A stretch of 64,000 bases of DNA, from contig NZ_JACSQS010000011.1 of the NCBI RefSeq assembly GCF_014836545.1, positions 29,790 through 93,789 of the forward strand, written 5' to 3'. Below the pieces are notes generated by a model. It was not told the DNA's origin and searched no databases. It worked only from the letters and a program-made list of their open reading frames with translations. The DNA is from Stenotrophomonas lacuserhaii (GTDB lineage: Bacteria > Pseudomonadota > Gammaproteobacteria > Xanthomonadales > Xanthomonadaceae). Both the position numbers and the translations under genes were made by a program. Of this stretch, positions 1-64,000 are shown in pieces; the stretch's first letter is position 1; each line of letters opens with the position of its first letter.

Positions 1-2
1 CG

Positions 3-51
<49 letters not shown>

Positions 52-104
52 CCCACAAGCAGTCCTGCAGCTTGTGACGTTGCAGTTGCCGTTGCCCAAA
101 CACC

Positions 105-413
105 TCACGCAGCGCCGTGCAGGCTGTCCAAGGCGTCCAGCGCCGTGTCGAGCTTCACCGCGTGGGCGGCCAGCGGATGGTTGGGTTCGTCGGCGTGGCG
201 CTGCACGACATCGCGCAGGATCTGTGCGGCGATCAACACCGCCGCACGTTCGTCGCCACTGAAGCCAGCCAGCCGCGGAGCACCTTCGAGCAGGCGCATC
301 CAGTCACGCTGTGCACGATGCTCCACTTCGATGGTGCAGCGGCCGCTGCACGGCAAGCCGTCTTTTTCGATCGGCGTGACGGTGAGGCGGTAGCGGGTGG
401 AAGGGCTGGCCAT
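105..413 (-). CDS. DUF3861 family protein
   Basis: This is a 102-residue soluble protein that I place in the DUF3861 family from its opening (YRLTVTPIEKDGLPC), its length and a helical second half with a conserved spacing of Leu and Asp. The family has no established biochemical function. I start it at the ATG at 413, giving MASPSTRY; an upstream in-frame extension to 617 would add 68 residues of low-complexity Arg/Ala sequence and is not believable. No signal peptide or membrane segment is visible. It lies downstream of the HU-like gene on the same strand, but a strong terminator separates them, so it is probably transcribed alone. The family call is from pattern recognition only. Confidence 0.75.
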   Translation of the reverse strand: MASPSTRYRLTVTPIEKDGLPCSGRCTIEVEHRAQRDWMRLLEGAPRLAGFSGDERAAVLIAAQILRDVVQRHADEPNHPLAAHAVKLDTALDALDSLHGAA

Positions 414-610
414 GGCGGGCGTCCATTGGGGGATGCATCCACCATAGGGCTGCCACGCAGGGACTACGACCAGGCCGGCTGCACGCAGTGTTCCATTGTC
501 CCGCAGGCGGGCCGTTGCAACCGGCTGCGGCGCGTTGCAGGGCAGCGCCTGACGCGCGGCTGCGCGATATCGGCTGGCAACGGCACACTGTGTTGCGACC
601 CCCACGCGAG

Positions 611-651
611 GCCGCAAAAACGAACGGGACGGCCATCAGCCGTCCCGTTCG
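611..651 (-). terminator. Rho-independent terminator of the HU-like gene
   Basis: A perfect 13-base-pair stem (621-633 with 639-651) with a five-base loop is followed on the minus strand by a run of five T. It begins 29 bases after the stop of the HU-like gene. Confidence 0.85.
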
Positions 652-679
652 CGAGTTGAAACCCGGTATGCCTACGCGA

Positions 680-1078
680 TCAGAGCGCGGCGTCCTTGAG
701 CTTCTTCAGCGGGCGCACCTTGAGCTTGGTGGTGGCCGGCTTGGCGGCGAACCACTGCTCTTCCTTGGTGAAGGGGTTGATGCCCTTGCGCTTCGGCTTG
801 GCGGCGACGCTGACGGTGGTGATCTTCAGCAGGCCCGGCAAGGTGAAGCTGCCCGCGCCCTTCTTGTGCACCGAAGAGGCAACGGCGGTTTCCAGCGAGG
901 CCAGCACCGCGCGCACGTCCTTGGCGACCACGCCGGACGCTTCAGCGATGTGTGCAACCAGGCCGGACTTGGTCAGCACGTCCTTGATCGGCTTCGGCGC
1001 GGCCGGCTTGGCGGCTGCCTTGGTAGCGACTTTCTTTACTGCCTTCTTCGGGGCAGCCTTCTTAGCGGTCTTTGCCAT
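680..1078 (-). CDS. HU-like DNA-binding protein with Lys/Ala-rich N-terminal tail
   Basis: This 132-residue protein should bind DNA as a nucleoid-associated HU/IHF-type dimer. Residues about 1-28 are an Ala/Lys/Pro tail resembling the H1-like tails fused to HU in some proteobacteria and actinobacteria. Residues about 30-130 carry the HU fold, including helices around LVAHIAEASGVV and the beta-arm region GSFTLPGLLKI, with a basic end (KVRPLKKLKDAAL). Classical HU is about 90 residues, so the tail explains the extra length. The ATG at 1078 has the ribosome-binding site AGGAAA a few bases upstream; earlier in-frame starts reach into the promoter. It has its own promoter candidate and terminator, so it looks monocistronic. 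Confidence 0.88.
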   Translation of the reverse strand: MAKTAKKAAPKKAVKKVATKAAAKPAAPKPIKDVLTKSGLVAHIAEASGVVAKDVRAVLASLETAVASSVHKKGAGSFTLPGLLKITTVSVAAKPKRKGINPFTKEEQWFAAKPATTKLKVRPLKKLKDAAL

Positions 1079-1136
1079 GGTTTCCTGTTCCGTGAACGGT
1101 TGGTTGTTTGGTCGTGCCGACCCCGTCGGCAAGCGC

Positions 1137-1165
1137 AATGTAGGGCAACTACACCGCGCCGCCAA
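1137..1165 (-). promoter_or_regulatory. Sigma70-like promoter candidate for the HU-like gene
   Basis: Read on the minus strand, TTGGCG (1165-1160) and TACATT (1142-1137) are separated by 17 bases and lie about 60 bases upstream of the start codon. The hexamers are good but this is a motif match only. The rest of the 350-base stretch up to 1428 shows no gene, only the divergent upstream region of osmC. Confidence 0.45.
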
Positions 1166-1428
1166 TAGGTTATACGCGGAAAAGCCTGCTTTTTTCGCTG
1201 TCACTCGACCTTTGTCGGGGTCATGGCGCCCAGCTCGGCCGCGCTCGTTGCACTGAAGCCGTGGAATTGGAAGGGAAAAATCCGCTTTTCCGCCCGCGCC
1301 GGGGAATGCGCGAGCGGATGCTGGCCGTTCGTCGGCACGGCGTGCGCCATCGCGTCGCAGCAGAGCGACGCGACGCTAACGCGGGCCTGCGTACGGTAAG
1401 TCCCGAACTCAACCGAAGGAGCTGCACA

Positions 1429-1860
1429 ATGGGTATTTCACGCCGCGCCACCGCGCACTGGGAAGGTGACCTGAAGACCGGCAAGGGACAGTTGAGCACG
1501 CCGCAGAGCGGCCTGCTGGACAGCACCCGCTACGCCTTCAGCAGCCGCTTCGGTGATGAGAAGGGCACCAACCCGGAAGAACTGATCGCCGCCGCGCACG
1601 CCGGCTGCTTCACCATGGCGCTGTCGGCCAAGCTGACTGAAGCCGGCTTCCCGCCGGAGGCGTTGGACACCGAAGCCCAGGTCGACCTGTCGATGGAAGG
1701 CGGCCCGCAGCTTTCGCAGATCACGCTGAAGGTCAAGGCCAAGGTGCCGGGAATCGAGGCGGAGAAGTTCCGCGCCATCGCCGACGACGCCAAGCAGAAC
1801 TGCCCGGTGTCCAAGGCACTCAGCGCGGTACCGGTAACACTGGAAGCCACCCTGCTCTGA
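1429..1860 (+). CDS. osmC: OsmC family peroxiredoxin
   Basis: A 143-residue organic hydroperoxide reductase of the OsmC/Ohr superfamily. Members reduce organic peroxides with two cysteines, in the cytoplasm. Both expected cysteines are visible: one in the HAGCFTMAL segment (about residue 60) and one in NCPVSKALS (about residue 125). The opening RRATAHWEGDLKTGKG is typical of OsmC rather than Ohr. The ATG at 1429 has AAGGAG eight bases upstream, whereas the reading frame further upstream (to 1261) is Arg-rich and has no support. It stands alone, convergent with the PhzF genes across a SMAG-type hairpin that may terminate both sides. Confidence 0.93.
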   Translation: MGISRRATAHWEGDLKTGKGQLSTPQSGLLDSTRYAFSSRFGDEKGTNPEELIAAAHAGCFTMALSAKLTEAGFPPEALDTEAQVDLSMEGGPQLSQITLKVKAKVPGIEAEKFRAIADDAKQNCPVSKALSAVPVTLEATLL

Positions 1861-1873
1861 CGTAGCAGACGCG

Positions 1874-1898
1874 GTAGGGACGGCCGCTGGCCGTCCCG
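1874..1898. repeat. SMAG-like GTAG hairpin between osmC and a phzF-like gene
   Basis: GTAG (1874-1877) overlaps the start of a stem of nine bases (1877-1885) pairing with 1889-1897 across a three-base loop. This matches the GTAG-headed short palindromes of S. maltophilia. It lies between two convergent genes and may work as a bidirectional terminator, although the T run is short. Confidence 0.7.
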
Positions 1899-1905
1899 TT
1901 TCCGC

Positions 1906-2781
1906 CTACCAATCAATCGTGCCGCGGATGATCGTCTGCACCTGGCCACCGGACCACACTTCGCCTTCTGCATCCACATGCAGGTGCAGGCGTGCGTCGT
2001 GGCCGACCTCCCGGCCTTGGCTGACCACATAGTCACGACGTCCGCCGGGCAGTGCACCGCGATCGTCCAGCCATGCCGCCAGCACCGCGTTGGCCGCACC
2101 GGAGGCAGCATCCTCGAAGCGCCTGCCGTTGCCGACGAAGGCACGCACGGCCAGATCCCAGGGCTGTTCGCTGCAGCGCGCATACGCGAACACCCCCATG
2201 CTGTCAGTGGACTCCGCCAGTGCCGCAACCGCGTTCCAGTCGGGCTGCAGCGCGCGCAGCGTTGTTTCGTCCGTCAACTCGACCACCCACCAGCTGCGCC
2301 CGCCCTGCATGCGGGCGGGCGGGAGGGTGCCCAGTGGCCATCCCTGCAGGGCGCTGGTCAGCCGCGGATCGGTGGGCTCGGCGACCTCGGCGACCGAAGC
2401 GCGCGGCGTACGGATGGCGATCGTGCGGTGCAGGCCATCGCCTTCCACGCGCAGCGGCAGCATCCCCGCAATCCCCTCCTGCACCAGCAGCCCGTCGACC
2501 GGCACGGCCAGTGCCGCTTCCAGCACCGCATGTGCGGTGCCGATACTGGGGTGGCCAGCGAACGGGACTTCCTTCTGCGGGCTGAACATCCGCAGGCGAT
2601 AACTGCCTGCTGCATCCTCCGGAGGGAACACGAAGGTGGTCTCCGGCAGCCGGGTCCAGCGGGCGATGGCCTGCATGCTGGCGTCGTCCAGGCCCTGCGC
2701 ATCGAGCACCACGGCAAGCGGATTGCCGGCGCCCGGCGAAGGCGAAAATACGTCCAGCTGCAGGAAACGGCGGGTGGTCAT
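1906..2781 (-). CDS. PhzF family protein, copy A (isomerase-like)
   Basis: A 291-residue cytoplasmic protein with the double-barrel fold shared by PhzF and diaminopimelate epimerase. The family isomerises small acids such as the phenazine precursor DHHA, but most members have no known substrate. The acidic residue of the PhzF active site is at E47 (LPETTF) and the histidine at H77 (AGHPS). The late motif, EDPVTGSA in the next gene, reads EDAASGAA here, so the Asp is kept but the position of the catalytic Ser is Ala. The ATG at 2781 starts the usual RFLQLDVFSP opening. It follows copy B after 29 bases on the same strand, so the two look like a tandem duplication in one operon. Confidence 0.88.
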   Translation of the reverse strand: MTTRRFLQLDVFSPSPGAGNPLAVVLDAQGLDDASMQAIARWTRLPETTFVFPPEDAAGSYRLRMFSPQKEVPFAGHPSIGTAHAVLEAALAVPVDGLLVQEGIAGMLPLRVEGDGLHRTIAIRTPRASVAEVAEPTDPRLTSALQGWPLGTLPPARMQGGRSWWVVELTDETTLRALQPDWNAVAALAESTDSMGVFAYARCSEQPWDLAVRAFVGNGRRFEDAASGAANAVLAAWLDDRGALPGGRRDYVVSQGREVGHDARLHLHVDAEGEVWSGGQVQTIIRGTIDW

Positions 2782-2810
2782 CGGCGGGCTCCGTAACGGG
2801 GTCGCGCAGC

Positions 2811-3683
2811 TTACCAGTGCACCGTGCCCTCGATGACCGGCTGCACCTGCCCGCCGATCCATGCCACCCCAGCGTCGTCCACGTACAGGTGCACACGGCC
2901 GTCGCGACCGACCTCGCGGCCCTGGCTGGCGATGTAACGGCCATCGCGGCCGGGCAACTGGCGGCGTTGGGCCAGCACGCTGGCAATCAGTGCATTGGCG
3001 CTGCCGGTCACCGGGTCTTCGGGCACGTTCACCGCATCGCCAGGACAGAACGCGCGCACCACCAGGTCGTGGCCGTCAGCGTGCTCCGGCGCGTATATCG
3101 CCACGCCCGTGGCCTCGGTGGCGTTGGTCCAGTCGCGCAGCTCGCCCATGTCCGGCCGCAGGCCACGCACCGCAGCGGCATCGCGCGCAGCCAGCAGCCA
3201 CCAGCGCGGACCGTTGTCCCACAGTTCCGCGGTCTGCGCCGGTCCGCCCAGGGCGTGCAGGCTGGCCGGCAGCTCACCGGGATCCACCACGCAGCGGCGG
3301 GCGGTGGGGCTGGCCAGGTGGACGGTCGGCGCCGTGTGTGGGCCCTCCACCCGCACCGGCAGCAAGCCGGCCGCGCACTGCTGCAGCAGCGCGCCATTGC
3401 GCGGAATCGCCAGGCCGCCGGTCACCGCCGCCCAGGCCGCACCCACGCTGGGGTGGCCGGCGAAGGGCAGCTCGCTGGCGGGGGTGAAGATGCGGATGTG
3501 GTAATCCGCACCCGGCGCGGTGGGGGCCACGAAGAACACCGTCTCGGACAGGTTCAGCCACGCGGCGAGGGCCTGCATGGCCCCGGGGGACAGGTTGTCG
3601 GCGTCGAACACCACCCCCAGCGGGTTGCCGGTGCCGGGGCGGGGGGCGAAGACATCAAGCTGAAGGTAGCGGTGAGCGGTCAT
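2811..3683 (-). CDS. PhzF family protein, copy B (isomerase-like)
   Basis: A 290-residue PhzF-fold protein and the first gene of a two-gene operon with copy A. All four residues usually named for PhzF catalysis can be placed: E47 in LSETVF, H77 in AGHPS, and the Asp and Ser of EDPVTGSA near residue 220. The C-terminal SQGREVGRDGRVHL segment is also family-typical. No phenazine genes are nearby, so a phenazine role is not supported. The ATG at 3683 is chosen because the long open frame upstream is the antisense of lysAC. It is divergent from lysAC with only 75 bases between the two starts. Confidence 0.88.
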   Translation of the reverse strand: MTAHRYLQLDVFAPRPGTGNPLGVVFDADNLSPGAMQALAAWLNLSETVFFVAPTAPGADYHIRIFTPASELPFAGHPSVGAAWAAVTGGLAIPRNGALLQQCAAGLLPVRVEGPHTAPTVHLASPTARRCVVDPGELPASLHALGGPAQTAELWDNGPRWWLLAARDAAAVRGLRPDMGELRDWTNATEATGVAIYAPEHADGHDLVVRAFCPGDAVNVPEDPVTGSANALIASVLAQRRQLPGRDGRYIASQGREVGRDGRVHLYVDDAGVAWIGGQVQPVIEGTVHW

Positions 3684-3758
3684 GGGCGGCGTCTTGGGCT
3701 TAGAATCGGGGGTTCCGCTCCTTGCGGGCGGCCTCCCCACCATAACCAGAATACTTAC

Positions 3759-6353
3759 ATGCCAGTTTCTTCCCCTGTCGATCGCTGGATCGTCCTCAAG
3801 TTCGGCGGCACTTCGGTGTCGCGTCGCCATCGCTGGGACACGATCGGGAAACTGGCGAAAAAACGTGCGGAAGAGACCGGCTCGCGCGTGCTGGTGGTGG
3901 TCTCGGCGCTGTCCGGGGTGACCAACGAACTGACCGCCATCGCCGATGGCGCGGCCGACAGCCGTGAGCGCGTGGCCGCGCTGGTCGAACGCCACCAGGC
4001 CTTCCTGGACGAACTGGAGCTGCCGCGCGCGGTGCTGGCCGAGCGCCTGGCGGCGCTGCAGGCGCTGCTCGACGATGCGCGCGGTGCTGGCCGCACGCTG
4101 GACTGGCAGGCCGAAGTGCTGGGCCAGGGCGAACTGCTGTCGTCCAGCATCGGTGCCGCCTACCTGCACCAGAACGGCCTGGACATGGGCTGGATGGATG
4201 CGCGGCAGTGGCTGGATGCGCTGCCGCCGCTGCCCAACCAGAGCCCGTGGTCGCAGCGCCTTTCGGTGAACTGCCAGTGGAAATCCGATGACGCGTGGGC
4301 GCAGCGCTTCCGTGCGCAGCCGACCCGCCTGCTGATCACCCAGGGCTTCATCGCGCGCCACGCCGACGGCGGCACCGCGATCCTCGGCCGGGGCGGTTCG
4401 GATACCTCGGCGGCGTACTTCGGTGCGCTGCTCGGCGCCAGCCGCGTGGAGATCTGGACCGACGTCCCCGGCATGTTCAGCGCCAATCCGAAGGATGTGC
4501 CCGACGCCCGCCTGCTGACCCGGCTGGACTATTACGAAGCGCAGGAAATCGCCACCACCGGCGCCAAGGTGCTGCATCCGCGCTCGATCAAGCCGTGCCG
4601 CGATGCCGGCGTGCCGATGGCCATCCTGGATACCGAGCGCCCCGAACTGCCGGGTACCAGCATCGACGGCAGCGCCGCGCCGGTGCCGGGGGTGAAGGCG
4701 ATCAGCCGCCGCAACGGCATCGTGCTGGTGTCGATGGAAGGCATCGGCATGTGGCAGCAGGTTGGCTTCCTGGCCGATGTGTTCGGCCTGTTCAAGAAGC
4801 ATGGGCTGTCGGTGGACCTGATCGGTTCGGCCGAAACCAACGTGACCGTGTCGCTGGATCCGTCCGAGAACCTGGTCAATACCGATGTGTTGTCAGCGCT
4901 GTCGGCCGACCTGTCGCAGATCTGCAAGGTCAAGATCATCGTGCCCTGCGCGGCGATCACCCTGGTCGGCCGCGGCATGCGCTCGCTGCTGCACAAGCTG
5001 TCGGATGTGTGGGCGACGTTCGGCCGCGAGCGCGTGCACATGATTTCGCAGTCGTCCAACGACCTCAACCTGACCTTCGTCATCGATGAGGCCGACGCCG
5101 ACGGGCTGCTGCCGATCCTGCACGCCGAGCTGATCGACAGCGGTGCCATGCCGGTGGAAGAAACGGCGGTGTTCGGTCCGCGCTGGCGCGAGATCGCCGG
5201 CACCGTGCGCCCGCGCGGCACGCCGTGGTGGCGGGGCCAGCGTGCGCACCTGCTGCAGTTGGCCGAAGCCGGCACACCGCGCTATGTCTACCATCTGCCC
5301 ACGGTGCGCGCCCGCGCCCGCGCACTGGCCGCGATCACCCCGATCGACCAGCGTTATTACGCGATCAAGGCCAACAGCCATCCTGCCATCCTGGAAACGC
5401 TGGAAGCGGAGGGCTTCGGTCTGGAGTGTGTATCCCACGGTGAGCTGAAGCACGTGTTCAACGTGCTGCCGGGACTGTCGCCCCGGCGCGTGCTGTTCAC
5501 CCCCAGCTTCTGCCCGCGCGAGGAATTCGAAGCGGCGTTCGCGCTCGGTGTTACCGTCACCGTGGACAACGTGGAAGCCCTGCAGCGCTGGCCGGACCTG
5601 TTCCGCAACCGTGAACTGTGGCTGCGCGTGGACCTGGGTCGTGGCGAAGGCCACCACGCCAAGGTGCGCACTGGCGGCAAGGAATCCAAGTTCGGCCTGC
5701 CGATGGCACGCGTGGATGAGTTCGTGCGCGTGGCCACCGAGCTGGGCACCACCATCGTCGGCCTGCACGCTCACCTGGGCAGCGGCGTGGAAACGGCGCA
5801 GCACTGGCGCCTGATGTGCGATGAACTGGCCGGTTTCGCCCGCCGCATCGGCACCGTGCAGACCATCGACATCGGCGGCGGCATGCCGATTCCGTACAGC
5901 GAGGAAGACGAGCCGTTCGATCTGGAGGCCTGGGCCGAAGGCCTGGCCGAGGTCAAGGCGGTGCATCCAGCCTTCCGCCTGGCGATCGAACCGGGCCGTT
6001 ATCTTGTGGCCGAATCGGGCGTACTGCTGACCCGCTGCACCCAGGTGGTGGAGAAGGAAGGCGTGCGCCGCGTCGGCCTGGATGCCGGCATGAACACGCT
6101 GATCCGTCCGGCGCTGTACGACGCTTGGCATGACATCGAAAACCTGAGCCGGCAGGGCGGCTACGCCGAAGCCGCGTTCGACGTGGTCGGGCCGATCTGC
6201 GAGTCCAGCGATGTGTTCGGCAAGCGCCGCAAGCTGCCGGCGACCACCGCACCGGATGATGTGATGGTGGTGGCCGACGCCGGTGCCTACGGCTACGTGA
6301 TGGCCAGTACCTACAACCAGCGTGCGATGCCGCGCGAGGACATCCTGGAATGA
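3759..6353 (+). CDS. lysA: Bifunctional aspartate kinase / diaminopimelate decarboxylase
   Basis: An 864-residue fusion carrying the first and last enzymes of lysine synthesis. Residues 1-460 are aspartate kinase: the KFGGTS motif is at 14-19, followed by the LGRGGSDTSA nucleotide segment and ACT regulatory domains (from about VSMEGIGMWQQVG). Residues about 475-864 are the PLP-dependent, fold-III decarboxylase: the PLP lysine is K537 in YYAIKAN, followed by GLHAHLGSG, DIGGGMP, EPGRY and CESSD. The kinase phosphorylates aspartate and the decarboxylase converts meso-diaminopimelate to lysine. Because the ACT domains are kept, feedback inhibition is likely. The fusion is known from Xanthomonas and relatives. 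The start at 3759 gives MPVSSPVDRW just before the kinase motif. Confidence 0.97.
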   Translation: MPVSSPVDRWIVLKFGGTSVSRRHRWDTIGKLAKKRAEETGSRVLVVVSALSGVTNELTAIADGAADSRERVAALVERHQAFLDELELPRAVLAERLAALQALLDDARGAGRTLDWQAEVLGQGELLSSSIGAAYLHQNGLDMGWMDARQWLDALPPLPNQSPWSQRLSVNCQWKSDDAWAQRFRAQPTRLLITQGFIARHADGGTAILGRGGSDTSAAYFGALLGASRVEIWTDVPGMFSANPKDVPDARLLTRLDYYEAQEIATTGAKVLHPRSIKPCRDAGVPMAILDTERPELPGTSIDGSAAPVPGVKAISRRNGIVLVSMEGIGMWQQVGFLADVFGLFKKHGLSVDLIGSAETNVTVSLDPSENLVNTDVLSALSADLSQICKVKIIVPCAAITLVGRGMRSLLHKLSDVWATFGRERVHMISQSSNDLNLTFVIDEADADGLLPILHAELIDSGAMPVEETAVFGPRWREIAGTVRPRGTPWWRGQRAHLLQLAEAGTPRYVYHLPTVRARARALAAITPIDQRYYAIKANSHPAILETLEAEGFGLECVSHGELKHVFNVLPGLSPRRVLFTPSFCPREEFEAAFALGVTVTVDNVEALQRWPDLFRNRELWLRVDLGRGEGHHAKVRTGGKESKFGLPMARVDEFVRVATELGTTIVGLHAHLGSGVETAQHWRLMCDELAGFARRIGTVQTIDIGGGMPIPYSEEDEPFDLEAWAEGLAEVKAVHPAFRLAIEPGRYLVAESGVLLTRCTQVVEKEGVRRVGLDAGMNTLIRPALYDAWHDIENLSRQGGYAEAAFDVVGPICESSDVFGKRRKLPATTAPDDVMVVADAGAYGYVMASTYNQRAMPREDILE

Positions 6354-6451
6354 GGACCGCTTTCTCCGCGCTGGCGCACAGCGCCGTGCATCACCCGCCT
6401 GCCAACACCGCCTGCGTGCCTGCACGCAAACGTGCCTGATCCGGATACCCC

Positions 6452-7804
6452 ATGACTGCTTTCGATAAACACCAGGTTGCCTGCTTCCGCTTCGTGCGCT
6501 GCGATTTCGCAGCCGACACCGGCGTGGCGCGCCTGGTCTACGCCTTCGACCACGGCCCGGAGATGGTGGAAACCATCACCGTGCCCGGCGCCCCGTTCAA
6601 TCTGTCGCCGGAACGCGCTGCGGCCGTGCAACGCGCGCTGCAGCTGCTGCACCTGATCGCCGGGGTGAGTTACTACAAGGCGGGCGTGCCGGACACGGTG
6701 GCCATCGAGGGCTACGCGATCGACGCGGAAACCGCAGCGCTGGTGGAAAGCATCTACCTGCACGGACTCGGCGAGTTCGCCTACCGCAACGGCCTGAACC
6801 TGCGCGGGCGCTTCCGCCTGCCGGTGGCCGGCGAGGTCTCGCCGGCGCCGACGCTCGGCCTGCAGTCCCATGCGCTGGTGGCTATCGGCGGCGGCAAGGA
6901 TTCGCTGGTCAGCATCGAAGCGCTGCGCCGTGCCGGCGTGGAGGAGACGGTCACCTGGATCGGGGGTTCGCAGTTGATCCGCGCCTGCGCGGAGCGTACC
7001 GGCCTGCCGATCCTCAACCTCGGCCGCGCGCTGGCACCGGAACTGTTCGAGCTCAACCGCCAAGGTGCCTGGAACGGGCACATCCCGGTGACTGCGGTGA
7101 ACTCGGCCATCATGGTGCTGGCCGCGCTGCTGCAGGGCGTGGACCAGGTGGTGTTTTCCAATGAACGTTCGGCCAGCTATGGCAGCCAGATCCCCGGCAC
7201 CGGCGAGGTCAACCATCAGTGGTCCAAGGGCTGGGCGTTTGAACAGGCCTTCGGCCGCCACGTGCAGCGCTACGTCGCCGCCGACCTGCAGTATTACTCG
7301 CTGCTGCGGCCGATGTCCGAGCTGGCCGTGGCGCGGCAGTTCGCCAAGACCGATTTCTACGACGCGCATTTCTCCAGCTGCAACCGCAACTTCCACATCC
7401 TTGGCGAGCGCCCGGTGAACCGCTGGTGTGGCGTATGCCCGAAGTGCCACTTCGTGTTCCTGGCGCTCGCACCGTTCATGTCCAAGGCGCGGCTGGTGCG
7501 CATCTTCGGCCGCAACCTGCTGGATGACCTGGACCAGGCCGGTGGCTTCGATGCCCTGCTGGAATTCCAGGACCACAAGCCGTTTGAATGCGTGGGCGAG
7601 GGCAAGGAGTCGCGCGCGGCAATGGCCACCCTGGCCACCCGTCCGGACTGGAAGGAAGACGCGCTGGTGAAGCGCTTCTGCAACGAGATCCTGCCGCAGC
7701 TGGATCTGGCCGAGCTGGCGCTGGAGCCGATGCTGGAACTGCAGGGCGAGCATCGCATCCCGGCCGGGTTGTGGGAGCGGGTGCGTGAAGATTTCGCAGC
7801 TTGA
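6452..7804 (+). CDS. murL: UDP-MurNAc-L-Ala-L-Glu epimerase MurL
   Basis: A 450-residue cytoplasmic enzyme that, with MurD2, supplies D-glutamate to peptidoglycan. MurD2 adds L-Glu to UDP-MurNAc-L-Ala and MurL then inverts it using ATP. This route was described in Xanthomonas, where MurI is absent. The ATP-pyrophosphatase-like loop GGGKDS is at residues 146-151, and a cysteine-rich segment (CGVCPKCHF, following the CNRNFH motif) lies near residues 330-345. It is followed by murD2 with a 20-base overlap, which strongly supports the call. The ATG at 6452 lies 98 bases after lysAC, so the three genes may share transcription. Confidence 0.93.
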
Positions 7805-9191
7805 GGGAAGGCGGGTCGCCTTGTGGGGCTGGGGCCGTGAGGGACGTGCGGCGCATGCGGTACTGCGCGCGCGATTGCCGGCGCTGCCGCTGACCCTGTT
7901 CTGCCCGGCCGCCGAAGTGGATGCGGCGCGGGCACAGGCCGGCGGCACGCTGGATGTCCGCGGAGAGCCCAGCGCGGAGCTGCTGGCCGGCTTCGACGTG
8001 GTGATCAAATCGCCCGGCATCAGCCCGTACCTGCCGGTGGCACAGGCCGCACTGGCGCAGGGCACGCAGTTCATCGGCGGCACCGCGCTGTGGTTCGCCG
8101 AACATGCGGCGGACGATGGCACGGTAGGCAACGCGATCTGCATCACCGGCACCAAGGGCAAGAGCACGACGACTTCGCTGCTGGCGCACCTGTTGCGCGC
8201 TGCGGGGCATCGCACCGGCCTGGTGGGTAACATCGGGCTGCCGCTGCTGGAGGTGCTGGATCCGCAGCCGGCACCGGATTACTGGGCAGTGGAACTGTCC
8301 AGTTACCAGACTCGCGAGGTCGCCCGCAGCGGGGCGCACCCGCAGGTCGCGGTGGTGCTGAACCTCTTCCCGGAGCACCTGGACTGGCATGGCAGCCAAC
8401 AGCGCTACATCCAGGACAAGCTGGCGCTGGTCACCGAAGGCGCGCCGCGCATCGCGGTGCTCAACGCGGCTGATCCGCACCTTGCTGCACTGTCCCTGCC
8501 GGACAGCGAGGTGATCTGGTTCAACCAGCCGAGCGGCTGGCACATGCGCGGCGACATCGTGCACCGCGGCGGACAGCCGGTGTTCGACAGCAGCGATACG
8601 CCGCTGCCGGGGCGGCACAACCGCGGCAACCTGTGCGCCGTGCTGGCGGCCATCGAGGCGCTGGGGCTGGACGCGGTGGCGCTGGCGCCGGCGGTGCAGT
8701 CGTTCCGGCCGCTGCCCAACCGGCTGCAGCGCATCGGCGCGCGCGAGGGCGTGGTCTACGTCAACGATTCGATCAGCACCACCCCGCACGCAAGCCTGGC
8801 CGCGCTGGACTGTTTTGCCGGGCAGCGCATCGCGCTGCTGGTGGGCGGGCACGACCGCGGGCTGGACTGGAGTGACTTCGTCCAGCACATGGCACACGAC
8901 CAACCGCCGCTGGAGATCATCACCATGGGCGCCAACGGGCCGCGCATCAACGCGTTGCTGCAGCCGCTGGCCGAGGCCGGCCGCTTCGGCCTGCACGCCG
9001 CCCAGGACCTTGCCGAGGCGATGACGCTGGCACGCGCTGCACTCGGCGATGCGGGCGGGGTGGTGCTGCTGTCACCCGGCGCACCCAGCTATGGCGTGTA
9101 CCGCGATTACGTCGCCCGTGGCCGTCACTTCGCCGAGCTGGCGGGTTTCGACCCGGACCTGATCAGCGCCATTCCCGGCATCGGCCTGTAA
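7785..9191 (+). CDS. murD2: UDP-N-acetylmuramoyl-L-alanine--L-glutamate ligase MurD2
   Basis: A 468-residue Mur ligase that attaches L-Glu to UDP-MurNAc-L-Ala in the cytoplasm. The ATP loop GTKGKST lies at residues 122-128. An N-terminal Rossmann-type domain ([13 protein letters not shown]) precedes it and the C-terminal domain has the family HDRGLDW segment. Translation starts at a GTG at 7785 inside the end of murL (20-base overlap), which gives [10 protein letters not shown]; this is typical of translational coupling. The stop codon at 9189-9191 overlaps the left end of a perfect 37-base-pair palindrome. Ordinary MurD (D-Glu adding) is similar in sequence, so the L-Glu specificity rests on the MurL neighbour. 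Confidence 0.93.
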
Positions 9192-9270
9192 AAAAGGGGA
9201 CGGAGGGGATTAAGTCGCAATTGGCCGCCTTGTGGCCAATTGCGACTTAATCCCCTCCGTCCCCTTTTTT
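9190..9270. repeat. Perfect 37-bp palindrome between murD2 and ispB
   Basis: The left arm 9190-9226 pairs perfectly with 9234-9270 across a seven-base loop. The arms start with A6 GGGG ACGGAGGGG and end with T6, so each strand reads as a hairpin followed by T. It can serve as a bidirectional terminator for murD2 and ispB. The same outer core recurs at 15421-15472, so it is a dispersed element. Confidence 0.95.
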
Positions 9271-9275
9271 GAACG

Positions 9276-10274
9276 TTAATGGCTGCGGCTGACGGCGTAG
9301 CGGGCCAGACCGCGCAGGGCGGCTACCGCATCGTTGTCGGCCAGGCCGTCCAATGCCCGCTCGGCGGCTGCGGCGTATTCCTCGGCGCGGTTGCGGCTGT
9401 AGGCCAGCCCGCCGGTGGCGTGGATCGCGGCCAGCACCTCGGGCATCGCGCTGGCATCACCGTCCTGCACGATGCTGCGCAGGCGCTGGCGGGTCGCCTC
9501 GTCCGAATGGACCATGGCGTGGATGAGCGGCAGGGTGGCCTTGCCTTCGGCCAGGTCATCGCCCAGGTTCTTGCCCAGTTCTTCGGCGTTGGCCGAGTAA
9601 TCCAGCACATCATCGGCAATCTGGAACGCGTAGCCCAGCGCCATGCCATAGTCATACAGCGCCTGCTGGGTGGCCTCTTCCACCCCGCTGGCCAGCGCGC
9701 CCAGGCGGGTGCCGGCGGCGAACAGCACCGCGGTCTTGCGCTCGATCACGCGCAGGTAGGCGGCCTCGTCGGTATCGGGGTTATGTACGTGCAGCAGCTG
9801 CAGCACTTCGCCTTCGGCGATGCGGTTGGTGGTGTCGGCCAGGATCCGCATGACCGGCATGCGGTCCAGTTCCACCATCAGCTGGAAGCTGCGCGAATAC
9901 AGGAAATCACCCACCAGCACGCTGGGCGCGTTGCCCCACAGCGCGTTGGCGGTGCTGCGACCACGACGCAGGCTGGATTCGTCCACCACGTCGTCGTGCA
10001 GCAGCGTAGAGGTGTGGATGAACTCGATGATCGCCGCCAGCTGGTGGTGTTCCGGGCCGGCGCCGCCGACCGCGCGGCCGGCCAGCATCACCAGCATCGG
10101 GCGCAGGCGCTTGCCGCCGGCGGAAATGATGTGGTCGGCGATCTGGTTGATCAGCACCACGTCCGAAGCAAGCCGGCACCGGATCAGGGCATCGACGGCG
10201 GCCATGTCGTCGGCGGCAAGCGTCTGGATCTGGGGCAGGCCCAGGGCGGCACGGGTGTCTTCGATGATGGTCAT
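9276..10274 (-). CDS. ispB: Polyprenyl (octaprenyl-type) diphosphate synthase
   Basis: A 332-residue trans-prenyltransferase that builds the side chain of ubiquinone from farnesyl or geranyl diphosphate and isopentenyl diphosphate. The GGKRLRP substrate segment is at 53-59, the first Asp-rich motif DDVVD at 94-98 and the second (QIADDVLDYSA) near residue 220. Size and motifs fit IspB. I use the ATG at 10274 (MTIIEDTRAALGL); a TTG five codons upstream at 10289 is in frame but neither has a clear ribosome-binding site. Its stop lies just beyond the shared palindrome with murD2. The product chain length cannot be read from sequence by eye. Confidence 0.93.
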   Translation of the reverse strand: MTIIEDTRAALGLPQIQTLAADDMAAVDALIRCRLASDVVLINQIADHIISAGGKRLRPMLVMLAGRAVGGAGPEHHQLAAIIEFIHTSTLLHDDVVDESSLRRGRSTANALWGNAPSVLVGDFLYSRSFQLMVELDRMPVMRILADTTNRIAEGEVLQLLHVHNPDTDEAAYLRVIERKTAVLFAAGTRLGALASGVEEATQQALYDYGMALGYAFQIADDVLDYSANAEELGKNLGDDLAEGKATLPLIHAMVHSDEATRQRLRSIVQDGDASAMPEVLAAIHATGGLAYSRNRAEEYAAAAERALDGLADNDAVAALRGLARYAVSRSH

Positions 10275-10392
10275 GCGGTCTGGCTTCAAGGCTCGCCGCC
10301 GATTATAGGCGCTGGCCGTGAATTCGGGCGCATGCCGGCCTGGACACGGCGCTGGTGGCCGCCGGATGGACCGGTGAAGGCACCGGTTGCCG

Positions 10393-10406
10393 TGAATACG
10401 TATGCA
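10393..10406. promoter_or_regulatory. Operator candidate of the alpha-glucan locus, copy 1
   Basis: The sequence TGAATACGTATGCA is a near-palindrome (one mismatch) centred on ACGT and lies 96 bases upstream of the alpha-glucosidase start. The 17-base extension TGAATACGTATGCAGGC recurs exactly at 17590 and, inverted, in front of the TonB receptor. Symmetry and spacing are typical of LacI-family operators. Confidence 0.8.
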
Positions 10407-10501
10407 GGCAGCACCACGCCACAGGGCCCGAGGCTAAGCTTCCATCGCTGCATTCCGGCCCGTGTTTCCGCAGGGGCCAACAGAGCCCGGAGGGGGGCCT
10501 G

Positions 10502-12118
10502 ATGTCCAATACGCCATGGTGGCGCGGCGCCGTCATCTACCAGATCTACCCGCGCAGTTTCCTCGATGCCAACGGCGATGGAGTCGGCGACCTGCCGGGC
10601 ATCATCGACCGCCTGGACTACATCGCCGCGCTCGGCGTGGACGCGATCTGGATCTCGCCGTTCTTCAGATCGCCGATGGCCGACTTCGGCTATGACATCG
10701 CCGATTACCGCGACGTGGATCCGCTGTTCGGCACCCTGGACGATTTCGACCGGCTGCTGGCCAAGGCGCATGCGCTGGGCCTGAAGGTGATGATCGACCA
10801 GGTGTTGAGCCATACCTCGATCGAACACGACTGGTTCCGCGAGAGCCGCCAGGACCGCACCAATCCGAAGGCGGACTGGTATGTCTGGGCCGACCCGCGC
10901 GAGGACGGCACCGCGCCGAACAACTGGATGTCGCTGTTCGGTGGCGTGGCGTGGCAGTGGGAGCCGCGGCGCGAGCAATACTTCCTGCACAACTTCCTGG
11001 CCGACCAGCCGGACCTGAATTTCCATAATCCGGCGGTGCAGAAGGCCACGCTGGACAACGTGCGGTTCTGGCTGGATCGCGGGGTGGATGGTTTCCGCCT
11101 GGATGCGATCAATTTCTGCTTCCATGACCGGCAGCTGCGTGACAATCCGCCGAAGCCGGCGGACAAGCGCGTCGGCCGCGGTTTCAGTCCGGACAATCCA
11201 TACGCCTACCAGTATCACTACTTCAACAATACCCAGCCGGAGAACCTGCCGTTCCTGGAAGAACTGCGCGCGTTGCTGGACCAGTATCCGGGTGCGGTCA
11301 GCCTGGGCGAAATTTCCTCGGAGGATTCACTGGCCACCACCGCCGAATACACCACCGCCAAGCGCCTGCACATGGGGTACAGCTTCGAGCTGCTGGTGGA
11401 TGATTACAGTGCGGCCTATATCCGCGATACGGTGTCGCGCCTGGAAACCGCGATGACCGAGGGCTGGCCGTGCTGGGCCATCTCCAACCACGACGTGGAG
11501 CGCGCGGTGACCCGCTGGGGCGGGCATCCGGCCGATCCGCGCCTGGCACGGATGCTGGTGGCGATGCTCTGTTCGCTGCGCGGTTCCATCTGCCTGTACC
11601 AGGGCGAGGAGCTCGGTCTGGGCGAGGCCGATGTCCCGTTCGAGGCGCTGCAGGACCCCTACGGCATCACCTTCTGGCCGAACTTCAAGGGCCGCGATGG
11701 CTGCCGGACCCCATTGCCGTGGCGCGATGCGCCGTTGGCCGGTTTCACCACAGGCACGCCGTGGCTGCCGATCCCGGCTGACCATCAGTCGCGCGCAGTC
11801 GCCGTGCAGGAAGCCCAGCCGGATTCGGTGCTGTCCGCGTTCCGCCGCTTCCTGGCCTGGCGACGCACGCAGCCGGTGCTGATGCACGGTGCCATCCAGT
11901 TCCTGGACAGTACCGAGCCGGTGCTGCTGTTCGAACGCACGCTGGGCGAAGAACGGCTGCTGCTGGCCTTCAATCTGTCCTCCCAGCCGGTACGTCACCC
12001 GCTACCCGCAGGGGCGTGGCGGGCAGTGGAGGTGCCGGGTCCGGATGCGGGCGCGATCGATGGCGTGGACATGGTGCTTCCTGCGCACGCGGTGTACTGC
12101 GCACGTCGCATCGACTGA
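10502..12118 (+). CDS. GH13 alpha-glucosidase (oligo-1,6/alpha-glucosidase type)
   Basis: A 538-residue cytoplasmic enzyme without a signal peptide that should split glucose from maltose, maltodextrins or sucrose-like sugars. The opening WWRGAVIYQIYPRSF is typical of the oligo-1,6-glucosidase branch of GH13. The nucleophile is D201 (GFRLDAINF), the acid/base E270 (SLGEISSED) and the third carboxylate D331 (SNHDVERA). The ATG at 10502 follows GGAGGGG. It is the plus-strand arm of the maltodextrin locus and has the shared operator upstream and a strong terminator downstream. It would act on sugars brought in by the MFS transporter at 19984. Exact linkage preference is not evident. Confidence 0.93.
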   Translation: MSNTPWWRGAVIYQIYPRSFLDANGDGVGDLPGIIDRLDYIAALGVDAIWISPFFRSPMADFGYDIADYRDVDPLFGTLDDFDRLLAKAHALGLKVMIDQVLSHTSIEHDWFRESRQDRTNPKADWYVWADPREDGTAPNNWMSLFGGVAWQWEPRREQYFLHNFLADQPDLNFHNPAVQKATLDNVRFWLDRGVDGFRLDAINFCFHDRQLRDNPPKPADKRVGRGFSPDNPYAYQYHYFNNTQPENLPFLEELRALLDQYPGAVSLGEISSEDSLATTAEYTTAKRLHMGYSFELLVDDYSAAYIRDTVSRLETAMTEGWPCWAISNHDVERAVTRWGGHPADPRLARMLVAMLCSLRGSICLYQGEELGLGEADVPFEALQDPYGITFWPNFKGRDGCRTPLPWRDAPLAGFTTGTPWLPIPADHQSRAVAVQEAQPDSVLSAFRRFLAWRRTQPVLMHGAIQFLDSTEPVLLFERTLGEERLLLAFNLSSQPVRHPLPAGAWRAVEVPGPDAGAIDGVDMVLPAHAVYCARRID

Positions 12119-12146
12119 TCGTTTTTCTCCGTTGGTGGTAGTTGAA

Positions 12147-12179
12147 GGGGCGCGGCCGAGTAGTCGCGCCCCTTTTTTT
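12147..12179 (+). terminator. Rho-independent terminator of the alpha-glucosidase gene
   Basis: An eight-base-pair GC stem (12147-12154 with 12165-12172) is followed by seven T. From here to 12431 I see no gene. Confidence 0.9.
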
Positions 12180-12431
12180 GGTCGAGTTCCAAGGTGTGAA
12201 GCGAACTGTGCTGGACGACAGCGTCAGCCAGGCAAGGCAAGGCAGATTGCAGGGTCCCGCCGCAGAACGGAACCGACATGAAGACCATCCCGCGACAGTC
12301 CTGGTGATGTGTGCGCTGCCCGGTGCAGCCTTCGACACGACCGCCACGTCTGCAACAAAGATGGCAGGCTGGTAGCTGGCTGAGCGGGCCTGTGAACCGG
12401 GCACGACGGGTGTTTGCCACACGCCGGAAAC

Positions 12432-12458
12432 AAAAAATGGCGCCCATGAGGGCGCCAT
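12432..12458 (-). terminator. Rho-independent terminator of the TonB receptor gene
   Basis: A perfect nine-base-pair stem (12437-12445 with 12450-12458) has a four-base loop. On the minus strand a run of six T follows. It lies 25 bases after the stop of the TonB-dependent receptor. Confidence 0.9.
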
Positions 12459-12483
12459 TCTGCTCAGTCCCGCAGAGGCAGGG

Positions 12484-15249
12484 TCAGAACTTGTAGTTCA
12501 CGCCCAGCATGTAGGTGCGGCCCCATTCCACGTATTCCAGCGGGCGATCCGTGGTGCCCGCATAGGTGCGGTACGGTTCGTTGGTCAGGTTGGTGCCCTG
12601 CAGCAGCAGGGTCAGGCCGGCCATCGCGCTGCTGTCGCTGAAGGTGTAGCTCACCTGCGCGTCGGTCACGTTCTCGCCCACCACGTAACGCAGCGTGCGG
12701 TTGCCGTTGAAATTGCCGATTTCACCGATGAAGTCCGAACGACGGCGCTGGCTCACGCGTGCTTCAAACCCATTGCGTTCGAAGTAGGCGGTGAAGTTGT
12801 ACACGCGGTCGGACAGGCCGGGCAGGGCGATCGGATCGCTGCCCACGCTGGAGGCACTTTCCGGATCCAGGATCTCGATGTCGCTGTCGTTGAAGGTCGC
12901 GCTGGCCTGCACGCCGAAGCCACGCAGGGCATCGGTGAACATGTCCAGCGGCAGCGAAGCGGTCAGTTCAAGGCCGCGCAGGGTACCGCCCTTGCCGTTC
13001 TGCGGCGAAGAGAACGTTCCGGTCTGCAGCACCGGTGCCACCATGCCCGGCGGCGGCACGTAGCTGGCCAGCAGATCGGAGAAGTCGTAGTCGTCCACCG
13101 ACTGGGTGTACACGTAGCTCTTCAGGTCCTTGTAGAACACCGCGGCCGCCACGTAGGCGCGTTCACCGAAGTACTTTTCGTAGGACAGGTCCAGCGCGGT
13201 GGCACGCCATGGATCCAGCAGCGGGTTGCCGCCACTGCCGCCGGGGCGGCCGGTAGCGGTGTCCACGCCGAATTCCAGGCCGGCACGCATCTGGTCCACG
13301 CGCGGGCGCGCCACCTGTTTGGCCGCGGCGAAGCGAAGGGTCTGCTGGTGCGGGAACATGAAGGCCAGGTTCAAGCTCGGCAGCCAGTCGTTGTAGGTCT
13401 TGCCGGCGTCGATCGGCAGCACGTTCTGGCCGGCCGGACGCGAGCGGTCGAAGTAATTGGACTGCGAACTCTGGTCGGCGTGCTGCATCTGCACGCCGAT
13501 GTTGCCGCGCACGCCGACCACGCCGATATCGGTGTTGATGTTGGCGCGCAGCCATGCGGTGGTGATCTTCTCCTGCACCGTCCACGACTTGGGAATCAGG
13601 TAGTCGAGATCGGTGACCGGGTTGAATTCCATGTAGCGCTCGACCGCGGCAGGCACGTTCCAGGCCGGGATGTAGCCGATGCCGGCGAAGCCCAGGTTGA
13701 CCCGGTCACGCTGCAGGTCGGCGGCGATGTTCGCATCGCCCTGTGCACCGAGCAGGATGTTGCCCTCGGCCTGGGTCTTGTCCTTCTGGCGGTCGGCATA
13801 GTTGACGCCGATGTCGAAGTCGGCGAACACCGAGGAAAGGCCTTCCGGCGCCGGCAGGGTAAGTGCCACGCGCGCGCCCTTCAGGCGGTCTTCCACCGTG
13901 GGCACCTTGCCGTAGCCGGAGCCGTAGATGGTGTTGGTCAGGAACAGCGCATCGGGATTGGAGTAGTCCAGCCCCGGGGTGATCTGCGAGAAACCGTTCG
14001 GGTTGACCACCAGACCGATCGTATCCAGCTGCGGCATCGGGGTCAGCTGCAGGTTGTTTTCCAGGTTCAGCTCATCGCGGGTGGCCTTGGAGTAGTTCAC
14101 ATCGGCCACCAGCTTGACGCCGTTGCCGAAGGTGAACTCGTTGTTCCAGCCGAACGCATCGATCTTGTCTTCGCGCTTGTTGTACATGCCACGCACCAGC
14201 GGGTAGACACCGCTGGCAGTCCCACCGGCGAAGGTGCCATCGGCATTCACCTGCGGATTGCTGATCAGCAGGCCCGGCGTGTAGCCACCGTTGAAGTTGC
14301 TGAGGTTGACCTCGAACTGGTTGGCGGTGTCGATCTGTTCGGCTTCGGTGTGGAAGGCATCCAGCGTGCTGGTCCAGCTGTTGGACGGGCGGAACTGCAC
14401 GGTGGCCATCAGCCCGTCGCGCTTGTTGTTGCCGGTGCGGCGCAGCGCCTTGATGCCGTCGCTGAAGGCCACGCCGGGTGCCAGGCCCGGGCGGTTGCCG
14501 TTGTCGGTGTTCTCGGTGGTCCACGGCTCGTACAGACCGACCTGGTTCTCCTGGATCGGGTTGTCGCTGTGCGCATAGCCGATGGCAATACCCAGGGTCT
14601 TGTCGAGGAACTGGTCGATGTAGCTGGCGCTGAAGCGGTTGCCGAACTCGTCCACGCCTGCGGCTTCGCCCAGCGAGCTCTTCTGGTAACGGCCGCTGAC
14701 CGCGATCACGCGGTCCGGGAAGCTCAGCGGACGGGCGGTCTGCATGTCGATGGTGCCCGACAGACCCTGGCCGACCAGCGCCGCATCAGGGGTCTTGTAC
14801 ACGGTCACGCCGTTGACCAGTTCGGACGGATACTGGTCGAACTCGACGCTGCGGTTGTCACCGGTGCTGACCACTTCGCGGCCATTGAGCAGGGTGGTGG
14901 CGAAGTCCGGGGACAGGCCGCGCACGCTGATCACCTGGGCGCGGCCGGCCACGCGTTGGGCGGCCAGGCCGGGCAGGCGCGCAAGTGATTCGGCGATGCT
15001 GACATCGGGCAGCTTGCCGATGTCTTCTGCGGAAATGACTTCCACCACCGAGGTGGCGTCCTGCTTCACCGCGATGGCGTTCTCGATGCCGCGGCGGATG
15101 CCGGTGACCTGCACCGCATCCAGGTTCGTCGCCGCAGAACCGGTCTGGCCGGTGGCGGTGGTGGACGTGGTGGACTGCGCGAATGCGAGTACCGGTGACA
15201 GTGCGACGGCCAGCGCCAATGACAGCGCGTTGCGCTTGTGGTTCGACAT
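12484..15249 (-). CDS. TonB-dependent receptor, maltodextrin-type
   Basis: A 921-residue outer-membrane receptor that probably takes up alpha-glucan oligosaccharides with TonB energy. Residues 1-24 are a signal peptide (ALSPVLAFA). A plug domain follows at about 45-165, with the typical IGKLPDVSIAESLARLPG and VRGLSPDF segments. The rest is beta-barrel, ending in the outer-membrane sorting end GVNYKF. The ATG at 15249 has GGGAGGGG upstream. The substrate is inferred from the neighbours and from the shared operator 129 bases upstream. Length and plug style match the large sugar TonB receptors of Xanthomonas and Caulobacter rather than siderophore receptors. Confidence 0.93.
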   Translation of the reverse strand: MSNHKRNALSLALAVALSPVLAFAQSTTSTTATGQTGSAATNLDAVQVTGIRRGIENAIAVKQDATSVVEVISAEDIGKLPDVSIAESLARLPGLAAQRVAGRAQVISVRGLSPDFATTLLNGREVVSTGDNRSVEFDQYPSELVNGVTVYKTPDAALVGQGLSGTIDMQTARPLSFPDRVIAVSGRYQKSSLGEAAGVDEFGNRFSASYIDQFLDKTLGIAIGYAHSDNPIQENQVGLYEPWTTENTDNGNRPGLAPGVAFSDGIKALRRTGNNKRDGLMATVQFRPSNSWTSTLDAFHTEAEQIDTANQFEVNLSNFNGGYTPGLLISNPQVNADGTFAGGTASGVYPLVRGMYNKREDKIDAFGWNNEFTFGNGVKLVADVNYSKATRDELNLENNLQLTPMPQLDTIGLVVNPNGFSQITPGLDYSNPDALFLTNTIYGSGYGKVPTVEDRLKGARVALTLPAPEGLSSVFADFDIGVNYADRQKDKTQAEGNILLGAQGDANIAADLQRDRVNLGFAGIGYIPAWNVPAAVERYMEFNPVTDLDYLIPKSWTVQEKITTAWLRANINTDIGVVGVRGNIGVQMQHADQSSQSNYFDRSRPAGQNVLPIDAGKTYNDWLPSLNLAFMFPHQQTLRFAAAKQVARPRVDQMRAGLEFGVDTATGRPGGSGGNPLLDPWRATALDLSYEKYFGERAYVAAAVFYKDLKSYVYTQSVDDYDFSDLLASYVPPPGMVAPVLQTGTFSSPQNGKGGTLRGLELTASLPLDMFTDALRGFGVQASATFNDSDIEILDPESASSVGSDPIALPGLSDRVYNFTAYFERNGFEARVSQRRRSDFIGEIGNFNGNRTLRYVVGENVTDAQVSYTFSDSSAMAGLTLLLQGTNLTNEPYRTYAGTTDRPLEYVEWGRTYMLGVNYKF

Positions 15250-15377
15250 TTTCCCCTCCCAGGCAATGTTGCCGAATCTAGTTGTGGTCCGCGCCGGCAC
15301 CGCCGATACGGGTCGCGGCACGGTGGCCGCTGACTGCGACGCTATGGTATGCAGCGCGCCGCGCGCTGGAATCAGCC

Positions 15378-15391
15378 TGCATACGTATTCA
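15378..15391. promoter_or_regulatory. Operator candidate of the alpha-glucan locus, copy 2
   Basis: TGCATACGTATTCA is the reverse complement of the copies at 10393 and 17590, and the flanking GCC is also shared. It lies 129 bases upstream of the TonB receptor start and faces the same way relative to that gene. Confidence 0.82.
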
Positions 15392-15420
15392 ATGCAACGA
15401 CGTGCGGTGTAAGCGATTAC

Positions 15421-15472
15421 AAAAAGGGGACGGAGGGAATTAATTTGAATTAATTCCCTCCGTCCCCTTTTT
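15421..15472. repeat. Perfect 25-bp palindrome overlapping the GH97 gene end
   Basis: The left arm 15421-15445 pairs with 15448-15472 across a two-base loop. The outer core A5 GGGG ACGGAGGG is the same as in the palindrome at 9190. The GH97 reading frame runs into it and stops inside, so it encodes the last residues and the stop codon. Confidence 0.95.
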
Positions 15473-17515
15473 GAAGCGGATGGCCTGGCCGCCGCCGGGG
15501 CCGAGGATCAGGGTGAGATGGTCGGCGCTGGTCACTTCGCGCGTTTCGCGCACGAACGCGAACGGGTTGCTGCGGAAATCCGCGCCGTCGCCATCGCGGT
15601 AGATCTCCGCGCGGTAGCGCACGCCCGGTTCCAGGAAGCCCAGTGATATCGGCAGCACGCGGCCGTGTTCGTCGGTGATGCTGCCCAGGAACCAGTCGCT
15701 GCTGTTACGGTCGCGGCGGACGATGGTGACGAAGTCGCCGACCTCGCCGTCCAGCACCCGGGTCTGTTCCCAGTCCACCGCCACGTCCTTGATGAACTGG
15801 AACGCGTCCAGGTGCTGCTGATAATGCACGGGCAGGTCGGCGGCCATCTGGATAGGGCTGTACAGCACCACGTACAGGGCCAACTGGCGGGCCAGCGTGC
15901 TGGGAATGGCCTGCCCATGGCGGCCCTTCAATGACAGCACCCCGGGGGTGTAATCCATCGGCCCGGACAGCATCCGGGTGAACACCAGGTTGACCTCGTG
16001 CTCGGGCGGATTGGGCGGCTGGCCCCAGGCGTTGTACTCCATGCCGCGTGCGCCTTCGCGCGATATCCAGTTCGGATAAGTGCGGCGCAGGCCGGTGTCC
16101 TTGATCGGTTCGTGCGGGTTGACCGCGAGCCTGCGTGCGGCCGCTTCCTGTACCACCTTCAGGTGGTGGCGGGCCATGAACTGACCGTCATGCCATTCGC
16201 GCAGCAGCGGTCCACCGGCCGGGTTGCGTCGGTCCACCTGGCCGTCATCGCAGACGTACCCGGTCTTGAACGAATCCACGCCCAGGCGCGCATACAGATC
16301 GAGCGCCGCGCCCAGCTGGTCCTCGTAATGGTCGATGGCGCAGCCGGTTTCATGGTGGCCCACCAGGTGCACGCCCTTTTTCGCACCGTACGCGGACAGC
16401 GCCTCGATATCGAAATCCGGCGTCGCGCGGGTGAAGTCGAAGTCGTAGCCGTTGCCCACCCAGTTGCCGTGCCAGCCGGGATTCCAGCCTTCCACCAGCA
16501 CGCCACGGAAGCCGTTGGCGGCGGCGAAATCAATCACTTTCTTGGTCTTGGCGGTGGTGGCGGCGTGGCGCCGGCCGGTGGCCCAGCTTTCCTCGTCCAG
16601 GTGCATCGACCACCACACCCCGAGATACTTCGATGGCTTGACCCAGCTGACATCGCCCAGCGCATTGGGTTCGTTGAGGTTGAGGATCAGGTCCGATTCG
16701 ACCAGTCCACCCGCCCGGTCGGCGATCTGCAGCGTGCGCCACGGCGTGCTGAAGGGCAGGGCACGGCGGACCTTCCAGCCATCGGCGGACGGTGACAACT
16801 GCGCGCGCAGGCGCTGGCCTTCGGTGCGGCGCAGCCACATGCCGGCATAGTCCACCAGCGCGGCTTCGTGGATGGCCACGTGCAGCCCGGCGTCGCTGCG
16901 CAGGGTGATCGGGGTATGTGCCAGCGGCACCTCCTGCAGCGGCGTGCGCGCATAGAGGTATTCATAATGGATCGGCTCGCCGGCCGGGATCCACCAGGCC
17001 GTGGACGGCTGGGCGATGGCGAACTCGGTCAGCTCCTCATCAATGATCGCCTCGGCCAGTCCCGGCTGCTGCGGAAACACGTAGCGAAAGCCCACGCCGT
17101 CATCGAACACCCGGAACACCACGTCCAGCCGGCGTTTGTCGCCGGTGGTCTGGCGCAGGGAAACGGTCAGCTCGTTGTAGTGGTTGCGGGTCAGTCGACG
17201 CTCGCCCCACGGCTGCTCCCAGGTTTCATCGAAGGCACGGGTGCTGCTGCCGGTGATTTCAAAGTCACGGTCCAGCCGGCCATCACGCAGTTCGAAGCCC
17301 AGCCTGGATGCGTCCACTACCGCATCGCCGAGTCGCTGCACCTGGTAGCGGGCCGTGCCGCCGTCCACCTGCAGCGTCACTTTCAGGATCTTCCCCGGCG
17401 ATTCGACGCTGGCCGACGGCGTGGTGGCAGCCATCAGGACCGGGCTGGCGAACAGCAGGGCCAGGCCCAGCCACGGCCTGCTGCGCCCACGCAGCAACAA
17501 CGAAAACAGCGACAT
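15440..17515 (-). CDS. GH97 alpha-glucosidase (SusB-like), secreted
   Basis: A 691-residue exported glycosidase of family GH97, likely an inverting alpha-glucosidase working in the periplasm on maltodextrins. A signal peptide ends near residue 29 (FASPVLMA). The N-terminal beta-sandwich follows (EYLYARTPL segment), then the catalytic barrel with the family segments LVEGWNPGW, HLVGHHETG, VDSFKTGYV and WISREGARGMEYNAWG. The start at 17515 has GGGAGGGG upstream. The final residues KKGTEGINSN are encoded by an inserted palindrome and look foreign to the family, whose C-terminal domain appears to end around QAIRF. It is divergent from the six-hairpin glycosidase with one operator between them. Confidence 0.9.
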   Translation of the reverse strand: MSLFSLLLRGRSRPWLGLALLFASPVLMAATTPSASVESPGKILKVTLQVDGGTARYQVQRLGDAVVDASRLGFELRDGRLDRDFEITGSSTRAFDETWEQPWGERRLTRNHYNELTVSLRQTTGDKRRLDVVFRVFDDGVGFRYVFPQQPGLAEAIIDEELTEFAIAQPSTAWWIPAGEPIHYEYLYARTPLQEVPLAHTPITLRSDAGLHVAIHEAALVDYAGMWLRRTEGQRLRAQLSPSADGWKVRRALPFSTPWRTLQIADRAGGLVESDLILNLNEPNALGDVSWVKPSKYLGVWWSMHLDEESWATGRRHAATTAKTKKVIDFAAANGFRGVLVEGWNPGWHGNWVGNGYDFDFTRATPDFDIEALSAYGAKKGVHLVGHHETGCAIDHYEDQLGAALDLYARLGVDSFKTGYVCDDGQVDRRNPAGGPLLREWHDGQFMARHHLKVVQEAAARRLAVNPHEPIKDTGLRRTYPNWISREGARGMEYNAWGQPPNPPEHEVNLVFTRMLSGPMDYTPGVLSLKGRHGQAIPSTLARQLALYVVLYSPIQMAADLPVHYQQHLDAFQFIKDVAVDWEQTRVLDGEVGDFVTIVRRDRNSSDWFLGSITDEHGRVLPISLGFLEPGVRYRAEIYRDGDGADFRSNPFAFVRETREVTSADHLTLILGPGGGQAIRFKKGTEGINSN

Positions 17516-17589
17516 TTCCCCTCCCAGGGTGATGCGGGAACTGCGCCGACCATAGCCCAGCCGGTACGGCCGCCTGAGCCGACAGGCCA

Positions 17590-17603
17590 TGAATACGTAT
17601 GCA
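17590..17603. promoter_or_regulatory. Operator candidate of the alpha-glucan locus, copy 3
   Basis: TGAATACGTATGCA lies 75 bases upstream of the GH97 start and 120 bases upstream of the glycosidase start at 17723. A single site may control this divergent pair. Confidence 0.82.
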
Positions 17604-17722
17604 GGCAGACCGCCCCCGGCGCCTGCCGTCTACCATGTCCGCACGATGCCTTGAGGGAGGCGTTGCGCCCCCGCCGGCCGCTTGGCAGGCAGGGACCTAC
17701 AACATGCAAAGAGGGAGGGAGG

Positions 17723-19987
17723 GTGACGGGCGCAAGCCGGTCGTCCGCTTCGATGCTGAAGATGATCTGCCTGACCGTCGCCATCGCGACGACGCTGGGT
17801 TCGGCCGCGCATGCCGCCGACCTGGAATTCGCGGGCCGCACGGCGCGCGCCGAATCCGTGGCCGGTGGCGGCTTCGTGCTGCATACGCCGGATCGCCAGG
17901 TGCGCATTGCCGCGCAGCCGATGCGCAGCGATACCGCCAGCCCGATGTTCGATGCCCTGTTCGCGCTTGCGCAGCAGGAACTGGACCAGGACCGCGTGGA
18001 GGCGATCCGCGATCCCTCCTTCGATGAGGGCCGCCCGGTGCCGTGCGAGTGCTTCAAGACCGGCGCCAACTGGCCGTATGTCTGGACGCGCGATGTCAGC
18101 TTCGCCGCTGACCTGGCGCTGGCGCGGCTGGATCCGCAGCGCACCCGGCGGTCGCTGCAGTTCAAGCTTTCCCAAGCACGCGATGGCCATACCGCCGGCC
18201 TGTTCGTGGCCCAGGACACCGGCTCCGGTGGCAGCTGGCCGATCAGCAGTGATCGCATCGTGTGGTTCCTGGCCGCGCGCCACCTGTTGGATGACACCGC
18301 CTTCGCCGAGCAGGTCTGGCAGGCGCTGCAGGGCACGCTGGCACAGGACCGGGCGATGGTGTTCGACGCGGCGACCGGCCTGTACCGCGGCGAAACCTCG
18401 TTCCTGGACTGGCGTGAGCAGACCTATCCAGACTGGACCCGTCAGGACGTGCGCTTAGTCGGCGAGTCCTTCGCGCTGTCCACCAATGTGCTGCACTATC
18501 AGGCCCTGCGGCTTGGCGAGCAGTTGGCGGGTCAACGCGGCGATGCCACGCGCGCGGCGCAGTACAAAGCCTGGGCCGATGCGCTGGGCCCGCGGATCGA
18601 TGCGCGCTTCTGGCGCGAAGATGCCGGCCAGTACATGAGCTACATCGGCGAAGCCGCGCACCCGGTGCCCTATGCCAAGTACGATCTGCTGGCGACCTCG
18701 CTGGGTGTGCTGGTCGGCGTGTTGCCGACCGAGCGCGCACGCCGCGCGCTGGCTGCGTATCCGGCGAGTGCGGCAGGCAGCCCGGTGGTGTGGCCGCAGG
18801 AAGGCAACCAGCCGGTCTACCACAACCGCGCAATCTGGCCGTTCGTCAGTGCGTATTCGCTGCGCGCCGCGCGCCTGCTGGACGATGCGCCGCGCATCAC
18901 CGGCGAAGTCCAGTCGCTGATGCGCGGTGCTGCGCTGGCCGGTTCCAACATGGAAAACTACGAGCTGCTGACGCAGAAGATCCATGTCGACGAAGGCGCG
19001 CTGAGTGGCCCGGTGGTGAACTCCGAGCGCCAGCTGTGGTCGGTCGCCGGCTACCTGGACATGGTGCTGCAGGGCGTGTTCGGCGTGGAAGCCGATGGCC
19101 GCGTGCAGCCGAAGCTGCCGGTCGCGCTGGTGCCGGAACTGTTCGGTACGCGTGATCGCATCAGTCTGCAGATGGACGACAAGCGCTATGTCCTGCTGAA
19201 GCCTGACGTGCTGCAGGGTGAGCTGCTGGTGGCCGGAAACGTGCAGCGCGACGGTGACGCCACGACCGTGCAGTTGGTGCCTGAAGTGGGTCGGATCCGG
19301 GGTCAGAGTCCTTTCGGAAAGCGAAAGGACTCTGACCCCGCGCCGGGCACTCCATCTGCTTCAGCCTACGCACCCGTCACGCCGGCCGCGCCTTCGGCCA
19401 AGCAGGTCGGTAATGCGTGGACCGTCGCGGTGCCAGCCCAGCATGTGCTGTGGCGCGACGGTGCCGCTGTCGACGTGCATGACGGCGCAGTCCGTATGAC
19501 CGACGACGGCCTGCAGCACTGCCTCAGCCTGACCCTCCGCGAAAGTACGCTGGAATCGCTGCACAGCCCGACCACCTGCATCGGCCCGCAGCAGCGCCTG
19601 CCCGGCGCGCAGCGCTGGTCGTGGACGCAACCCGCGGCCGGTCGCGTGCGCGTGCGGCTGCAGTTCAACAACCCCAACGGACCCATCAACACCGGAGTCA
19701 CTGCCGCAGTGAAGCAGCTCGCGGTCACCTGCGCCGGCCAGACTGCCCAGTCCCGCACTGTGGTGATGCCGCACAGCGTGGCGGTGCAGGAATCCACTGC
19801 CGCCGAGTTCGGCCTGCCTGCGGGCAGCTGCACGTTCCAGCTGCAGGACGGCTTCAACATGAGCGCGTTGCAGCACTTTGCGCACTACACCGGCGGCAAG
19901 GGCGGCCGCGCGGGCGTGCTCAACGAGGCGGAGGTCGACGCGCTGCTGCTGGCACCGGTGGCCGCTGCGGCAGGGGAGCGCCCATGA
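17723..19987 (+). CDS. Secreted six-hairpin glycosidase (glucoamylase/debranching-like)
   Basis: A 754-residue exported enzyme with an (alpha/alpha)6 barrel, related to glucoamylase-like and amylo-1,6-glucosidase-like hydrolases. The signal peptide ends in GSAAHA. The barrel contains WPYVWTRDVSFAADLAL near residue 120 and FLDWREQTYPDWT near 235, both typical of the clan. I prefer the GTG at 17723 because a strong GAGGGAGG lies just upstream; an ATG at 17753 gives a shorter signal peptide and is a fair alternative. A palindrome sits in frame at about residues 526-539. The C-terminal 200 residues look like an accessory beta domain. It is the first gene of an operon with the MFS and GH13 genes (4-base overlap). 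The exact bond cleaved is unknown. Confidence 0.82.
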   Translation: MTGASRSSASMLKMICLTVAIATTLGSAAHAADLEFAGRTARAESVAGGGFVLHTPDRQVRIAAQPMRSDTASPMFDALFALAQQELDQDRVEAIRDPSFDEGRPVPCECFKTGANWPYVWTRDVSFAADLALARLDPQRTRRSLQFKLSQARDGHTAGLFVAQDTGSGGSWPISSDRIVWFLAARHLLDDTAFAEQVWQALQGTLAQDRAMVFDAATGLYRGETSFLDWREQTYPDWTRQDVRLVGESFALSTNVLHYQALRLGEQLAGQRGDATRAAQYKAWADALGPRIDARFWREDAGQYMSYIGEAAHPVPYAKYDLLATSLGVLVGVLPTERARRALAAYPASAAGSPVVWPQEGNQPVYHNRAIWPFVSAYSLRAARLLDDAPRITGEVQSLMRGAALAGSNMENYELLTQKIHVDEGALSGPVVNSERQLWSVAGYLDMVLQGVFGVEADGRVQPKLPVALVPELFGTRDRISLQMDDKRYVLLKPDVLQGELLVAGNVQRDGDATTVQLVPEVGRIRGQSPFGKRKDSDPAPGTPSASAYAPVTPAAPSAKQVGNAWTVAVPAQHVLWRDGAAVDVHDGAVRMTDDGLQHCLSLTLRESTLESLHSPTTCIGPQQRLPGAQRWSWTQPAAGRVRVRLQFNNPNGPINTGVTAAVKQLAVTCAGQTAQSRTVVMPHSVAVQESTAAEFGLPAGSCTFQLQDGFNMSALQHFAHYTGGKGGRAGVLNEAEVDALLLAPVAAAAGERP
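19299..19339. repeat. Perfect 18-bp palindrome inside the glycosidase gene
   Basis: The left arm 19299-19316 pairs with 19322-19339 across a five-base loop. The arm reads GGGGTCAGAGTCCTTTCG. It keeps the reading frame and is translated as a polar linker (GQSPFGKRKDSDP) between the catalytic barrel and the C-terminal part. Confidence 0.95.
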
Positions 19988-21483
19988 GCCGCCCCGCTGT
20001 CAGCCGGCCCGAAAAACCGCAGCTGTCGTTCTGGCAGATCTGGAACATGTGCTTCGGCTTCCTCGGCATCCAGTTCGGCTTCGCGCTGCAGAACGCCAAC
20101 GCCAGCCGCATCTTCGAAACGCTCGGCGCGTCGATGGACGCGGTGCCCGGGCTGTGGATCGCCGCGCCGCTGACCGGCCTGCTGGTGCAGCCCATCGTCG
20201 GCTATCTGTCCGACCGCACCTGGACGCGCTGGGGCCGCCGCCGCCCGTTCTTCATGATCGGCGCGGTACTGACCACGCTGGCCCTGCTGGTGATGCCGAA
20301 CTCGCCCACGTTGTGGATCGCGGCGGGCACGCTGTGGGTGCTGGATGCGTCCATCAACGTATCGATGGAGCCGTTCCGTGCCTTCGTCGGCGACCAGCTG
20401 GCGCCGCGCCAGCGGCCGACCGGCTTTGCCATGCAGAGCTTCTTCATCGGCGTGGGCGCCATCGTGGCCAGCTTCCTGCCCTTCATCCTCGCCCACTTCG
20501 GCGTGGCCAATACCGCAGCGCCGGGTGAAGTGCCGGACACCGTGCGCTATGCGTTCTACTTCGGCGCGGTGGTGCTGCTGGCGGCGATCACCTGGACCGT
20601 GCTGAGCACGCGCGAATACTCACCGACCGAGCTGGCCGGCTTCGCCGATGCGGAGCCGCCACATGCCCACGCGGTGGCCGCGCGCGGCGTGCCGCCGTGG
20701 GCGCAGATCGTGCTGTGGCTGCTGGTGGGAGTCGTGCTGGCGGCACTGATCGCCTGGCAGGGCGGGGACAAGATGCTGTACGTGCTGGCCGGCCTGTGTG
20801 CGGCCTACGGCATCCTGCTGGGCGTGGCGCGCGTGCTGCCCGGCACGCACATGCTGGCCACCATCGTCGATGACCTGCGCAACATGCCGGGCACCATGCG
20901 ACGGTTGGCGTGGGTGCAGTTCTTCTCCTGGTTCGCGCTCTTCGCGATGTGGATCTACACCACCGCCGCGGTGGCCGGGACCCACTTTGGTTCCACCGAT
21001 CCACAGTCGGCCGCGTACAACGAAGGCGCCAACTGGGTCGGCGTGCTGTTCGGTGCGTACAACGGCTTTGCTGCCCTTGCCGCATTGCTGATCCCGCTGA
21101 TGGTGCGCGCCATCGGGCTGCGCTGGAGCCACCTGGTCAACCTGTGGCTGGGCGGGGCGGGGCTGGTGTCGATGATGTTCATCGACGATCCGCACTGGCT
21201 GCTGTTGTCGATGGTGGGCGTGGGTTTTGCCTGGGCCTCCATCCTGTCCCTGCCTTACGCCCTGCTGTCGGACAGCGTGCCGGCGGCGAAGATGGGCGTG
21301 TACATGGGCATCTTCAATTTCTTCATCGTGATCCCGCAGCTGGTGGCCGCCAGCGCGCTTGGCTTTGCCCTGCGCGCATGGCTGGGTGGCCAGCCGATGC
21401 AGGTGCTGGTGCTGGGCGGCTGCAGCCTGCTCGTGGCCGGCCTGTGCGTGCTGCGTGTTCCGTCCCGTCCGGAGGTGGTGTGA
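19984..21483 (+). CDS. MFS sugar transporter (SLC45/maltose type)
   Basis: A 499-residue inner-membrane transporter with about 12 hydrophobic segments. The loop GYLSDRTWTRWGRRRPF after the second helix is the RWGRRRP signature of the sucrose/maltose proton-symporter group. It would import maltose, maltodextrins or a similar disaccharide to the cytoplasmic alpha-glucosidase. Its ATG overlaps the stop of the upstream glycosidase by four bases (ATGA) and its own stop overlaps the next gene by one base (TGATG), so the three genes form a tight operon. The substrate is inferred from context. Confidence 0.9.
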   Translation: MSRPAVSRPEKPQLSFWQIWNMCFGFLGIQFGFALQNANASRIFETLGASMDAVPGLWIAAPLTGLLVQPIVGYLSDRTWTRWGRRRPFFMIGAVLTTLALLVMPNSPTLWIAAGTLWVLDASINVSMEPFRAFVGDQLAPRQRPTGFAMQSFFIGVGAIVASFLPFILAHFGVANTAAPGEVPDTVRYAFYFGAVVLLAAITWTVLSTREYSPTELAGFADAEPPHAHAVAARGVPPWAQIVLWLLVGVVLAALIAWQGGDKMLYVLAGLCAAYGILLGVARVLPGTHMLATIVDDLRNMPGTMRRLAWVQFFSWFALFAMWIYTTAAVAGTHFGSTDPQSAAYNEGANWVGVLFGAYNGFAALAALLIPLMVRAIGLRWSHLVNLWLGGAGLVSMMFIDDPHWLLLSMVGVGFAWASILSLPYALLSDSVPAAKMGVYMGIFNFFIVIPQLVAASALGFALRAWLGGQPMQVLVLGGCSLLVAGLCVLRVPSRPEVV

Positions 21484-23201
21484 TGCGTGTGCGTCTGTCT
21501 GTTGCTGTAGGTTTCGCCCTGTTCGCCGGCCAGGCGCTCGCCGCCCCGCGCCCGGAGTACGTGGGCACCACCGAACCGTTCGCCAGTGACGCGGTGTACT
21601 TCGTGGTCACCGACCGCTTCGTCAACGGCGACCCGTCCAACGATCACCGAGACCAGGGTGGAAAGCACCGCACGTTCGACATCCCGGTGCCGTGCCCGGA
21701 CAAGGTGGACGGCAACATCGGCTACCTCGGCGGTGACTTCAAGGGCGTGCTGGACAACGCGGACTACATCCGCAACCTCGGCTTCGGTGCGGTGTGGATC
21801 ACCCCCATCATCGACAACCCGGACCAGGCGTTCACCGGCAGCAAGGAAATCAGCTGCACCAGTACCCTGACCGATCGCGGCAAGACCGGTTACCACGGGT
21901 ACTGGGGTACCAATTTCTACAAGGTGGACGAGCACCTGCCCAGCGCCGGCCTGCAGTTCGCCGACTTCACCAAGGGCCTGCATGCAGCCAAGTTGAAGGT
22001 GGTGCTGGATATCGTCGGCAACCACGGCTCACCTTCGTGGACCATGCCGGTGCGCCAGCCGCAGTTCGGGCAGATCTTCGACAAGGACGGCAGGCTGATC
22101 GCCGACCACGAAAACCTGGCACCGCCGCGGCTGGACCCGAAGCACAACCCGCTGCACGCCTTCTATAACAACATCGGCCCGGTGGATTCGTCCACGGGCT
22201 CGATTTTCGATGGCAACCTGGCCGAGCTGGGCGACTTCAACGAACACAACCCGGCGGTGATGGATTACCTGGTCGGCGCCTACCTGCAGTGGACCGCGCA
22301 GGGTGTGGACGCGCTGCGCATCGATACCATCGGCTGGCTGCCGCACCCGTGGTGGAACGCGTTCGTGCGCCGCGTGCGTGCCGAGCATCCAGGCATGTTC
22401 ATGTTCGGCGAAGCGTTCGACTACGACGCGGCGAAGATCGCCGAACACACCTGGCCGGCGAACGCCAATGTCAGCGTGCTGGATTTCCCCTCGCGCGGGG
22501 CAATGGAAGAAACCTTCGGCCTGAAGCAGAAGGGTTTCGAGACGCTGGCCGAGCCGCTGCACCTGCTGGGCGGACCGTACGCCAACCCGTACGAGCTGAT
22601 GAGTTTCTACGACAACCACGACATGCCGCGCCTGGATGCCAGCGATGCCGGCTTCATTGATGCGAACAACTGGCTGTTCACCGCGCGCGGCATCCCGGTG
22701 CTGTACTACGGATCGGAAACCGGCTTCATGCGCGGCCGCGCCGAACACGCCGGCAACCGTGCGTATTTCGGCCAGCAGCGCGTGGACGCCGCTCCGCAGA
22801 GCCCGATCTTCGCCCCGCTGCAGCGCGTGGCGAAACTGCGCGAAGCCACCCCGGCGCTGCAGCGCGGGCTGCAGGTCAACGAGCGCCTGCAGGGCAACGA
22901 AGCGGTGTTCTTCCGCGTGCTGCAGCATGGCGGGGTCAGCCAGACCGCGCTGGTGCTGCTGAACAAGGGCGATGCAGCAACGCGCATCGAAGTGAAGCGT
23001 TACGTGCAGCCCGGTACCTGGCGCGACGCCCTGGACGGCGGCAGCGTGAAGGTCTCCGGCGCCCTTCAGGCCGATGTCCCCGCGCACGGCATCAGGGTGT
23101 TCGTACTGGATGCCCCAGTGCAGCAGGACGCCCTGCGCGCCGAACTCGACCGCGCCATGTCCGACCAGCACGCCCGCACCCACAGACTCGCCACCCCCTG
23201 A
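21483..23201 (+). CDS. Secreted GH13 alpha-amylase / cyclomaltodextrin glucanotransferase-like
   Basis: A 572-residue exported GH13 enzyme. A short signal peptide ends in GQALA near residue 20. The order PFASDAVYFVVTDRF, then YHGYWGTNFYKVD, resembles the CGTase/amylase branch. The catalytic residues are D281 (ALRIDTIGW), E310 (MFGEAFDYD) and D380 (YDNHDMPRL). A short beta domain closes the protein. It lacks the extra C-terminal starch-binding domains of classical CGTases, so simple alpha-amylase or cyclodextrin hydrolysis is also possible. It is the last gene of the operon and starts with the ATG that overlaps the MFS stop. Confidence 0.9.
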   Translation: MRVRLSVAVGFALFAGQALAAPRPEYVGTTEPFASDAVYFVVTDRFVNGDPSNDHRDQGGKHRTFDIPVPCPDKVDGNIGYLGGDFKGVLDNADYIRNLGFGAVWITPIIDNPDQAFTGSKEISCTSTLTDRGKTGYHGYWGTNFYKVDEHLPSAGLQFADFTKGLHAAKLKVVLDIVGNHGSPSWTMPVRQPQFGQIFDKDGRLIADHENLAPPRLDPKHNPLHAFYNNIGPVDSSTGSIFDGNLAELGDFNEHNPAVMDYLVGAYLQWTAQGVDALRIDTIGWLPHPWWNAFVRRVRAEHPGMFMFGEAFDYDAAKIAEHTWPANANVSVLDFPSRGAMEETFGLKQKGFETLAEPLHLLGGPYANPYELMSFYDNHDMPRLDASDAGFIDANNWLFTARGIPVLYYGSETGFMRGRAEHAGNRAYFGQQRVDAAPQSPIFAPLQRVAKLREATPALQRGLQVNERLQGNEAVFFRVLQHGGVSQTALVLLNKGDAATRIEVKRYVQPGTWRDALDGGSVKVSGALQADVPAHGIRVFVLDAPVQQDALRAELDRAMSDQHARTHRLATP

Positions 23202-23248
23202 CCCCGCACCGGCGTCGGTGAGTGACGACCGCTGGCCGTCATGCTCCC

Positions 23249-23301
<53 letters not shown>

Positions 23302-23302
23302 G

Positions 23303-23371
23303 GTAGGTGACGACCGTTGGTCGTCACGCTGTTGCCCTTGAATCAAGAGCGTGACGACCAACGGTCGTCAC
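23303..23371. repeat. Inverted pair of SMAG-like hairpins
   Basis: The first unit is GTAG (23303-23306) plus a nine-base stem (23307-23315 with 23319-23327). The second is the mirror unit, 23351-23359 with 23363-23371, followed by CCACC. The two face each other across 23 bases, as in REPIN-type doublets. Confidence 0.88.
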
Positions 23372-23442
23372 CCACCACAGCCCTCCAGCGGCCCTCACTA
23401 CCGCAGGTACAATCACGCTTCCGCCCGCCGTGCTGCCCCGCT

Positions 23443-23823
23443 ATGACCGACCTTCCGCCCCAGACGCCGATTGAAACCCTGCTGCAGACCGCCATGGCCG
23501 GGCAATTGCCGATCAAGGCCTTCATGCAGGCCTTCGTCGCCTCCGAGGTGGTGCTGCTCACCGGCAGCCTGGTCACTCCCGATGGCAGCGGCTTCGATCC
23601 GCTGCTGTTCGACAAGCAAGGTGTCCTCCACGTCGCGGTGTTCACCGATCCGGCGCGCGTCGGTTTCCATTCCGAACAGGCCCCGCATCAGATCCGCTGG
23701 CTGATGCTGGACGTGCTGCGCCGCGTACCGGGCGGCTACGGCGTGGTGATCAATCCCGGCACCACGCTGGGCTTCGAGATTTCGCCGACTGGCGTGGGTG
23801 AGATCCTGAAAGACTTCGCTTGA
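23443..23823 (+). CDS. SseB N-terminal-domain-like protein
   Basis: A 126-residue soluble protein. The arrangement ETLLQTAMAGQLPIKAFMQAFVASEVVLLT, then a short strand-rich part (PLLFDKQGVLHVAVFTDPARV) and GGYGVVINPG, resembles the SseB N-terminal domain family. Those proteins are small and mostly uncharacterised, though some appear in secretion contexts. No secretion genes are present here. The ATG at 23443 gives MTDLPPQTP. No clear ribosome-binding site is seen. It stands alone between two repeat blocks. The family assignment is by eye and moderate. Confidence 0.72.
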   Translation: MTDLPPQTPIETLLQTAMAGQLPIKAFMQAFVASEVVLLTGSLVTPDGSGFDPLLFDKQGVLHVAVFTDPARVGFHSEQAPHQIRWLMLDVLRRVPGGYGVVINPGTTLGFEISPTGVGEILKDFA

Positions 23824-23833
23824 CGCATGGTGG

Positions 23834-23856
23834 GTGTCGAGCAAGCTCGACACTAC
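23834..23856. repeat. SMAG-like hairpin left of the octamer repeat
   Basis: A perfect nine-base stem (23834-23842 with 23845-23853) ends in CTAC, the reverse of GTAG. It lies ten bases after the stop of the SseB-like gene. Confidence 0.88.
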
Positions 23857-23937
23857 GGGTGCACGGGTGCACGGGTGCACGGGTGCACGGGTGCACGGGG
23901 GCACGGGTGCACGGGGGCACGGGGGGCACGGGGGCAC
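23857..23937. repeat. Octamer tandem repeat (GGGTGCAC), ten units
   Basis: Five identical GGGTGCAC units are followed by five units, of which four vary (GGGGGCAC or one base longer). It starts exactly at the end of one SMAG-like hairpin and ends 19 bases before the next, and lies downstream of both flanking genes. Confidence 0.95.
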
Positions 23938-23956
23938 GGGCGCGTATGGAGCTTGG

Positions 23957-23980
23957 GTAGTATCGAGCTTGCTCGATACC
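23957..23980. repeat. SMAG-like hairpin right of the octamer repeat
   Basis: GTAG (23957-23960) is followed by an eight-base stem (23961-23968 with 23971-23978) with a two-base loop. It is inverted relative to the hairpin at 23834 and lies 12 bases from the stop of the LacI-type gene. Confidence 0.88.
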
Positions 23981-23992
23981 AGTGAACGATGA

Positions 23993-25021
23993 CTACCGCT
24001 GCGATGATTCGCGCAGCACCAGTTTCACCGGAATGCTCATTCCTTCGGCGGTTTCGCCGGCCACCAGCGCCAGCAGTTTCTCCACCAGCAGCTGGCCGGC
24101 CTGCTTGGTGTCCTGCGCCACGGTGGTCAGCGGCGGCGATACCGAAGCGGCCAGCGGAATATCATCAAACCCGGTGACGCGCACATCCTGCGGTACGCGC
24201 AGGTCGTGTTCGCGCAGGGCGCGCAGTGCGCCGATCGCGATCAGGTCACTGGCCGCGCAGATGGCATCGAATGGCACGCCGCGTGTCAGCAGCAGTTCGC
24301 AGGCGGTCTGCCCGTATTCCTCGGTGGTGATGGCGTCGACCTGAAGCTGCGGATCGGCCACCAGGCCACGCGCTTCCAAGGCGGCCACGTGCCCGCGGTA
24401 ACGCTCCTGGAACTCGGGGTAATGACTGGAGGCATGGCCGAGGAAGGCGATGCGCGTGCAACCCTGGTCCAGCAGGTGCGCGGTGATGTCGAAGCCGCCC
24501 TGGTAGTTGTCGCTGCCGATTGATACGCCGGGCTGGCCGGGCAGGGCGGCGCCCCAGCGCACGAAGTGCGTGCCTTGCTCCACCAGTCGCTGCAGGCGGG
24601 TCAGCGATTCGTGGTAGTCGCCATAGCCCAACAGGATGATGCCGTCGGCCTTGTTGCTGTCTTCGTAATCGGTATGCCAATCGGTGGACAGCTGCTGGAA
24701 CGACACCAGCAGGTCGCGGCCGTGCAGGGCACAGGCGCGGGTGATCGAGCCCAGCATGGCGTGGAAGAACGGATTGATCAGCGAATCGTCCGTGGTGGGG
24801 TCTTCGAAGAACAGCAGCGCCAGCGTGCCGGCATTACGCAGGCGCAGGCTGGAGGCGTTCTTGTCGACCTTGTAGTTCAGTTCGCGGGCGATGGCGATGA
24901 TGCGCTGGCGGGTCTCGGCATTGACCATGGGGCTGCCACGCAGGGCACGCGACACCGTGGGCTGGGAAACTCCGGCCAGGTGGGCGATGTCCAGGGACGT
25001 GGCTTTGCCTTTGATGGTCAT
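23993..25021 (-). CDS. LacI family regulator, probable alpha-glucan repressor
   Basis: A 342-residue transcription factor. The helix-turn-helix is at residues about 8-30 (SLDIAHLAGVSQPTVSRAL), the hinge helix near 55-60, and the periplasmic-binding-protein-like sugar domain fills the rest. The end of the effector domain shows VRVTGFDDIPLAASVSPPLTTV, standard for the family. It closes the maltodextrin locus, where three identical LacI-style palindromes precede the structural genes, so it is the likely ligand-responsive repressor. No copy of the palindrome is visible at its own start, so autoregulation is not supported. The ATG at 25021 gives MTIKGKATS. Confidence 0.92.
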   Translation of the reverse strand: MTIKGKATSLDIAHLAGVSQPTVSRALRGSPMVNAETRQRIIAIARELNYKVDKNASSLRLRNAGTLALLFFEDPTTDDSLINPFFHAMLGSITRACALHGRDLLVSFQQLSTDWHTDYEDSNKADGIILLGYGDYHESLTRLQRLVEQGTHFVRWGAALPGQPGVSIGSDNYQGGFDITAHLLDQGCTRIAFLGHASSHYPEFQERYRGHVAALEARGLVADPQLQVDAITTEEYGQTACELLLTRGVPFDAICAASDLIAIGALRALREHDLRVPQDVRVTGFDDIPLAASVSPPLTTVAQDTKQAGQLLVEKLLALVAGETAEGMSIPVKLVLRESSQR

Positions 25022-25722
25022 GAACGCGGCGCTGGGGTGACGGCCTTCATGATGCCACGGGCTGTTGCAGGTCGCTGGTCTGAGCCACGCCGGAAGGCCA
25101 CCTGCGCCGGGGCACGAGGTGGTGGACCGTGCGGGTCACAGTACCGGGGACGCTACCCCGCTATTTTCCCGGTGGATCCGAAGATCCCCGCGCACCGCCC
25201 GCCATGGAACCGACGGGACGATGCATTCTCTGCCCTGACGCCAAGCATGGGCAAAGCGCGGGGGGTGTTGCTCAAATGGGGACTGTGATCCCCGCGGGCG
25301 GGCTGGACCAGCGCCGTCATCCTGCGCAGGACGGCCCCGAGCGGCTATCGGCAAAGCTGCAACCAGCAGGTGCGCGCCGCCGAGCACGGCTCGGCGCTAC
25401 CGACCCCAGCCGCCCGCGCGCCCCTGCCGTCCCCATGATCCTGCCGCCCTCATAAACCGGTAGCGCCGAGCCACACTCGGCGGGATCCCCCCGCAGGCCG
25501 ACATCCCCGCCGGCCCCCGGAAACCCCATGCCGCCAAACCCCGCTCGCCCGGCCCCCACACGGGCAGAACCCGACCCCGCAAGACCCAATCCCGCCTGAG
25601 TCCAGCGCCCGTCCGGTGGTAACATGGGGCGTTCTGCAATCCCCCCAATTCACTGGGGCGGTCCCGCGCCGGCGCCCCCAAGGCCCGCCCGGACCGTCCC
25701 CGGACAACGGAAGAACACTCCT
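25022..25722. other. Gene-free 0.7-kb stretch upstream of ssb, with two SMAG-like hairpins
   Basis: I see no convincing gene here; open frames on both strands are Pro/Arg/Gly-rich and match nothing. It contains two SMAG-like elements: 25379-25400 (stem GCCGAGC/GCTCGGC ending in CTAC) and 25460-25481 (GTAG then GCCGAG/CTCGGC). They point towards each other across 59 bases. The promoter of ssb and that of the LacI gene must lie here but I cannot place them safely. Confidence 0.7.
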
Positions 25723-26289
25723 ATGGCGCGTGGCATCAACAAAGTCATCCTGGTCGGCAACCTCGGCAACGACCCGGACGTGAAGTACACCCAGGGCGGC
25801 ATGGCCATCACCCGTATCAGCCTGGCCACCACCAGCGTCCGCAAGGACAAGGATGGCAACCAGCAGGAGCGGACCGAGTGGCACCGCGTTGTGTTCTTTG
25901 GCAAGCTCGGCGAGATCGCCGGTGAATACCTGCGCAAGGGCAGCTCGGTATACGTCGAAGGCAGCCTGCGCTACGACAAGTACACCGGCCAGGACGGCGT
26001 GGAAAAGTATTCGACCGACATCATTGCCGATGAAATGCAGATGCTCGGCGGCCGCGGTGAAGGCGGCGGCGGTGGCGGAGCAGGCGGCGGTGGCGGTGGC
26101 AACTACGGCGGCGATCGTCCGCAGCGCCAGCAGGCCCCGCGCCAGGAATACGGCGGCGGTGGTGGCGGCGGTCAGCGCCAAGGCGGCCAAGGTGGTCAGG
26201 GCGGCGGCTACGGCCAGCAGCGTCCCCAGCAGCAGCCGCAGCAGGCGCCGCCGATGGACGACTTCGCTGACGACGATATTCCGTTCTGA
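25723..26289 (+). CDS. ssb: Single-stranded DNA-binding protein
   Basis: A 188-residue SSB that coats single-stranded DNA in replication, repair and recombination. Residues 1-112 are the OB fold, starting [22 protein letters not shown] long Gly/Gln-rich linker follows (about 115-175). The C-terminal tip [10 protein letters not shown] is the partner-binding acidic peptide. The ATG at 25723 is fixed by the universal N-terminus; the open frame upstream to 25624 has no homology. A strong terminator follows within 40 bases, so it is monocistronic. Confidence 0.98.
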
Positions 26290-26326
26290 CGCAGCGCCTG
26301 CTGCCAGCTTTCGAGACGTTTGAAAG

Positions 26327-26351
26327 AGCCCCGTTCCGACGGGGCTTTTTT
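26327..26351 (+). terminator. Rho-independent terminator of ssb
   Basis: A seven-base-pair stem (26327-26333 with 26340-26346) with a six-base loop runs into six T. Confidence 0.92.
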
Positions 26352-26457
26352 GTGGCCGACGGACCGGCCAGAGCCGTCCGGCAGGCGCCGCGTTGTGCCC
26401 TGCAGCATCCATTTTCGTGCACTGCGTCTTGCAAAAAAACGATGGCCTGTCCTATGG

Positions 26458-26471
26458 TGCAATCGATTGCA
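26458..26471. promoter_or_regulatory. LacI-type operator candidate, left end of the 3-keto-glycoside locus
   Basis: TGCAATCGATTGCA is a perfect 14-base palindrome 49 bases upstream of the start at 26520. The identical sequence occurs at 35149-35162, next to the local LacI gene. A CG-centred palindrome with TGCAA arms is typical of LacI-family operators. Confidence 0.88.
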
Positions 26472-26519
26472 TTTCGACGAATCGTTGCGTTTGATACCGG
26501 TTGGGAGGCCGGAAAGCAG

Positions 26520-27425
26520 ATGCCCAGCCATCCGACTGGATCGATCCAAGGGCGAGTGCTGACGCGACGCGACGCCCTGCGCATGGCCATCGCCAGCGGC
26601 GTCGGCCTCGGCGCTGCTGGCGTGCTACCCGCGCGCGCCGCAGAAACCGCCACCTCACCGCTCAAAGGCAACCTGAAGCATTCCGTCGCCCGCTGGACCT
26701 TCCCACAGCAGTCGGTCGCCCAGCTCTGCCAGACGGTCAAGGACCTCGGCTTTTCCGCCATCGACCTGGTCGGCCCGAACGACTGGCCCACGCTGAAGGC
26801 CCATGGCGTGGACAGCTCCATGTGCAACGGCGCGGAGATCAGCCTGGAGAAGGGCTTCGCCGACCGCCGGTTCCACGATGAACTGGTGGCGCGCTACACG
26901 CGACACATCGACCTGGTGGCCGATGCCGGCTATCGCAACCTGATCTGTTTTTCCGGCAATCGAAACGGCATGGACCCCCAGCAGGGCATGGCCAATGCCG
27001 AGGCTGGCCTCAAACGCATCCTCGGCCATGCCGAGAAACGTGGCGTGGTGCTGGTGATGGAGCTGCTGAACTCCAGGGTCGATCATCCGGATTATCTGTG
27101 CGACCACTCCGCATGGGGCGTGGACCTGTGCCAGCGGATCGGCTCGGTGCATTTCGGCCTGCTCTACGACATTTACCACATGCAGATCATGGAGGGCGAC
27201 ATCATCGCCACCATCGGCAGGCATCACGCCTATTTCAAGCATTACCACACCGCAGGCGTGCCTGGCCGGCACGAGATAGGAGACCAGCAGGAACTGCATT
27301 ACCCCGCCATCTGTCGCGCGATCCGCGGCACCGGCTTCGATGGGTATCTGGCGCAGGAATTCATGCCTGCAGCGCCCGATCCCGTTGGCTCGCTGCGCGA
27401 GGCGATACGCCTCTGCGACGTCTGA
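26520..27425 (+). CDS. Tat-exported sugar isomerase/epimerase-like TIM-barrel protein
   Basis: A 301-residue member of the xylose-isomerase-like TIM-barrel family (hydroxypyruvate-isomerase branch). Residues 15-40 are a Tat signal: TRRDALRMAIASG then a hydrophobic stretch and PARAAET. The barrel contains VMELLNSRVDHPDY, LLYDIYHMQIMEGD and the metal-site region HTAGVPGRHE and EFMPA, so a divalent-metal-dependent isomerase, epimerase or hydratase in the periplasm is likely. The ATG at 26520 is preceded by GGGAGG. It is the first gene of the plus-strand operon ending with the DUF1080 gene, 30 bases before the GMC dehydrogenase. The substrate is unknown; a 3-keto sugar derivative is my inference. 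Confidence 0.85.
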   Translation: MPSHPTGSIQGRVLTRRDALRMAIASGVGLGAAGVLPARAAETATSPLKGNLKHSVARWTFPQQSVAQLCQTVKDLGFSAIDLVGPNDWPTLKAHGVDSSMCNGAEISLEKGFADRRFHDELVARYTRHIDLVADAGYRNLICFSGNRNGMDPQQGMANAEAGLKRILGHAEKRGVVLVMELLNSRVDHPDYLCDHSAWGVDLCQRIGSVHFGLLYDIYHMQIMEGDIIATIGRHHAYFKHYHTAGVPGRHEIGDQQELHYPAICRAIRGTGFDGYLAQEFMPAAPDPVGSLREAIRLCDV

Positions 27426-27455
27426 AACGATATCCACCAAGGTGAAGTAGAACCC

Positions 27456-29144
27456 ATGGCAGACAATCATTACGACGCAATCGTCGTCGGCTCCGGAATC
27501 AGTGGCGGTTGGGCGGCAAAGGAACTGACCGAAAAAGGCCTGAAGGTGCTGATGCTCGAACGAGGACGCAACATCGAGCACGTCAAGGGCTATGTCAACG
27601 CGATGAAGGAGGCATGGGATTTCCCACATCGCAACCGGCCCACGCAGGCGATGAAGGCGGACTTCCCGGTGCTGATGCGTGATTACGGCCTTGCCGAGAA
27701 TCTCGAGGGCATGTGGGCCAACGAGAAAGACTCGCCTTACATCGAGACCAAGCGGTTCGACTGGTTCCGCGGCTATCACGTCGGCGGTCGCTCGTTGATG
27801 TGGGGGCGGCAGAGTTATCGCTTGTCGGACCTGGATTTCGAGGCGAACCTGAAGGATGGCATCGCCACCGACTGGCCGATCCGTTACGCCGACATCGCGC
27901 CCTGGTATGACCACGTGGAAAAGTTCGCCGGCATCGCCGGCACGCGCGAGGGGCTGGACGTATTGCCGGATGGCGAGTTCCTGCCACCGATACCGTTGAA
28001 CATCGTCGAGAAGGACGTGGCCGCGCGGATCAAGAAGGCATTCGGCGGTACCCGCCACATGATCCACTCGCGCACCGCGAACATCACCCAGCCGAAGGTC
28101 GAACAGGGCCGCGTCAACTGCCAGTACCGCAACAAGTGCATCCTGGGCTGCCCGTTCGGCGCGTATTTTTCGACGCAGTCGGCGACGCTGCCGGCGGCGA
28201 TGAAGACCGGCAACCTGACCTTGCGGCCGTTCTCGATCGTCAAGGAAGTGCTGTATGACAAGGACCGCAAGCGGGCGCGCGGCGTGGAGGTCATCGATGC
28301 CGAGAACGGACAGACGTACCAGTACACCGCCAACGTCATCTTCCTCAATGCCTCCTCGTTCAACTCGACCTGGCTGCTGATGAACTCGGCCACCGATGTC
28401 TGGGAAGGCGGGCTGGGGTCTTCGTCCGGCGAGCTGGGGCACAACGTCATGGACCATCATTTCGGCGCGGGGGCCTCCGGCCGGGTCGAAGGCTACGATG
28501 ACAAGTATTACTTCGGTCGCCGCCCCTGCGGCTTCTACGTCCCGCGTTTCCGCAACGTCCGCACCGATGACAAGCGTGGCTATTCCCGCGGCTTCGGTTA
28601 CCAGGGCGGTGCAAGCCGCAACGGCTGGTCGCGCGAGATCGCCGAAATGAACATCGGCGCCGATCTGAAGGACGCACTGACTGTGCCGGGCGACTGGCGC
28701 ATCGGCATGACCGGGTTCGGGGAAATGCTGCCGCACCATGACAATACGATCCGCCTGGACAGCGACAAGAAAGACAAATGGGGGCTGCCGGTGCTGGCGA
28801 TGGACGTGTCGCTGCGCGCGAATGAAACGGCAATGCGCAAGGACATGGCCGCAGACGCCGCCGAGATGCTGGAGGCGGCAGGGGTGAAGGACGTGAAGAT
28901 GCACGACAACGACTACGCCCCGGGCAAGGGCATCCACGAAATGGGTACCGCGCGCATGGGCCGTGAGCGCAGGAGTTCGGTGCTGAACCAGCACAACCAG
29001 GTCTGGGATGCGCCCAATGTCTATGTGACCGACGGCGCCTGCATGACCTCCAGCGCCTGCGTGAATCCTTCGCTGACCTATATGGCCCTGACCGCGCGGG
29101 CTGCCGACCACGCGGTGCGTGAACTGAAAGCGGGGAACCTCTGA
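27456..29144 (+). CDS. GMC oxidoreductase, probable glucoside 3-dehydrogenase catalytic subunit
   Basis: A 562-residue FAD enzyme of the glucose-methanol-choline family. The dinucleotide fold is at residues 7-36 (VVGSGISGGWAAKELTEKG). Three cysteines, C222, C228 and C232 (CQYRNKCILGC), resemble the iron-sulphur ligand motif of FAD-dependent sugar dehydrogenases. The catalytic pair of the C-terminal domain is H494 (HEMGTARMG) and N537 (NPSLTY). It has no signal peptide and its stop overlaps the Tat-signal small subunit, which would carry it to the periplasm. Related operons oxidise the C3 hydroxyl of glucosides; S. maltophilia is known for such an activity. Electrons would go to a cytochrome c. 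The substrate is not proven. Confidence 0.87.
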   Translation: MADNHYDAIVVGSGISGGWAAKELTEKGLKVLMLERGRNIEHVKGYVNAMKEAWDFPHRNRPTQAMKADFPVLMRDYGLAENLEGMWANEKDSPYIETKRFDWFRGYHVGGRSLMWGRQSYRLSDLDFEANLKDGIATDWPIRYADIAPWYDHVEKFAGIAGTREGLDVLPDGEFLPPIPLNIVEKDVAARIKKAFGGTRHMIHSRTANITQPKVEQGRVNCQYRNKCILGCPFGAYFSTQSATLPAAMKTGNLTLRPFSIVKEVLYDKDRKRARGVEVIDAENGQTYQYTANVIFLNASSFNSTWLLMNSATDVWEGGLGSSSGELGHNVMDHHFGAGASGRVEGYDDKYYFGRRPCGFYVPRFRNVRTDDKRGYSRGFGYQGGASRNGWSREIAEMNIGADLKDALTVPGDWRIGMTGFGEMLPHHDNTIRLDSDKKDKWGLPVLAMDVSLRANETAMRKDMAADAAEMLEAAGVKDVKMHDNDYAPGKGIHEMGTARMGRERRSSVLNQHNQVWDAPNVYVTDGACMTSSACVNPSLTYMALTARAADHAVRELKAGNL

Positions 29145-29719
29145 TGGACCGCCGCGAACTGCTGAAGATGATCGTTGCCGCCACCGGTGCGGCGATGGTC
29201 GGCCTGCCTGCGCTGGCCAACGGACAGGTGCCCGCCGCGGGGTCGAAGAGCGCCTTCTCCGCCGCCGATGTCGCCAAGCTGGACGAGATCGCCGAGACCA
29301 TCCTGCCGCGCACCGGCACGCCGGGGGCGAAGGACGCCGGCACGGGTGCGTTCATGGCGACATTCGTCAGCGACTGCTACACCGCCCAACAGCAGGCGGC
29401 GTTCCGCGCCGGCCTGGCCGATATCGACAAACGCGCCGGCGGCAGCTTCGTGGCGCTCACCGCGCAGGACCGCACCGAACTGCTGCGCGCGCTGGATGCG
29501 GAGGCCGGGAAACGCATCGTCGAGGTGGACGACACGGGCGCCGCAGAAGCCGCCGACGCGGTGCCGCACTACTTCACGATGTTCAAGCAATTGACCATCT
29601 TCGGCTTTTTCACCTCGAAGGTCGGCGCGACCGAAGTCCTGAAGTACGTCGCTGTACCGGGCCGTTATGAGGGCGACGTCGCCTATGTTCCCGGCACGCC
29701 TGCGTGGGGGACCAGCTGA
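29144..29719 (+). CDS. Gluconate 2-dehydrogenase subunit 3-like small subunit (Tat)
   Basis: A 191-residue small subunit for the GMC dehydrogenase. The N-terminus MDRRELLKMIVAATGAAMVG is a Tat-type signal with a twin arginine. The mature part begins around residue 28 and contains the family pattern LDEIAETILPRTGTPGAKDAGTGAFM. Such subunits act as chaperone and export escort for a signal-less catalytic partner. The ATG at 29144 overlaps the upstream stop by one base (TGATG), and the next gene starts in the same way, which ties all three together in translation. Confidence 0.9.
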   Translation: MDRRELLKMIVAATGAAMVGLPALANGQVPAAGSKSAFSAADVAKLDEIAETILPRTGTPGAKDAGTGAFMATFVSDCYTAQQQAAFRAGLADIDKRAGGSFVALTAQDRTELLRALDAEAGKRIVEVDDTGAAEAADAVPHYFTMFKQLTIFGFFTSKVGATEVLKYVAVPGRYEGDVAYVPGTPAWGTS

Positions 29720-30474
29720 TGAAGAACACGATGACCAGACCCCTGCTGGCTGCCGCCTGCCTGCTGGCCACCGCGCCTGTTTTCGCGCAGGCCAGCGGCG
29801 ACCCCGCTCGCGATCCCACCAGGACCGAGGTGTGGAAACCGGTGCCTGCGAGCGTGGCCACCCCCCTCGGCGGCGCGCCCTCCGATGCAATCGTGCTGTT
29901 CGATGGCAAGGATGTCTCCGCATGGGAATCCGAGCAGGGGGGGCGCGTCCCGTGGCGTGTCGACGATGGCGCGATGACCGTGGTGCCGGGCAGCAAGGGC
30001 ATCCGCACCCGGCAGCGGTTCTGCGATATGCAGCTGCACGTTGAATGGCGCTCGCCCAGCGCAACGGCTGGTTTCGAGGGCCAGGACCGCGGCAACAGCG
30101 GCATCTTCCTGCAGGAGCTGTACGAACTGCAGGTGCTGGACAGTTACAACAACCCGACCTACGCCAACGGCCAGGCCGGCTCGATCTACAAGCAGGCCAT
30201 GCCGCTGGTGAACGCCTCGCGGGGACCGGGCCAGTGGCAGGTCTACGACATCATCTGGAAGGCGCCGCGCTTCTCGCAGGGCGGCGGGCTGACCTCGCCG
30301 GCGCGCATCACCGTGCTGCACAACGGCGTGTTGGTACAGGACGATACCGTGCTGGCGGGCAGGACCGAGTACATCGGTGCGCCCTCGTATGCGCCGCATG
30401 ACTGCGCGCCGATCTCACTGCAGGAGCACGATTCCGCGGTCAGCTACCGCAACATCTGGGTGCGCGAACTGTAA
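29719..30474 (+). CDS. DUF1080 protein, 3-keto-disaccharide hydrolase family, secreted
   Basis: A 251-residue exported protein with a concanavalin-like beta-sandwich. A signal peptide ends in TAPVFA near residue 24. The family pattern is clear: [15 protein letters not shown], then [30 protein letters not shown] and the final [20 protein letters not shown]. Members of DUF1080 cleave 3-keto-glycosides (hydrolase or lyase action). Placed directly after a GMC dehydrogenase pair, the likely reaction is release of 3-keto-glucose or its glucal from an oxidised glycoside in the periplasm. I start at the ATG at 29719, which overlaps the upstream stop; an ATG at 29704 would spoil the signal peptide. 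Confidence 0.88.
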
Positions 30475-30502
30475 GCGCACGCGCCATCCCGTTGGGGCGA
30501 TC

Positions 30503-30799
30503 CTACTTCGCCAGGAAGCGGGTGATGTCGTCGATCTCCTGTTGGGAAAGCTGCGAGAAGGGCGGCATCAGGCCGCCGCCCTTGCTGATCTTTTCCTTGA
30601 TCTGCGCCGGTTGCAGGCGCTTGCCGACGTCGGTGAGCGCGGGAAACGCGCCCGGCATGCCCGCACGATCGGCGCCATGGCAGGCCGTGCAGTGGATAGC
30701 GTAAAGCTGCGCGCCGGCGGCAGGGTCGTCCTTGGCCCAGGCCGCGTTCGCAAAGGTCGCCGCCGATAGAACCACGGCGGTTGTCAGGATCTTTTTCAA
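30503..30799 (-). CDS. Small periplasmic cytochrome c
   Basis: A 98-residue class I cytochrome c. A signal peptide (to about residue 22, ANAAWA) precedes the haem motif C37-T-A-C40-H41, and the sixth ligand is probably M78 (GGLMPPF). It is the natural electron acceptor for the GMC dehydrogenase encoded by the opposite operon. Translation begins at a TTG at 30799, supported by AAGGAAAC a few bases upstream and by the signal peptide that starts there (MKKILTTAVV). It is the last gene of the minus-strand operon, and only 28 bases separate its stop from the DUF1080 stop. Confidence 0.93.
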   Translation of the reverse strand: MKKILTTAVVLSAATFANAAWAKDDPAAGAQLYAIHCTACHGADRAGMPGAFPALTDVGKRLQPAQIKEKISKGGGLMPPFSQLSQQEIDDITRFLAK

Positions 30800-30817
30800 G
30801 TGGGTTTCCTTGGCGTG

Positions 30818-31681
30818 CTAGCGCGCTGCGCTGGCTGGCAGGGTGGCGGTCAGGTGGTTGCGCAGATAGTCCGCGCCGGTCTGGATGATGGCGGCCGGAT
30901 CGCGCGGATGGTCGTGCTCGACGATGTACCACTGCACGCCGGCGGCCGCCGCAGCGGGCAGGATCGTGTTCCAGTCCAGCACGCCCTGGCCGACCGCCGC
31001 GAAACCGCCTTCGTCGTCGGCCTGCCCCTTGGGCGCATTGTCCTTGGCGTGCACCGCGAACACACGGCCGCGGAATTTCCCGAGCATGAGTGCCGGGTCA
31101 TGGCCGGCACGCGCTACCCAGGCCAGGTCCAGCTCGCTCTGCAGATCGGGCCCGGCCGCGGCAAACAGCAGCTCCAGGCCGGTCGTGCCGTCGAACTCGA
31201 CCAGTTCGAAATCGTGGTTGTGGTAGGCCATGCGCATGCCCTTGGACCGCGCCCGCTTGGCGATGCGGCCCAGTTCCTGGCCGAGCACGGTCCAGCCGAC
31301 GGCGTCGGTCGGGCGTTCCTTCTCGTCCAGGTAGGGGACCACCAGCGTCGTGTTGCCGATGGAGCGGTTGAAGGCGATCACGCTGTCCAGGTCGTTGCGC
31401 AGCTCTGCCAGCTGCACGTGCGAGGACACCACCTTGATGGCATACCGGTGCAGCAGCTGCTTGAGTTCGGCCGCGCTTACGTTCTGCGTGCCGACGGTCT
31501 CCACCGCGTGTACCCCGGCGTCGTGGACGATCTGCAACTGCTGGTCCAGCGTGCCGGCGTCGCGCAGCGTGTACATCTGCACCGCGATGGGCTTCTGCGG
31601 GGCGGCGGCTTCACCGGCGAAGGCGGGCAGGACAGCGCACAACAGCAGGACAAGAGGGGCGGTGCGTGCAGCGATGTTCAT
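30818..31681 (-). CDS. Secreted sugar isomerase/epimerase-like TIM-barrel protein
   Basis: A 287-residue protein of the xylose-isomerase-like barrel family with an ordinary Sec signal peptide (PLVLLLCAVLPAFAGEA). The barrel keeps AVQMYTLRD at its start, MAYHNHDFELVEF, SELDLAWVARAGHD and HAKDNAPKG, which place the expected metal ligands. It should act in the periplasm, like the Tat-exported relative at 26520. The ATG at 31681 has GGAGGA upstream; a TTG one codon earlier is in frame. It lies 19 bases after the Gfo/Idh gene. A hydratase or isomerase step on a 3-keto sugar is my inference. Confidence 0.85.
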   Translation of the reverse strand: MNIAARTAPLVLLLCAVLPAFAGEAAAPQKPIAVQMYTLRDAGTLDQQLQIVHDAGVHAVETVGTQNVSAAELKQLLHRYAIKVVSSHVQLAELRNDLDSVIAFNRSIGNTTLVVPYLDEKERPTDAVGWTVLGQELGRIAKRARSKGMRMAYHNHDFELVEFDGTTGLELLFAAAGPDLQSELDLAWVARAGHDPALMLGKFRGRVFAVHAKDNAPKGQADDEGGFAAVGQGVLDWNTILPAAAAAGVQWYIVEHDHPRDPAAIIQTGADYLRNHLTATLPASAAR

Positions 31682-31700
31682 CAACAGATCCTCCGGGGAT

Positions 31701-32825
31701 TCAACCGATGGGGGTCCAGGCGCGCGTCCTGGCCGATGCGATGACGCGGTCGACGATCAACGCCGAGCGCAGGCCGTCTTCGAAGGTGGGTAGGCCCTGC
31801 GGTTGCTCGCCTTCGATGGCCCGATAGGTGTCGGCGACAAAGGCTTCGAAACAGGTGCCATAGCCCTGCGCGTGGCCGGCCGGCAAGGCCGACAGCCGGC
31901 GTTGTTCGGCACTGCCGGCACCCGGCCCACGCACGAAGACTTCTTCGCGCTGGTCGGGCAGGCCGATCCACAGCCGCTCGGCATCTTCCTGGTTGAATGC
32001 CACGCTCGCCTTGGCGCCATCGATCTCGAACCAGAGACGATTGTGGCGGCCCGCCGAGACCTGGCTGACCGTCAGCGAGGCGAGGGCGCCGGCGCTGGTC
32101 CTGAACATCGCCGCGGCCACGTCTTCGCTCGCGACCGGCTGCATCGCGCCGCCCGCCGCCGGTGTGCTGAAGCTCTGCCCGGTCAGGGTGCCGCGCTCGC
32201 CTATCACCGTGGCGAACGCCGCGCTGACGTCGACGAACCGCTCGCCGCCGACCCATTCCACCAGGTCGCACCAGTGCGAGCCGATGTCGGCGAAGACGCG
32301 TGAGGCGCCGCCCAGTGCCGGGTCCACGCGCCAGTTGTTGCTGGCCGGATCCAGCAGCCAGTCCTGCAGGTAGCTGCCGTGGATCAGGTGCAGCGGGCCC
32401 AGTTCGCCCTGGGCGATGCGCGCGCGGGCCTCGCGCACCACCGGGTGGTAGCGGTAGACGAAGGGCACCGTGGCGACCAGCCCGCTCGAAGCGGCCACTG
32501 CGGCCAACGCCTGCGCGTCTTCCAGCGTGGTCGCCAGCGGCTTCTCGCAGATCACGTGCTTGCCCGCTTCCAGTGCCGCCTGCGCCATGCCGCGGTGCAG
32601 GTGGTTGGGCGTGCAGACGTGCACCACCTGGACCTGCGGATCAGCGAGGACTTCGTCGATATCGCGGTAGGCGCGCGGGACATTCCACGACTGCGCCACC
32701 TCGTGTGCGCGCTTCGGCGATGAGGCGGCCACGCCGCGTACCGTGGCACCGGCGAGCAGGGCCGCGCGACGGTGCACCGCGCCGATCATGCCGGTGCCGA
32801 CAATGGCGATTCCAAGCGTGCGCAT
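31701..32825 (-). CDS. Gfo/Idh/MocA family oxidoreductase
   Basis: A 374-residue cytoplasmic NAD(P)-dependent sugar oxidoreductase. The nucleotide fold is at residues 7-18 (AIVGTGMIGAVH), the EKP motif with the catalytic lysine at 94-96, and the C-terminal alpha/beta domain carries VFADIGSHWCDLVEW with the usual histidine. In keto-sugar pathways such enzymes reduce or oxidise the C3 position, for example turning 3-keto-glucose back to glucose. Here it would act after uptake by the MFS permease, whose stop lies nine bases upstream. Cofactor preference cannot be told. Confidence 0.9.
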   Translation of the reverse strand: MRTLGIAIVGTGMIGAVHRRAALLAGATVRGVAASSPKRAHEVAQSWNVPRAYRDIDEVLADPQVQVVHVCTPNHLHRGMAQAALEAGKHVICEKPLATTLEDAQALAAVAASSGLVATVPFVYRYHPVVREARARIAQGELGPLHLIHGSYLQDWLLDPASNNWRVDPALGGASRVFADIGSHWCDLVEWVGGERFVDVSAAFATVIGERGTLTGQSFSTPAAGGAMQPVASEDVAAAMFRTSAGALASLTVSQVSAGRHNRLWFEIDGAKASVAFNQEDAERLWIGLPDQREEVFVRGPGAGSAEQRRLSALPAGHAQGYGTCFEAFVADTYRAIEGEQPQGLPTFEDGLRSALIVDRVIASARTRAWTPIG

Positions 32826-32834
32826 CTGTGGTCC

Positions 32835-34052
32835 TCAGGGAGTGGAAGGGGCGGCCGCGACCACCGGCCGGTCGCGGAACAGCAGCAGGAAGGCGACCAG
32901 CACGACCAGCGCGACACCTGCGGGGAACAGCCAGATCTTCTGCCAGTCCGGACCGGCCGCGCTGGTGTAGTGCTCCACCACCGCGCCGGACAAGAACGTG
33001 CCGATCAGCATGCCCACGCCATAGGTGGCCAGGGTGATGAACCCCTGCGCGCTGCTGCGCGCGGCGGGGCCGGCATGGGCATCGGTGTAGATCTGCCCGG
33101 TGACGAAGAAGAAGTCGTAGCAGATGCCATGCAGCACGATGCCGATCACCAGCAGGGTGAAGCCGCCGCCTGCATCGCCGAAGGCGAACATGACGTAGCG
33201 CAGCACCCACGCGGCCATGCCCACGGCCAGCATCGCCTTGACGCCCAGCCGCACGAACAGGAACGGCATCGCCAGCATCAGCAGCACTTCGGATACCTGG
33301 CCCAGCGATTGCAGGCCCGCCGCGCCGCGCACGCCCAGATCGTTGAGGTAGGGGTTGGTGAAGTTGTAGTAAAACGCCAGCGGGATGCAGATGGCGATGG
33401 AAGCCAGGAAGAACACCAGGTAGGAGCGCGACTTCAGCAGCCGCAGCGAATCCAGCCCCAGGATCTGCCCCAGCCCGGCGTCGCGTTGCCGGGCCAGCGG
33501 CGGCGTGTGCGGCAGGGTGAAGGCATACAGGCCCAGCACCAGCGAGGCGATGGCCGCCATCTGGAAGGTCAGTTCGAGACGATGCGCCTGCTCCCAGCCC
33601 AGCCAGCCGATCAGCACGCCCGCCACGATCCAGCCGACGCTGCCGGCGACACGCACGAGCGGGAACTGCTTTTCGGGCGACTGCATGTGCCGCATCGCCA
33701 CGCTGTTGGCCAGCGCCAGGGTGGGCATGAACAACAGCATGTAGCCCATGACGCAGGCGGAGAACGTACCGAAGTCCGTTGCCGTGGAGGCCATCCACAT
33801 CAGCACCGCGCCGGCCAGGTGCAGCACCGCGAGGATGCGCTGGGCGGCAAAGTAGCGGTCGGCAACCAGGCCGACCAGGAAGGGCGCCACGATGGCGCCG
33901 ATGGACTGGCTGAGGAAGGCCGTCGCCACCTGGCTGGCGCTGGCCTGCAGCGGGCCCTGCACCAGGTAAGTGCCGAGGGTCACGAACCATGCGCCCCAGA
34001 TGAAGAACTGCAGGAACATCATCGCGCCCAAGCGCGACATGGCGTACGTCAT
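32835..34052 (-). CDS. MFS permease of the nucleoside:H+ symporter type
   Basis: A 405-residue inner-membrane protein with about 12 hydrophobic segments. The start SRLGAMMFLQFFIWGAWFVTLGTYL and the later YEPDRYF-like loop (GLVADRYFAAQRIL) are characteristic of the NupG/XapB-like group. In sugar loci such proteins often carry sugars or keto sugars rather than nucleosides. No nucleoside enzymes lie in this operon, so import of a keto sugar or glycoside is the better guess. The ATG at 34052 gives MTYAMSRLG. The gene lies 27 bases after the TIM-barrel gene and nine before the Gfo/Idh gene. Confidence 0.9.
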   Translation of the reverse strand: MTYAMSRLGAMMFLQFFIWGAWFVTLGTYLVQGPLQASASQVATAFLSQSIGAIVAPFLVGLVADRYFAAQRILAVLHLAGAVLMWMASTATDFGTFSACVMGYMLLFMPTLALANSVAMRHMQSPEKQFPLVRVAGSVGWIVAGVLIGWLGWEQAHRLELTFQMAAIASLVLGLYAFTLPHTPPLARQRDAGLGQILGLDSLRLLKSRSYLVFFLASIAICIPLAFYYNFTNPYLNDLGVRGAAGLQSLGQVSEVLLMLAMPFLFVRLGVKAMLAVGMAAWVLRYVMFAFGDAGGGFTLLVIGIVLHGICYDFFFVTGQIYTDAHAGPAARSSAQGFITLATYGVGMLIGTFLSGAVVEHYTSAAGPDWQKIWLFPAGVALVVLVAFLLLFRDRPVVAAAPSTP

Positions 34053-34079
34053 GGCTACCCCTCCCAGGGCGGTGGTGGC

Positions 34080-35132
34080 TCAGATCCCCAGCATGCGATG
34101 CAGTGACTGCGTATCCGCGCCGCTGTCGGCGAAGTCGTCGAAGGCACGTTCGGTCACGCGGATGATGTGGTCGCCGATGAAAGCGGCACCCTCCCGCGCA
34201 CCATCTTCCGGGTGCTTCAGGCAGCACTCCCACTCCAGCACCGCCCAGCCCGGAAAATCGTACTGGGCGAACTTCGAGAAGATCGCCTTGAAGTCGATCT
34301 GTCCGTCGCCGAGCGAGCGGAACCGCCCAGGACGATCGATCCAGTCCTGGTAGCCGCCATACACGCCACTGCGCGCGCTGGGACGAAACTCCGCGTCCTT
34401 GACGTGGAAGATGCCGATGCGTGCGTGATAACGGTCGATGAAGCCGAGGTAGTCGATCTGCTGCAGCAGCAGGTGGCTGGGGTCGTACAGGATCTTCGCG
34501 CGCGGATGGTGGTCCACCTCGTCGAGAAAGCGCTCGAAGGTCGCACCATCGTGCAGGTCCTCGCCCGGGTGGATTTCGAAGCACAGGTCCACCCCGCAGG
34601 CATCGAAGGCATCCAGGATGGGGCGCCAGCGACGGCCGAGTTCGGCGAAGGCTTCTTCCACCAGCCCAGGCGGACGCTGTGGCCATGGATAGAAGTAGGG
34701 CCAGGCCAGCGCGCCGGAGAACGTGGCATGCGCCGTCAGTCCCAGCCGCTGGCTGGCCTTGGCCGCCAGCAGCAGCTGCTCCACCGCCCAAGCCTGGCGC
34801 GCGCGCGGATCACCGCGCTTGTCCGGTGGCGCGAAGCCGTCGAACAGGCTGTCGTAGGCGGGATGGACGGCGACCAGTTGCCCTTGCAGGTGGGTGGACA
34901 GCTCGGTGATCTGCACGCCCTGCGCGGCCAGCGTGCCGGCGATGTCATCGCAGTACGCCTGACTGCGCGCCGCCTCGGCCAGATCAAACAGACGGGGATC
35001 GCTGGTCGGTACCTGCAGGCCGGAATAGCCCAGTCCTGCGGCCCATCCGGCCAGCGTGTCCAGCTGATCGAACGGGGGGGTGTCACCGATGAACTGCGCC
35101 AGGAACAGCGCGGGACCTTTGACCGTCTTCAA
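34080..35132 (-). CDS. Cytoplasmic sugar isomerase/epimerase-like TIM-barrel protein
   Basis: A 350-residue member of the xylose-isomerase-like barrel family without a signal peptide. Motifs include VDLCFEIHPGEDLHDG, KILYDPSHLLLQQIDY, FHVKDAEF and WAVLEWECC, which supply the metal ligands. It is the first gene of the minus-strand operon. I choose the TTG at 35132 (MKTVKGPALFLAQF), with GAGGGCG upstream, because the earlier TTG at 35153 lies inside the operator palindrome. Together with the two exported relatives it makes three such barrels in one locus, presumably for successive or alternative keto-sugar forms. The substrate is unknown. Confidence 0.87.
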   Translation of the reverse strand: MKTVKGPALFLAQFIGDTPPFDQLDTLAGWAAGLGYSGLQVPTSDPRLFDLAEAARSQAYCDDIAGTLAAQGVQITELSTHLQGQLVAVHPAYDSLFDGFAPPDKRGDPRARQAWAVEQLLLAAKASQRLGLTAHATFSGALAWPYFYPWPQRPPGLVEEAFAELGRRWRPILDAFDACGVDLCFEIHPGEDLHDGATFERFLDEVDHHPRAKILYDPSHLLLQQIDYLGFIDRYHARIGIFHVKDAEFRPSARSGVYGGYQDWIDRPGRFRSLGDGQIDFKAIFSKFAQYDFPGWAVLEWECCLKHPEDGAREGAAFIGDHIIRVTERAFDDFADSGADTQSLHRMLGI

Positions 35133-35148
35133 GGTGATTCGCCCTCGA

Positions 35149-35162
35149 TGCAATCGATTGCA
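35149..35162. promoter_or_regulatory. LacI-type operator candidate, right end of the 3-keto-glycoside locus
   Basis: TGCAATCGATTGCA, identical to 26458-26471. It lies 17 bases upstream of the minus-strand operon's first start and 67 bases upstream of the LacI start, so binding could block the operon and adjust the regulator itself. Confidence 0.9.
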
Positions 35163-35229
35163 TTATCCTAGCAGGGCCTCCTGCAAGAGCTGTTGTGCAG
35201 TGCACAGCGGCACCGAAGACCAAAAAACC

Positions 35230-36234
35230 ATGGCCACTATCTACGACATCGCAAAACACGTCGGCGTCTCCGCAGGAACGGTGTCGCGCGCGCTTTCCCG
35301 GCCGGACAAGGTGCTGCCGGCCACGCGCAGCCGCATCGAACAGGCCGCCGCCGCGCTGGGCTATGTGCCCAACACGGTGGCCCGGACGTTGAAAACCCAG
35401 CGCAGCGGCAAGATCCTGGTCACGGTTCCGGATATTGCCAATCCGTTCTTCGCGCAGATCCTGCAGGGCGCGGAGGATGCGGCGCAGGCGGTCGGCTACG
35501 CCGTGCTGCTGGGCGACACGCAGCATCAGACCGACCGCGAGGAGCGCTATGCGCAGATGCTCCGACGCAACGAGGCCGACGGCCTGATCGTGCTGGGGCA
35601 CCGCCTGCCGCCGACGGCGCGCGCGATCGTGCAGCAACGGGGCGCCGCCGCGCCGGTGGTAAATGGCTGTGAGTTCGATCCCGCGTTGGGCATCCCCAGC
35701 GTCCACATCGACAACGCGGCCGCCGCGCGGGCGGTGATGGACCACCTGTACGCACTGGGCCACGAGCGGATCGCGGTCATCGGCGGGCCGCCCGGTAATC
35801 CGCTGCACCAGCAACGGCTGGAAGGCGTGCGTGCGGCCGGCAAGGCGCGCGGCCGTCTGCGCCAACTTATCGTCGAGCCGGGCGACTTTTCCGTGGAATC
35901 CGGCCATGCGGCGGCGCTGTCGTTGTTGGCCCGCACGCCCGCACCCACGGCGATCTTCTGCGTCAGCGACCAGATGGCGCTGGGTGCGTTGGCGGCCTGC
36001 CGGGACCTGGGCGTCCGTGTGCCGGATGACCTGTCCATCGTGGGCTTCGACGACCTGGCCTCATCCCGCTACCTGACGCCGGCGTTGACGACCGTCAGGC
36101 AACCGATGCGGGAAATCGGCGCCTGCGCGGTCAACCTGTTGCTGGCCATCATCGAAGGTCGGGATGTACCGCTTCAGCAGACGCTGGATTTCAGCCTGAT
36201 GGTGCGCGGCTCGACGGGTGCGCCAAGAAAGTGA
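35230..36234 (+). CDS. LacI family regulator of the 3-keto-glycoside locus
   Basis: A 334-residue LacI-type repressor. The helix-turn-helix lies at residues about 4-26 (IYDIAKHVGVSAGTVSRAL), the hinge near 50-58 (NTVARTLKT) and the sugar-binding domain fills the rest, including PVVNGCEFD and LSIVGFDDLASSRYLTPALTTV. It is divergent from the operon starting at 35132 with an identical palindrome in between and another at the far end of the locus, so it very likely controls both operons. The ligand is probably a keto sugar or the starting glycoside. Confidence 0.93.
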   Translation: MATIYDIAKHVGVSAGTVSRALSRPDKVLPATRSRIEQAAAALGYVPNTVARTLKTQRSGKILVTVPDIANPFFAQILQGAEDAAQAVGYAVLLGDTQHQTDREERYAQMLRRNEADGLIVLGHRLPPTARAIVQQRGAAAPVVNGCEFDPALGIPSVHIDNAAAARAVMDHLYALGHERIAVIGGPPGNPLHQQRLEGVRAAGKARGRLRQLIVEPGDFSVESGHAAALSLLARTPAPTAIFCVSDQMALGALAACRDLGVRVPDDLSIVGFDDLASSRYLTPALTTVRQPMREIGACAVNLLLAIIEGRDVPLQQTLDFSLMVRGSTGAPRK

Positions 36235-36253
36235 CGACGGGCGTGGGGATGGC

Positions 36254-36276
36254 CCGGCAGGCGCGATGCCTGCCGG
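36254..36276. terminator. Hairpin between the LacI gene and the convergent protease gene
   Basis: A perfect nine-base stem (36254-36262 with 36268-36276) has a five-base loop. No T run follows on either strand, so termination is only suggested by its position between two convergent genes. Confidence 0.45.
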
Positions 36277-36307
36277 ATCCGGTTGCCGGCATCACGCCAC
36301 AGCGCGC

Positions 36308-37846
36308 TCAGGCATCGCAGCGCACGCCAACTTCATCGAAAGCGATCACCACGTCTTCTACCGGGTAATCCAGGTCCTGTGCGGCGGCAATGACGCCGCA
36401 GGCGCCGCTTTCGAACGTGCTGCTTGGAGTCCAGTAGTTCTGGTTGGCCGTCGCCATCGCAATGAACGCCTTTCGGGGATCCCAGCCCTCGCGGTTCGAA
36501 AGCAGATAGAAGGCCCTGTTGTAGACGCCGGACGAAAAATGATTGTTCATGCCCGGACGGAAATCGCTCGCATGCCCGATCGACCTGCCATCAACGGTGG
36601 GGTCTTCAAAGTAGCGAAGCGCGCCTGGCCCTTTGAGGATATCCGCGCCCGCCAGGAAATCGTTGTTGCCCTTCAGGTAGTACTCGGCGGCCTCGCCGGC
36701 CATATCCGAGAATGCTTCGTTCATACCGCCGGAATGCAGGGTGTTGTAGATCAGCCCCGAGTTCTGTTCGGTGAAGCCATGGGACACCTCATGGGCGACC
36801 ACATCCAGAGAGACCAAGGGATAATACGTGTCATGCCCATCACCGAAGGACATGACGCGACCGTTCCAACTCGCGTTCCCGTAGCTGCGTAGGTAATGAA
36901 CCTGAAGCTTCAGTTGGAAGCGCAGTGGCGCGGTGCCCAGCCAGTCGCGGTACATGCCGAACACGGCGCCGCCGGAGGCGTGCGCGTCGTTCAAGGGCGA
37001 GTACGCACCATTGATGGCTTTGACCGTATTCTGCGGGCAGCTGAAGCGGTGTGCTGCGCTCACCGAGCCTGATCCGCCGTGGTTCAGGTTGATGGTTTTC
37101 ACGTTGTCGTTTTCCAGGGCACACGTCGTGCCGTCTGCGGTCACGTCGAGGTAGGGCAAGCTTGCGCCATAGGCGATCTGGCCGGTCTTCTCGTTACCGC
37201 CTGGACCGGTGCCGATCTTCGCCGTGGCCAGGCCTTCCCACTGCTCCAACACCTTGCCGTCCATCGCATCGACGATGGTGAACGGCCGGCTGGGTGCGTG
37301 GCCCTCGCCCTCCGCCAGGAAATCCACCACCCAGGCCAGCCGTGCCACCGAGTGTGCATCGAGATGGATCATCAGCCGCTGGTTCTGGTTCTGTATCCGC
37401 ATGCCGCCGGCACGCATCCGCGGTGCACTGGCCTTGGCGATGGCAGCAGCACGCGCGCCGTCGATGCGGGGTGCCACGTCGGGAACCTCGGGCTGTAGTG
37501 CGGCGACTGCGTTACCGAACAGGCTCCGCACCTGGCCCCTGGCAGCGGTGGCGACCACCACATGTTCACCAAACACGGGTACGCCCTGGTGCAACTGCTC
37601 GAAGCGTTGATGCTGCACGCCGTTGCGGTCGACATGGCTGGACAGCAGCCGCAAGCTGGAACCGGCATCCAGCCCGAGCAGTGACGGCGATGCAGAGGCA
37701 CCGGCGTTGCCTGTGGCGAACGCCGCGGTCGTCACGCGGTCGAGTCGATGCAGCGGAATGCGCTCGGCGCCGCCCGCAGGTGCGGCGAGCATCGCGGCGG
37801 AAAGCAGGGTGAGGGACAGCAGGCTGCGGGATGGCAGGCGGATCAT
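36308..37846 (-). CDS. Secreted M4 family metalloprotease (thermolysin/vibriolysin type)
   Basis: A 512-residue zymogen. A signal peptide (to about residue 26, AAPAGGA) is followed by an FTP/PepSY propeptide (about 30-200) and the mature catalytic domain. The zinc motif is H352-E353-x-x-H356 (VAHEVSHGFTEQNSGL), with the third ligand Glu in GGMNEAFSDMAGEAAEYY. The C-terminal part has SSGVYNRAFYLLS, with the His of the HFSSG segment. It should degrade extracellular protein. The ATG at 37846 has GAGGAG upstream. No pre-peptidase C-terminal domain is present. Sequence around it looks somewhat richer in A+T than the neighbours by eye. It stands alone. Confidence 0.95.
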   Translation of the reverse strand: MIRLPSRSLLSLTLLSAAMLAAPAGGAERIPLHRLDRVTTAAFATGNAGASASPSLLGLDAGSSLRLLSSHVDRNGVQHQRFEQLHQGVPVFGEHVVVATAARGQVRSLFGNAVAALQPEVPDVAPRIDGARAAAIAKASAPRMRAGGMRIQNQNQRLMIHLDAHSVARLAWVVDFLAEGEGHAPSRPFTIVDAMDGKVLEQWEGLATAKIGTGPGGNEKTGQIAYGASLPYLDVTADGTTCALENDNVKTINLNHGGSGSVSAAHRFSCPQNTVKAINGAYSPLNDAHASGGAVFGMYRDWLGTAPLRFQLKLQVHYLRSYGNASWNGRVMSFGDGHDTYYPLVSLDVVAHEVSHGFTEQNSGLIYNTLHSGGMNEAFSDMAGEAAEYYLKGNNDFLAGADILKGPGALRYFEDPTVDGRSIGHASDFRPGMNNHFSSGVYNRAFYLLSNREGWDPRKAFIAMATANQNYWTPSSTFESGACGVIAAAQDLDYPVEDVVIAFDEVGVRCDA

Positions 37847-38160
37847 GGGTGGCTCCTCGCTGGATGGATGCCGGAGCGGTAGCCCTGCAGGAAAAATCGC
37901 GCTTTCAGAGGAGGCACCGCCGGCGAGGACACCGTGGTGCGGGGTGAGCGCTGCAGCAACGGCGGAGGATGCGACGGCCGGGTCTGCGCCGGCCCGTGAC
38001 AGGTGGGATTGGCCTCCGAGCCCGGCGTGATTCTCGCTTTTCCTTACCCTCGTGTACTTGAATGCCTGACCTGCGGGATAGCAAATCCGGGGGCCTTTTG
38101 GGTATTGGGGCGGGCAGGAAAGGCAGGCATGCAGCGCGCAGCCCATGCTGCAGTGCAACT

Positions 38161-38192
38161 TTTCAATTGTAGTATTATTTGTTTAATTGAAA
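38161..38192. promoter_or_regulatory. Inverted repeat in the promoter region of the galactose operon
   Basis: TTTCAATT (38161-38168) pairs with AATTGAAA (38185-38192) across 16 bases containing TATTAT. It is a marked A+T island about 85 bases upstream of the first start and a likely operator for the GntR regulator at the end of the operon. The rest of the gene-free stretch 37847-38276 shows nothing definite. Confidence 0.5.
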
Positions 38193-38276
38193 TCCAGGCC
38201 GATGGCCGCGTCGCACCGCCTCCGAACTGTGGAATCGTGGTGCCCTTGGAGTTCCCTGGCGTGGAGCGTGGATTGC

Positions 38277-39284
38277 ATGGTGATGCTGGAAAACGCCCAT
38301 GGGCTGCGGGCAGAGATCGCGCAGCGCGGCGCCGCCCTGGCGGGCATGTGGGTGCCGGACCGTGACGGGCAGTTCGCAGACGTGGTGCTCGGCCATGCCG
38401 AGCAGAGCCAGCGGACGTCGGGTCGGTCATTCTTTGGTGCCAGCATCGGCCGGGTCGCTGGACGCATCAGCACGGCCGGCTTCGTGCTCGACGGCCAGCA
38501 TCATCCGCTCGATTCGGTCGATGGCCTCACCGCCCACCATGGCGGACCGGACGGCTTCGATGCCCGTGACTGGCAATGGCTGGGCGTGCGCCGTGACCGC
38601 GCGCGGCTGCAACTGGTCAGTCCGCATGGCGATCAGGGTTTCCCGGGCGCGCTGACGGTCACCGTGGACTATCGGCTGGATGATACCGACACCCTGCACG
38701 TGGACTATGCCGCCACCTGCGACCGCCCCACGGTGGTCAACCTGACCCATCATCCGTTCTGGAACCTGGCCGGCGAAGGGGCGGGCGTGGTGGACGCGCA
38801 TCTTCTGACACTGCCTGCATCGCGCATGGTGGCGCTGGGCGCAGCGCTCACGCCCACCGGACAACGGCCGGAGGTGGCCGCCAGCGCCTTCGACTTCCGC
38901 CGCGCGCGCGCGATCGGCGACGCGCTGTCAGCCGCTGGCGATGCTCAGTTGCAGGTCGCCGGGGGCCTGGATCATTACTGGATTCTCGATGCCCCGGCAG
39001 ACGCCGGCGTGCGCCCGGCGGCGCGCCTGCATGATCCGCATTCCGGCCGCGTGCTGGACGTGCTGAGCGATCAGCCCGGCGTGCAGGTGTATTCGGGAAA
39101 CTTCCTCGATGGCAGCCTGCAGGGCGCATCGGGCAGGCCGTACCACGCACGCGCTGCCCTTTGCATCGAACCGCAGGCCTATCCCGATGCGATGAACCAG
39201 CCCGACTTTCCTGACATCACGCTGCAGCCCGGCGCGGTGTACCGCAATCGCATCCGTTATCGCTTCAGCAAGGACACCCAATGA
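38277..39284 (+). CDS. Aldose 1-epimerase (galactose mutarotase)
   Basis: A 335-residue GalM-family enzyme that interconverts alpha and beta anomers, here most likely of galactose. Motifs are FFGASIGRVAGRI near residue 50, VNLTHHPFWNL with the catalytic histidine and DHYWIL with a further binding segment. It is the first gene of the De Ley-Doudoroff operon and overlaps the next gene by four bases. The start is uncertain. I use the ATG at 38277 (MVMLENAHGLR), which matches the family's first strand and leaves the inverted repeat in the promoter. An in-frame ATG at 38202 would add 25 residues. Confidence 0.85.
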   Translation: MVMLENAHGLRAEIAQRGAALAGMWVPDRDGQFADVVLGHAEQSQRTSGRSFFGASIGRVAGRISTAGFVLDGQHHPLDSVDGLTAHHGGPDGFDARDWQWLGVRRDRARLQLVSPHGDQGFPGALTVTVDYRLDDTDTLHVDYAATCDRPTVVNLTHHPFWNLAGEGAGVVDAHLLTLPASRMVALGAALTPTGQRPEVAASAFDFRRARAIGDALSAAGDAQLQVAGGLDHYWILDAPADAGVRPAARLHDPHSGRVLDVLSDQPGVQVYSGNFLDGSLQGASGRPYHARAALCIEPQAYPDAMNQPDFPDITLQPGAVYRNRIRYRFSKDTQ

Positions 39285-40048
39285 GTGCAGTGACTGACCC
39301 CGCACAGCGGCTGGCCGGCAAAGTGGCCATCGTCACCGGTGCGGCCAACGGCATCGGCCGTGCCATCGCCGGACTGTTCCAGGCGCACGGTGCCATCGTG
39401 GCCGGCTACGACCAGGCCGCGCCCTGTGCCGGGGATGCAGTGTGCGCACTCTTCCAGCAGGGCGATGTCAGTGATGCCGATGCGGTGGCAGCCTTCGTTG
39501 AACGCGTGGTGGCAGCCCACGGCCAGGTTGACGTGCTGGTCAGCAATGCGGGCATGGATGTGTTTTCCGCACCGCTTGAGCTGTCTTCGCTGACCTGGCA
39601 ACGCAACCTGGACGTCAACCTCGGCGGCCACTGGAACTTCGCCCGCGCCGTGCTGCCCTGCATGCTGGCGCAGGGCAGCGGATCGGTGGTCAACATCGCC
39701 TCGGTGCACGGCCATCGCATCATCCAGGGTGCCTTCCCGTACAACGTGGCCAAGCACGCCTTGATCGGCCTGACCAAGGCGCTCGGGTTGGAGTACGCCG
39801 ACAAGGGCATCCGGTTCAACTCCATCTCGCCCGGCCTGATCCTGGTGGACCGCATCGAACGCTGGTTCGAATCACAGCCCGATCCTGCCCAGGCACGCCT
39901 GGACCAGGCAGCCCTGCTGCCACCCAAACGCATCGGCGAAGCGTCGGAAGTCGCGCAGACCGCGTTGTTCCTGGCCAGTGACGAAGCCCGTTTCATCAAC
40001 GCCGCCGACATCCTGATCGATGGCGGCCGCAGCCAACTCTATTACTGA
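39281..40048 (+). CDS. SDR family oxidoreductase, probable galactose dehydrogenase
   Basis: A 255-residue classical short-chain dehydrogenase. The cofactor loop TGAANGIG is at residues about 19-26, NAG near 90 and the catalytic Y-x-x-x-K reads YNVAK near 155-159, with the preceding serine in NIASVHG. From the operon, it should oxidise D-galactose to galactono-lactone with NAD(P). It overlaps the mutarotase by four bases (ATGA) and lies seven bases before the aldolase. The substrate comes from context; the SDR family itself is certain. Confidence 0.88.
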   Translation: MSAVTDPAQRLAGKVAIVTGAANGIGRAIAGLFQAHGAIVAGYDQAAPCAGDAVCALFQQGDVSDADAVAAFVERVVAAHGQVDVLVSNAGMDVFSAPLELSSLTWQRNLDVNLGGHWNFARAVLPCMLAQGSGSVVNIASVHGHRIIQGAFPYNVAKHALIGLTKALGLEYADKGIRFNSISPGLILVDRIERWFESQPDPAQARLDQAALLPPKRIGEASEVAQTALFLASDEARFINAADILIDGGRSQLYY

Positions 40049-40055
40049 GCCCGCC

Positions 40056-40670
40056 ATGACCCATTCCCCGCTTCCGCTGATCGCCATCCTGCGTGGCATC
40101 ACCCCGGCCGAGGTGCGCGCGCACGTGCGCGTGTTGATCGATGCCGGCATCACCCAGATCGAAATACCCACCAACTCCCCGGACTGGCTGGGCAGCGTGC
40201 AGCTGGCCCTGCAGGAAGCCGACGGCCACGCCGAGGTGGGCGCCGGCACGGTGCTGGACATCGCCGATGTGGACCGCCTGGCGGACAGCGGCGCGCGGCT
40301 GATGGTGACGCCGAACACCGACCCGCAGGTGATCGCGCATGCGCGTTCGCGCGGACTGGACATCGCCGCCGGGTTTGCCACCGCCAGCGAGGCCTTCGCT
40401 GCGTTGGCCGCCGGTGCGCAGCGTTTGAAGCTTTTCCCTGCGGCACAGTTTGGTCCTGCCTATGTGCGTGCGCTGAAAGCCGTACTGCCTGCAGACGTGC
40501 CGCTGTATGCGGTAGGGGGCATCGGGACGGAGAACCTGGCCGCGTTCCTGCAGGCCGGCTGCGCCGGTGCCGGGCTGGGCGGTGAGCTGTATCGCCCGGG
40601 CCAGGATCCAGCCACCACGGCGCGCCATGCGGATGCCTTCGTTGCCGCCCTGCGGAGTGCGAACGCATGA
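40056..40670 (+). CDS. dgoA: 2-dehydro-3-deoxy-6-phosphogalactonate aldolase
   Basis: A 204-residue class I aldolase of the KDPG/KDPGal family that splits 2-keto-3-deoxy-6-phosphogalactonate into pyruvate and glyceraldehyde 3-phosphate. The Schiff-base lysine lies in RLKLFPA near residue 128, with IAILRGI at the start and GAGTVLD and YAVGGIG around the barrel. The start at 40056 gives [14 protein letters not shown]. Its stop overlaps the dehydratase start by four bases. The galactonate rather than gluconate substrate is inferred from dgoD and dgoK in the same operon. Confidence 0.93.
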
Positions 40671-41815
40671 AGATCACCCGCCTGAACACCTATCGCGTGG
40701 CGCCACGCTGGATGTTCCTGAAGATCGAGACCGACGAAGGCGTGGCCGGATGGGGCGAGCCGGTCATCGAAGGCCGTGCGCGCACGGTCGAAGCCGCCGT
40801 GCATGAGCTGGGCGAGCAGTTGATCGGCAAGGATCCTGCGCGCATCAACGACCATTGGCAGGTCATGTACCGCGGTGGTTTCTACCGCGGCGGTGCGGTG
40901 TTCATGAGCGCACTGGCCGGCATCGACCAGGCACTGTGGGACATCAAGGGCAAGACGCTCGGCGTGCCGGTGTACCAGCTGCTGGGCGGACTGGTGCGTG
41001 ACCGCATGAAGACCTACTGCTGGGTGGGCGGGGACCGGCCAGCGGACATCATCGAACAGATCCGGGCACGGGTGGCGCTGGGCTATGACACCTTCAAGCT
41101 CAACGCCTGCGAGGAAATGCCGCTGCTGGCGCCCAGCCGCACCATCGATGCGGCCGTAGCCAAGGTGGCCGGAATCCGCGAGGCGTTCGGCCAGAGCATC
41201 GAATTCGGGCTGGATTTCCACGGCCGCGTGGGCTGGCCGATGGCCAAGACGCTGATCCGCGAACTGGAGCCGTACCGCCCGTTGTTCATCGAAGAACCGG
41301 TGCTGGCCGAACAGGCCGAATACTACCCGCGCCTTGCCGGACACACCGCCATTCCGCTGGCGGCCGGTGAGCGGATGTTCTCGCGCACCGAGTTCAAGAG
41401 CGTGTTCGCCGCGGGCGGGCTGTCGATCGTGCAGCCTGACCTGTCGCATGCCGGTGGCATCACCGAATGCATGAAGATCGCCGCGATGGCCGAAGCCCAT
41501 GACGTGGCCCTGGCCCCGCATTGCCCGCTTGGGCCGGTAGCACTGGCGGCCTGCCTGCACGTGGACTTCGCCAGCTGGAACGCCGTACTGCAGGAACAGA
41601 GCATCGGCATCCATTACAACGCCGACGGCGAGCTGCTGGACTACGTCAAGAACAAGGACGCCTTCACCATGCACGGCGGTTCGATCCTGCCTTTCACCCA
41701 GCCGGGCCTGGGCGTTGAGATCGACGAAGAGGTGGTGGTCGAACGCGCGCGTAGCGCCGGTGAGTGGCGCAATCCATTGTGGCGGCACGAAGACGGGAGC
41801 GTGGCCGAATGGTAA
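40667..41815 (+). CDS. dgoD: D-galactonate dehydratase
   Basis: A 382-residue enolase-superfamily enzyme (mandelate racemase subgroup) that dehydrates D-galactonate to 2-keto-3-deoxygalactonate. The N-terminal capping domain begins [20 protein letters not shown]. The barrel has the magnesium ligands in [18 protein letters not shown] and AAGERMFSR, followed by [10 protein letters not shown] and [13 protein letters not shown] with the catalytic histidine. Length and motifs match DgoD closely. It overlaps the aldolase by four bases and the lactonase by seven. Confidence 0.96.
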
Positions 41816-42735
41816 GCATGGGCGAGGGCCGCACCCTGCCGAGCGCCGCGCTGGCCTTCGACAGCCGCTGCACGCTGGGCGAAAGCAATGTCTGGTGCGC
41901 GCGCGAACGGGTGCTGTGGTGGACCGACATCAAGGGCCGGCGTATCTGGCGCGGCAGCCCGGGGGCGGGCAGCACCCAGTGGTGGAGCACGCCGGGGCGG
42001 GTAGGGTCGCTGGCGCTGTGTGAGTCAGGCCGGTTGCTGCTGGGGATGGAAGACGCACTGTACCTGGTTGATCCCACCCGCCACGCTGCCGGCACCAGTC
42101 TGACCTGTGAGCACCTGGTCGACGTGCCGATGGAGGGGACGGCCATGCGCATCAACGATGGCCGCCTGGACCGGAGCGGCAACTTTGTTTTCGGCTGCAT
42201 CAACGAAGATCCCGCGCATGCGCGGACGGCGCGCTTCCATCAGTACTCGCTCGGGCAGGGCCTGCGTGCGCTGGACATCGCGCCGGTGGCCATCGCCAAC
42301 GGTATCGGCTTCGATCCCGACGGGCAGGGCATGTACTACTGCGATTCGCTGCAGCGAAGCATCATGCATGCCCGCTACGATGCAGCCACCGCCACGATCA
42401 GTGACGCGCGGGTGTTCGCGCTGATTGCAGGGGACGCCGAGCCGGATGGAGCAGCGGTCGATGCCGAAGGCCGCGTGTGGGGTGCGCAATGGGGGGCGGG
42501 GCAGGTGGTGCGTTACTCCGCCGCCGGTGAGGTCGAACTGCGCGTGCCGGTGCCTGCATCGCAACCGACCTGCGTGGCATTTGCCGGCGATGACCTGGGC
42601 ACGTTGTATGTCACCTCCGCGCGGGATGGACTGGACGCTGCCGCACTGCACGCGCTGCCCGCCAGCGGAGGTGTGTTCCGGGCCGTGCTGGAAGGCGTGC
42701 GCGGCCTGCCCGAACCCCGGTTCGCAGACGCATGA
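41809..42735 (+). CDS. SMP-30/gluconolactonase family, probable galactonolactonase
   Basis: A 308-residue six-bladed propeller lactonase with a divalent metal. The expected ligands are in LGESNVWC (Glu), [12 protein letters not shown] (Asn) and [11 protein letters not shown] (Asp). In this operon it would open galactono-1,4- or 1,5-lactone to galactonate, linking the dehydrogenase to DgoD. The ATG at 41809 lies inside the dgoD end (seven-base overlap). Another ATG at 41818 would remove the overlap. The stop overlaps dgoK by four bases. Confidence 0.9.
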
Positions 42736-43610
42736 TCGCCATCGACTGGGGCAGCTCCAGCCTGCGCGCATTCCGCTTGGACCGTAAAGGACAGATAGTG
42801 GACAGCCGGCGCTCCGACCAGGGGCTGCTGAACGCCAATGGACGGTTTGCCGAGGTGCTGGAGGCACTGATCCACCACTGGGACGATGCGCTGGTGGTGA
42901 TGGCGGGGATGGTGGGCAGCCGCCAGGGCTGGAGGGAGGTGCCTTATGTGCAGGCCCCGGCAGGGCTGCATGAGATCGCGGCGGGAATGCAGCAGTTGAA
43001 CGACGCTGCCATCGAACGCGAACTGTGGCTGGTGCCGGGCCTGCGCTGCGTGGATGTGCACGGCATACCGGACGTCATGCGCGGCGAAGAGACCCAGCTG
43101 TGCGCACTGCTGCCGTTGCTGGGCCCGGGCACGCACCGTGTCGTGCTGCCAGGTACGCACAGCAAGCACGCACACGTGGTGGACGGGCGCATCGAGCGGT
43201 TCAGCACGTTCATGACCGGTGAGCTGTTCGCGGTGCTGCGCCAGCACAGCCTGCTGGGTCGGATGATGGTGGAGGCGCCGGATGATGCCGCCGCCTTCGC
43301 CGAGGGCGTCGCACTGGCCGGGCGCCAAGGCAGCCTGTTGCATCAACTGTTCAGCGTGCGCACCCGCGCGTTGTTCGACCAGTTGCAGCCTGCGCAGTTG
43401 GCCAGCTATCTGTCCGGCCTGTTGATCGGCAGTGAACTGCAGGACATCGATGCAGAGGGTGGCCCGCTGCACGTGATGGCCGCCGATGGCCTGGCCGATG
43501 CCTATGTCTCCGCGCTGGCACTGCTGGGGCGACCGGCAACGCGGCATGCCGAAGACAGCGTGGCGCAGGGTCTGTACCTGCTCGCGCGTGCACGTGAGCT
43601 GCCGATGTAA
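42732..43610 (+). CDS. dgoK: 2-dehydro-3-deoxygalactonokinase
   Basis: A 292-residue kinase that phosphorylates 2-keto-3-deoxygalactonate at C6 with ATP. The opening [17 protein letters not shown] is the phosphate-1 loop of the DgoK family, followed by MAGMVGSRQGWREVPYV and LPGTHSKHAHV, both diagnostic. The ATG overlaps the lactonase stop by four bases. It is the last gene of the tightly packed enzymatic block; an 82-base gap precedes the symporter. Confidence 0.95.
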   Translation: MIAIDWGSSSLRAFRLDRKGQIVDSRRSDQGLLNANGRFAEVLEALIHHWDDALVVMAGMVGSRQGWREVPYVQAPAGLHEIAAGMQQLNDAAIERELWLVPGLRCVDVHGIPDVMRGEETQLCALLPLLGPGTHRVVLPGTHSKHAHVVDGRIERFSTFMTGELFAVLRQHSLLGRMMVEAPDDAAAFAEGVALAGRQGSLLHQLFSVRTRALFDQLQPAQLASYLSGLLIGSELQDIDAEGGPLHVMAADGLADAYVSALALLGRPATRHAEDSVAQGLYLLARARELPM

Positions 43611-43692
43611 GCGGAAGCCAGGCGCAACGGTTACTTCTTTCCACTCCGAACGCCGGTGACAGATCCCGGCACTCGCCTCAAGGAAGCAGGAC

Positions 43693-45255
43693 ATGCAACT
43701 TTCGCTGCTCGATACCTCCATCGTACTGGTCTACCTGGCTGCTGTATTCGTGCTGGCGCAGTGGGTTTCGCGGGAAAAGGCCGGCCACACCAAGGATGCC
43801 AAGGACTATTTCCTGGCCAGCAAGTCGCTGCCGTGGTGGGCGGTGGGGGCTTCGCTGATCGCCGCCAACATCTCCGCCGAGCAGATCATCGGCATGTCCG
43901 GTTCGGGCTATGCCATCGGCCTGGCCATTGCCTCCTACGAGTGGATGGCCGCCTTGACCCTGCTGATCGTCGGTAAGTGGTTCCTGCCCATCTTCCTGCG
44001 CAATGGCATCTACACCATGCCGCAGTTCCTCGAGCAGCGTTATGGCACCCGCATCCGCACGTTGATGGCAGTGTTCTGGCTGGGCCTGTATGTGTTCGTC
44101 AACGTCACCTCCATCCTGTGGCTGGGCGCGATCGCGGTCAGCCAGGTGACTGGCATGGACCAGATGCTGGCGGTGGTGCTGATCGGCGTGTTCGCGCTGC
44201 TGTACCAGCTCTACGGCGGGCTGAAGGCGGTGGCGCTGACCGACATCGTGCAGGTCTCGCTGCTGGTGCTGGGCGGGCTGCTGGTGACCGGGCTGACGCT
44301 CAGCCAGCTGGGCGAGGGCGCAGGCATCGTGGCTGGCTTCCAGCGCCTGTGGGAAGCCCATCCGGGCCACTTCGAGATGATCCTGAGCAAGGACAATCCG
44401 TTCTACAAGGACCTGCCAGGCATCAGCGTGCTGGTGGGTGGGCTGTGGATCATGAACATCAGTTACTGGGGCTTCAACCAGTACATCATCCAGCGCGCGC
44501 TGGCCGCCAAGGACATCGGCGAGGCGCAGAAGGGCGTGCTGTTCGCTGCTTTCCTGAAGCTGCTGATGCCGGTCATCGTGGTGGTCCCGGGTATCGCCGC
44601 GGTGATGCTGGCACCGGGCCTGGATGCGCCGGACCAGGCCTACCCGACCATGATGCGGTTGCTGCCTACCGGCATCCTCGGACTGGTGTTCGCCGCACTG
44701 GTAGCGGCGATCGTGGCCTCGCTGGCGTCCAAGATCAATTCGGTTGCGACCATCTTCACGCTGGATTTCTACGCCCAGCGCAAGGGCCCGCATGACCAGG
44801 CCACGCTGGTACGCGTGGGCCGCATCGCCGCCGTGGTCACGGTGGTGCTGGGCATCCTGGCCGCCAAGCCGTTGCTGGGCAGCTTCGACCAGGCCTTCCA
44901 GTACATCCAGGAGTACACCGGCTTCTTCACCCCGGGCATCGTGGTGATCTTCCTGCTGGGCCTGTTCTGGAAGCGGGCCAACGAAGCTGGTGCGCTGGCG
45001 GCGGCGGTGGGCTCGTTCGTGCTGTCGGTGGTGCTGAAGCTGGCGTGGCCTTCCTTGCCGTTCATCGATCGTGTCGGCCTGGTGTTCCTGCTGGCGCTGC
45101 TGCTTGCGGTGGGCGTATCGCTGGCCACGCCAGCAGCGCCGGCCAAGGACGTGGTGCGCACCGACGACGTGCTGTACGCAACACGCACGTCCTTCAACGT
45201 GGGGGCCATGGCGGTCGTCGCGATCCTGGTTGCCCTGTACACCCTGTTCTGGTGA
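43693..45255 (+). CDS. Sodium:solute symporter, SGLT-type sugar transporter
   Basis: A 520-residue inner-membrane protein with about 14 hydrophobic segments. The early ASLIAANISAEQIIGMSGSG and the later ASLASKINSVATIFTLDFY are characteristic of the SSS family's sodium/galactose-glucose branch. It would import galactose, freed from alpha-galactosides by the next gene's product. The ATG at 43693 has AGGAAGCAGG upstream. It lies 11 bases before the alpha-galactosidase. Galactose specificity is inferred from the operon. Confidence 0.93.
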   Translation: MQLSLLDTSIVLVYLAAVFVLAQWVSREKAGHTKDAKDYFLASKSLPWWAVGASLIAANISAEQIIGMSGSGYAIGLAIASYEWMAALTLLIVGKWFLPIFLRNGIYTMPQFLEQRYGTRIRTLMAVFWLGLYVFVNVTSILWLGAIAVSQVTGMDQMLAVVLIGVFALLYQLYGGLKAVALTDIVQVSLLVLGGLLVTGLTLSQLGEGAGIVAGFQRLWEAHPGHFEMILSKDNPFYKDLPGISVLVGGLWIMNISYWGFNQYIIQRALAAKDIGEAQKGVLFAAFLKLLMPVIVVVPGIAAVMLAPGLDAPDQAYPTMMRLLPTGILGLVFAALVAAIVASLASKINSVATIFTLDFYAQRKGPHDQATLVRVGRIAAVVTVVLGILAAKPLLGSFDQAFQYIQEYTGFFTPGIVVIFLLGLFWKRANEAGALAAAVGSFVLSVVLKLAWPSLPFIDRVGLVFLLALLLAVGVSLATPAAPAKDVVRTDDVLYATRTSFNVGAMAVVAILVALYTLFW

Positions 45256-45266
45256 GGAGAGAGAGC

Positions 45267-47114
45267 ATGACCCGCAAGACCCTGCTTGCCGTCGCCCTGG
45301 CGTTGGCTCCGTTGTCCGGCATCGCCGCCGAGCCCCGCGAAGACCTGCAACCCAGCGGACGCTTCAGCGTCTATGGGCATGGTGCCGCTGCGACGCCGCC
45401 GATGGGCTGGAACCCGTGGAATGCATTCCGTACCGAAGTCACCCAGGACAAGATCCTGTCGGTGGCCGAAACCATCAAGCGCAATGGCATGCAGCAGGCC
45501 GGGTACCGCTATATCAACATCGACGATGGCTGGTGGCTGCAGCGTCGCGCCGACGGCGGCATCCAGATCCGCACCAGCATGTTCCCGATGGCGGCCAGCC
45601 GCAGCGGCGTGCCCAGCCTGCGGCCATGGACCGACCACCTGCATGCGATGGGCTTCAAGGCCGGGCTGTACACCGATGTGGGGCGCAACGCCTGCTCGCA
45701 GGCGCATGATGCGCACAGCCCGAATCTGCCGGTGGGCACGACGGCGCAGCGCGAGATCGGCCTGGAAGGCTTCGAGGCCAGCGACCTGGCCACGATGTTC
45801 GGGGAATGGGGGTTCGACTACATCAAGGTCGACGCCTGTGGGCTGGCCGATTTCGGCCAGGGCAGCAAGGCGTTGGCAAGCGCGACTTACCGCGAAGGGC
45901 GTCCGTTGATCGTGCGTGCCGATGCCCAGGCCACCGACGCGGACAAGGTCGAAGGCGCGTATGCACGGGTCGGCAGGCTGCTGGCACAGGTCAACCCGGA
46001 CAACGACTTCGTGCTGTCGATCTGCCCATGGGGAGAAGCCGGCGTGGGCAACTGGGGCGGCCGCCACGGCAACCTGTGGCGCACCAGCCCGGACATCGAA
46101 ATGACCTGGGAAAGCATGCTGCACAACTTCGATACCGCATCGCGCCGGGAACTGTACGCCGGTCCGGGGCGCTGGAATGATCCGGACATGCTGGCGGTGG
46201 GACTGGGCGAATTCGGTGCCGACCACATGACCGAAGCGCGCACGCATTTTTCGATGTGGGCCATCCTGGCGGCGCCGCTGCTGGTGGGCTTCGACCTGAA
46301 CCATGCCACCCCGGCGCAGGTGGCGCTGCTGTCCAATCCGGAAGTGATCGCACTGAACCAGGATCCGGCCGGCAACCAGGGCCGGATCGTCGCCAGCGAG
46401 GGGCCGCTGCAGGTGCTGGTCAAGCCGTTGTCCACCCGTGGCGAACGCGGCGTGCTGTTGTTCAACCGGGGCGAAGCAACGGTGGAGGCACGGGTGAGCG
46501 CCGCGCAGATGCTGCTCAGCGACGCCGCCCCGATCCGGGCGCGCGATCTGTGGGAACAACGCGACGTCACAGCCACCGGAGGCGGGCTGGCATTCACCCT
46601 GCCAGCCCACGGCGCGGTGCTGTTGAAGGTCAGCGGGACGCCGGATACGAGCGGCGGCACGTCACTGGGCGAGATCACCGGCCGCATCCATGTGGCGGTG
46701 GACGGCCTGCCCGGTTACAGCGCCCGGCCGGCCGAGGTATCGGGCACCCCGCGGGTGGACCGCACACCGCAGGGCGGGCCGTTGCGCATCGCCGGCACGG
46801 CATACCCGCGGGGTATCGGCATCCACGCCAACTCGCGGCTTGAAGTGCTGGCATCGCGCGATTTCAAGCGCTTCACCGCGCTGGCGGGCGTGGACGACAG
46901 TGCGGCCGCTGCGTCCGGCAGCGTGGTGTTCAAGGTCTACGGGGATGGCAAGCCGTTGTTCACCAGCGCGCCGGTGCGGCGCGGGCAGGCGCCGGCGCGG
47001 ATCGAGGTAGCAGTGCAGGGCGTGCAGGTGCTGGAACTGGTGGCCGAAGCGGCCACCGCAGGAGAAGGCGCCCGCACGCCGGTGGTGGCCTGGGCCGGCG
47101 CAAGCCTGCAGTGA
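45267..47114 (+). CDS. Secreted GH27 alpha-galactosidase with C-terminal NPCBM domain
   Basis: A 615-residue exported enzyme that removes alpha-galactose from melibiose, raffinose-type sugars or galactomannans. The signal peptide ends in LSGIAA. The GH27 barrel begins PPMGWNPWNAF, carries YINIDDGWW, the nucleophile in YIKVDACG and the acid/base Asp in GRWNDPDML. After a beta-sandwich, residues about 470-615 form an NPCBM carbohydrate-binding domain (YPRGIGIHANSRLEV). The ATG at 45267 has GAGGAGAGAG upstream. It sits between the symporter and the GntR regulator and supplies galactose for the pathway. Confidence 0.95.
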   Translation: MTRKTLLAVALALAPLSGIAAEPREDLQPSGRFSVYGHGAAATPPMGWNPWNAFRTEVTQDKILSVAETIKRNGMQQAGYRYINIDDGWWLQRRADGGIQIRTSMFPMAASRSGVPSLRPWTDHLHAMGFKAGLYTDVGRNACSQAHDAHSPNLPVGTTAQREIGLEGFEASDLATMFGEWGFDYIKVDACGLADFGQGSKALASATYREGRPLIVRADAQATDADKVEGAYARVGRLLAQVNPDNDFVLSICPWGEAGVGNWGGRHGNLWRTSPDIEMTWESMLHNFDTASRRELYAGPGRWNDPDMLAVGLGEFGADHMTEARTHFSMWAILAAPLLVGFDLNHATPAQVALLSNPEVIALNQDPAGNQGRIVASEGPLQVLVKPLSTRGERGVLLFNRGEATVEARVSAAQMLLSDAAPIRARDLWEQRDVTATGGGLAFTLPAHGAVLLKVSGTPDTSGGTSLGEITGRIHVAVDGLPGYSARPAEVSGTPRVDRTPQGGPLRIAGTAYPRGIGIHANSRLEVLASRDFKRFTALAGVDDSAAAASGSVVFKVYGDGKPLFTSAPVRRGQAPARIEVAVQGVQVLELVAEAATAGEGARTPVVAWAGASLQ

Positions 47115-47196
47115 CCAGAGGCCTGCAGGGGGCGCGTACGGGGGCGGTCTATACTTGCGCCATGCAACCACCACGCGCTCCCGACCAGGTCCGGAC

Positions 47197-47904
47197 ATGA
47201 TGGCCACGTCCAGTCGTAGCCTGCATGGGCAGATCGTGCACGAGCTCGGCAAGCTGATCGTGGCCGGCCAGTACAAGCCCGGGGAAATACTGCCGCGCGA
47301 GGAACGGTTGGCGGTGCAGCTGCAGGTCAGCCGCACCGCGCTTCGCGAATCACTGCGTGTGCTGGGGTCCAAGGGGCTGATCGAAACCCGCCAGAAGATC
47401 GGCACGCGGGTAAGGGAGTCTGAACACTGGAACCTGCTGGATCCGGACGTGCTGTCCTGGCACGGCGCGGCGCTGCCCACGCTCGAATTCGTGGAACAAC
47501 TGGCCGAGATGCGCGAACTGATCGAGCCGCCAGCGGCCGCCTTGGCCGCGCAGCGGCGTACCGATGCACAGTTGACGCGTATCGGCCAGGCGTACGGCGC
47601 GATGGCGGCGGCAGAGGACATGGAGGCCTGGGCGGCGGCGGACCTGCGCTTCCACCACGCCGTGCTGGACGCGACCGGCAATGCGCTGCTGCGGCCGTTG
47701 TTCAGCGTGATCGAAACCGCACTGGGCAGTTACCTGCTGCTGTCCGCGCGCAAGGCCGATGCGGACTTCAAGTACTCGCTGCCACGACATGCGCGCGTGC
47801 ATGAGGCCATCGCGGCGCAGCAGCCCGAGCAGGCCCGCCAGGCGATGCTGGAGATGATTGCCGACTCCCGCAGCAATCTGCGCAGCGAGGCGCCATCTCC
47901 ATGA
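47197..47904 (+). CDS. GntR/FadR family regulator of the galactose operon
   Basis: A 235-residue regulator. The winged helix lies at residues about 10-75 (PREERLAVQLQVSRTALRESL is the recognition part) and the FCD ligand domain follows, with the metal-type DLRFHHAVLDATGN near residue 150 and a late HARVHEAI. FadR-type proteins of this kind, such as DgoR, respond to galactonate. It ends the dgo-type operon after an 82-base gap that holds a possible -10 box (TATACT at 47150). The start at 47197 gives MMATSSRSLHG. It shares a four-base overlap with the following MOSC gene. Confidence 0.92.
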   Translation: MMATSSRSLHGQIVHELGKLIVAGQYKPGEILPREERLAVQLQVSRTALRESLRVLGSKGLIETRQKIGTRVRESEHWNLLDPDVLSWHGAALPTLEFVEQLAEMRELIEPPAAALAAQRRTDAQLTRIGQAYGAMAAAEDMEAWAAADLRFHHAVLDATGNALLRPLFSVIETALGSYLLLSARKADADFKYSLPRHARVHEAIAAQQPEQARQAMLEMIADSRSNLRSEAPSP

Positions 47905-48605
47905 TCTGCACGATTCCGCCCGCGGTGGCGCTGGATGCGATCCATACCGGACGCGCGGTCCCCTATACGCGGCCGGGAAGCTGCAGCGCGATCGCCAAAG
48001 TGCCGGTAAGCGGGCCGGTGCGCATCCATGCCGAAGGCATCGAAGGTGATGAACAGGGCGACCGCCGGGTGCACGGCGGCCCGGAAAAAGCCATCCACCA
48101 CTATCCGTTCGATCACTATGCTTTCTGGCGCCAGGGGCATCCGCATCCTCTGCTGGCGGCGAGCGGGGCCTTCGGCGAAAACTTCTCCAGCACGGGGTGG
48201 ACGGAAGATACGATCCACCTGGCCGACGTCATCCGGGTCGGCACGGCCACGCTGCAGGTGTCGCAGGGCCGCCAGCCCTGCTGGAAACTCAACGACCGCT
48301 TCGGCCTGCCGGACATGGCGCGCAGCATGCAGTCCAGTGGCCGCACCGGCTGGTATTACCGCGTGCTGGAAGATGGCGCAGTGGCGCCGGGCGATGCGAT
48401 GACCGTGGTGGAGCGGCTGTGCCCGGACTGGTCGTTGCGCCGGCTCGGCCAGGTGCTGTTCGACCGTACCCTGGAGCGCAGCGTGCTGGAGGAAGCCAGC
48501 CAACTGCCGCTGACCGAATCGTGGAAGAAGCTGCTGTCCAACCGGCTGCAGCGCAACGAAGTGGAATCCTGGCAATCACGGTTGCAGGGGCCGGAAACCC
48601 GGTAG
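47901..48605 (+). CDS. MOSC domain protein (YiiM-like)
   Basis: A 234-residue cytoplasmic protein. Residues about 20-170 are the MOSC fold with the conserved GDEQGDRRVHGGPEKAIHHY and the cysteine in QGRQPCWKLNDRF. The end (about 185-230) is the three-helix YiiM tail. Family members handle sulphur or the molybdenum cofactor, for example reduction of hydroxylated nucleobase analogues. Its ATG overlaps the GntR stop by four bases, so it is translated from the same message, although no link to galactose use is known. It converges with the pseudogene 26 bases on. Confidence 0.9.
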   Translation: MICTIPPAVALDAIHTGRAVPYTRPGSCSAIAKVPVSGPVRIHAEGIEGDEQGDRRVHGGPEKAIHHYPFDHYAFWRQGHPHPLLAASGAFGENFSSTGWTEDTIHLADVIRVGTATLQVSQGRQPCWKLNDRFGLPDMARSMQSSGRTGWYYRVLEDGAVAPGDAMTVVERLCPDWSLRRLGQVLFDRTLERSVLEEASQLPLTESWKKLLSNRLQRNEVESWQSRLQGPETR

Positions 48606-48631
48606 CGCCACGCCATGCTCGGCCGCTTGCA

Positions 48632-49474
48632 TCAGGCATCGCGCTGCATGGGCCGCTCGAACAGTGCATTCAACGTAGCCCCGGACGCCGCTCCTTCCAG
48701 CCCGGCGAAGCTCCCCTGTTCCTGCAGCTGCTGGGCGGCCTGCATGAAACCGCCCCAGGCCGCGCGTGCCAGTGCGCCGCCCAAGCTGACCCGCCGTACG
48801 CCCATCGCGGCGATGTCCTGCAGGGTGAACGCACTGGGGCCGCCGACCAGCAGATTCACCGGTTTCGGCGCCACTGCGGCCACCACCGCCTCGATGTGCG
48901 CGCGCTGCACGATGCCCGGCGCATACAGGCAGTCCGCGCCCGCATCAGCGTAGGCGCGCAGGCGCAGCAGGGTGTCATCGATGTCGGGTTGGCCGACGAA
49001 GAAATTCTCGGCACGACCGATCAACATCACGTCCGCGCCCGAACGGTCGATCGCCATGCGCGCGGCACGCAACCGGGCCAGTGCTTCATCCAAGGGCCGC
49101 AGCGTCTAGAAGGCATCCGGGCTGGCATCTTCGATGGACAGGCCTGCCACGCCGGTGTCGATCGCACGCAGGACGGCGCGTTCGACATCGGCCGGCGTCG
49201 CGCCGAAGCCATCGCCGAAGTCCGCATTCAACGGCAGTGAAGTGGCATCGACCATTTCGCGCAGATGCGCCAGCACCTGCTCCAGGTCCTCAGCCCCATC
49301 GGCCTTGCCCTGGCTCCAGGCATGGCCGGAACTGGTCGAGGCCAGCGCCTTGAAGCCGGCGCTCTGCAGGAAACGCGCGCTGCCGGCATCCCATGGATTG
49401 GGAAGTACGAAGCAACCGTGCTGGTGCAGCGCGCGGAACTGCCGGCAGCGTTCGCTGGTATCTGGCGTGGGCAT
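48632..49474 (-). pseudogene. Isocitrate lyase/PEP mutase family gene with in-frame TAG
   Basis: The gene would encode about 280 residues of the isocitrate lyase/phosphoenolpyruvate mutase superfamily. The first 122 codons (49474-49109) give RQFRALHQHGCFVLPNPWDAGSA, NADFGDGFG and the metal-site GLSIEDASPDAF. A TAG at 49108-49106 then stops translation. The same frame continues without a shift through LRPLDEALARLRAARMAI to a normal stop at 48632, with VNLLVGGPSAFT and GVRRVSLGG well kept. A single base change or a sequencing error explains this. Otherwise it is a recent loss, because the downstream half shows no other damage. Confidence 0.88.
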
Positions 49475-49507
49475 GGATGGAGTCCCGGTGGGCGCTGGAG
49501 GGAAGTA

Positions 49508-50170
49508 TCAGGACTGCGGAGCAAGATAGTGCAGCGCATCGCCTACCGGCGTGGTGCCCGCGGTCAGCTCGATGATCGCCCGCGTGATGCCGGGGCGCTC
49601 GACCAATGCCACCAGGGTAGCGGCCACGTCGGCACGCGGCACCTCGCCGTAGGCGATGGCCGGGCCGGCCGTTACCCGCCCGCTGCCTTCGGCATCGGAC
49701 AAGGTACCCGGCCGCAGGATCACCCACTCCAGGCCGGACGCGGCCAGGTACACGTCGGCCTGCTTCTTGACCTCCATGTAGACCTCGAAGGTGTCCGACA
49801 TCGGCTTGCCCCGGCCGGCCTCCGGAAACGCAGACACCAGCAGGAAGCGCTGCACGCCGGCACGCCGCGCAGCATCCACGGTGAGCTCCAGCCCGCGGCC
49901 ATCGATGGCGCGCGTGGTCTCCACGCCGCCCTTGCCGCCGGCGCCGGCAGAAAACACCACGACGTCACTACCGGCCAGCAGCTCCGCCAACTCCACGGCA
50001 TCCACCTGCTGCAGGTCCCCGCTCACCGGCGCCGCGCCATCGGCCCGCAGCGCATCGGCCTGTTCGGCCCTGCGATGCAGCGCCCGCACCCGATGCCCCC
50101 GCTGCGCCAACTGCCGCACCAGATGCCGCCCGACCTTGCCCGCCGCACCCACAACAAAGACTTGGCTCAT
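49508..50170 (-). CDS. NAD(P)-binding atypical SDR (NmrA-like)
   Basis: A 220-residue Rossmann protein of the NAD(P)H-binding, NmrA-like type. The cofactor loop VVGAAGKVGRHL is at residues about 6-17. LVSAFPEAGRG and the later EWVILRPGTLSD are typical of the YwnB/YesF group. The classical YxxxK reads YMEVKK. Functions vary from redox sensing to epimerase-like chemistry and none can be assigned here. The ATG at 50170 gives MSQVFVVGAAG with GGAG upstream. It is divergent from the metallophosphoesterase across a large inverted repeat. Confidence 0.85.
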   Translation of the reverse strand: MSQVFVVGAAGKVGRHLVRQLAQRGHRVRALHRRAEQADALRADGAAPVSGDLQQVDAVELAELLAGSDVVVFSAGAGGKGGVETTRAIDGRGLELTVDAARRAGVQRFLLVSAFPEAGRGKPMSDTFEVYMEVKKQADVYLAASGLEWVILRPGTLSDAEGSGRVTAGPAIAYGEVPRADVAATLVALVERPGITRAIIELTAGTTPVGDALHYLAPQS

Positions 50171-50295
50171 ACCGGGCACTCCAGACAGGAAAAGAGCAAC
50201 CACCATGCCCCACCCAACGTTGCCGCCATGTAGCGGCCCGCGTTGCTCCTCTCCTTTTTTTCACTACGCGGGCGGCCCAGTGGACCTGTCATGGG

Positions 50296-50395
50296 CCGGG
50301 CGGGTGGGGTTGGCAGGACGCTGAGCCGCATGGATGCGGCGACGCAGCCTACAAGGATGTACTTGCGGCGTGTCCTGCCAACCCCACCCGCCCGG
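50296..50395. repeat. 24-bp inverted repeat with structured interior
   Basis: The arm 50296-50319 pairs perfectly with 50372-50395. The 52 bases between contain a second perfect hairpin, 50325-50331 with 50334-50340. The block lies in the 370-base gap between two divergent genes. It could be a mobile palindromic element of xanthomonads or a structured leader; no protein-coding signal is seen. Confidence 0.9.
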
Positions 50396-50540
50396 TCCAC
50401 CCCAGACCCAGCGCAGAACGCCGCCCGCGAGGGGCCCAGCCGTTCGCCGCAGAACACTGCTTTGCGCACTGGAACCCCGGATACGAAATCAGTCACGATG
50501 CACGGCCAACCTCCCCACTGCTCCCCCTGGAACCCCCATC

Positions 50541-51680
50541 GTGCTGAGTGTCATCGCTTCCGTTCTCGCGCTGTACATCGTGCTGCGCCTGGTCTGGCCC
50601 CTGCGCCTGCCATTGGCCGCGCGCCTTCTCCTTGCCGTGCTGGTGTTCGGCATGGCCCTGCACCATCGCATCGTCGCCCAGTTCGCCGGCACCATGGCCT
50701 CGCCGGAAATCCCGAAGATGGCCATCGCCGTGCTCGCCACCGGCTTCACCGCCCTGCTGCTGGGGGCGCTGTTCCTGCTGCTGCTGGATGCCGCGCTGCT
50801 GCTTGCGCGCCTGCTGCGCTCGGCCAGGGCCACCGCTGCACTGCGCGCGCGCTGGCTGCGGCCGGCGGCCGGCCTCACCGCGCTGGCGCTGGGCATTTTC
50901 GGTGTCAGCCAGGGCATGGCGGTGCCCAAGCCGCGCAGCATCGAGGTGGAGATCGCCGGATTGCCAGCCGCCTTCGACGGCTATCGCGTGCTGCAGCTGA
51001 CCGACATCCATGCCAGCCGCCTGCTGACCGGCGACTGGGTGCGCAGGGTCGTGGCCGAAAGCAACGCACTGAAGCCGGACCTGATCGTCATTACCGGTGA
51101 CCTGATCGATGGCACGGTCGCTGCCCGTGCAGATGATTTCCTCCCGCTGGGTGAGCTGCAGGCACCGGACGGCGTCATCGCCATCACCGGCAACCACGAG
51201 TACTACGCCCAGTACACCGAATGGATGCAGGCCTTCCGCGCGCTGGGCATGCAGGTGCTGGAAAACACCCATACCGAAGTGCGTCGTGGCGATGCGGCGC
51301 TGACCATCGCCGGTGTCACCGACCCCGTGGCACAGCGCTACGACCTGCCGCAGCCGGACCTGGCAGCCGCCCTGCAGGGCGCCGATCCGCAGGCGCCGGT
51401 GATCCTGCTCGACCATCGCCCGCGCGAGGCAAAGGCCAACGCGGCGCGGGGCGTGCAGCTGCAGTTGTCCGGCCATACCCACGGCGGCCACATCATCGGC
51501 ATGGACCAGCTGGTGAAACGGGCCAACGGCGGGTATGTATCCGGCCGCTACCAGGTGGGCGACATGACGCTGTACGTGAGCAACGGTGCGGGTCTGTGGC
51601 CGGGCTTCGCCGCGCGCATCGGCGTGCCTTCGGAGATCACCCTGATCACCCTGAAGGCTGCGCCGAAAGCGCGGGAATGA
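50541..51680 (+). CDS. Membrane-anchored metallophosphoesterase (YkuE/YaeI-like)
   Basis: A 379-residue protein. Residues 1-145 contain about four hydrophobic segments. Residues 155-379 are a calcineurin-type phosphoesterase with the di-metal motifs LQLTDIHAS (Asp and His), VITGDLIDG, ITGNHEYY and LSGHTHGGH. The relatives YkuE and YaeI/LpxG process phospholipid-type or cell-envelope phosphates. The start is a GTG at 50541 (MLSVIASVLALY) where membrane sequence begins, but there is no clear ribosome-binding site, so the start is tentative. Its 3' end overlaps the convergent monooxygenase gene by 35 bases. Confidence 0.88.
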   Translation: MLSVIASVLALYIVLRLVWPLRLPLAARLLLAVLVFGMALHHRIVAQFAGTMASPEIPKMAIAVLATGFTALLLGALFLLLLDAALLLARLLRSARATAALRARWLRPAAGLTALALGIFGVSQGMAVPKPRSIEVEIAGLPAAFDGYRVLQLTDIHASRLLTGDWVRRVVAESNALKPDLIVITGDLIDGTVAARADDFLPLGELQAPDGVIAITGNHEYYAQYTEWMQAFRALGMQVLENTHTEVRRGDAALTIAGVTDPVAQRYDLPQPDLAAALQGADPQAPVILLDHRPREAKANAARGVQLQLSGHTHGGHIIGMDQLVKRANGGYVSGRYQVGDMTLYVSNGAGLWPGFAARIGVPSEITLITLKAAPKARE

Positions 51681-52611
51681 TCTCCGCACCGATCTGTTCG
51701 ATGACCTCGGCGGCGGGCCGGCCGCCGCTGAGGTTGAACATCACGTGGTCCACGCCGAGCACGTGCATGCGCTGCAGGTAGTCCAGGATGGCAGCGCTGC
51801 CGCCACGCAGGCCCAGCTCCAGTGGCGTAGCCGGCGCTGCAGGATCTTCCAGCAGCTGCAGCTGCGCGGACTGCACGAAGGGCTTGCGTGCACTGCCGAG
51901 CTTCTGCCGCAGGGCGTGCTGCCACAGTCCGATCCGGCCTTCCTGCGTGGCTTCTTCGCGATGGTAGGTGGCCCAGCCGTCGGCATGCTCGGCGATCCAC
52001 TGCAGGGACTGCCGGGCAGAGCCCACCACCAGCATCGGAACGCGTGCGGCCGGCGCGGGCAGTACCGGATAGCCGACCTGCTGCAGCATCAGCGCACGCT
52101 CCTGCGCATCCGGCGACAGTGCCGCGCGCAGCAACGGCCAGCGTTCGCGGAACACCTGCGCGCGCTGCTCCAGAACGGCGCCGAAGGCGGCGAACTCTTC
52201 GGGCCGGTCGCCCGAGCCCAGGCCCAGCATGAAGCGCCCATTCGATACGCGCTCCAGGCTCAGGGCGGCCTTGGCGAGGTGCAGCGGGTGGCGCAGCGGC
52301 AGCACTGCCGCGGCCAGTCCGATGGCAATACGCGAGGTGGCGCCAGCGAGCAGGGTGAGCCAGACGAACGGGTCATCGACGGCGCTGGCCTGTGGCGCAG
52401 CGGTGTCTCCAGGCGACCGCTGCGGCACCATCAGCGGGACATCACGCGCCCACAGCGCGGCGAAGCCCTGTGCTTCGGCCAAGCGTGCCAGCGCGTTCGC
52501 CTGGCCGGGATCGGATTGCGCACCGGCAGCAACGCCTGCTGGGGTCATCAGCCCAAGTGTGAGGTGGCCGGGAGAGAAGACCATCGAGTGAGCGGCGTTG
52601 AAGGATGTCAC
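51646..52611 (-). CDS. Luciferase-like monooxygenase family protein
   Basis: A 321-residue bacterial luciferase-like (LLM) flavin-dependent protein. The barrel pattern LTLGLMTPAG, GFAALWARDVPL, SRIAIGLAAAVLPLRHPLHLAKAALSLERVSNGRFMLGLGSG and VLGVDHVMFNLSGGRPA is typical. Such enzymes oxidise diverse substrates with FMNH2 and oxygen; no luxAB-type function is implied. The start at 52611 is a GTG with AGGAAC upstream; an ATG at 52584 is an alternative. The C-terminal 11 codons overlap the metallophosphoesterase gene on the other strand. Confidence 0.9.
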   Translation of the reverse strand: MTSFNAAHSMVFSPGHLTLGLMTPAGVAAGAQSDPGQANALARLAEAQGFAALWARDVPLMVPQRSPGDTAAPQASAVDDPFVWLTLLAGATSRIAIGLAAAVLPLRHPLHLAKAALSLERVSNGRFMLGLGSGDRPEEFAAFGAVLEQRAQVFRERWPLLRAALSPDAQERALMLQQVGYPVLPAPAARVPMLVVGSARQSLQWIAEHADGWATYHREEATQEGRIGLWQHALRQKLGSARKPFVQSAQLQLLEDPAAPATPLELGLRGGSAAILDYLQRMHVLGVDHVMFNLSGGRPAAEVIEQIGAEIIPALSAQPSG

Positions 52612-52668
52612 GTGGTTGTTCCTGCACAGGGCCGTGCAGCAGGTTAACCCGGTCCGCGCGCGGGGACG

Positions 52669-53961
52669 TCAGGAATCCCAGATTGCGCCGTATGCGGGCA
52701 GCCCGCGTGCCTCGCAGCCGTTGACCACTGAATCGGTCAGCGCGCGGTTGGCGATGCAGATCACGGCTTCGGCCTTCATATCCTGCGCCATGTCCCACGA
52801 CAACCGCAGCAGGTCGGGCTTTCCGGAGAGCTGTGTATCCCAGATAAGCGCATCCGGTTGTGCCCTGAGGATTTCATCAACCAGTGCATCGCCGTAGGTG
52901 GCTCGAGGTGAGCGCACCGACCAGATCAGGCGCATGCGCACCCTGCCGGCAAGCAGGTGCGGCAGTACCGGCCCGATACCGCTACCGGTGGCAACGTAAA
53001 GCACGGAGCGGAACAATACTTCGATATAGGCAACGCCTGCCGTAGGGAAGCCCTTCATCCAGACGTTGCGCGGTGGGTCATCGATGAACTGACCTGTCCA
53101 GTCGCCTGCGCGCGAGATGATGATGCGAAAGTCGGTCTGTCCCGCTGTTGGAATGTTCGCGAAGGAATGCCACTGGCCCAACGGTGAGCGGCTGATGGCC
53201 GTAGCTGACCCCGGGAAGGGCGCGCGGACGCCTGCAAGGGTGAGGATCACTGCGTGCGGGGAGGGGCGGTGGACATCCAGCGCGATGCGCCGCAGGCGCA
53301 GCCAAGGCAGCAGGATGCTGGCCGTGACCATGACCAGAAGCGCGAGCAGGGCGGGATCCGGAGCGCCGCCGCGAGCGACCTCTTGCCCAGGCGTCGAGCC
53401 GAGTTGCAGGGCCAGGCCCCACGTCAGCAGCAGGATCGTCCAACCCACATAGCGGTGTACTTTCTCGAAGGCATCATGGCGCTGTGCACGCACTGAGGGA
53501 AGCGCGGAAAGCAGCATGCTGAGCAGGCATCCCAGCAGTGCCCAGGCCGTCCAGCGCAGGGCCGACGGGTGCTGGTCATCAGCTGCGGACAGCAGGCTGC
53601 CAGCGAGCAATGCCACCCATGCAGTTCCTGCACATGCGGCGCCGGCGTGGATGCCACCGTAGTGGTAGACCTTCGCCAAGTGCCGGCGGATGCCCAGGGG
53701 CCAGGTCACCGGTGCGCGTGTGGCCAACCAGAACAGCGTGGTGATGACCAGGCTCTGCCGTACCAGGATGGCCATCGCCAGGTTGGTCATCGCAAGGCTC
53801 GCCAGGTTTGCTGGCGAAGCCATCAGTGCGGTCCATCCATGACGATGCAGCTGCCAGGCGACCACCCCGATATTGACCAGCATGACCACCACGAACAGGA
53901 GCCGGTAGTGGCTTCGGCAGTACGTTGCCGCGCCCGTCACGCCGATCCGGTCGCCGCTCAT
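52669..53961 (-). CDS. Membrane FAD/NAD(P) oxidoreductase, TmpA/TmpL-like
   Basis: A 430-residue inner-membrane protein. About six hydrophobic segments lie in residues 18-225, with histidines at H100, H105 and H169 that could be haem or structural ligands, as in ferric-reductase-type domains. Residues about 230-430 form a flavodoxin-reductase-like part with a nucleotide loop ATGSGIGPVLPHLL near residue 324. Fungal TmpA and the C-terminal two-thirds of TmpL have this plan and influence intracellular redox state. The start at 53961 overlaps the stop of the adenylation gene by four bases, so the two are translated together. The electron donor and acceptor are unknown. Confidence 0.8.
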   Translation of the reverse strand: MSGDRIGVTGAATYCRSHYRLLFVVVMLVNIGVVAWQLHRHGWTALMASPANLASLAMTNLAMAILVRQSLVITTLFWLATRAPVTWPLGIRRHLAKVYHYGGIHAGAACAGTAWVALLAGSLLSAADDQHPSALRWTAWALLGCLLSMLLSALPSVRAQRHDAFEKVHRYVGWTILLLTWGLALQLGSTPGQEVARGGAPDPALLALLVMVTASILLPWLRLRRIALDVHRPSPHAVILTLAGVRAPFPGSATAISRSPLGQWHSFANIPTAGQTDFRIIISRAGDWTGQFIDDPPRNVWMKGFPTAGVAYIEVLFRSVLYVATGSGIGPVLPHLLAGRVRMRLIWSVRSPRATYGDALVDEILRAQPDALIWDTQLSGKPDLLRLSWDMAQDMKAEAVICIANRALTDSVVNGCEARGLPAYGAIWDS

Positions 53962-55511
53962 CCGTTGCCTCTCAGGCGTCGCAGCAGGTCGCGCTTGTCC
54001 ACCTTCCCACGCGGAGTCAGCGGCAGCGTATCCAGGGTCAGCAGGCGGGCCGGCACCGCATAGTACGGCAGCTGCCTCTGGGCATGCGTGCGTGCCTGCT
54101 GCACATCGGCGCTCACCGGTGTCAGCACGCTGGCCAGGGTGCGGGAATCCAGTTTCAGGGTCGCTGCCTGTTCGACGCTGCTGGCTTGCTCAAGCACGCG
54201 CGACACCGCGTCGAGTTCCACACGGAATCCACGGACTTTCACCTGGTCGTCGGTGCGTCCCAGATGCTCCAGTTCACCGTCGGAGGTCCAGCGGCCCAGG
54301 TCGCGCGTTCGGAACATCTTCCAACCGGCTCCCAGGAACGGATCATCGTGATAGCGCTCCGCCGTCAGCGCGGGATTGCCCGCGTAACCGGCGGTGACGC
54401 ATAGCCCGCCCGCCCACATTTCGCCTGTTTCGCCCACTGCGCAGGGCTGGAACTGTCCATCGAGCACGTAAACGGTGTTGTTCGGCGTAGGTTTGCCGAT
54501 ATTGATGTGGCCGCTGCCGCGCTGGTGGCGGTGCATCGTATTGACAATGGTGGTCTCGGTGGGGCCACAGCCGTTGAAGAACGTGCAGCGTTCGCCCCAG
54601 TGCGCGGCCAGGCTCTCCGCGCAGGGTTCGCCGGCAACGGCGACCGTCTGCAGCCTGCTGCACCGGTCGCGGTCCAGTCGACGGAGAATGGAAGGGGTAG
54701 CGATGATGACGTCCACGCTGGCCGCCGCCGCCTGCATGTCATCCTCCCGGATGATCAGGGTACCGCCTTGACAGAGCGTGCCCAGGATCTCCCAGGCGGA
54801 CATGTCGAATGCGATGTTGAGCAGCTGGCTGACCCGCATGCCGGGGCGGATGCCGAGGTTGCCGGGTGCGGTAAGCAGGATGTTGCACAGGTTGCGATGG
54901 GTCACCTTCACCCCATTGGGCATACCGGTGGTGCCCGATGTGTAGAGAACGAGGGCTGTCGAATCAGGCCGGACGCATTGCGGCAGCCACGCCGAGGCGC
55001 CGCCATGGCCCATGCTGTCTTCGATGACCAAGGTGCTGGCGCCGGACAGACTGCTTGCCAATTCATGATGCTCACGCAGGCACAGAAGTGTCTTGCAGCC
55101 AGCGTCGTCGACCAGCCGGGACAACAGCGCCGGCGGCACCAGGCGTATATCCTGCGGCACATATGCGGCCCCAAGCTTCAGGATGGCGATGATCGCCACC
55201 AGCATCGGGATGGAGCGGGTGACGAACAACCCAACGGCATCGCCGGTTCGTACGCCTGCCGCTTGCAGGCGCGCGGCCAGCTGGTCAGCGTCACGTACGA
55301 GGGCGGAATAGGTGATCGAGGTTGCACCATGCTGGGCTGCCACGGCACCGGGTTGGCGGTCTGCCCAGAAGGCAACGGCCTCGTGCACGAGTGCGTGATC
55401 CGGCGTAGCGGCCGGGCCGCAGCTCAATGTCCGGACGGCGATGTGGGGATGTTGCTGGATCGATGTGGGGGGCCAATTGCCTGCAAAGCAGGATGGAGCG
55501 TCGAAGACCAT
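53958..55511 (-). CDS. Stand-alone NRPS-type adenylation domain protein
   Basis: A 517-residue AMP-forming adenylation enzyme. All cores are visible: YTSGTTGMPNG (190-200), FDMSAWE (235-241), NGCGPTETT (313-321), MFRTRDLGRW (399-408), DDQVKVRGFRVEL (421-433) and TPRGKVDK (499-506) with the catalytic lysine. The aspartate in FDMSAWE is the residue that holds the alpha-amino group in amino-acid-activating domains, so an amino acid is the likely substrate. No carrier or condensation domain is fused or nearby. The ATG at 55511 has AAAGGA upstream. It is coupled (ATGA) to the membrane oxidoreductase. The 22-residue upstream extension has no support. Confidence 0.9.
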   Translation of the reverse strand: MVFDAPSCFAGNWPPTSIQQHPHIAVRTLSCGPAATPDHALVHEAVAFWADRQPGAVAAQHGATSITYSALVRDADQLAARLQAAGVRTGDAVGLFVTRSIPMLVAIIAILKLGAAYVPQDIRLVPPALLSRLVDDAGCKTLLCLREHHELASSLSGASTLVIEDSMGHGGASAWLPQCVRPDSTALVLYTSGTTGMPNGVKVTHRNLCNILLTAPGNLGIRPGMRVSQLLNIAFDMSAWEILGTLCQGGTLIIREDDMQAAAASVDVIIATPSILRRLDRDRCSRLQTVAVAGEPCAESLAAHWGERCTFFNGCGPTETTIVNTMHRHQRGSGHINIGKPTPNNTVYVLDGQFQPCAVGETGEMWAGGLCVTAGYAGNPALTAERYHDDPFLGAGWKMFRTRDLGRWTSDGELEHLGRTDDQVKVRGFRVELDAVSRVLEQASSVEQAATLKLDSRTLASVLTPVSADVQQARTHAQRQLPYYAVPARLLTLDTLPLTPRGKVDKRDLLRRLRGNG

Positions 55512-55931
55512 GAGTGTCCTTTCCGCGCGGACCGCGCAGGCTCGGAATCGATAGCGGTCCGTTTCAACCGCGGGCAAGTCTAAGAACGTTTCGGCGCTGT
55601 GAAATGTGAGCGATCACCGGGTCTTGGGCGATGTCCATTGAATTTTGAGATCGCACCAACGAGCATCAAAGCGCTTGCTGATTCATGTGTCTTGACGAGA
55701 CGCCGCTCGCCGCAAACGCCGTCAGCCACCGCGCACGGATCCCGCCCAGCAGCGTGCGCGGACTGTCGTGATGAACCAGCCGATGGGGGCGGACGGTGCA
55801 ATGGCGGCATGGCCGCGCAGGTGCCCGGCGGCCACGGTGTCCTGCTCTTCACTTTGCGTCAGCTAACGTCTGCCCAGTCCTTCAGGAGCGTGATCCATGC
55901 AATTGCTGGTTGTCGGTCCTTGAGTCCCGCC
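55512..55931. other. Gene-free divergent promoter region
   Basis: This 420-base gap lies between the adenylation gene and an MFS gene on the opposite strand. I see no conserved gene; the open frames are Arg/Pro-rich. The part from 55600 to 55720 is richer in A+T and probably holds the promoters of both units. No operator symmetry stands out. Confidence 0.6.
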
Positions 55932-57179
55932 ATGCATCGCCGCTCAATGTGGGTAGCGGCGCTCTCCACCGTCGTGGAGTGGTACGACTTCACCCTCTAC
56001 CTGTACTTCGCCACCGTGCTCTCACGGGTGTTCTTCGGCGGCGGCGAGACCGCCCTGTTGGTCACGCTTGCCGGCTTCGCGGTGTCCTACCTGATGCGTC
56101 CATTGGGCGCGCTGTGCTTCGGCCACCTGGGCGACCGTCTGGGTCGACGCTGGATGCTGCTCGCTTCGATGGCATTGATGGCCGCGGCGATGCTGGCCAC
56201 GGCGCTGCTGCCCACCCATGCCCAGATCGGTGCGGCCGCCGGCGTGCTGCTGTTGGCACTGCGCTGCGTGATGGCGTTTTCAGTGGGCGGCGAATACACC
56301 GGCGTGGTCGCCTACCTGCTGGAAAGCGCGCCGCCGCAGCGACGCGGGCTGGTCACCTCGCTGGCGTCCGCGGCAAGCGAGGTCGGGGCGTTGCTGGCGG
56401 TTGCGTTGTCGGCGCTGACCGTGGCGCTGTTGCCGCCGGCGGACCTGGATAGCTGGGGCTGGCGGATCCCGTTCTTCGTCGGCGCCGCGCTGGCGCTGCT
56501 GATCCTGCTGGCGCGCTCGGGCATGCACGAATCGCCTGAGTTCGAACGCCAGCAACGCGAAGGCAGCGTGCCCAGTGCGCCGATACGGCAGATCCTGCGC
56601 ACTCATCCGGGGGCAGTGGCGCGCACCTTCGCGATCTCCGCGCTGGGCTCGATCACGTACTACGTGGGCATCACCTATGTGCCGGCATTCCTGCATGCCA
56701 ATGGGCGCGGGGAGGGCGAGGCGTTGTGGCTGTCGACCATCGCCGCAGTGGCGGTGATCCTCGCCACCCCACTGTTCGGGCTGCTGTCGGACCGGTTTGG
56801 TCGGCGCCCGCTGCTGCTGGGGCTGACCCTGCTGTCGGCGCTGCTGCCGCTGTCGATGTTCGCGTGGATGGCGCAGGCATCGACGCTGGGCGTGGTCGGT
56901 GCAGCGGTCGTCCTGGCCTGCGTGGCTGGTGGCATCAGTGCCGTGGCGGCCTCGGCCACGGCCGAACAGTTCCCCGGCGAAGGTCGGCTGAGTGGACTGG
57001 CACTGGGCGTGACCATGGCCACGGCGGTATTCGGTGGCGCCACGCCGTGGCTGGCGCAGTGGTGGGTGGAGCGCAGCGGGTGGAACGCTGCGCCCGGTGC
57101 GATGATCGCCATCGTCGCGGTGCTGGTGCTGCCGGTGCTGTGGCGCCTGCCGGAAACCCGCCCGGCACCGCTGCGGTAG
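55932..57179 (+). CDS. MFS transporter, metabolite:H+ symporter (MHS) type
   Basis: A 415-residue inner-membrane protein with about 12 hydrophobic segments. The start STVVEWYDFTLYLYFATVLS and the loop GHLGDRLGRRWML identify the MHS branch, whose members carry proline, betaine, citrate, ketoglutarate or shikimate. SVGGEYTGVVAYLLESAPPQRRG after the fourth helix is also typical. The substrate is unknown. The start at 55932 gives MHRRSMWVAALS just before the first helix. It is divergent from the adenylation gene, so a link is possible but unproven. Confidence 0.9.
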   Translation: MHRRSMWVAALSTVVEWYDFTLYLYFATVLSRVFFGGGETALLVTLAGFAVSYLMRPLGALCFGHLGDRLGRRWMLLASMALMAAAMLATALLPTHAQIGAAAGVLLLALRCVMAFSVGGEYTGVVAYLLESAPPQRRGLVTSLASAASEVGALLAVALSALTVALLPPADLDSWGWRIPFFVGAALALLILLARSGMHESPEFERQQREGSVPSAPIRQILRTHPGAVARTFAISALGSITYYVGITYVPAFLHANGRGEGEALWLSTIAAVAVILATPLFGLLSDRFGRRPLLLGLTLLSALLPLSMFAWMAQASTLGVVGAAVVLACVAGGISAVAASATAEQFPGEGRLSGLALGVTMATAVFGGATPWLAQWWVERSGWNAAPGAMIAIVAVLVLPVLWRLPETRPAPLR

Positions 57180-57243
57180 CGGCCCGCAGGGTGCCGGTCA
57201 GGACGAACGGCATAGCCACGCCCGGCGCGCGCAGCGGACGGCC

Positions 57244-57264
57244 GTGACGACCAACGGTCGTCAC
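57244..57264. repeat. SMAG-like hairpin after the MFS gene
   Basis: A perfect nine-base stem (57244-57252 with 57256-57264) with a three-base loop, followed by CCACC. It has the same stem as the units at 23307, 23351 and 58399, and lies between two convergent genes. Confidence 0.85.
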
Positions 57265-57300
57265 CCACCACCAGAGGACGGCCAGCGGCGGTTCCTGCCG

Positions 57301-58251
57301 TTACAGCGACAGGGTTCTTTCGATGTCGGCCAGCACGGCGCTGGCATCCACGCCGATCGCGATCGACTGCATCGCCTGGCCGTCCCAAACGCTGGGACCG
57401 AAGGCCATGCCGGCCGGCTTGGGGATGGTCATCCCGCGTGCCACGCCGTCGGTGGCCACGCGTACGCTGGCATGCTCGAATTCGAACAGTTCTGGCCGCG
57501 TCAGCGCGATGCAGGCACAGCAGTCGTGCACCACCATGCCCTTGTGGCCGGCCTGCAGGTAGAAGTCGACATAGTCCTGCGACAGCGCACGCACCAGGTC
57601 CGCATCGGCGCCACCGGCGTGGGCCAGTGCATCCAGTCCGTGGCGATCCATCTCCACCTGGGTGGTGACGTCCAGGCCGATGGCAGTCACCGGCCAGCTG
57701 GCGGTGAATACGATGTCGGCGGCTTCAGCGTCGCCCCAGATGTTGGCCTCGGCGGCCGGGGTGATGTTGCCGTTGACATGGAAGGCGCCTCCCATGATCA
57801 CCACGCCGCGCACCAGCGAGGCGATATCCGGCGCTTCGCGCAGGGCCAGTGCCAGGTTGGTCATGCGCCCCACGGCGATCAGGGTGACCTGGCCCGGCTG
57901 CGCACGGACCAGGTCGATGATCAGCTGGTGCGCGCTGCGCGGATCGGCGGCCACGTCCAGCTGCGCCGGCACCGGGTGGTTGCCCAGGCCGTTGTCACCG
58001 TGGATGTGCACCGGCCAGGCTTCGGGCTGGGCATCGGGCTGCAGCGGGCCGGCGGCGCCGCGCGCCACGGGTGCGTCCAGGCCCCAGGCCTGCTTCAGGA
58101 ACAGTGCGTTGTGGGTGGTCGATTCGACGGCGGCATTGCCGAACACGGTGGTGACGGCCAGCAGGTTCACCTGCGGGTGCTTGTGCAGGTACAGCAGCGC
58201 CAGGGCGTCGTCGACGCCCGGGTCGGTATCGAAAATAACGTTGTGCATCAT
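57301..58251 (-). CDS. Inosine/uridine-preferring nucleoside hydrolase
   Basis: A 316-residue cytoplasmic hydrolase that splits ribonucleosides into base and ribose. The calcium-binding DTDPGVDDA motif is at residues about 8-16, with GNAAVESTTHNAL, IHGDNGLGN, VIMGGAFHVNGNITPAAEANIWGD and VVHDCCACIAL further along, all in family positions. The late histidine-aspartate (VHD) is present. The ATG pair at 58251/58248 is preceded by GAAGAAG. It stands alone, flanked by SMAG-like repeats on both sides. Purine or pyrimidine preference cannot be told by eye. Confidence 0.93.
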   Translation of the reverse strand: MMHNVIFDTDPGVDDALALLYLHKHPQVNLLAVTTVFGNAAVESTTHNALFLKQAWGLDAPVARGAAGPLQPDAQPEAWPVHIHGDNGLGNHPVPAQLDVAADPRSAHQLIIDLVRAQPGQVTLIAVGRMTNLALALREAPDIASLVRGVVIMGGAFHVNGNITPAAEANIWGDAEAADIVFTASWPVTAIGLDVTTQVEMDRHGLDALAHAGGADADLVRALSQDYVDFYLQAGHKGMVVHDCCACIALTRPELFEFEHASVRVATDGVARGMTIPKPAGMAFGPSVWDGQAMQSIAIGVDASAVLADIERTLSL

Positions 58252-58362
58252 GTTGTTTTTCTTCTTCTGTCCGGGGTGGTGCGGGGCGCGCTCAGCGGCT
58301 GCCCGTAGCGTAGTGTCTCAAGTGTCCGGACATGATGACAGGCGGGCCCGGCGAGAGGGGGC

Positions 58363-58550
58363 TGACGACCAGTGGTCGTCATTCCCGGGCCGAAGAGCGT
58401 GACGACCAACGGTCGTCACCCACCAGGGACGGTCGTCACCCACCAGGGACGGTCGTCACCCACCAGGGGGCGGCAATGCCCATCGGTAGCGCCGAGCCAC
58501 GCTCGGCGAGCGCAGCGGGAGGGGCTGACGACCAACGGTCGTCACCCACC
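58363..58550. repeat. Cluster of SMAG-like hairpins with a 20-bp triplicated unit
   Basis: This gene-free block contains hairpins at 58363-58381, 58399-58419, 58486-58507 (GTAG head) and 58526-58544. A 20-base unit made of the right half-stem plus CCACCAGGGAC is repeated three times in tandem (58411-58470, last copy slightly changed). It fills most of the 308-base gap between the nucleoside hydrolase start and the receptor stop. Confidence 0.9.
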
Positions 58551-58559
58551 GAGGACAGT

Positions 58560-60716
58560 TCAGTACTTCCAGCGCAGGCTGAAGGCCACGAAGCGCGGTT
58601 CGCCGTAATTGTTGTAGTCCAGGTTGGCCCAGTAGGTCTTGTCGAGCGCGTTGCGCATGCTCAGCGTGGCGCTCCAGCTGTCGCTGATGCGGTAGCTGGC
58701 GTTGAACTGCACCAGCGCATACGCCGGCTGGTTGACCGTCACCGTGCCGCCCGGCGGGTAGGGCACGTTGAAGCCCTGCACCTTGCTCTGCCACTGCACG
58801 CCACCACCCAGGGTCAGGCGCTCCCAGGCGCCACGCAGGCGCACGCTGGTGTTGAGCTGCAGGAAGTCTTCGGGCAGGTTCGCATACAGCAGGTCGGTGG
58901 CCGCGCGGGTCACCTTGACGTGGGTGAATCCGGCATTGACCGTCCAGCCCGGCAGGATCTCGCCGTTGAGGTCCATTTCCCAACCGCGCGCCTTGGTGCC
59001 ATTGATGCCGATGTAGGCCGAGCTGCCATCGCTGAGCGAACCGTCCGGCACGCTGGCATCGCGCACGGCGTAGTTGTCCTGCTTCGCTTCGAACACCGCG
59101 GCATTGGCGGTGAAGCGGCCGTCCAGCCACTGCGACTTGATGCCTGCCTCGACATTGGACCCTTCCACCGGGGCCAGCAGGTTCTCGTTGCGGTCCTTGT
59201 AGTTCTGCGGATTGAAGACCTCGGTGTAGCTGGCGTACCCGGAAACATTCGGAGTGATGTCATACACCAGGCCCACGTACGGGGTGACTTCGTCATCCAC
59301 CTTGTAGGCGCCGCTGGTGGCGGTGTAGGTGTTGGCGGTGCTGTAGGCGCGGGTGCGGGTTTCCCACGAACTCAGGCGCGCGCCGGCGATCAGCGAAAGC
59401 GGTTCTGCCAGGCGCAGGCGGGTGGAGGCGTACACGCCGCGCTGCGTGGTGCGCGCATCGCGGTGCGCGCCGGTGCGGTTGACCACCAGCTCCGGCGCAT
59501 TGCCATCCCAGGTGTGGATGTTGGGGATGTCGTAGCGCCAGCCGCCGGTGGGGGTCATGGTCCAGGCGGTGGACTGCAGATCGGAGAAGCTGCCACCGAA
59601 CACCACGTCGTGCTCGCGGCCGAACAGCCCGAAGGTGCCCGACAGATACACGTCCACGCCCTTGCGGGTGTCGTCTGTCTCGCCCGCTGCACCCAGCAGG
59701 TAGATGCCTGCACCGGTCGTCGCATCCGGATACCCGCTGCCGTACACGCGCACGTTCTGCACGTTGCCGCGGGTGTAGGCGGTGTTGACCTTCAGCAGCC
59801 AGTTTTCGCCGAAACGCTGTTCCAGGTTGGCGAACGCGGTGCTGGTCTGGCGCTGCCACCTGGCCCAGTCCGGGGCCAGGTTGGTGCTGCGCGGCAGGTG
59901 CGAGAAGCTGCCGTCGCTGTTGAAGAACGGCACCGTGCCCCAGGTGGTGGCGGTGGGGTTGTTGTCCTGGGTCTGGAAGCCGACGGTGACGGTGGTGGAC
60001 TCGGTCAGGTCGCCTTCCAGTACCGCCATGCCGGACATCTTGTCCTCGCTGTAGCGGTCGTAGTAGTAGTCCTTGTCCTGCCAGGCGGCGACCACGCGGC
60101 TGCGGAAGCGGCCATCGGCGGTCAGCGGCGCGTTGACGTCGGCCTGCATGCGGCGGAAGTCCCAGCTGCCGGCACTGACCGCGAAGGATGCGTCGAAGTC
60201 CTTGCCCGGGCGCTTGCGCAGCAGGTTGACCGTGGCCGACGGGACGCCGGCGCCGCTGAGCAGGCCATTGGCACCGCGGATCACTTCGATGCGGTCGTAG
60301 AAGGCGGTGTCGTATTCCTGGTTGGTCGAGCCACTGTAGGTCGGCAGGCCGTCCACCTGGAAGTCGGTGATTGCGAACCCGCGCGCGTAGTACAGCGGGC
60401 GCTGGGTGTCGTAGAAGGAGACGTTGACGCCGGTGACGTTGCGCATCACATCGTTGATGCTGAACAGCGATTCGTCCTGCAGGCGCTCCAGCCCGATCAC
60501 GGTGCTGGACTGCGGCGTCTCCTGCAGGGTGATCGGCAGGCGCGTGGTGCTGGATGCAACGGCGCGGCTGCCGCGCACGCTGACTTCGTCGAGGGTCTTG
60601 GCATCCGGGGCGGCGCCGGCATCGGCAAAGGTATCGGCCAGGGCCGGCGCGGTGGACAGCGCGGCCAGCAGGGCAACGGTCAGCGGTGCGTGGCGGAAGG
60701 AGGGAATGGCAGTCAT
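58560..60716 (-). CDS. TonB-dependent siderophore receptor (FhuE/FpvA-like)
   Basis: A 718-residue outer-membrane receptor for ferric siderophores. The signal peptide ends in STAPALA (about residue 27). A TonB-box-like LDEVSVRG follows at about 42-49. The plug contains LPITLQETPQSSTVIG, INDVMRNVTGVNVSFYDTQRPLYYARGF and DRIEVIRGANGLLSGAG, typical of the coprogen/pyoverdine-type group. The barrel ends in FVAFSLRWKY, the outer-membrane sorting end. A Fur-box match lies 80 bases upstream. It has no N-terminal signalling domain, so sigma-factor control is unlikely. The siderophore is unknown. Confidence 0.94.
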   Translation of the reverse strand: MTAIPSFRHAPLTVALLAALSTAPALADTFADAGAAPDAKTLDEVSVRGSRAVASSTTRLPITLQETPQSSTVIGLERLQDESLFSINDVMRNVTGVNVSFYDTQRPLYYARGFAITDFQVDGLPTYSGSTNQEYDTAFYDRIEVIRGANGLLSGAGVPSATVNLLRKRPGKDFDASFAVSAGSWDFRRMQADVNAPLTADGRFRSRVVAAWQDKDYYYDRYSEDKMSGMAVLEGDLTESTTVTVGFQTQDNNPTATTWGTVPFFNSDGSFSHLPRSTNLAPDWARWQRQTSTAFANLEQRFGENWLLKVNTAYTRGNVQNVRVYGSGYPDATTGAGIYLLGAAGETDDTRKGVDVYLSGTFGLFGREHDVVFGGSFSDLQSTAWTMTPTGGWRYDIPNIHTWDGNAPELVVNRTGAHRDARTTQRGVYASTRLRLAEPLSLIAGARLSSWETRTRAYSTANTYTATSGAYKVDDEVTPYVGLVYDITPNVSGYASYTEVFNPQNYKDRNENLLAPVEGSNVEAGIKSQWLDGRFTANAAVFEAKQDNYAVRDASVPDGSLSDGSSAYIGINGTKARGWEMDLNGEILPGWTVNAGFTHVKVTRAATDLLYANLPEDFLQLNTSVRLRGAWERLTLGGGVQWQSKVQGFNVPYPPGGTVTVNQPAYALVQFNASYRISDSWSATLSMRNALDKTYWANLDYNNYGEPRFVAFSLRWKY

Positions 60717-60795
60717 GGCGGCTTCGATGTGGGCGTGTGAGTCAGGCAGGGCAACGCCGGCGCAGGGGCCGGCAGCAGCTGGATCAGGGGCCTTA

Positions 60796-60813
60796 AATGT
60801 AAATGATTATCAA
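60796..60813 (-). promoter_or_regulatory. Fur box candidate
   Basis: On the minus strand the site reads TTGATAATCATTTACATT, which fits the 19-base Fur consensus at most positions. It is 80 bases upstream of the siderophore receptor start, so iron repression is expected. Confidence 0.75.
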
Positions 60814-60858
60814 AGCCGTTACAATTCGCATCGCTCGGGCGCGCCAGACAGATACAGA

Positions 60859-60882
60859 AACGGCCACCCGAAGGTGGCCGTT
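60859..60882 (-). terminator. Terminator candidate of mqo
   Basis: A perfect ten-base stem (60859-60868 with 60873-60882) has a TTCG loop when read on the minus strand. It starts 29 bases after the mqo stop. The T run is poor. Confidence 0.65.
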
Positions 60883-60910
60883 GGTGTGTTGCCGGAAGCG
60901 CGCCGCAGGA

Positions 60911-62617
60911 TTACAGCGCCTGCAGTTCCTCGTTCCTGTTGCGCTTTTCCTGCGGCGGCAACGGCGTTTCAGCCGGGCGCGCCACGGTCGCCGGAATGGC
61001 GGGCGGCTGGGCCACGTCGGCCGGCACGTCCAGGAACGGCAGCTTCAGCGTCTGGCTGGTCAGTGTGCGGATTTCGTTGGTCAGCGCCGGGCTCTCGTTG
61101 AGCTTGCGGCCGTAGGACGGCACGATCTCGCGCAGGCGGGTTTCCCAGCCGGCCTTCATCTCTTCCGGGAAGGCCTTGGCCATCAGGTCGAGCATGATCG
61201 GCGGCGAGGTCGAGGCACCCGGCGACGCCCCCAGCAGCGCGGCCAGGGTGTGGTCCTTGTCGGTCACGATCTCCGTGCCGAACTGCAGCAGCGGACCTTT
61301 TTCCGGGTCGTTCTTGATGATCTGCACGCGCTGTCCGGCGGTGACCAGGGTCCAGTCCTCGCGCTTGGCGTTGGGGTAGTACTTGACCAGCTCGGCCTGG
61401 CGGTCGTCGTCGTTCAGCTGGGCCTGGCTCATCAGGTACTTCACCAGGTCCAGGTTGTCCGCGCCCACGTTCAGCATCGGCGCCACGTTGCTGTGGGTGA
61501 CCGACGAATACAGGTCGAACCACGAGCCGTGCTTGAGGAACTTGGTGCTGTACAACGCGAACGGTCCGAACAGAACCACCGGCTTGCCATCAAGCTTGCG
61601 CGAATCCAGGTGCGGCACCGACATCGGCGGCGAACCGGTTTCGGCCATGCCGTAGGCCTTGACCCCATGGCGCGAGGCGATTGCCGGGTCCTTGAACGCA
61701 AGGAACTGGCCGCCGACGGGGAAACCGCCGTAGTTCTTCGACTCCGGGATGCCCGACAGCTGCAACAGCTTCAGCGCGGCGCCACCGGCGCCAATGAAGA
61801 CGAAGCGCGCGTGGGTGGTGCTCTCGTTGCCGGACTTGAGGTCCTTGACGGTCACGTTCCAGGTCTTGTCGTCGTTCTGGCGCAGCGCACTCACTTCATG
61901 ACCCAGGTGCAGGCCGAAGTTCGGACTGCGCTTGAGCCCGTCGGTGAGCTGGCGGGTGATCACGCCGAAGTTGACGTCGGTGCCCAGCGGCATCCAGGTC
62001 GCGGCAACCTTCTGGTTCGGGTCGCGACCTTCCATCAGCAGCGGGGCCCATGCCTTGATCTGCGCGGGATCTTCGGAGTACTGCATGCCGTAGAACAGCG
62101 GATTCTTCACCATTGCCTGCTGGCGCTTGCGCAGGAAATTGATGTTTTCATCGCCCCACACGAAGCTCATGTGCGGGGTGGCGTTGATGAAATCGCTCGG
62201 CTGGCTCAGGCGGCCCTGGCGCACCTGGTGCGACCAGAACTGGCGCGAGATCTCGAACTGTTCGGCGATGCCGACCGCGCGCTTGGTCTCGATGCTGCCA
62301 TCGGGCAGCTCAGGCGTGTAGTTCAGCTCGGCGAATGCGGAGTGCCCGGTGCCGGCATTGTTCCAGCCGTCCGAGCTCTCCTGGGCCACGCCGTCGAGCC
62401 GCTCGTAGATCTGGATGTTCCAGTCCGGCTGCAGTTCCTGCAGGTAGGTGGCCAAGGTGACGCTCATGATGCCAGCGCCGACCAGCACCACATCGACGGG
62501 TTTTTCGTTGCTTGCCGCCGGCACCGAGCGCGTGGTGAGCGGCCAGTACAGGAACAGTACCGACGACACCAACAGCAGCACGAGCAGGGCGGCTAAAGCC
62601 TTGCCAAATTTCTTCAT
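60911..62617 (-). CDS. mqo: Malate:quinone oxidoreductase with N-terminal membrane anchor
   Basis: A 568-residue FAD enzyme that oxidises malate to oxaloacetate and passes electrons to quinone. Residues 7-28 are a hydrophobic anchor ([18 protein letters not shown]). The FAD loop [18 protein letters not shown] is at about 42-59. [19 protein letters not shown] and the C-terminal [17 protein letters not shown] are Mqo signatures. Most Mqo proteins are peripheral and about 490-540 residues, so the anchor and the Pro-rich tail (about 545-560) explain the extra length. The ATG at 62617 opens the anchor. A role in the citric acid cycle and respiration is expected. Confidence 0.94.
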
Positions 62618-62829
62618 GGGAGTGATTCGTTTGGGGAGGGAATCAGGATGCGGGCCGGCCACATAGGCAGTGTGAAAACACGTCAACCAGCGCGTGAACT
62701 GCGTCGGATGAGGCCGGTCACGGCGTCCAGTGGGCCTATTTTACCCGGTTGTGGTCCTGATTTGGTGCGACGCAGCATCCTGCCAGAGACGCGGCGTGGG
62801 ACGTGCCGCGCCGACCAGCCCTGAATGGC

Positions 62830-63735
62830 TCAGCGCTTGCGGCGGATCAGCGCCGTCGAGGCCCCCAGCACCGCCCGCGTGAGCAGCGCCATGGTCTGCA
62901 CATCGCCCTTCCAGTGCTGCCAATACAGCGGCACGTCTTCCCAGGCGCGCTGGCGCACGTACACCAGGCGCCCGGCATCCAGGTGGCGCTTGACCAGCGG
63001 CAGCGGGTTCATGGTCCAGCCGAGCCCGCCCAGGTTGGCCTGCACGAAGGCGCGGGTGGAGGGAATCCACCAGGTCGGCGCCGTGTTGGGTACCTCCACC
63101 CCGGCCATGCGGCGGGCAAAACGCGCCTGCATGTCGTCCTTGCGGTTGAACACCAGCACCGGCGCCTGGGCCAGCGCCTGCGCGCTCACCCCTTTGCCGA
63201 AATGGCGGTCGCGGAATTCCGGGGTACAGGTGGCCGCGTAGCGGATGCTGCCCAGGGCATGGATCTGGCAGCCCTGCACCGGCTCGTCCAGCGTGGTCAC
63301 CGCGCCCAGCACCGTGCCCTGGCGCAGCAGTTCAACGGTGTGGTCCTGGTCTTCCACGCGCAGGTCCAGGGTGGTGCCGGTGACCTGGGCGAACTGCTGG
63401 GCGGCCTGCGGGAACCAGGTTTCCAGGCTGTCATGGTTGACCGCCACCGGAATGCTGGCCTGCGGCAGGTCCTCGTCGGCCAGCCCCATGCGGTGCAGTG
63501 CATCGTGTTCCAGCAGGGCGGTCTGCTCGGCCAACTGCACCAGCACCTGGCCTTCGGCGGTCGCGGTAGCCGGTGCGCCACGCTTCACCAGCAGCCGGCC
63601 GACGCGGTCTTCCAGTGCTTTCACCCGCTGGGACACGGCCGATGCGGTGACATTGAGCGCCTGCGCGGCGCGGTCGAAGCTGCCTTCGCGGATGACCGCA
63701 GCGAGGGCGCGGAGCTGGGCATGGTCGACGCGCAT
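62830..63735 (-). CDS. argP: LysR-type regulator ArgP
   Basis: A 301-residue LysR regulator. The winged helix is at residues about 3-60 (LRALAAVIREGSFDRAAQALNVTASAVSQRVKALED), followed by the effector domain with VAVNHDSLETWFPQA and GLGWTMNPLPLVKRHLDAGRL. This matches ArgP/LysG, which senses arginine and lysine. It is divergent from a LysE/ArgO-type exporter gene beginning at 63869, the classical partner, so control of amino-acid export is the likely role. The 133-base gap between them should hold the binding site. Confidence 0.93.
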   Translation of the reverse strand: MRVDHAQLRALAAVIREGSFDRAAQALNVTASAVSQRVKALEDRVGRLLVKRGAPATATAEGQVLVQLAEQTALLEHDALHRMGLADEDLPQASIPVAVNHDSLETWFPQAAQQFAQVTGTTLDLRVEDQDHTVELLRQGTVLGAVTTLDEPVQGCQIHALGSIRYAATCTPEFRDRHFGKGVSAQALAQAPVLVFNRKDDMQARFARRMAGVEVPNTAPTWWIPSTRAFVQANLGGLGWTMNPLPLVKRHLDAGRLVYVRQRAWEDVPLYWQHWKGDVQTMALLTRAVLGASTALIRRKR

Positions 63736-63868
63736 GGCGATTAAGTTCCGCTAAAGAGGCTTAAGGAAGTTTAGCTTTTCTTGAGATTGGTGCAACGCGA
63801 CAATACACCCCGTACCCGGTGCTGTCCGCCTTCGCGAGGCACCGCCCCCCGCTCCACGAGGTGTTCCC

Positions 63869-64000
63869 ATGTTCTCGATCATTTCCGCCGGCACCGGCCT
63901 GGCGGCCTGGTTCAGTGGTGCCGCCACCGGCATCGGCCTGTTCGCCGTGGTCGGCGCGCAGAGCGCCTTCATCCTGCGCCAGGGCATCCTGCGCAAGCAC
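63869..64000 (+). CDS. LysE/ArgO family amino-acid exporter (partial, 5' end)
   Basis: Only the first 44 codons lie in the window. They start MFSIISAGTGLAAWF and contain GIGLFAVVGAQSAFILRQG, which is the first helix and the conserved GAQ-x-AFILRQG motif of LysE/ArgO transporters. The gene is divergent from argP. The export substrate would be basic amino acids such as arginine or lysine. The rest of the gene continues beyond position 64000. Confidence 0.88.
   Translation, partial: MFSIISAGTGLAAWFSGAATGIGLFAVVGAQSAFILRQGILRKH

Follow-up and report, generated by a model that had tools for sequence, protein, structure and literature searches.

Two overlapping genes in the 64,000-nucleotide stretch of Stenotrophomonas lacuserhaii DNA analyzed here (the window), one encoding a stand-alone adenylation (A) domain and the other a membrane protein of the flavoprotein type, appeared on balance to be a split bacterial counterpart of the fungal TmpL/TmpB (ChNPS12) proteins, which would activate an acid and modify it by redox chemistry at the membrane. 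TmpL, a poorly understood protein, matters for virulence and spore formation in fungi. Among the matches listed in the open-licence literature, none described a TmpL-like pair in bacteria or the crotonase neighbor discussed below.

The A gene (positions 53958-55511, reverse strand) encoded an amino-acid-type A domain of 517 aa (P0002) that, by Pfam and NCBIfam scans, stood alone without a carrier or condensation domain. P0002 matched Pfam AMP-binding at 1e-62, with AMP-binding_C below its cut-off and no further Pfam match, and it scored 335.9 bits against NCBIfam TIGR01733, above the cut-off of 317.4. The FDMSAWE core occupied residues 235-241. Just 5′ of the ATG at 55511 was an AAAGGA, read by eye, and a second in-frame start, a TTG, was present at 55577. 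The membrane gene (52669-53961, reverse strand), recognized from its ORF, motifs and family profile, encoded a product of 430 aa (P0001) in which about six helices would be followed by an FAD/NAD(P)-type domain, with WDS at the C-terminus. The two genes overlapped in the ATGA at 53958-53961 (reverse strand), where the A gene stops and the membrane gene starts, and translational coupling is expected across this overlap. The ORFs, the ATGA and the TIGR01733 match thereby confirmed the original prediction of a stand-alone A domain with an FDMSAWE core, overlapping a membrane gene by four bases. The predicted order of A domain, membrane part and FAD/NAD(P) part, as in TmpL, was also borne out when read from the genes and from the available parts of PMC2766074.

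An A gene was found directly upstream of the membrane gene, on the same strand and either overlapping it or at most 24 bases away, at 12 of 14 non-cyanobacterial loci, and this proportion indicated that the pairing was more than chance. The 14 loci (the window, L003, L004, L008, L018, L019, L020 and L033-L039) were all the full-length matches found, minus a second Pantoea piersonii record, and the 12 paired loci were not independent, six coming from one family, three from another and two from one genus. The A domain and the membrane protein were separate ORFs at all 12, and the pair occurred in two classes of the phylum. Identities between A domains and between membrane proteins co-varied, with a Pearson coefficient of 0.95 and a Spearman coefficient of 0.66 over 66 non-independent pairs. 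That the two genes form a conserved unit is therefore well supported, and the genome survey proposed with the original prediction came out in its favor. That prediction had also named two findings that would speak against it, membrane relatives that were unpaired ferric reductases and a pair unconserved in other genomes; neither was observed, because the membrane relatives were paired at 12 of the 14 loci. By tblastn, which a distant ligase could escape, the A-gene partner was absent at L004, on a Pantoea plasmid, and at L037. It was also absent at three loci on cyanobacterial plasmids (L005-L007).

Relatives of the membrane gene were sought in overlapping samples of the genus, class and phylum and in plasmids, the cyanobacteria being covered through plasmids only. 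The gene was rare. Full-length copies were present in 2 of the 91 genomes sampled from the genus, in 1 of 369 in the class sample (the window’s own genome, plus 3 partial matches), in 4 of 398 in the phylum sample (plus 1 partial) and in 2 of the 385 sampled from the class to which G510 belongs (both known already, plus 3 partial). One family in a different class of the same phylum, which is probably Alphaproteobacteria, had copies in 6 of 198 genomes, and a second family, this one in the window’s class, had copies in 4 of 81, where one copy reported in two pieces was read as a single 485-aa ORF. Two Pantoea piersonii plasmid records carried relatives with 46.8% identity, and three cyanobacterial plasmids carried relatives with approximately 30% identity over two thirds of the length. 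A relative with 54.7% identity was located on a contig filed as bacteriophage, the genes of which look bacterial; among viral contigs, 20 stretches fitted a search pattern, none of them a relative. Seven partial matches (G223, G205, G151, G693, G1151, G1264 and G1354) were treated as other flavoproteins and were left out of the members; all except G1264 were used as controls.

At nine of the 12 paired loci (L008, L019, L020, L033-L036, L038 and L039), the next gene on the same strand encoded a crotonase (enoyl-CoA hydratase). All nine crotonases kept E112 and E132, which we take to be the catalytic glutamates. A crotonase gene travelling with the pair points to a metabolic product and suggests a thioester intermediate. 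By tblastn at E 1e-8, no crotonase was found beside the pair in the window, in S. chelatiphaga (L003) or at L018, and although seven places in the window genome resembled the L008 crotonase, with at most 40% identity, none of them adjoined the pair. In the available parts of PMC4804170, an enoyl-CoA hydratase/isomerase gene is described as adjoining tmpB in Aspergilli. We regard a crotonase neighbor in both bacteria and fungi as the strongest new link between them, to be read with caution since such genes are common and the fungal side was taken from print.

In the mechanism that we propose for the split counterpart, the A domain would use ATP to form an acyl-AMP from a carboxylic acid, which is probably an amino acid, a step suggested by the conservation of its catalytic and pocket residues. 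Having no carrier domain, the unit would hand over the acyl group at the membrane, either still as the adenylate or converted to a CoA thioester, and the recipient would be the presumably co-translated flavoprotein, in which electrons would travel from NAD(P)H to FAD and on to haem, probably just one and on the cytoplasmic side. The flavoprotein would then redox-modify the activated acid or a membrane partner, the crotonase, in most relatives, would act on the thioester, and the product would probably be a small metabolite or signal. The haem content, substrate, reaction order, product, acyl acceptor and direction of electron flow in this scheme are all points that we infer. A wider reading, which we offer tentatively as possible rather than probable, is that the A domain, a one-haem flavoprotein and the crotonase make up an old carrier-free small-molecule pathway common to bacteria and fungi, in which the redox protein, modifying the acid at the membrane, would be a pared-down member of the NADPH oxidase kin and TmpL would correspond to the A and membrane genes fused into one.

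Searched alone, the membrane protein P0001 matched nothing in Pfam (E limit 1) or in NCBIfam (E limit 0.01). A 17-sequence profile of its relatives matched NADPH oxidase 2 (Nox2) in the PDB at 2.9e-5 over the whole chain and 0.0082 over the best single stretch, and DUOX1 at 4.8e-4, the similarity lying in the FAD/NAD stretches and, to a weaker degree, in the TM5 region. P0001 carried WHSF (residues 264-267), GDWT (286-289) and GSGIGP (326-331), and the WHxF, GDWT and GxGI stretches were common to the bacterial protein and the Nox2/DUOX1 superfamily. Among the 17 relatives, Pfam scans yielded Ferric_reduct in six (best E 0.0011), FAD_binding_8 in three (0.027) and NAD_binding_6 in three (0.015), and the bit scores examined were under the Pfam cut-offs. 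Hydropathy analysis of P0001 placed five regions over the threshold and missed TM5, and the predicted model contained six helices at very low confidence (pLDDT 38.5); the six helices originally predicted thus fit the data and fall short of being proven.

Three histidines (H105, H162 and H169 in the numbering of the window protein) were invariant in all 17 membrane relatives, and H100 was present in 14. NADPH oxidases and ferric reductases have histidine pairs in both TM3 and TM5, and both pairs were present in all four membrane controls, whereas the TM3 pair of the two-haem relay was found in none of the 17 relatives and the TM5 pair was missing in 12. The six control flavoproteins comprised these four membrane proteins, two of them from one genus, and two soluble-type proteins that are uninformative on haem. 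L037 had two histidines at the spacing of the TM3 pair, but the first, read by eye, was in the loop before the helix. The five relatives with a TM5 pair were L035, L036 and the three cyanobacterial sequences, two of the five being paired with an A gene. In the profile alignment, H169 of the window protein fell on the first of the two paired TM5 histidines of Nox2, which we take to be haem ligands. Because the TM3 pair was absent and the TM5 pair mostly absent from the histidine columns, the membrane protein would have fewer than two bis-histidine haems.

These features bear on a reading in which the A domain acts as a sensing or regulatory subunit, binding ATP and an amino acid and gating an oxidase-like membrane protein; the unit would then govern redox state instead of producing a metabolite. 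The distant similarity to NADPH oxidases and the overlap of the two genes would suit such an arrangement, as would the altered ROS levels of fungal TmpL mutants described in the available parts of PMC2766074. The missing TM3 histidine pair, however, argues against a two-haem transmembrane oxidase, the catalytic and pocket residues were kept in all 12 paired A domains, and the crotonase accompanying nine of the 12 pairs points to a metabolic product. We consider regulation of this kind unlikely, as the A-domain residues and the crotonase favor a metabolic role.

The A domain itself was close in type to those of nonribosomal peptide synthetases (NRPS), and its best solved matches were LgrA (linear gramicidin), the peptide synthetase 8xjz and GrsA PheA. 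NRPS A domains belong to the same TIGR01733 family and have the checked catalytic and anchor residues of P0002; D235, W239, G324, I330 and K517 of PheA corresponded to D236, W240, G316, I322 and K503 of P0002, and these were kept in all 12 paired A domains. Six NRPS A domains from plasmids were different in two respects, sharing 28-37% identity with the paired A domains, which shared 43-85% with one another, and having 87-96 residues between the core D and the G of GPTE, compared with 80 in all 12 paired domains. In a tree, the paired A domains formed one side of a branch from the six NRPS domains with support of 100/100, in an analysis that the program flagged for long branches and uneven composition. 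An A-domain search of plasmids matched 730 records, and the best 30 of the 730 reached at most 36.8% identity. The window’s genome gave no condensation domain match, and the contig that holds the window (C2) gave none to a carrier domain, in agreement with the original claim that no thiolation partner is nearby. A role as an NRPS loading domain with a local carrier was rejected on these two results. The A domain could also load a carrier protein in trans, the membrane protein being a tailoring enzyme of that pathway, and the TIGR01733 type of the domain and five carrier-domain matches elsewhere in the genome are compatible with this. We judge it quite improbable, since none of the five carriers is on contig C2, the genome has no condensation domain match, and the paired A genes formed a clade apart from the six NRPS A domains compared.

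The likeness between the split bacterial pair and the fungal proteins was drawn from printed motifs, residue numbers and descriptions rather than from aligned sequences. Fungal sequences may share a strong similarity with the bacterial pair, which we treat as a lead and not as evidence. According to the available parts of PMC2766074, TmpL consists of an A domain, six helices and an FAD/NAD(P) domain in one chain, without a thiolation or condensation domain, and has the NAD(P) motif GSGIGP and the FAD motif RLHFD. The order of A domain, approximately six helices and FAD/NAD(P) domain was the same in the bacterial pair as in the printed accounts of TmpL, TmpB (AN9129) and ChNPS12 group 1, and a single A domain free of carrier and condensation domains was common to the pair and to TmpL/TmpB; the fungal proteins are one fused chain, whereas the bacterial ones were two overlapping or adjacent genes. 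GSGIGP, as printed for TmpL, was present in all 14 non-cyanobacterial relatives and in neither the three cyanobacterial relatives nor the six control flavoproteins, but the printed RLHFD was found in none of the 17 bacterial membrane relatives. Equivalents of the residues listed for TmpB in the available parts of PMC4804170 (D238, W242, G309, I315 and K495) were kept in all 12 bacterial A domains, although these residues do not single out the family because they are common to NRPS A domains such as PheA. By TmpB’s printed numbers, the spacing from the core D to the GPTE G is 71, compared with 80 in the 12 bacterial pairs, while the spacing from I to K is 180, compared with 179-181. The summed bacterial ORFs, as called, came to 947-1080 aa, compared with 989-1025 printed for the fungal proteins.

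The fungal family has a further parallel in TmpA of A. nidulans, a membrane flavoprotein printed as lacking an A domain, since the bacterial membrane relatives at L004, L037 and the cyanobacterial plasmid loci L005-L007 have no A-gene partner either. TmpA is described in the available parts of PMC4804170 as adjoining afeA, a coumarate-ligase-like gene, whereas L004 and L037 were without an A-domain relative by tblastn. According to the available parts of PMC2823734, Hahella chejuensis and Salinispora have stand-alone A domains that fall within the ChNPS12 clade.

The original interpretation was partly supported: the architecture agreed with fungal TmpL, GSGIGP and the crotonase gene at nine of the 12 paired loci added support on which that interpretation had not drawn, and RLHFD and fusion into one chain were absent. 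The latter differences, together with an A4-A5 spacing unlike that of TmpB, could indicate convergence, in which the bacterial A and membrane genes were joined independently of the fungal fusion and came to a TmpL-like function. Such an origin seems improbable, as the domain order, NAD(P) motif and crotonase neighbor are alike in bacteria and in the fungi as printed, and as bacterial stand-alone A domains fall inside the ChNPS12 clade in the account given by PMC2823734. A common ancestor of the bacterial pair and the fungal family seems likely. An ordinary ferric reductase beside an unrelated A gene, to which the weak Ferric_reduct matches and the distant NADPH oxidase similarity might point, was rejected as highly improbable in view of the A-gene pairing at 12 of 14 loci, a histidine pattern differing from that of the four membrane controls, which keep both pairs, the remoteness of the reductase-like and other flavoproteins found by profile (2.5e-10 or weaker) and the lack of an A-gene match near such flavoproteins in all three stretches searched.

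The bacterial version with its frequent crotonase partner offers a compact, tractable system for TmpL-type chemistry. If TmpL indeed arose when the A and membrane genes were fused, its function can be worked out in bacteria. In the available parts of PMC2766074, TmpL is stated to be restricted to filamentous fungi. The pair may also explain the bacterial A domains of the ChNPS12 clade (PMC2823734, as far as available), if those too adjoin a membrane partner.

The surroundings of the pair were compared with Stenotrophomonas chelatiphaga DSM 21508, in which the same region was present with 87% DNA identity and the same gene order. Directly downstream of the pair was a gene for a luciferase-like monooxygenase (LLM; 51646-52611, reverse strand; TIGR03571 at 326.6 bits, cut-off 303.9), which is possibly co-transcribed with the pair and which adjoined it in S. 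chelatiphaga as well. A search of 12 genomes of the genus for this gene returned S. chelatiphaga (G029) at 94% identity, six genomes at 64-66%, one at 38% and four without a match. In four LLM-containing genomes of the genus, no other window ORF of at least 150 aa from positions 40000-64000 was matched beside the LLM gene at E 1e-20, with two exceptions, the ORF antisense to the LLM gene itself and A-domain-like ORFs of 30-34% in two of these genomes. The LLM gene was rejected as a constant member of the unit, its relatives being located elsewhere, without the pair, in other genomes of the genus. On the other side of the pair was a divergent MFS transporter gene (55599-57179 as called, forward strand), with an MFS_1 match at 4.6e-35 and a TIGR00883 score of 317 bits, below the cut-off of 443. 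Its true start is probably further in, because the Pfam match began at residue 122, and the gene was also divergent beside the pair in S. chelatiphaga.

The membrane gene of the pair was also found apart from the A gene, which encodes the stand-alone adenylation domain. On a Pantoea piersonii plasmid (L004, 9769-15204), the membrane gene, for which the ORF found here starts earlier than the annotated start, was flanked by an MFS transporter gene on one side and an amino-acid-transporter-like gene on the other. All three cyanobacterial plasmids carried a more distant relative of the membrane gene, with an HlyD-type gene after it in the same orientation (L005, 6475-9078; L006, 7557-10272; L007, 7557-10308).

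Where the pair was intact, a DUF6502 gene divergent from the A gene lay upstream of it at each of the three loci tested, at locus positions 9194-9949 in L033, 9966-10820 in L035, and 4471-6173 in L019, where a DUF5666 gene stood behind the DUF6502 gene. Candidate counterparts, judged by appearance, were visible as ORFs at two other paired loci, L020 and L036. In L038, the gene after the crotonase gene, in the same orientation, was alpha-isopropylmalate-synthase-like (HMGL-like, IPMS_D2; 4525-6255) and is possibly an additional pathway gene in that genome. The A gene, membrane gene and crotonase gene occurred with an ECF sigma factor gene in L008 (MT838715.1, 1-4949), a record from human faeces labeled as unverified Bacteriophage sp.; because no phage-like genes were seen by eye across positions 1-4949, this DNA is probably bacterial, despite its label.

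Beside the pair, the window encodes an LLM-class oxidoreductase (51646-52611). In four other Stenotrophomonas genomes, its relatives (62-64% by blastp) lay in stretches that lacked the pair. Two of these four stretches, L055 and L056, contained an A-domain-like ORF (30-34% identity) at a distance of approximately 5.5 kb.

Elsewhere in the window, positions 58398-58550 were 75% like S. chelatiphaga DNA equivalent to about window position 57200, and therefore a short intergenic repeat seems, from sequence similarity, to be present at both places. An ORF at 58560-60716 was judged by eye to encode a putative TonB-dependent receptor; the opposite strand carries a longer ORF (58332-60740), and long ORFs on the opposite strand are frequent in GC-rich DNA.
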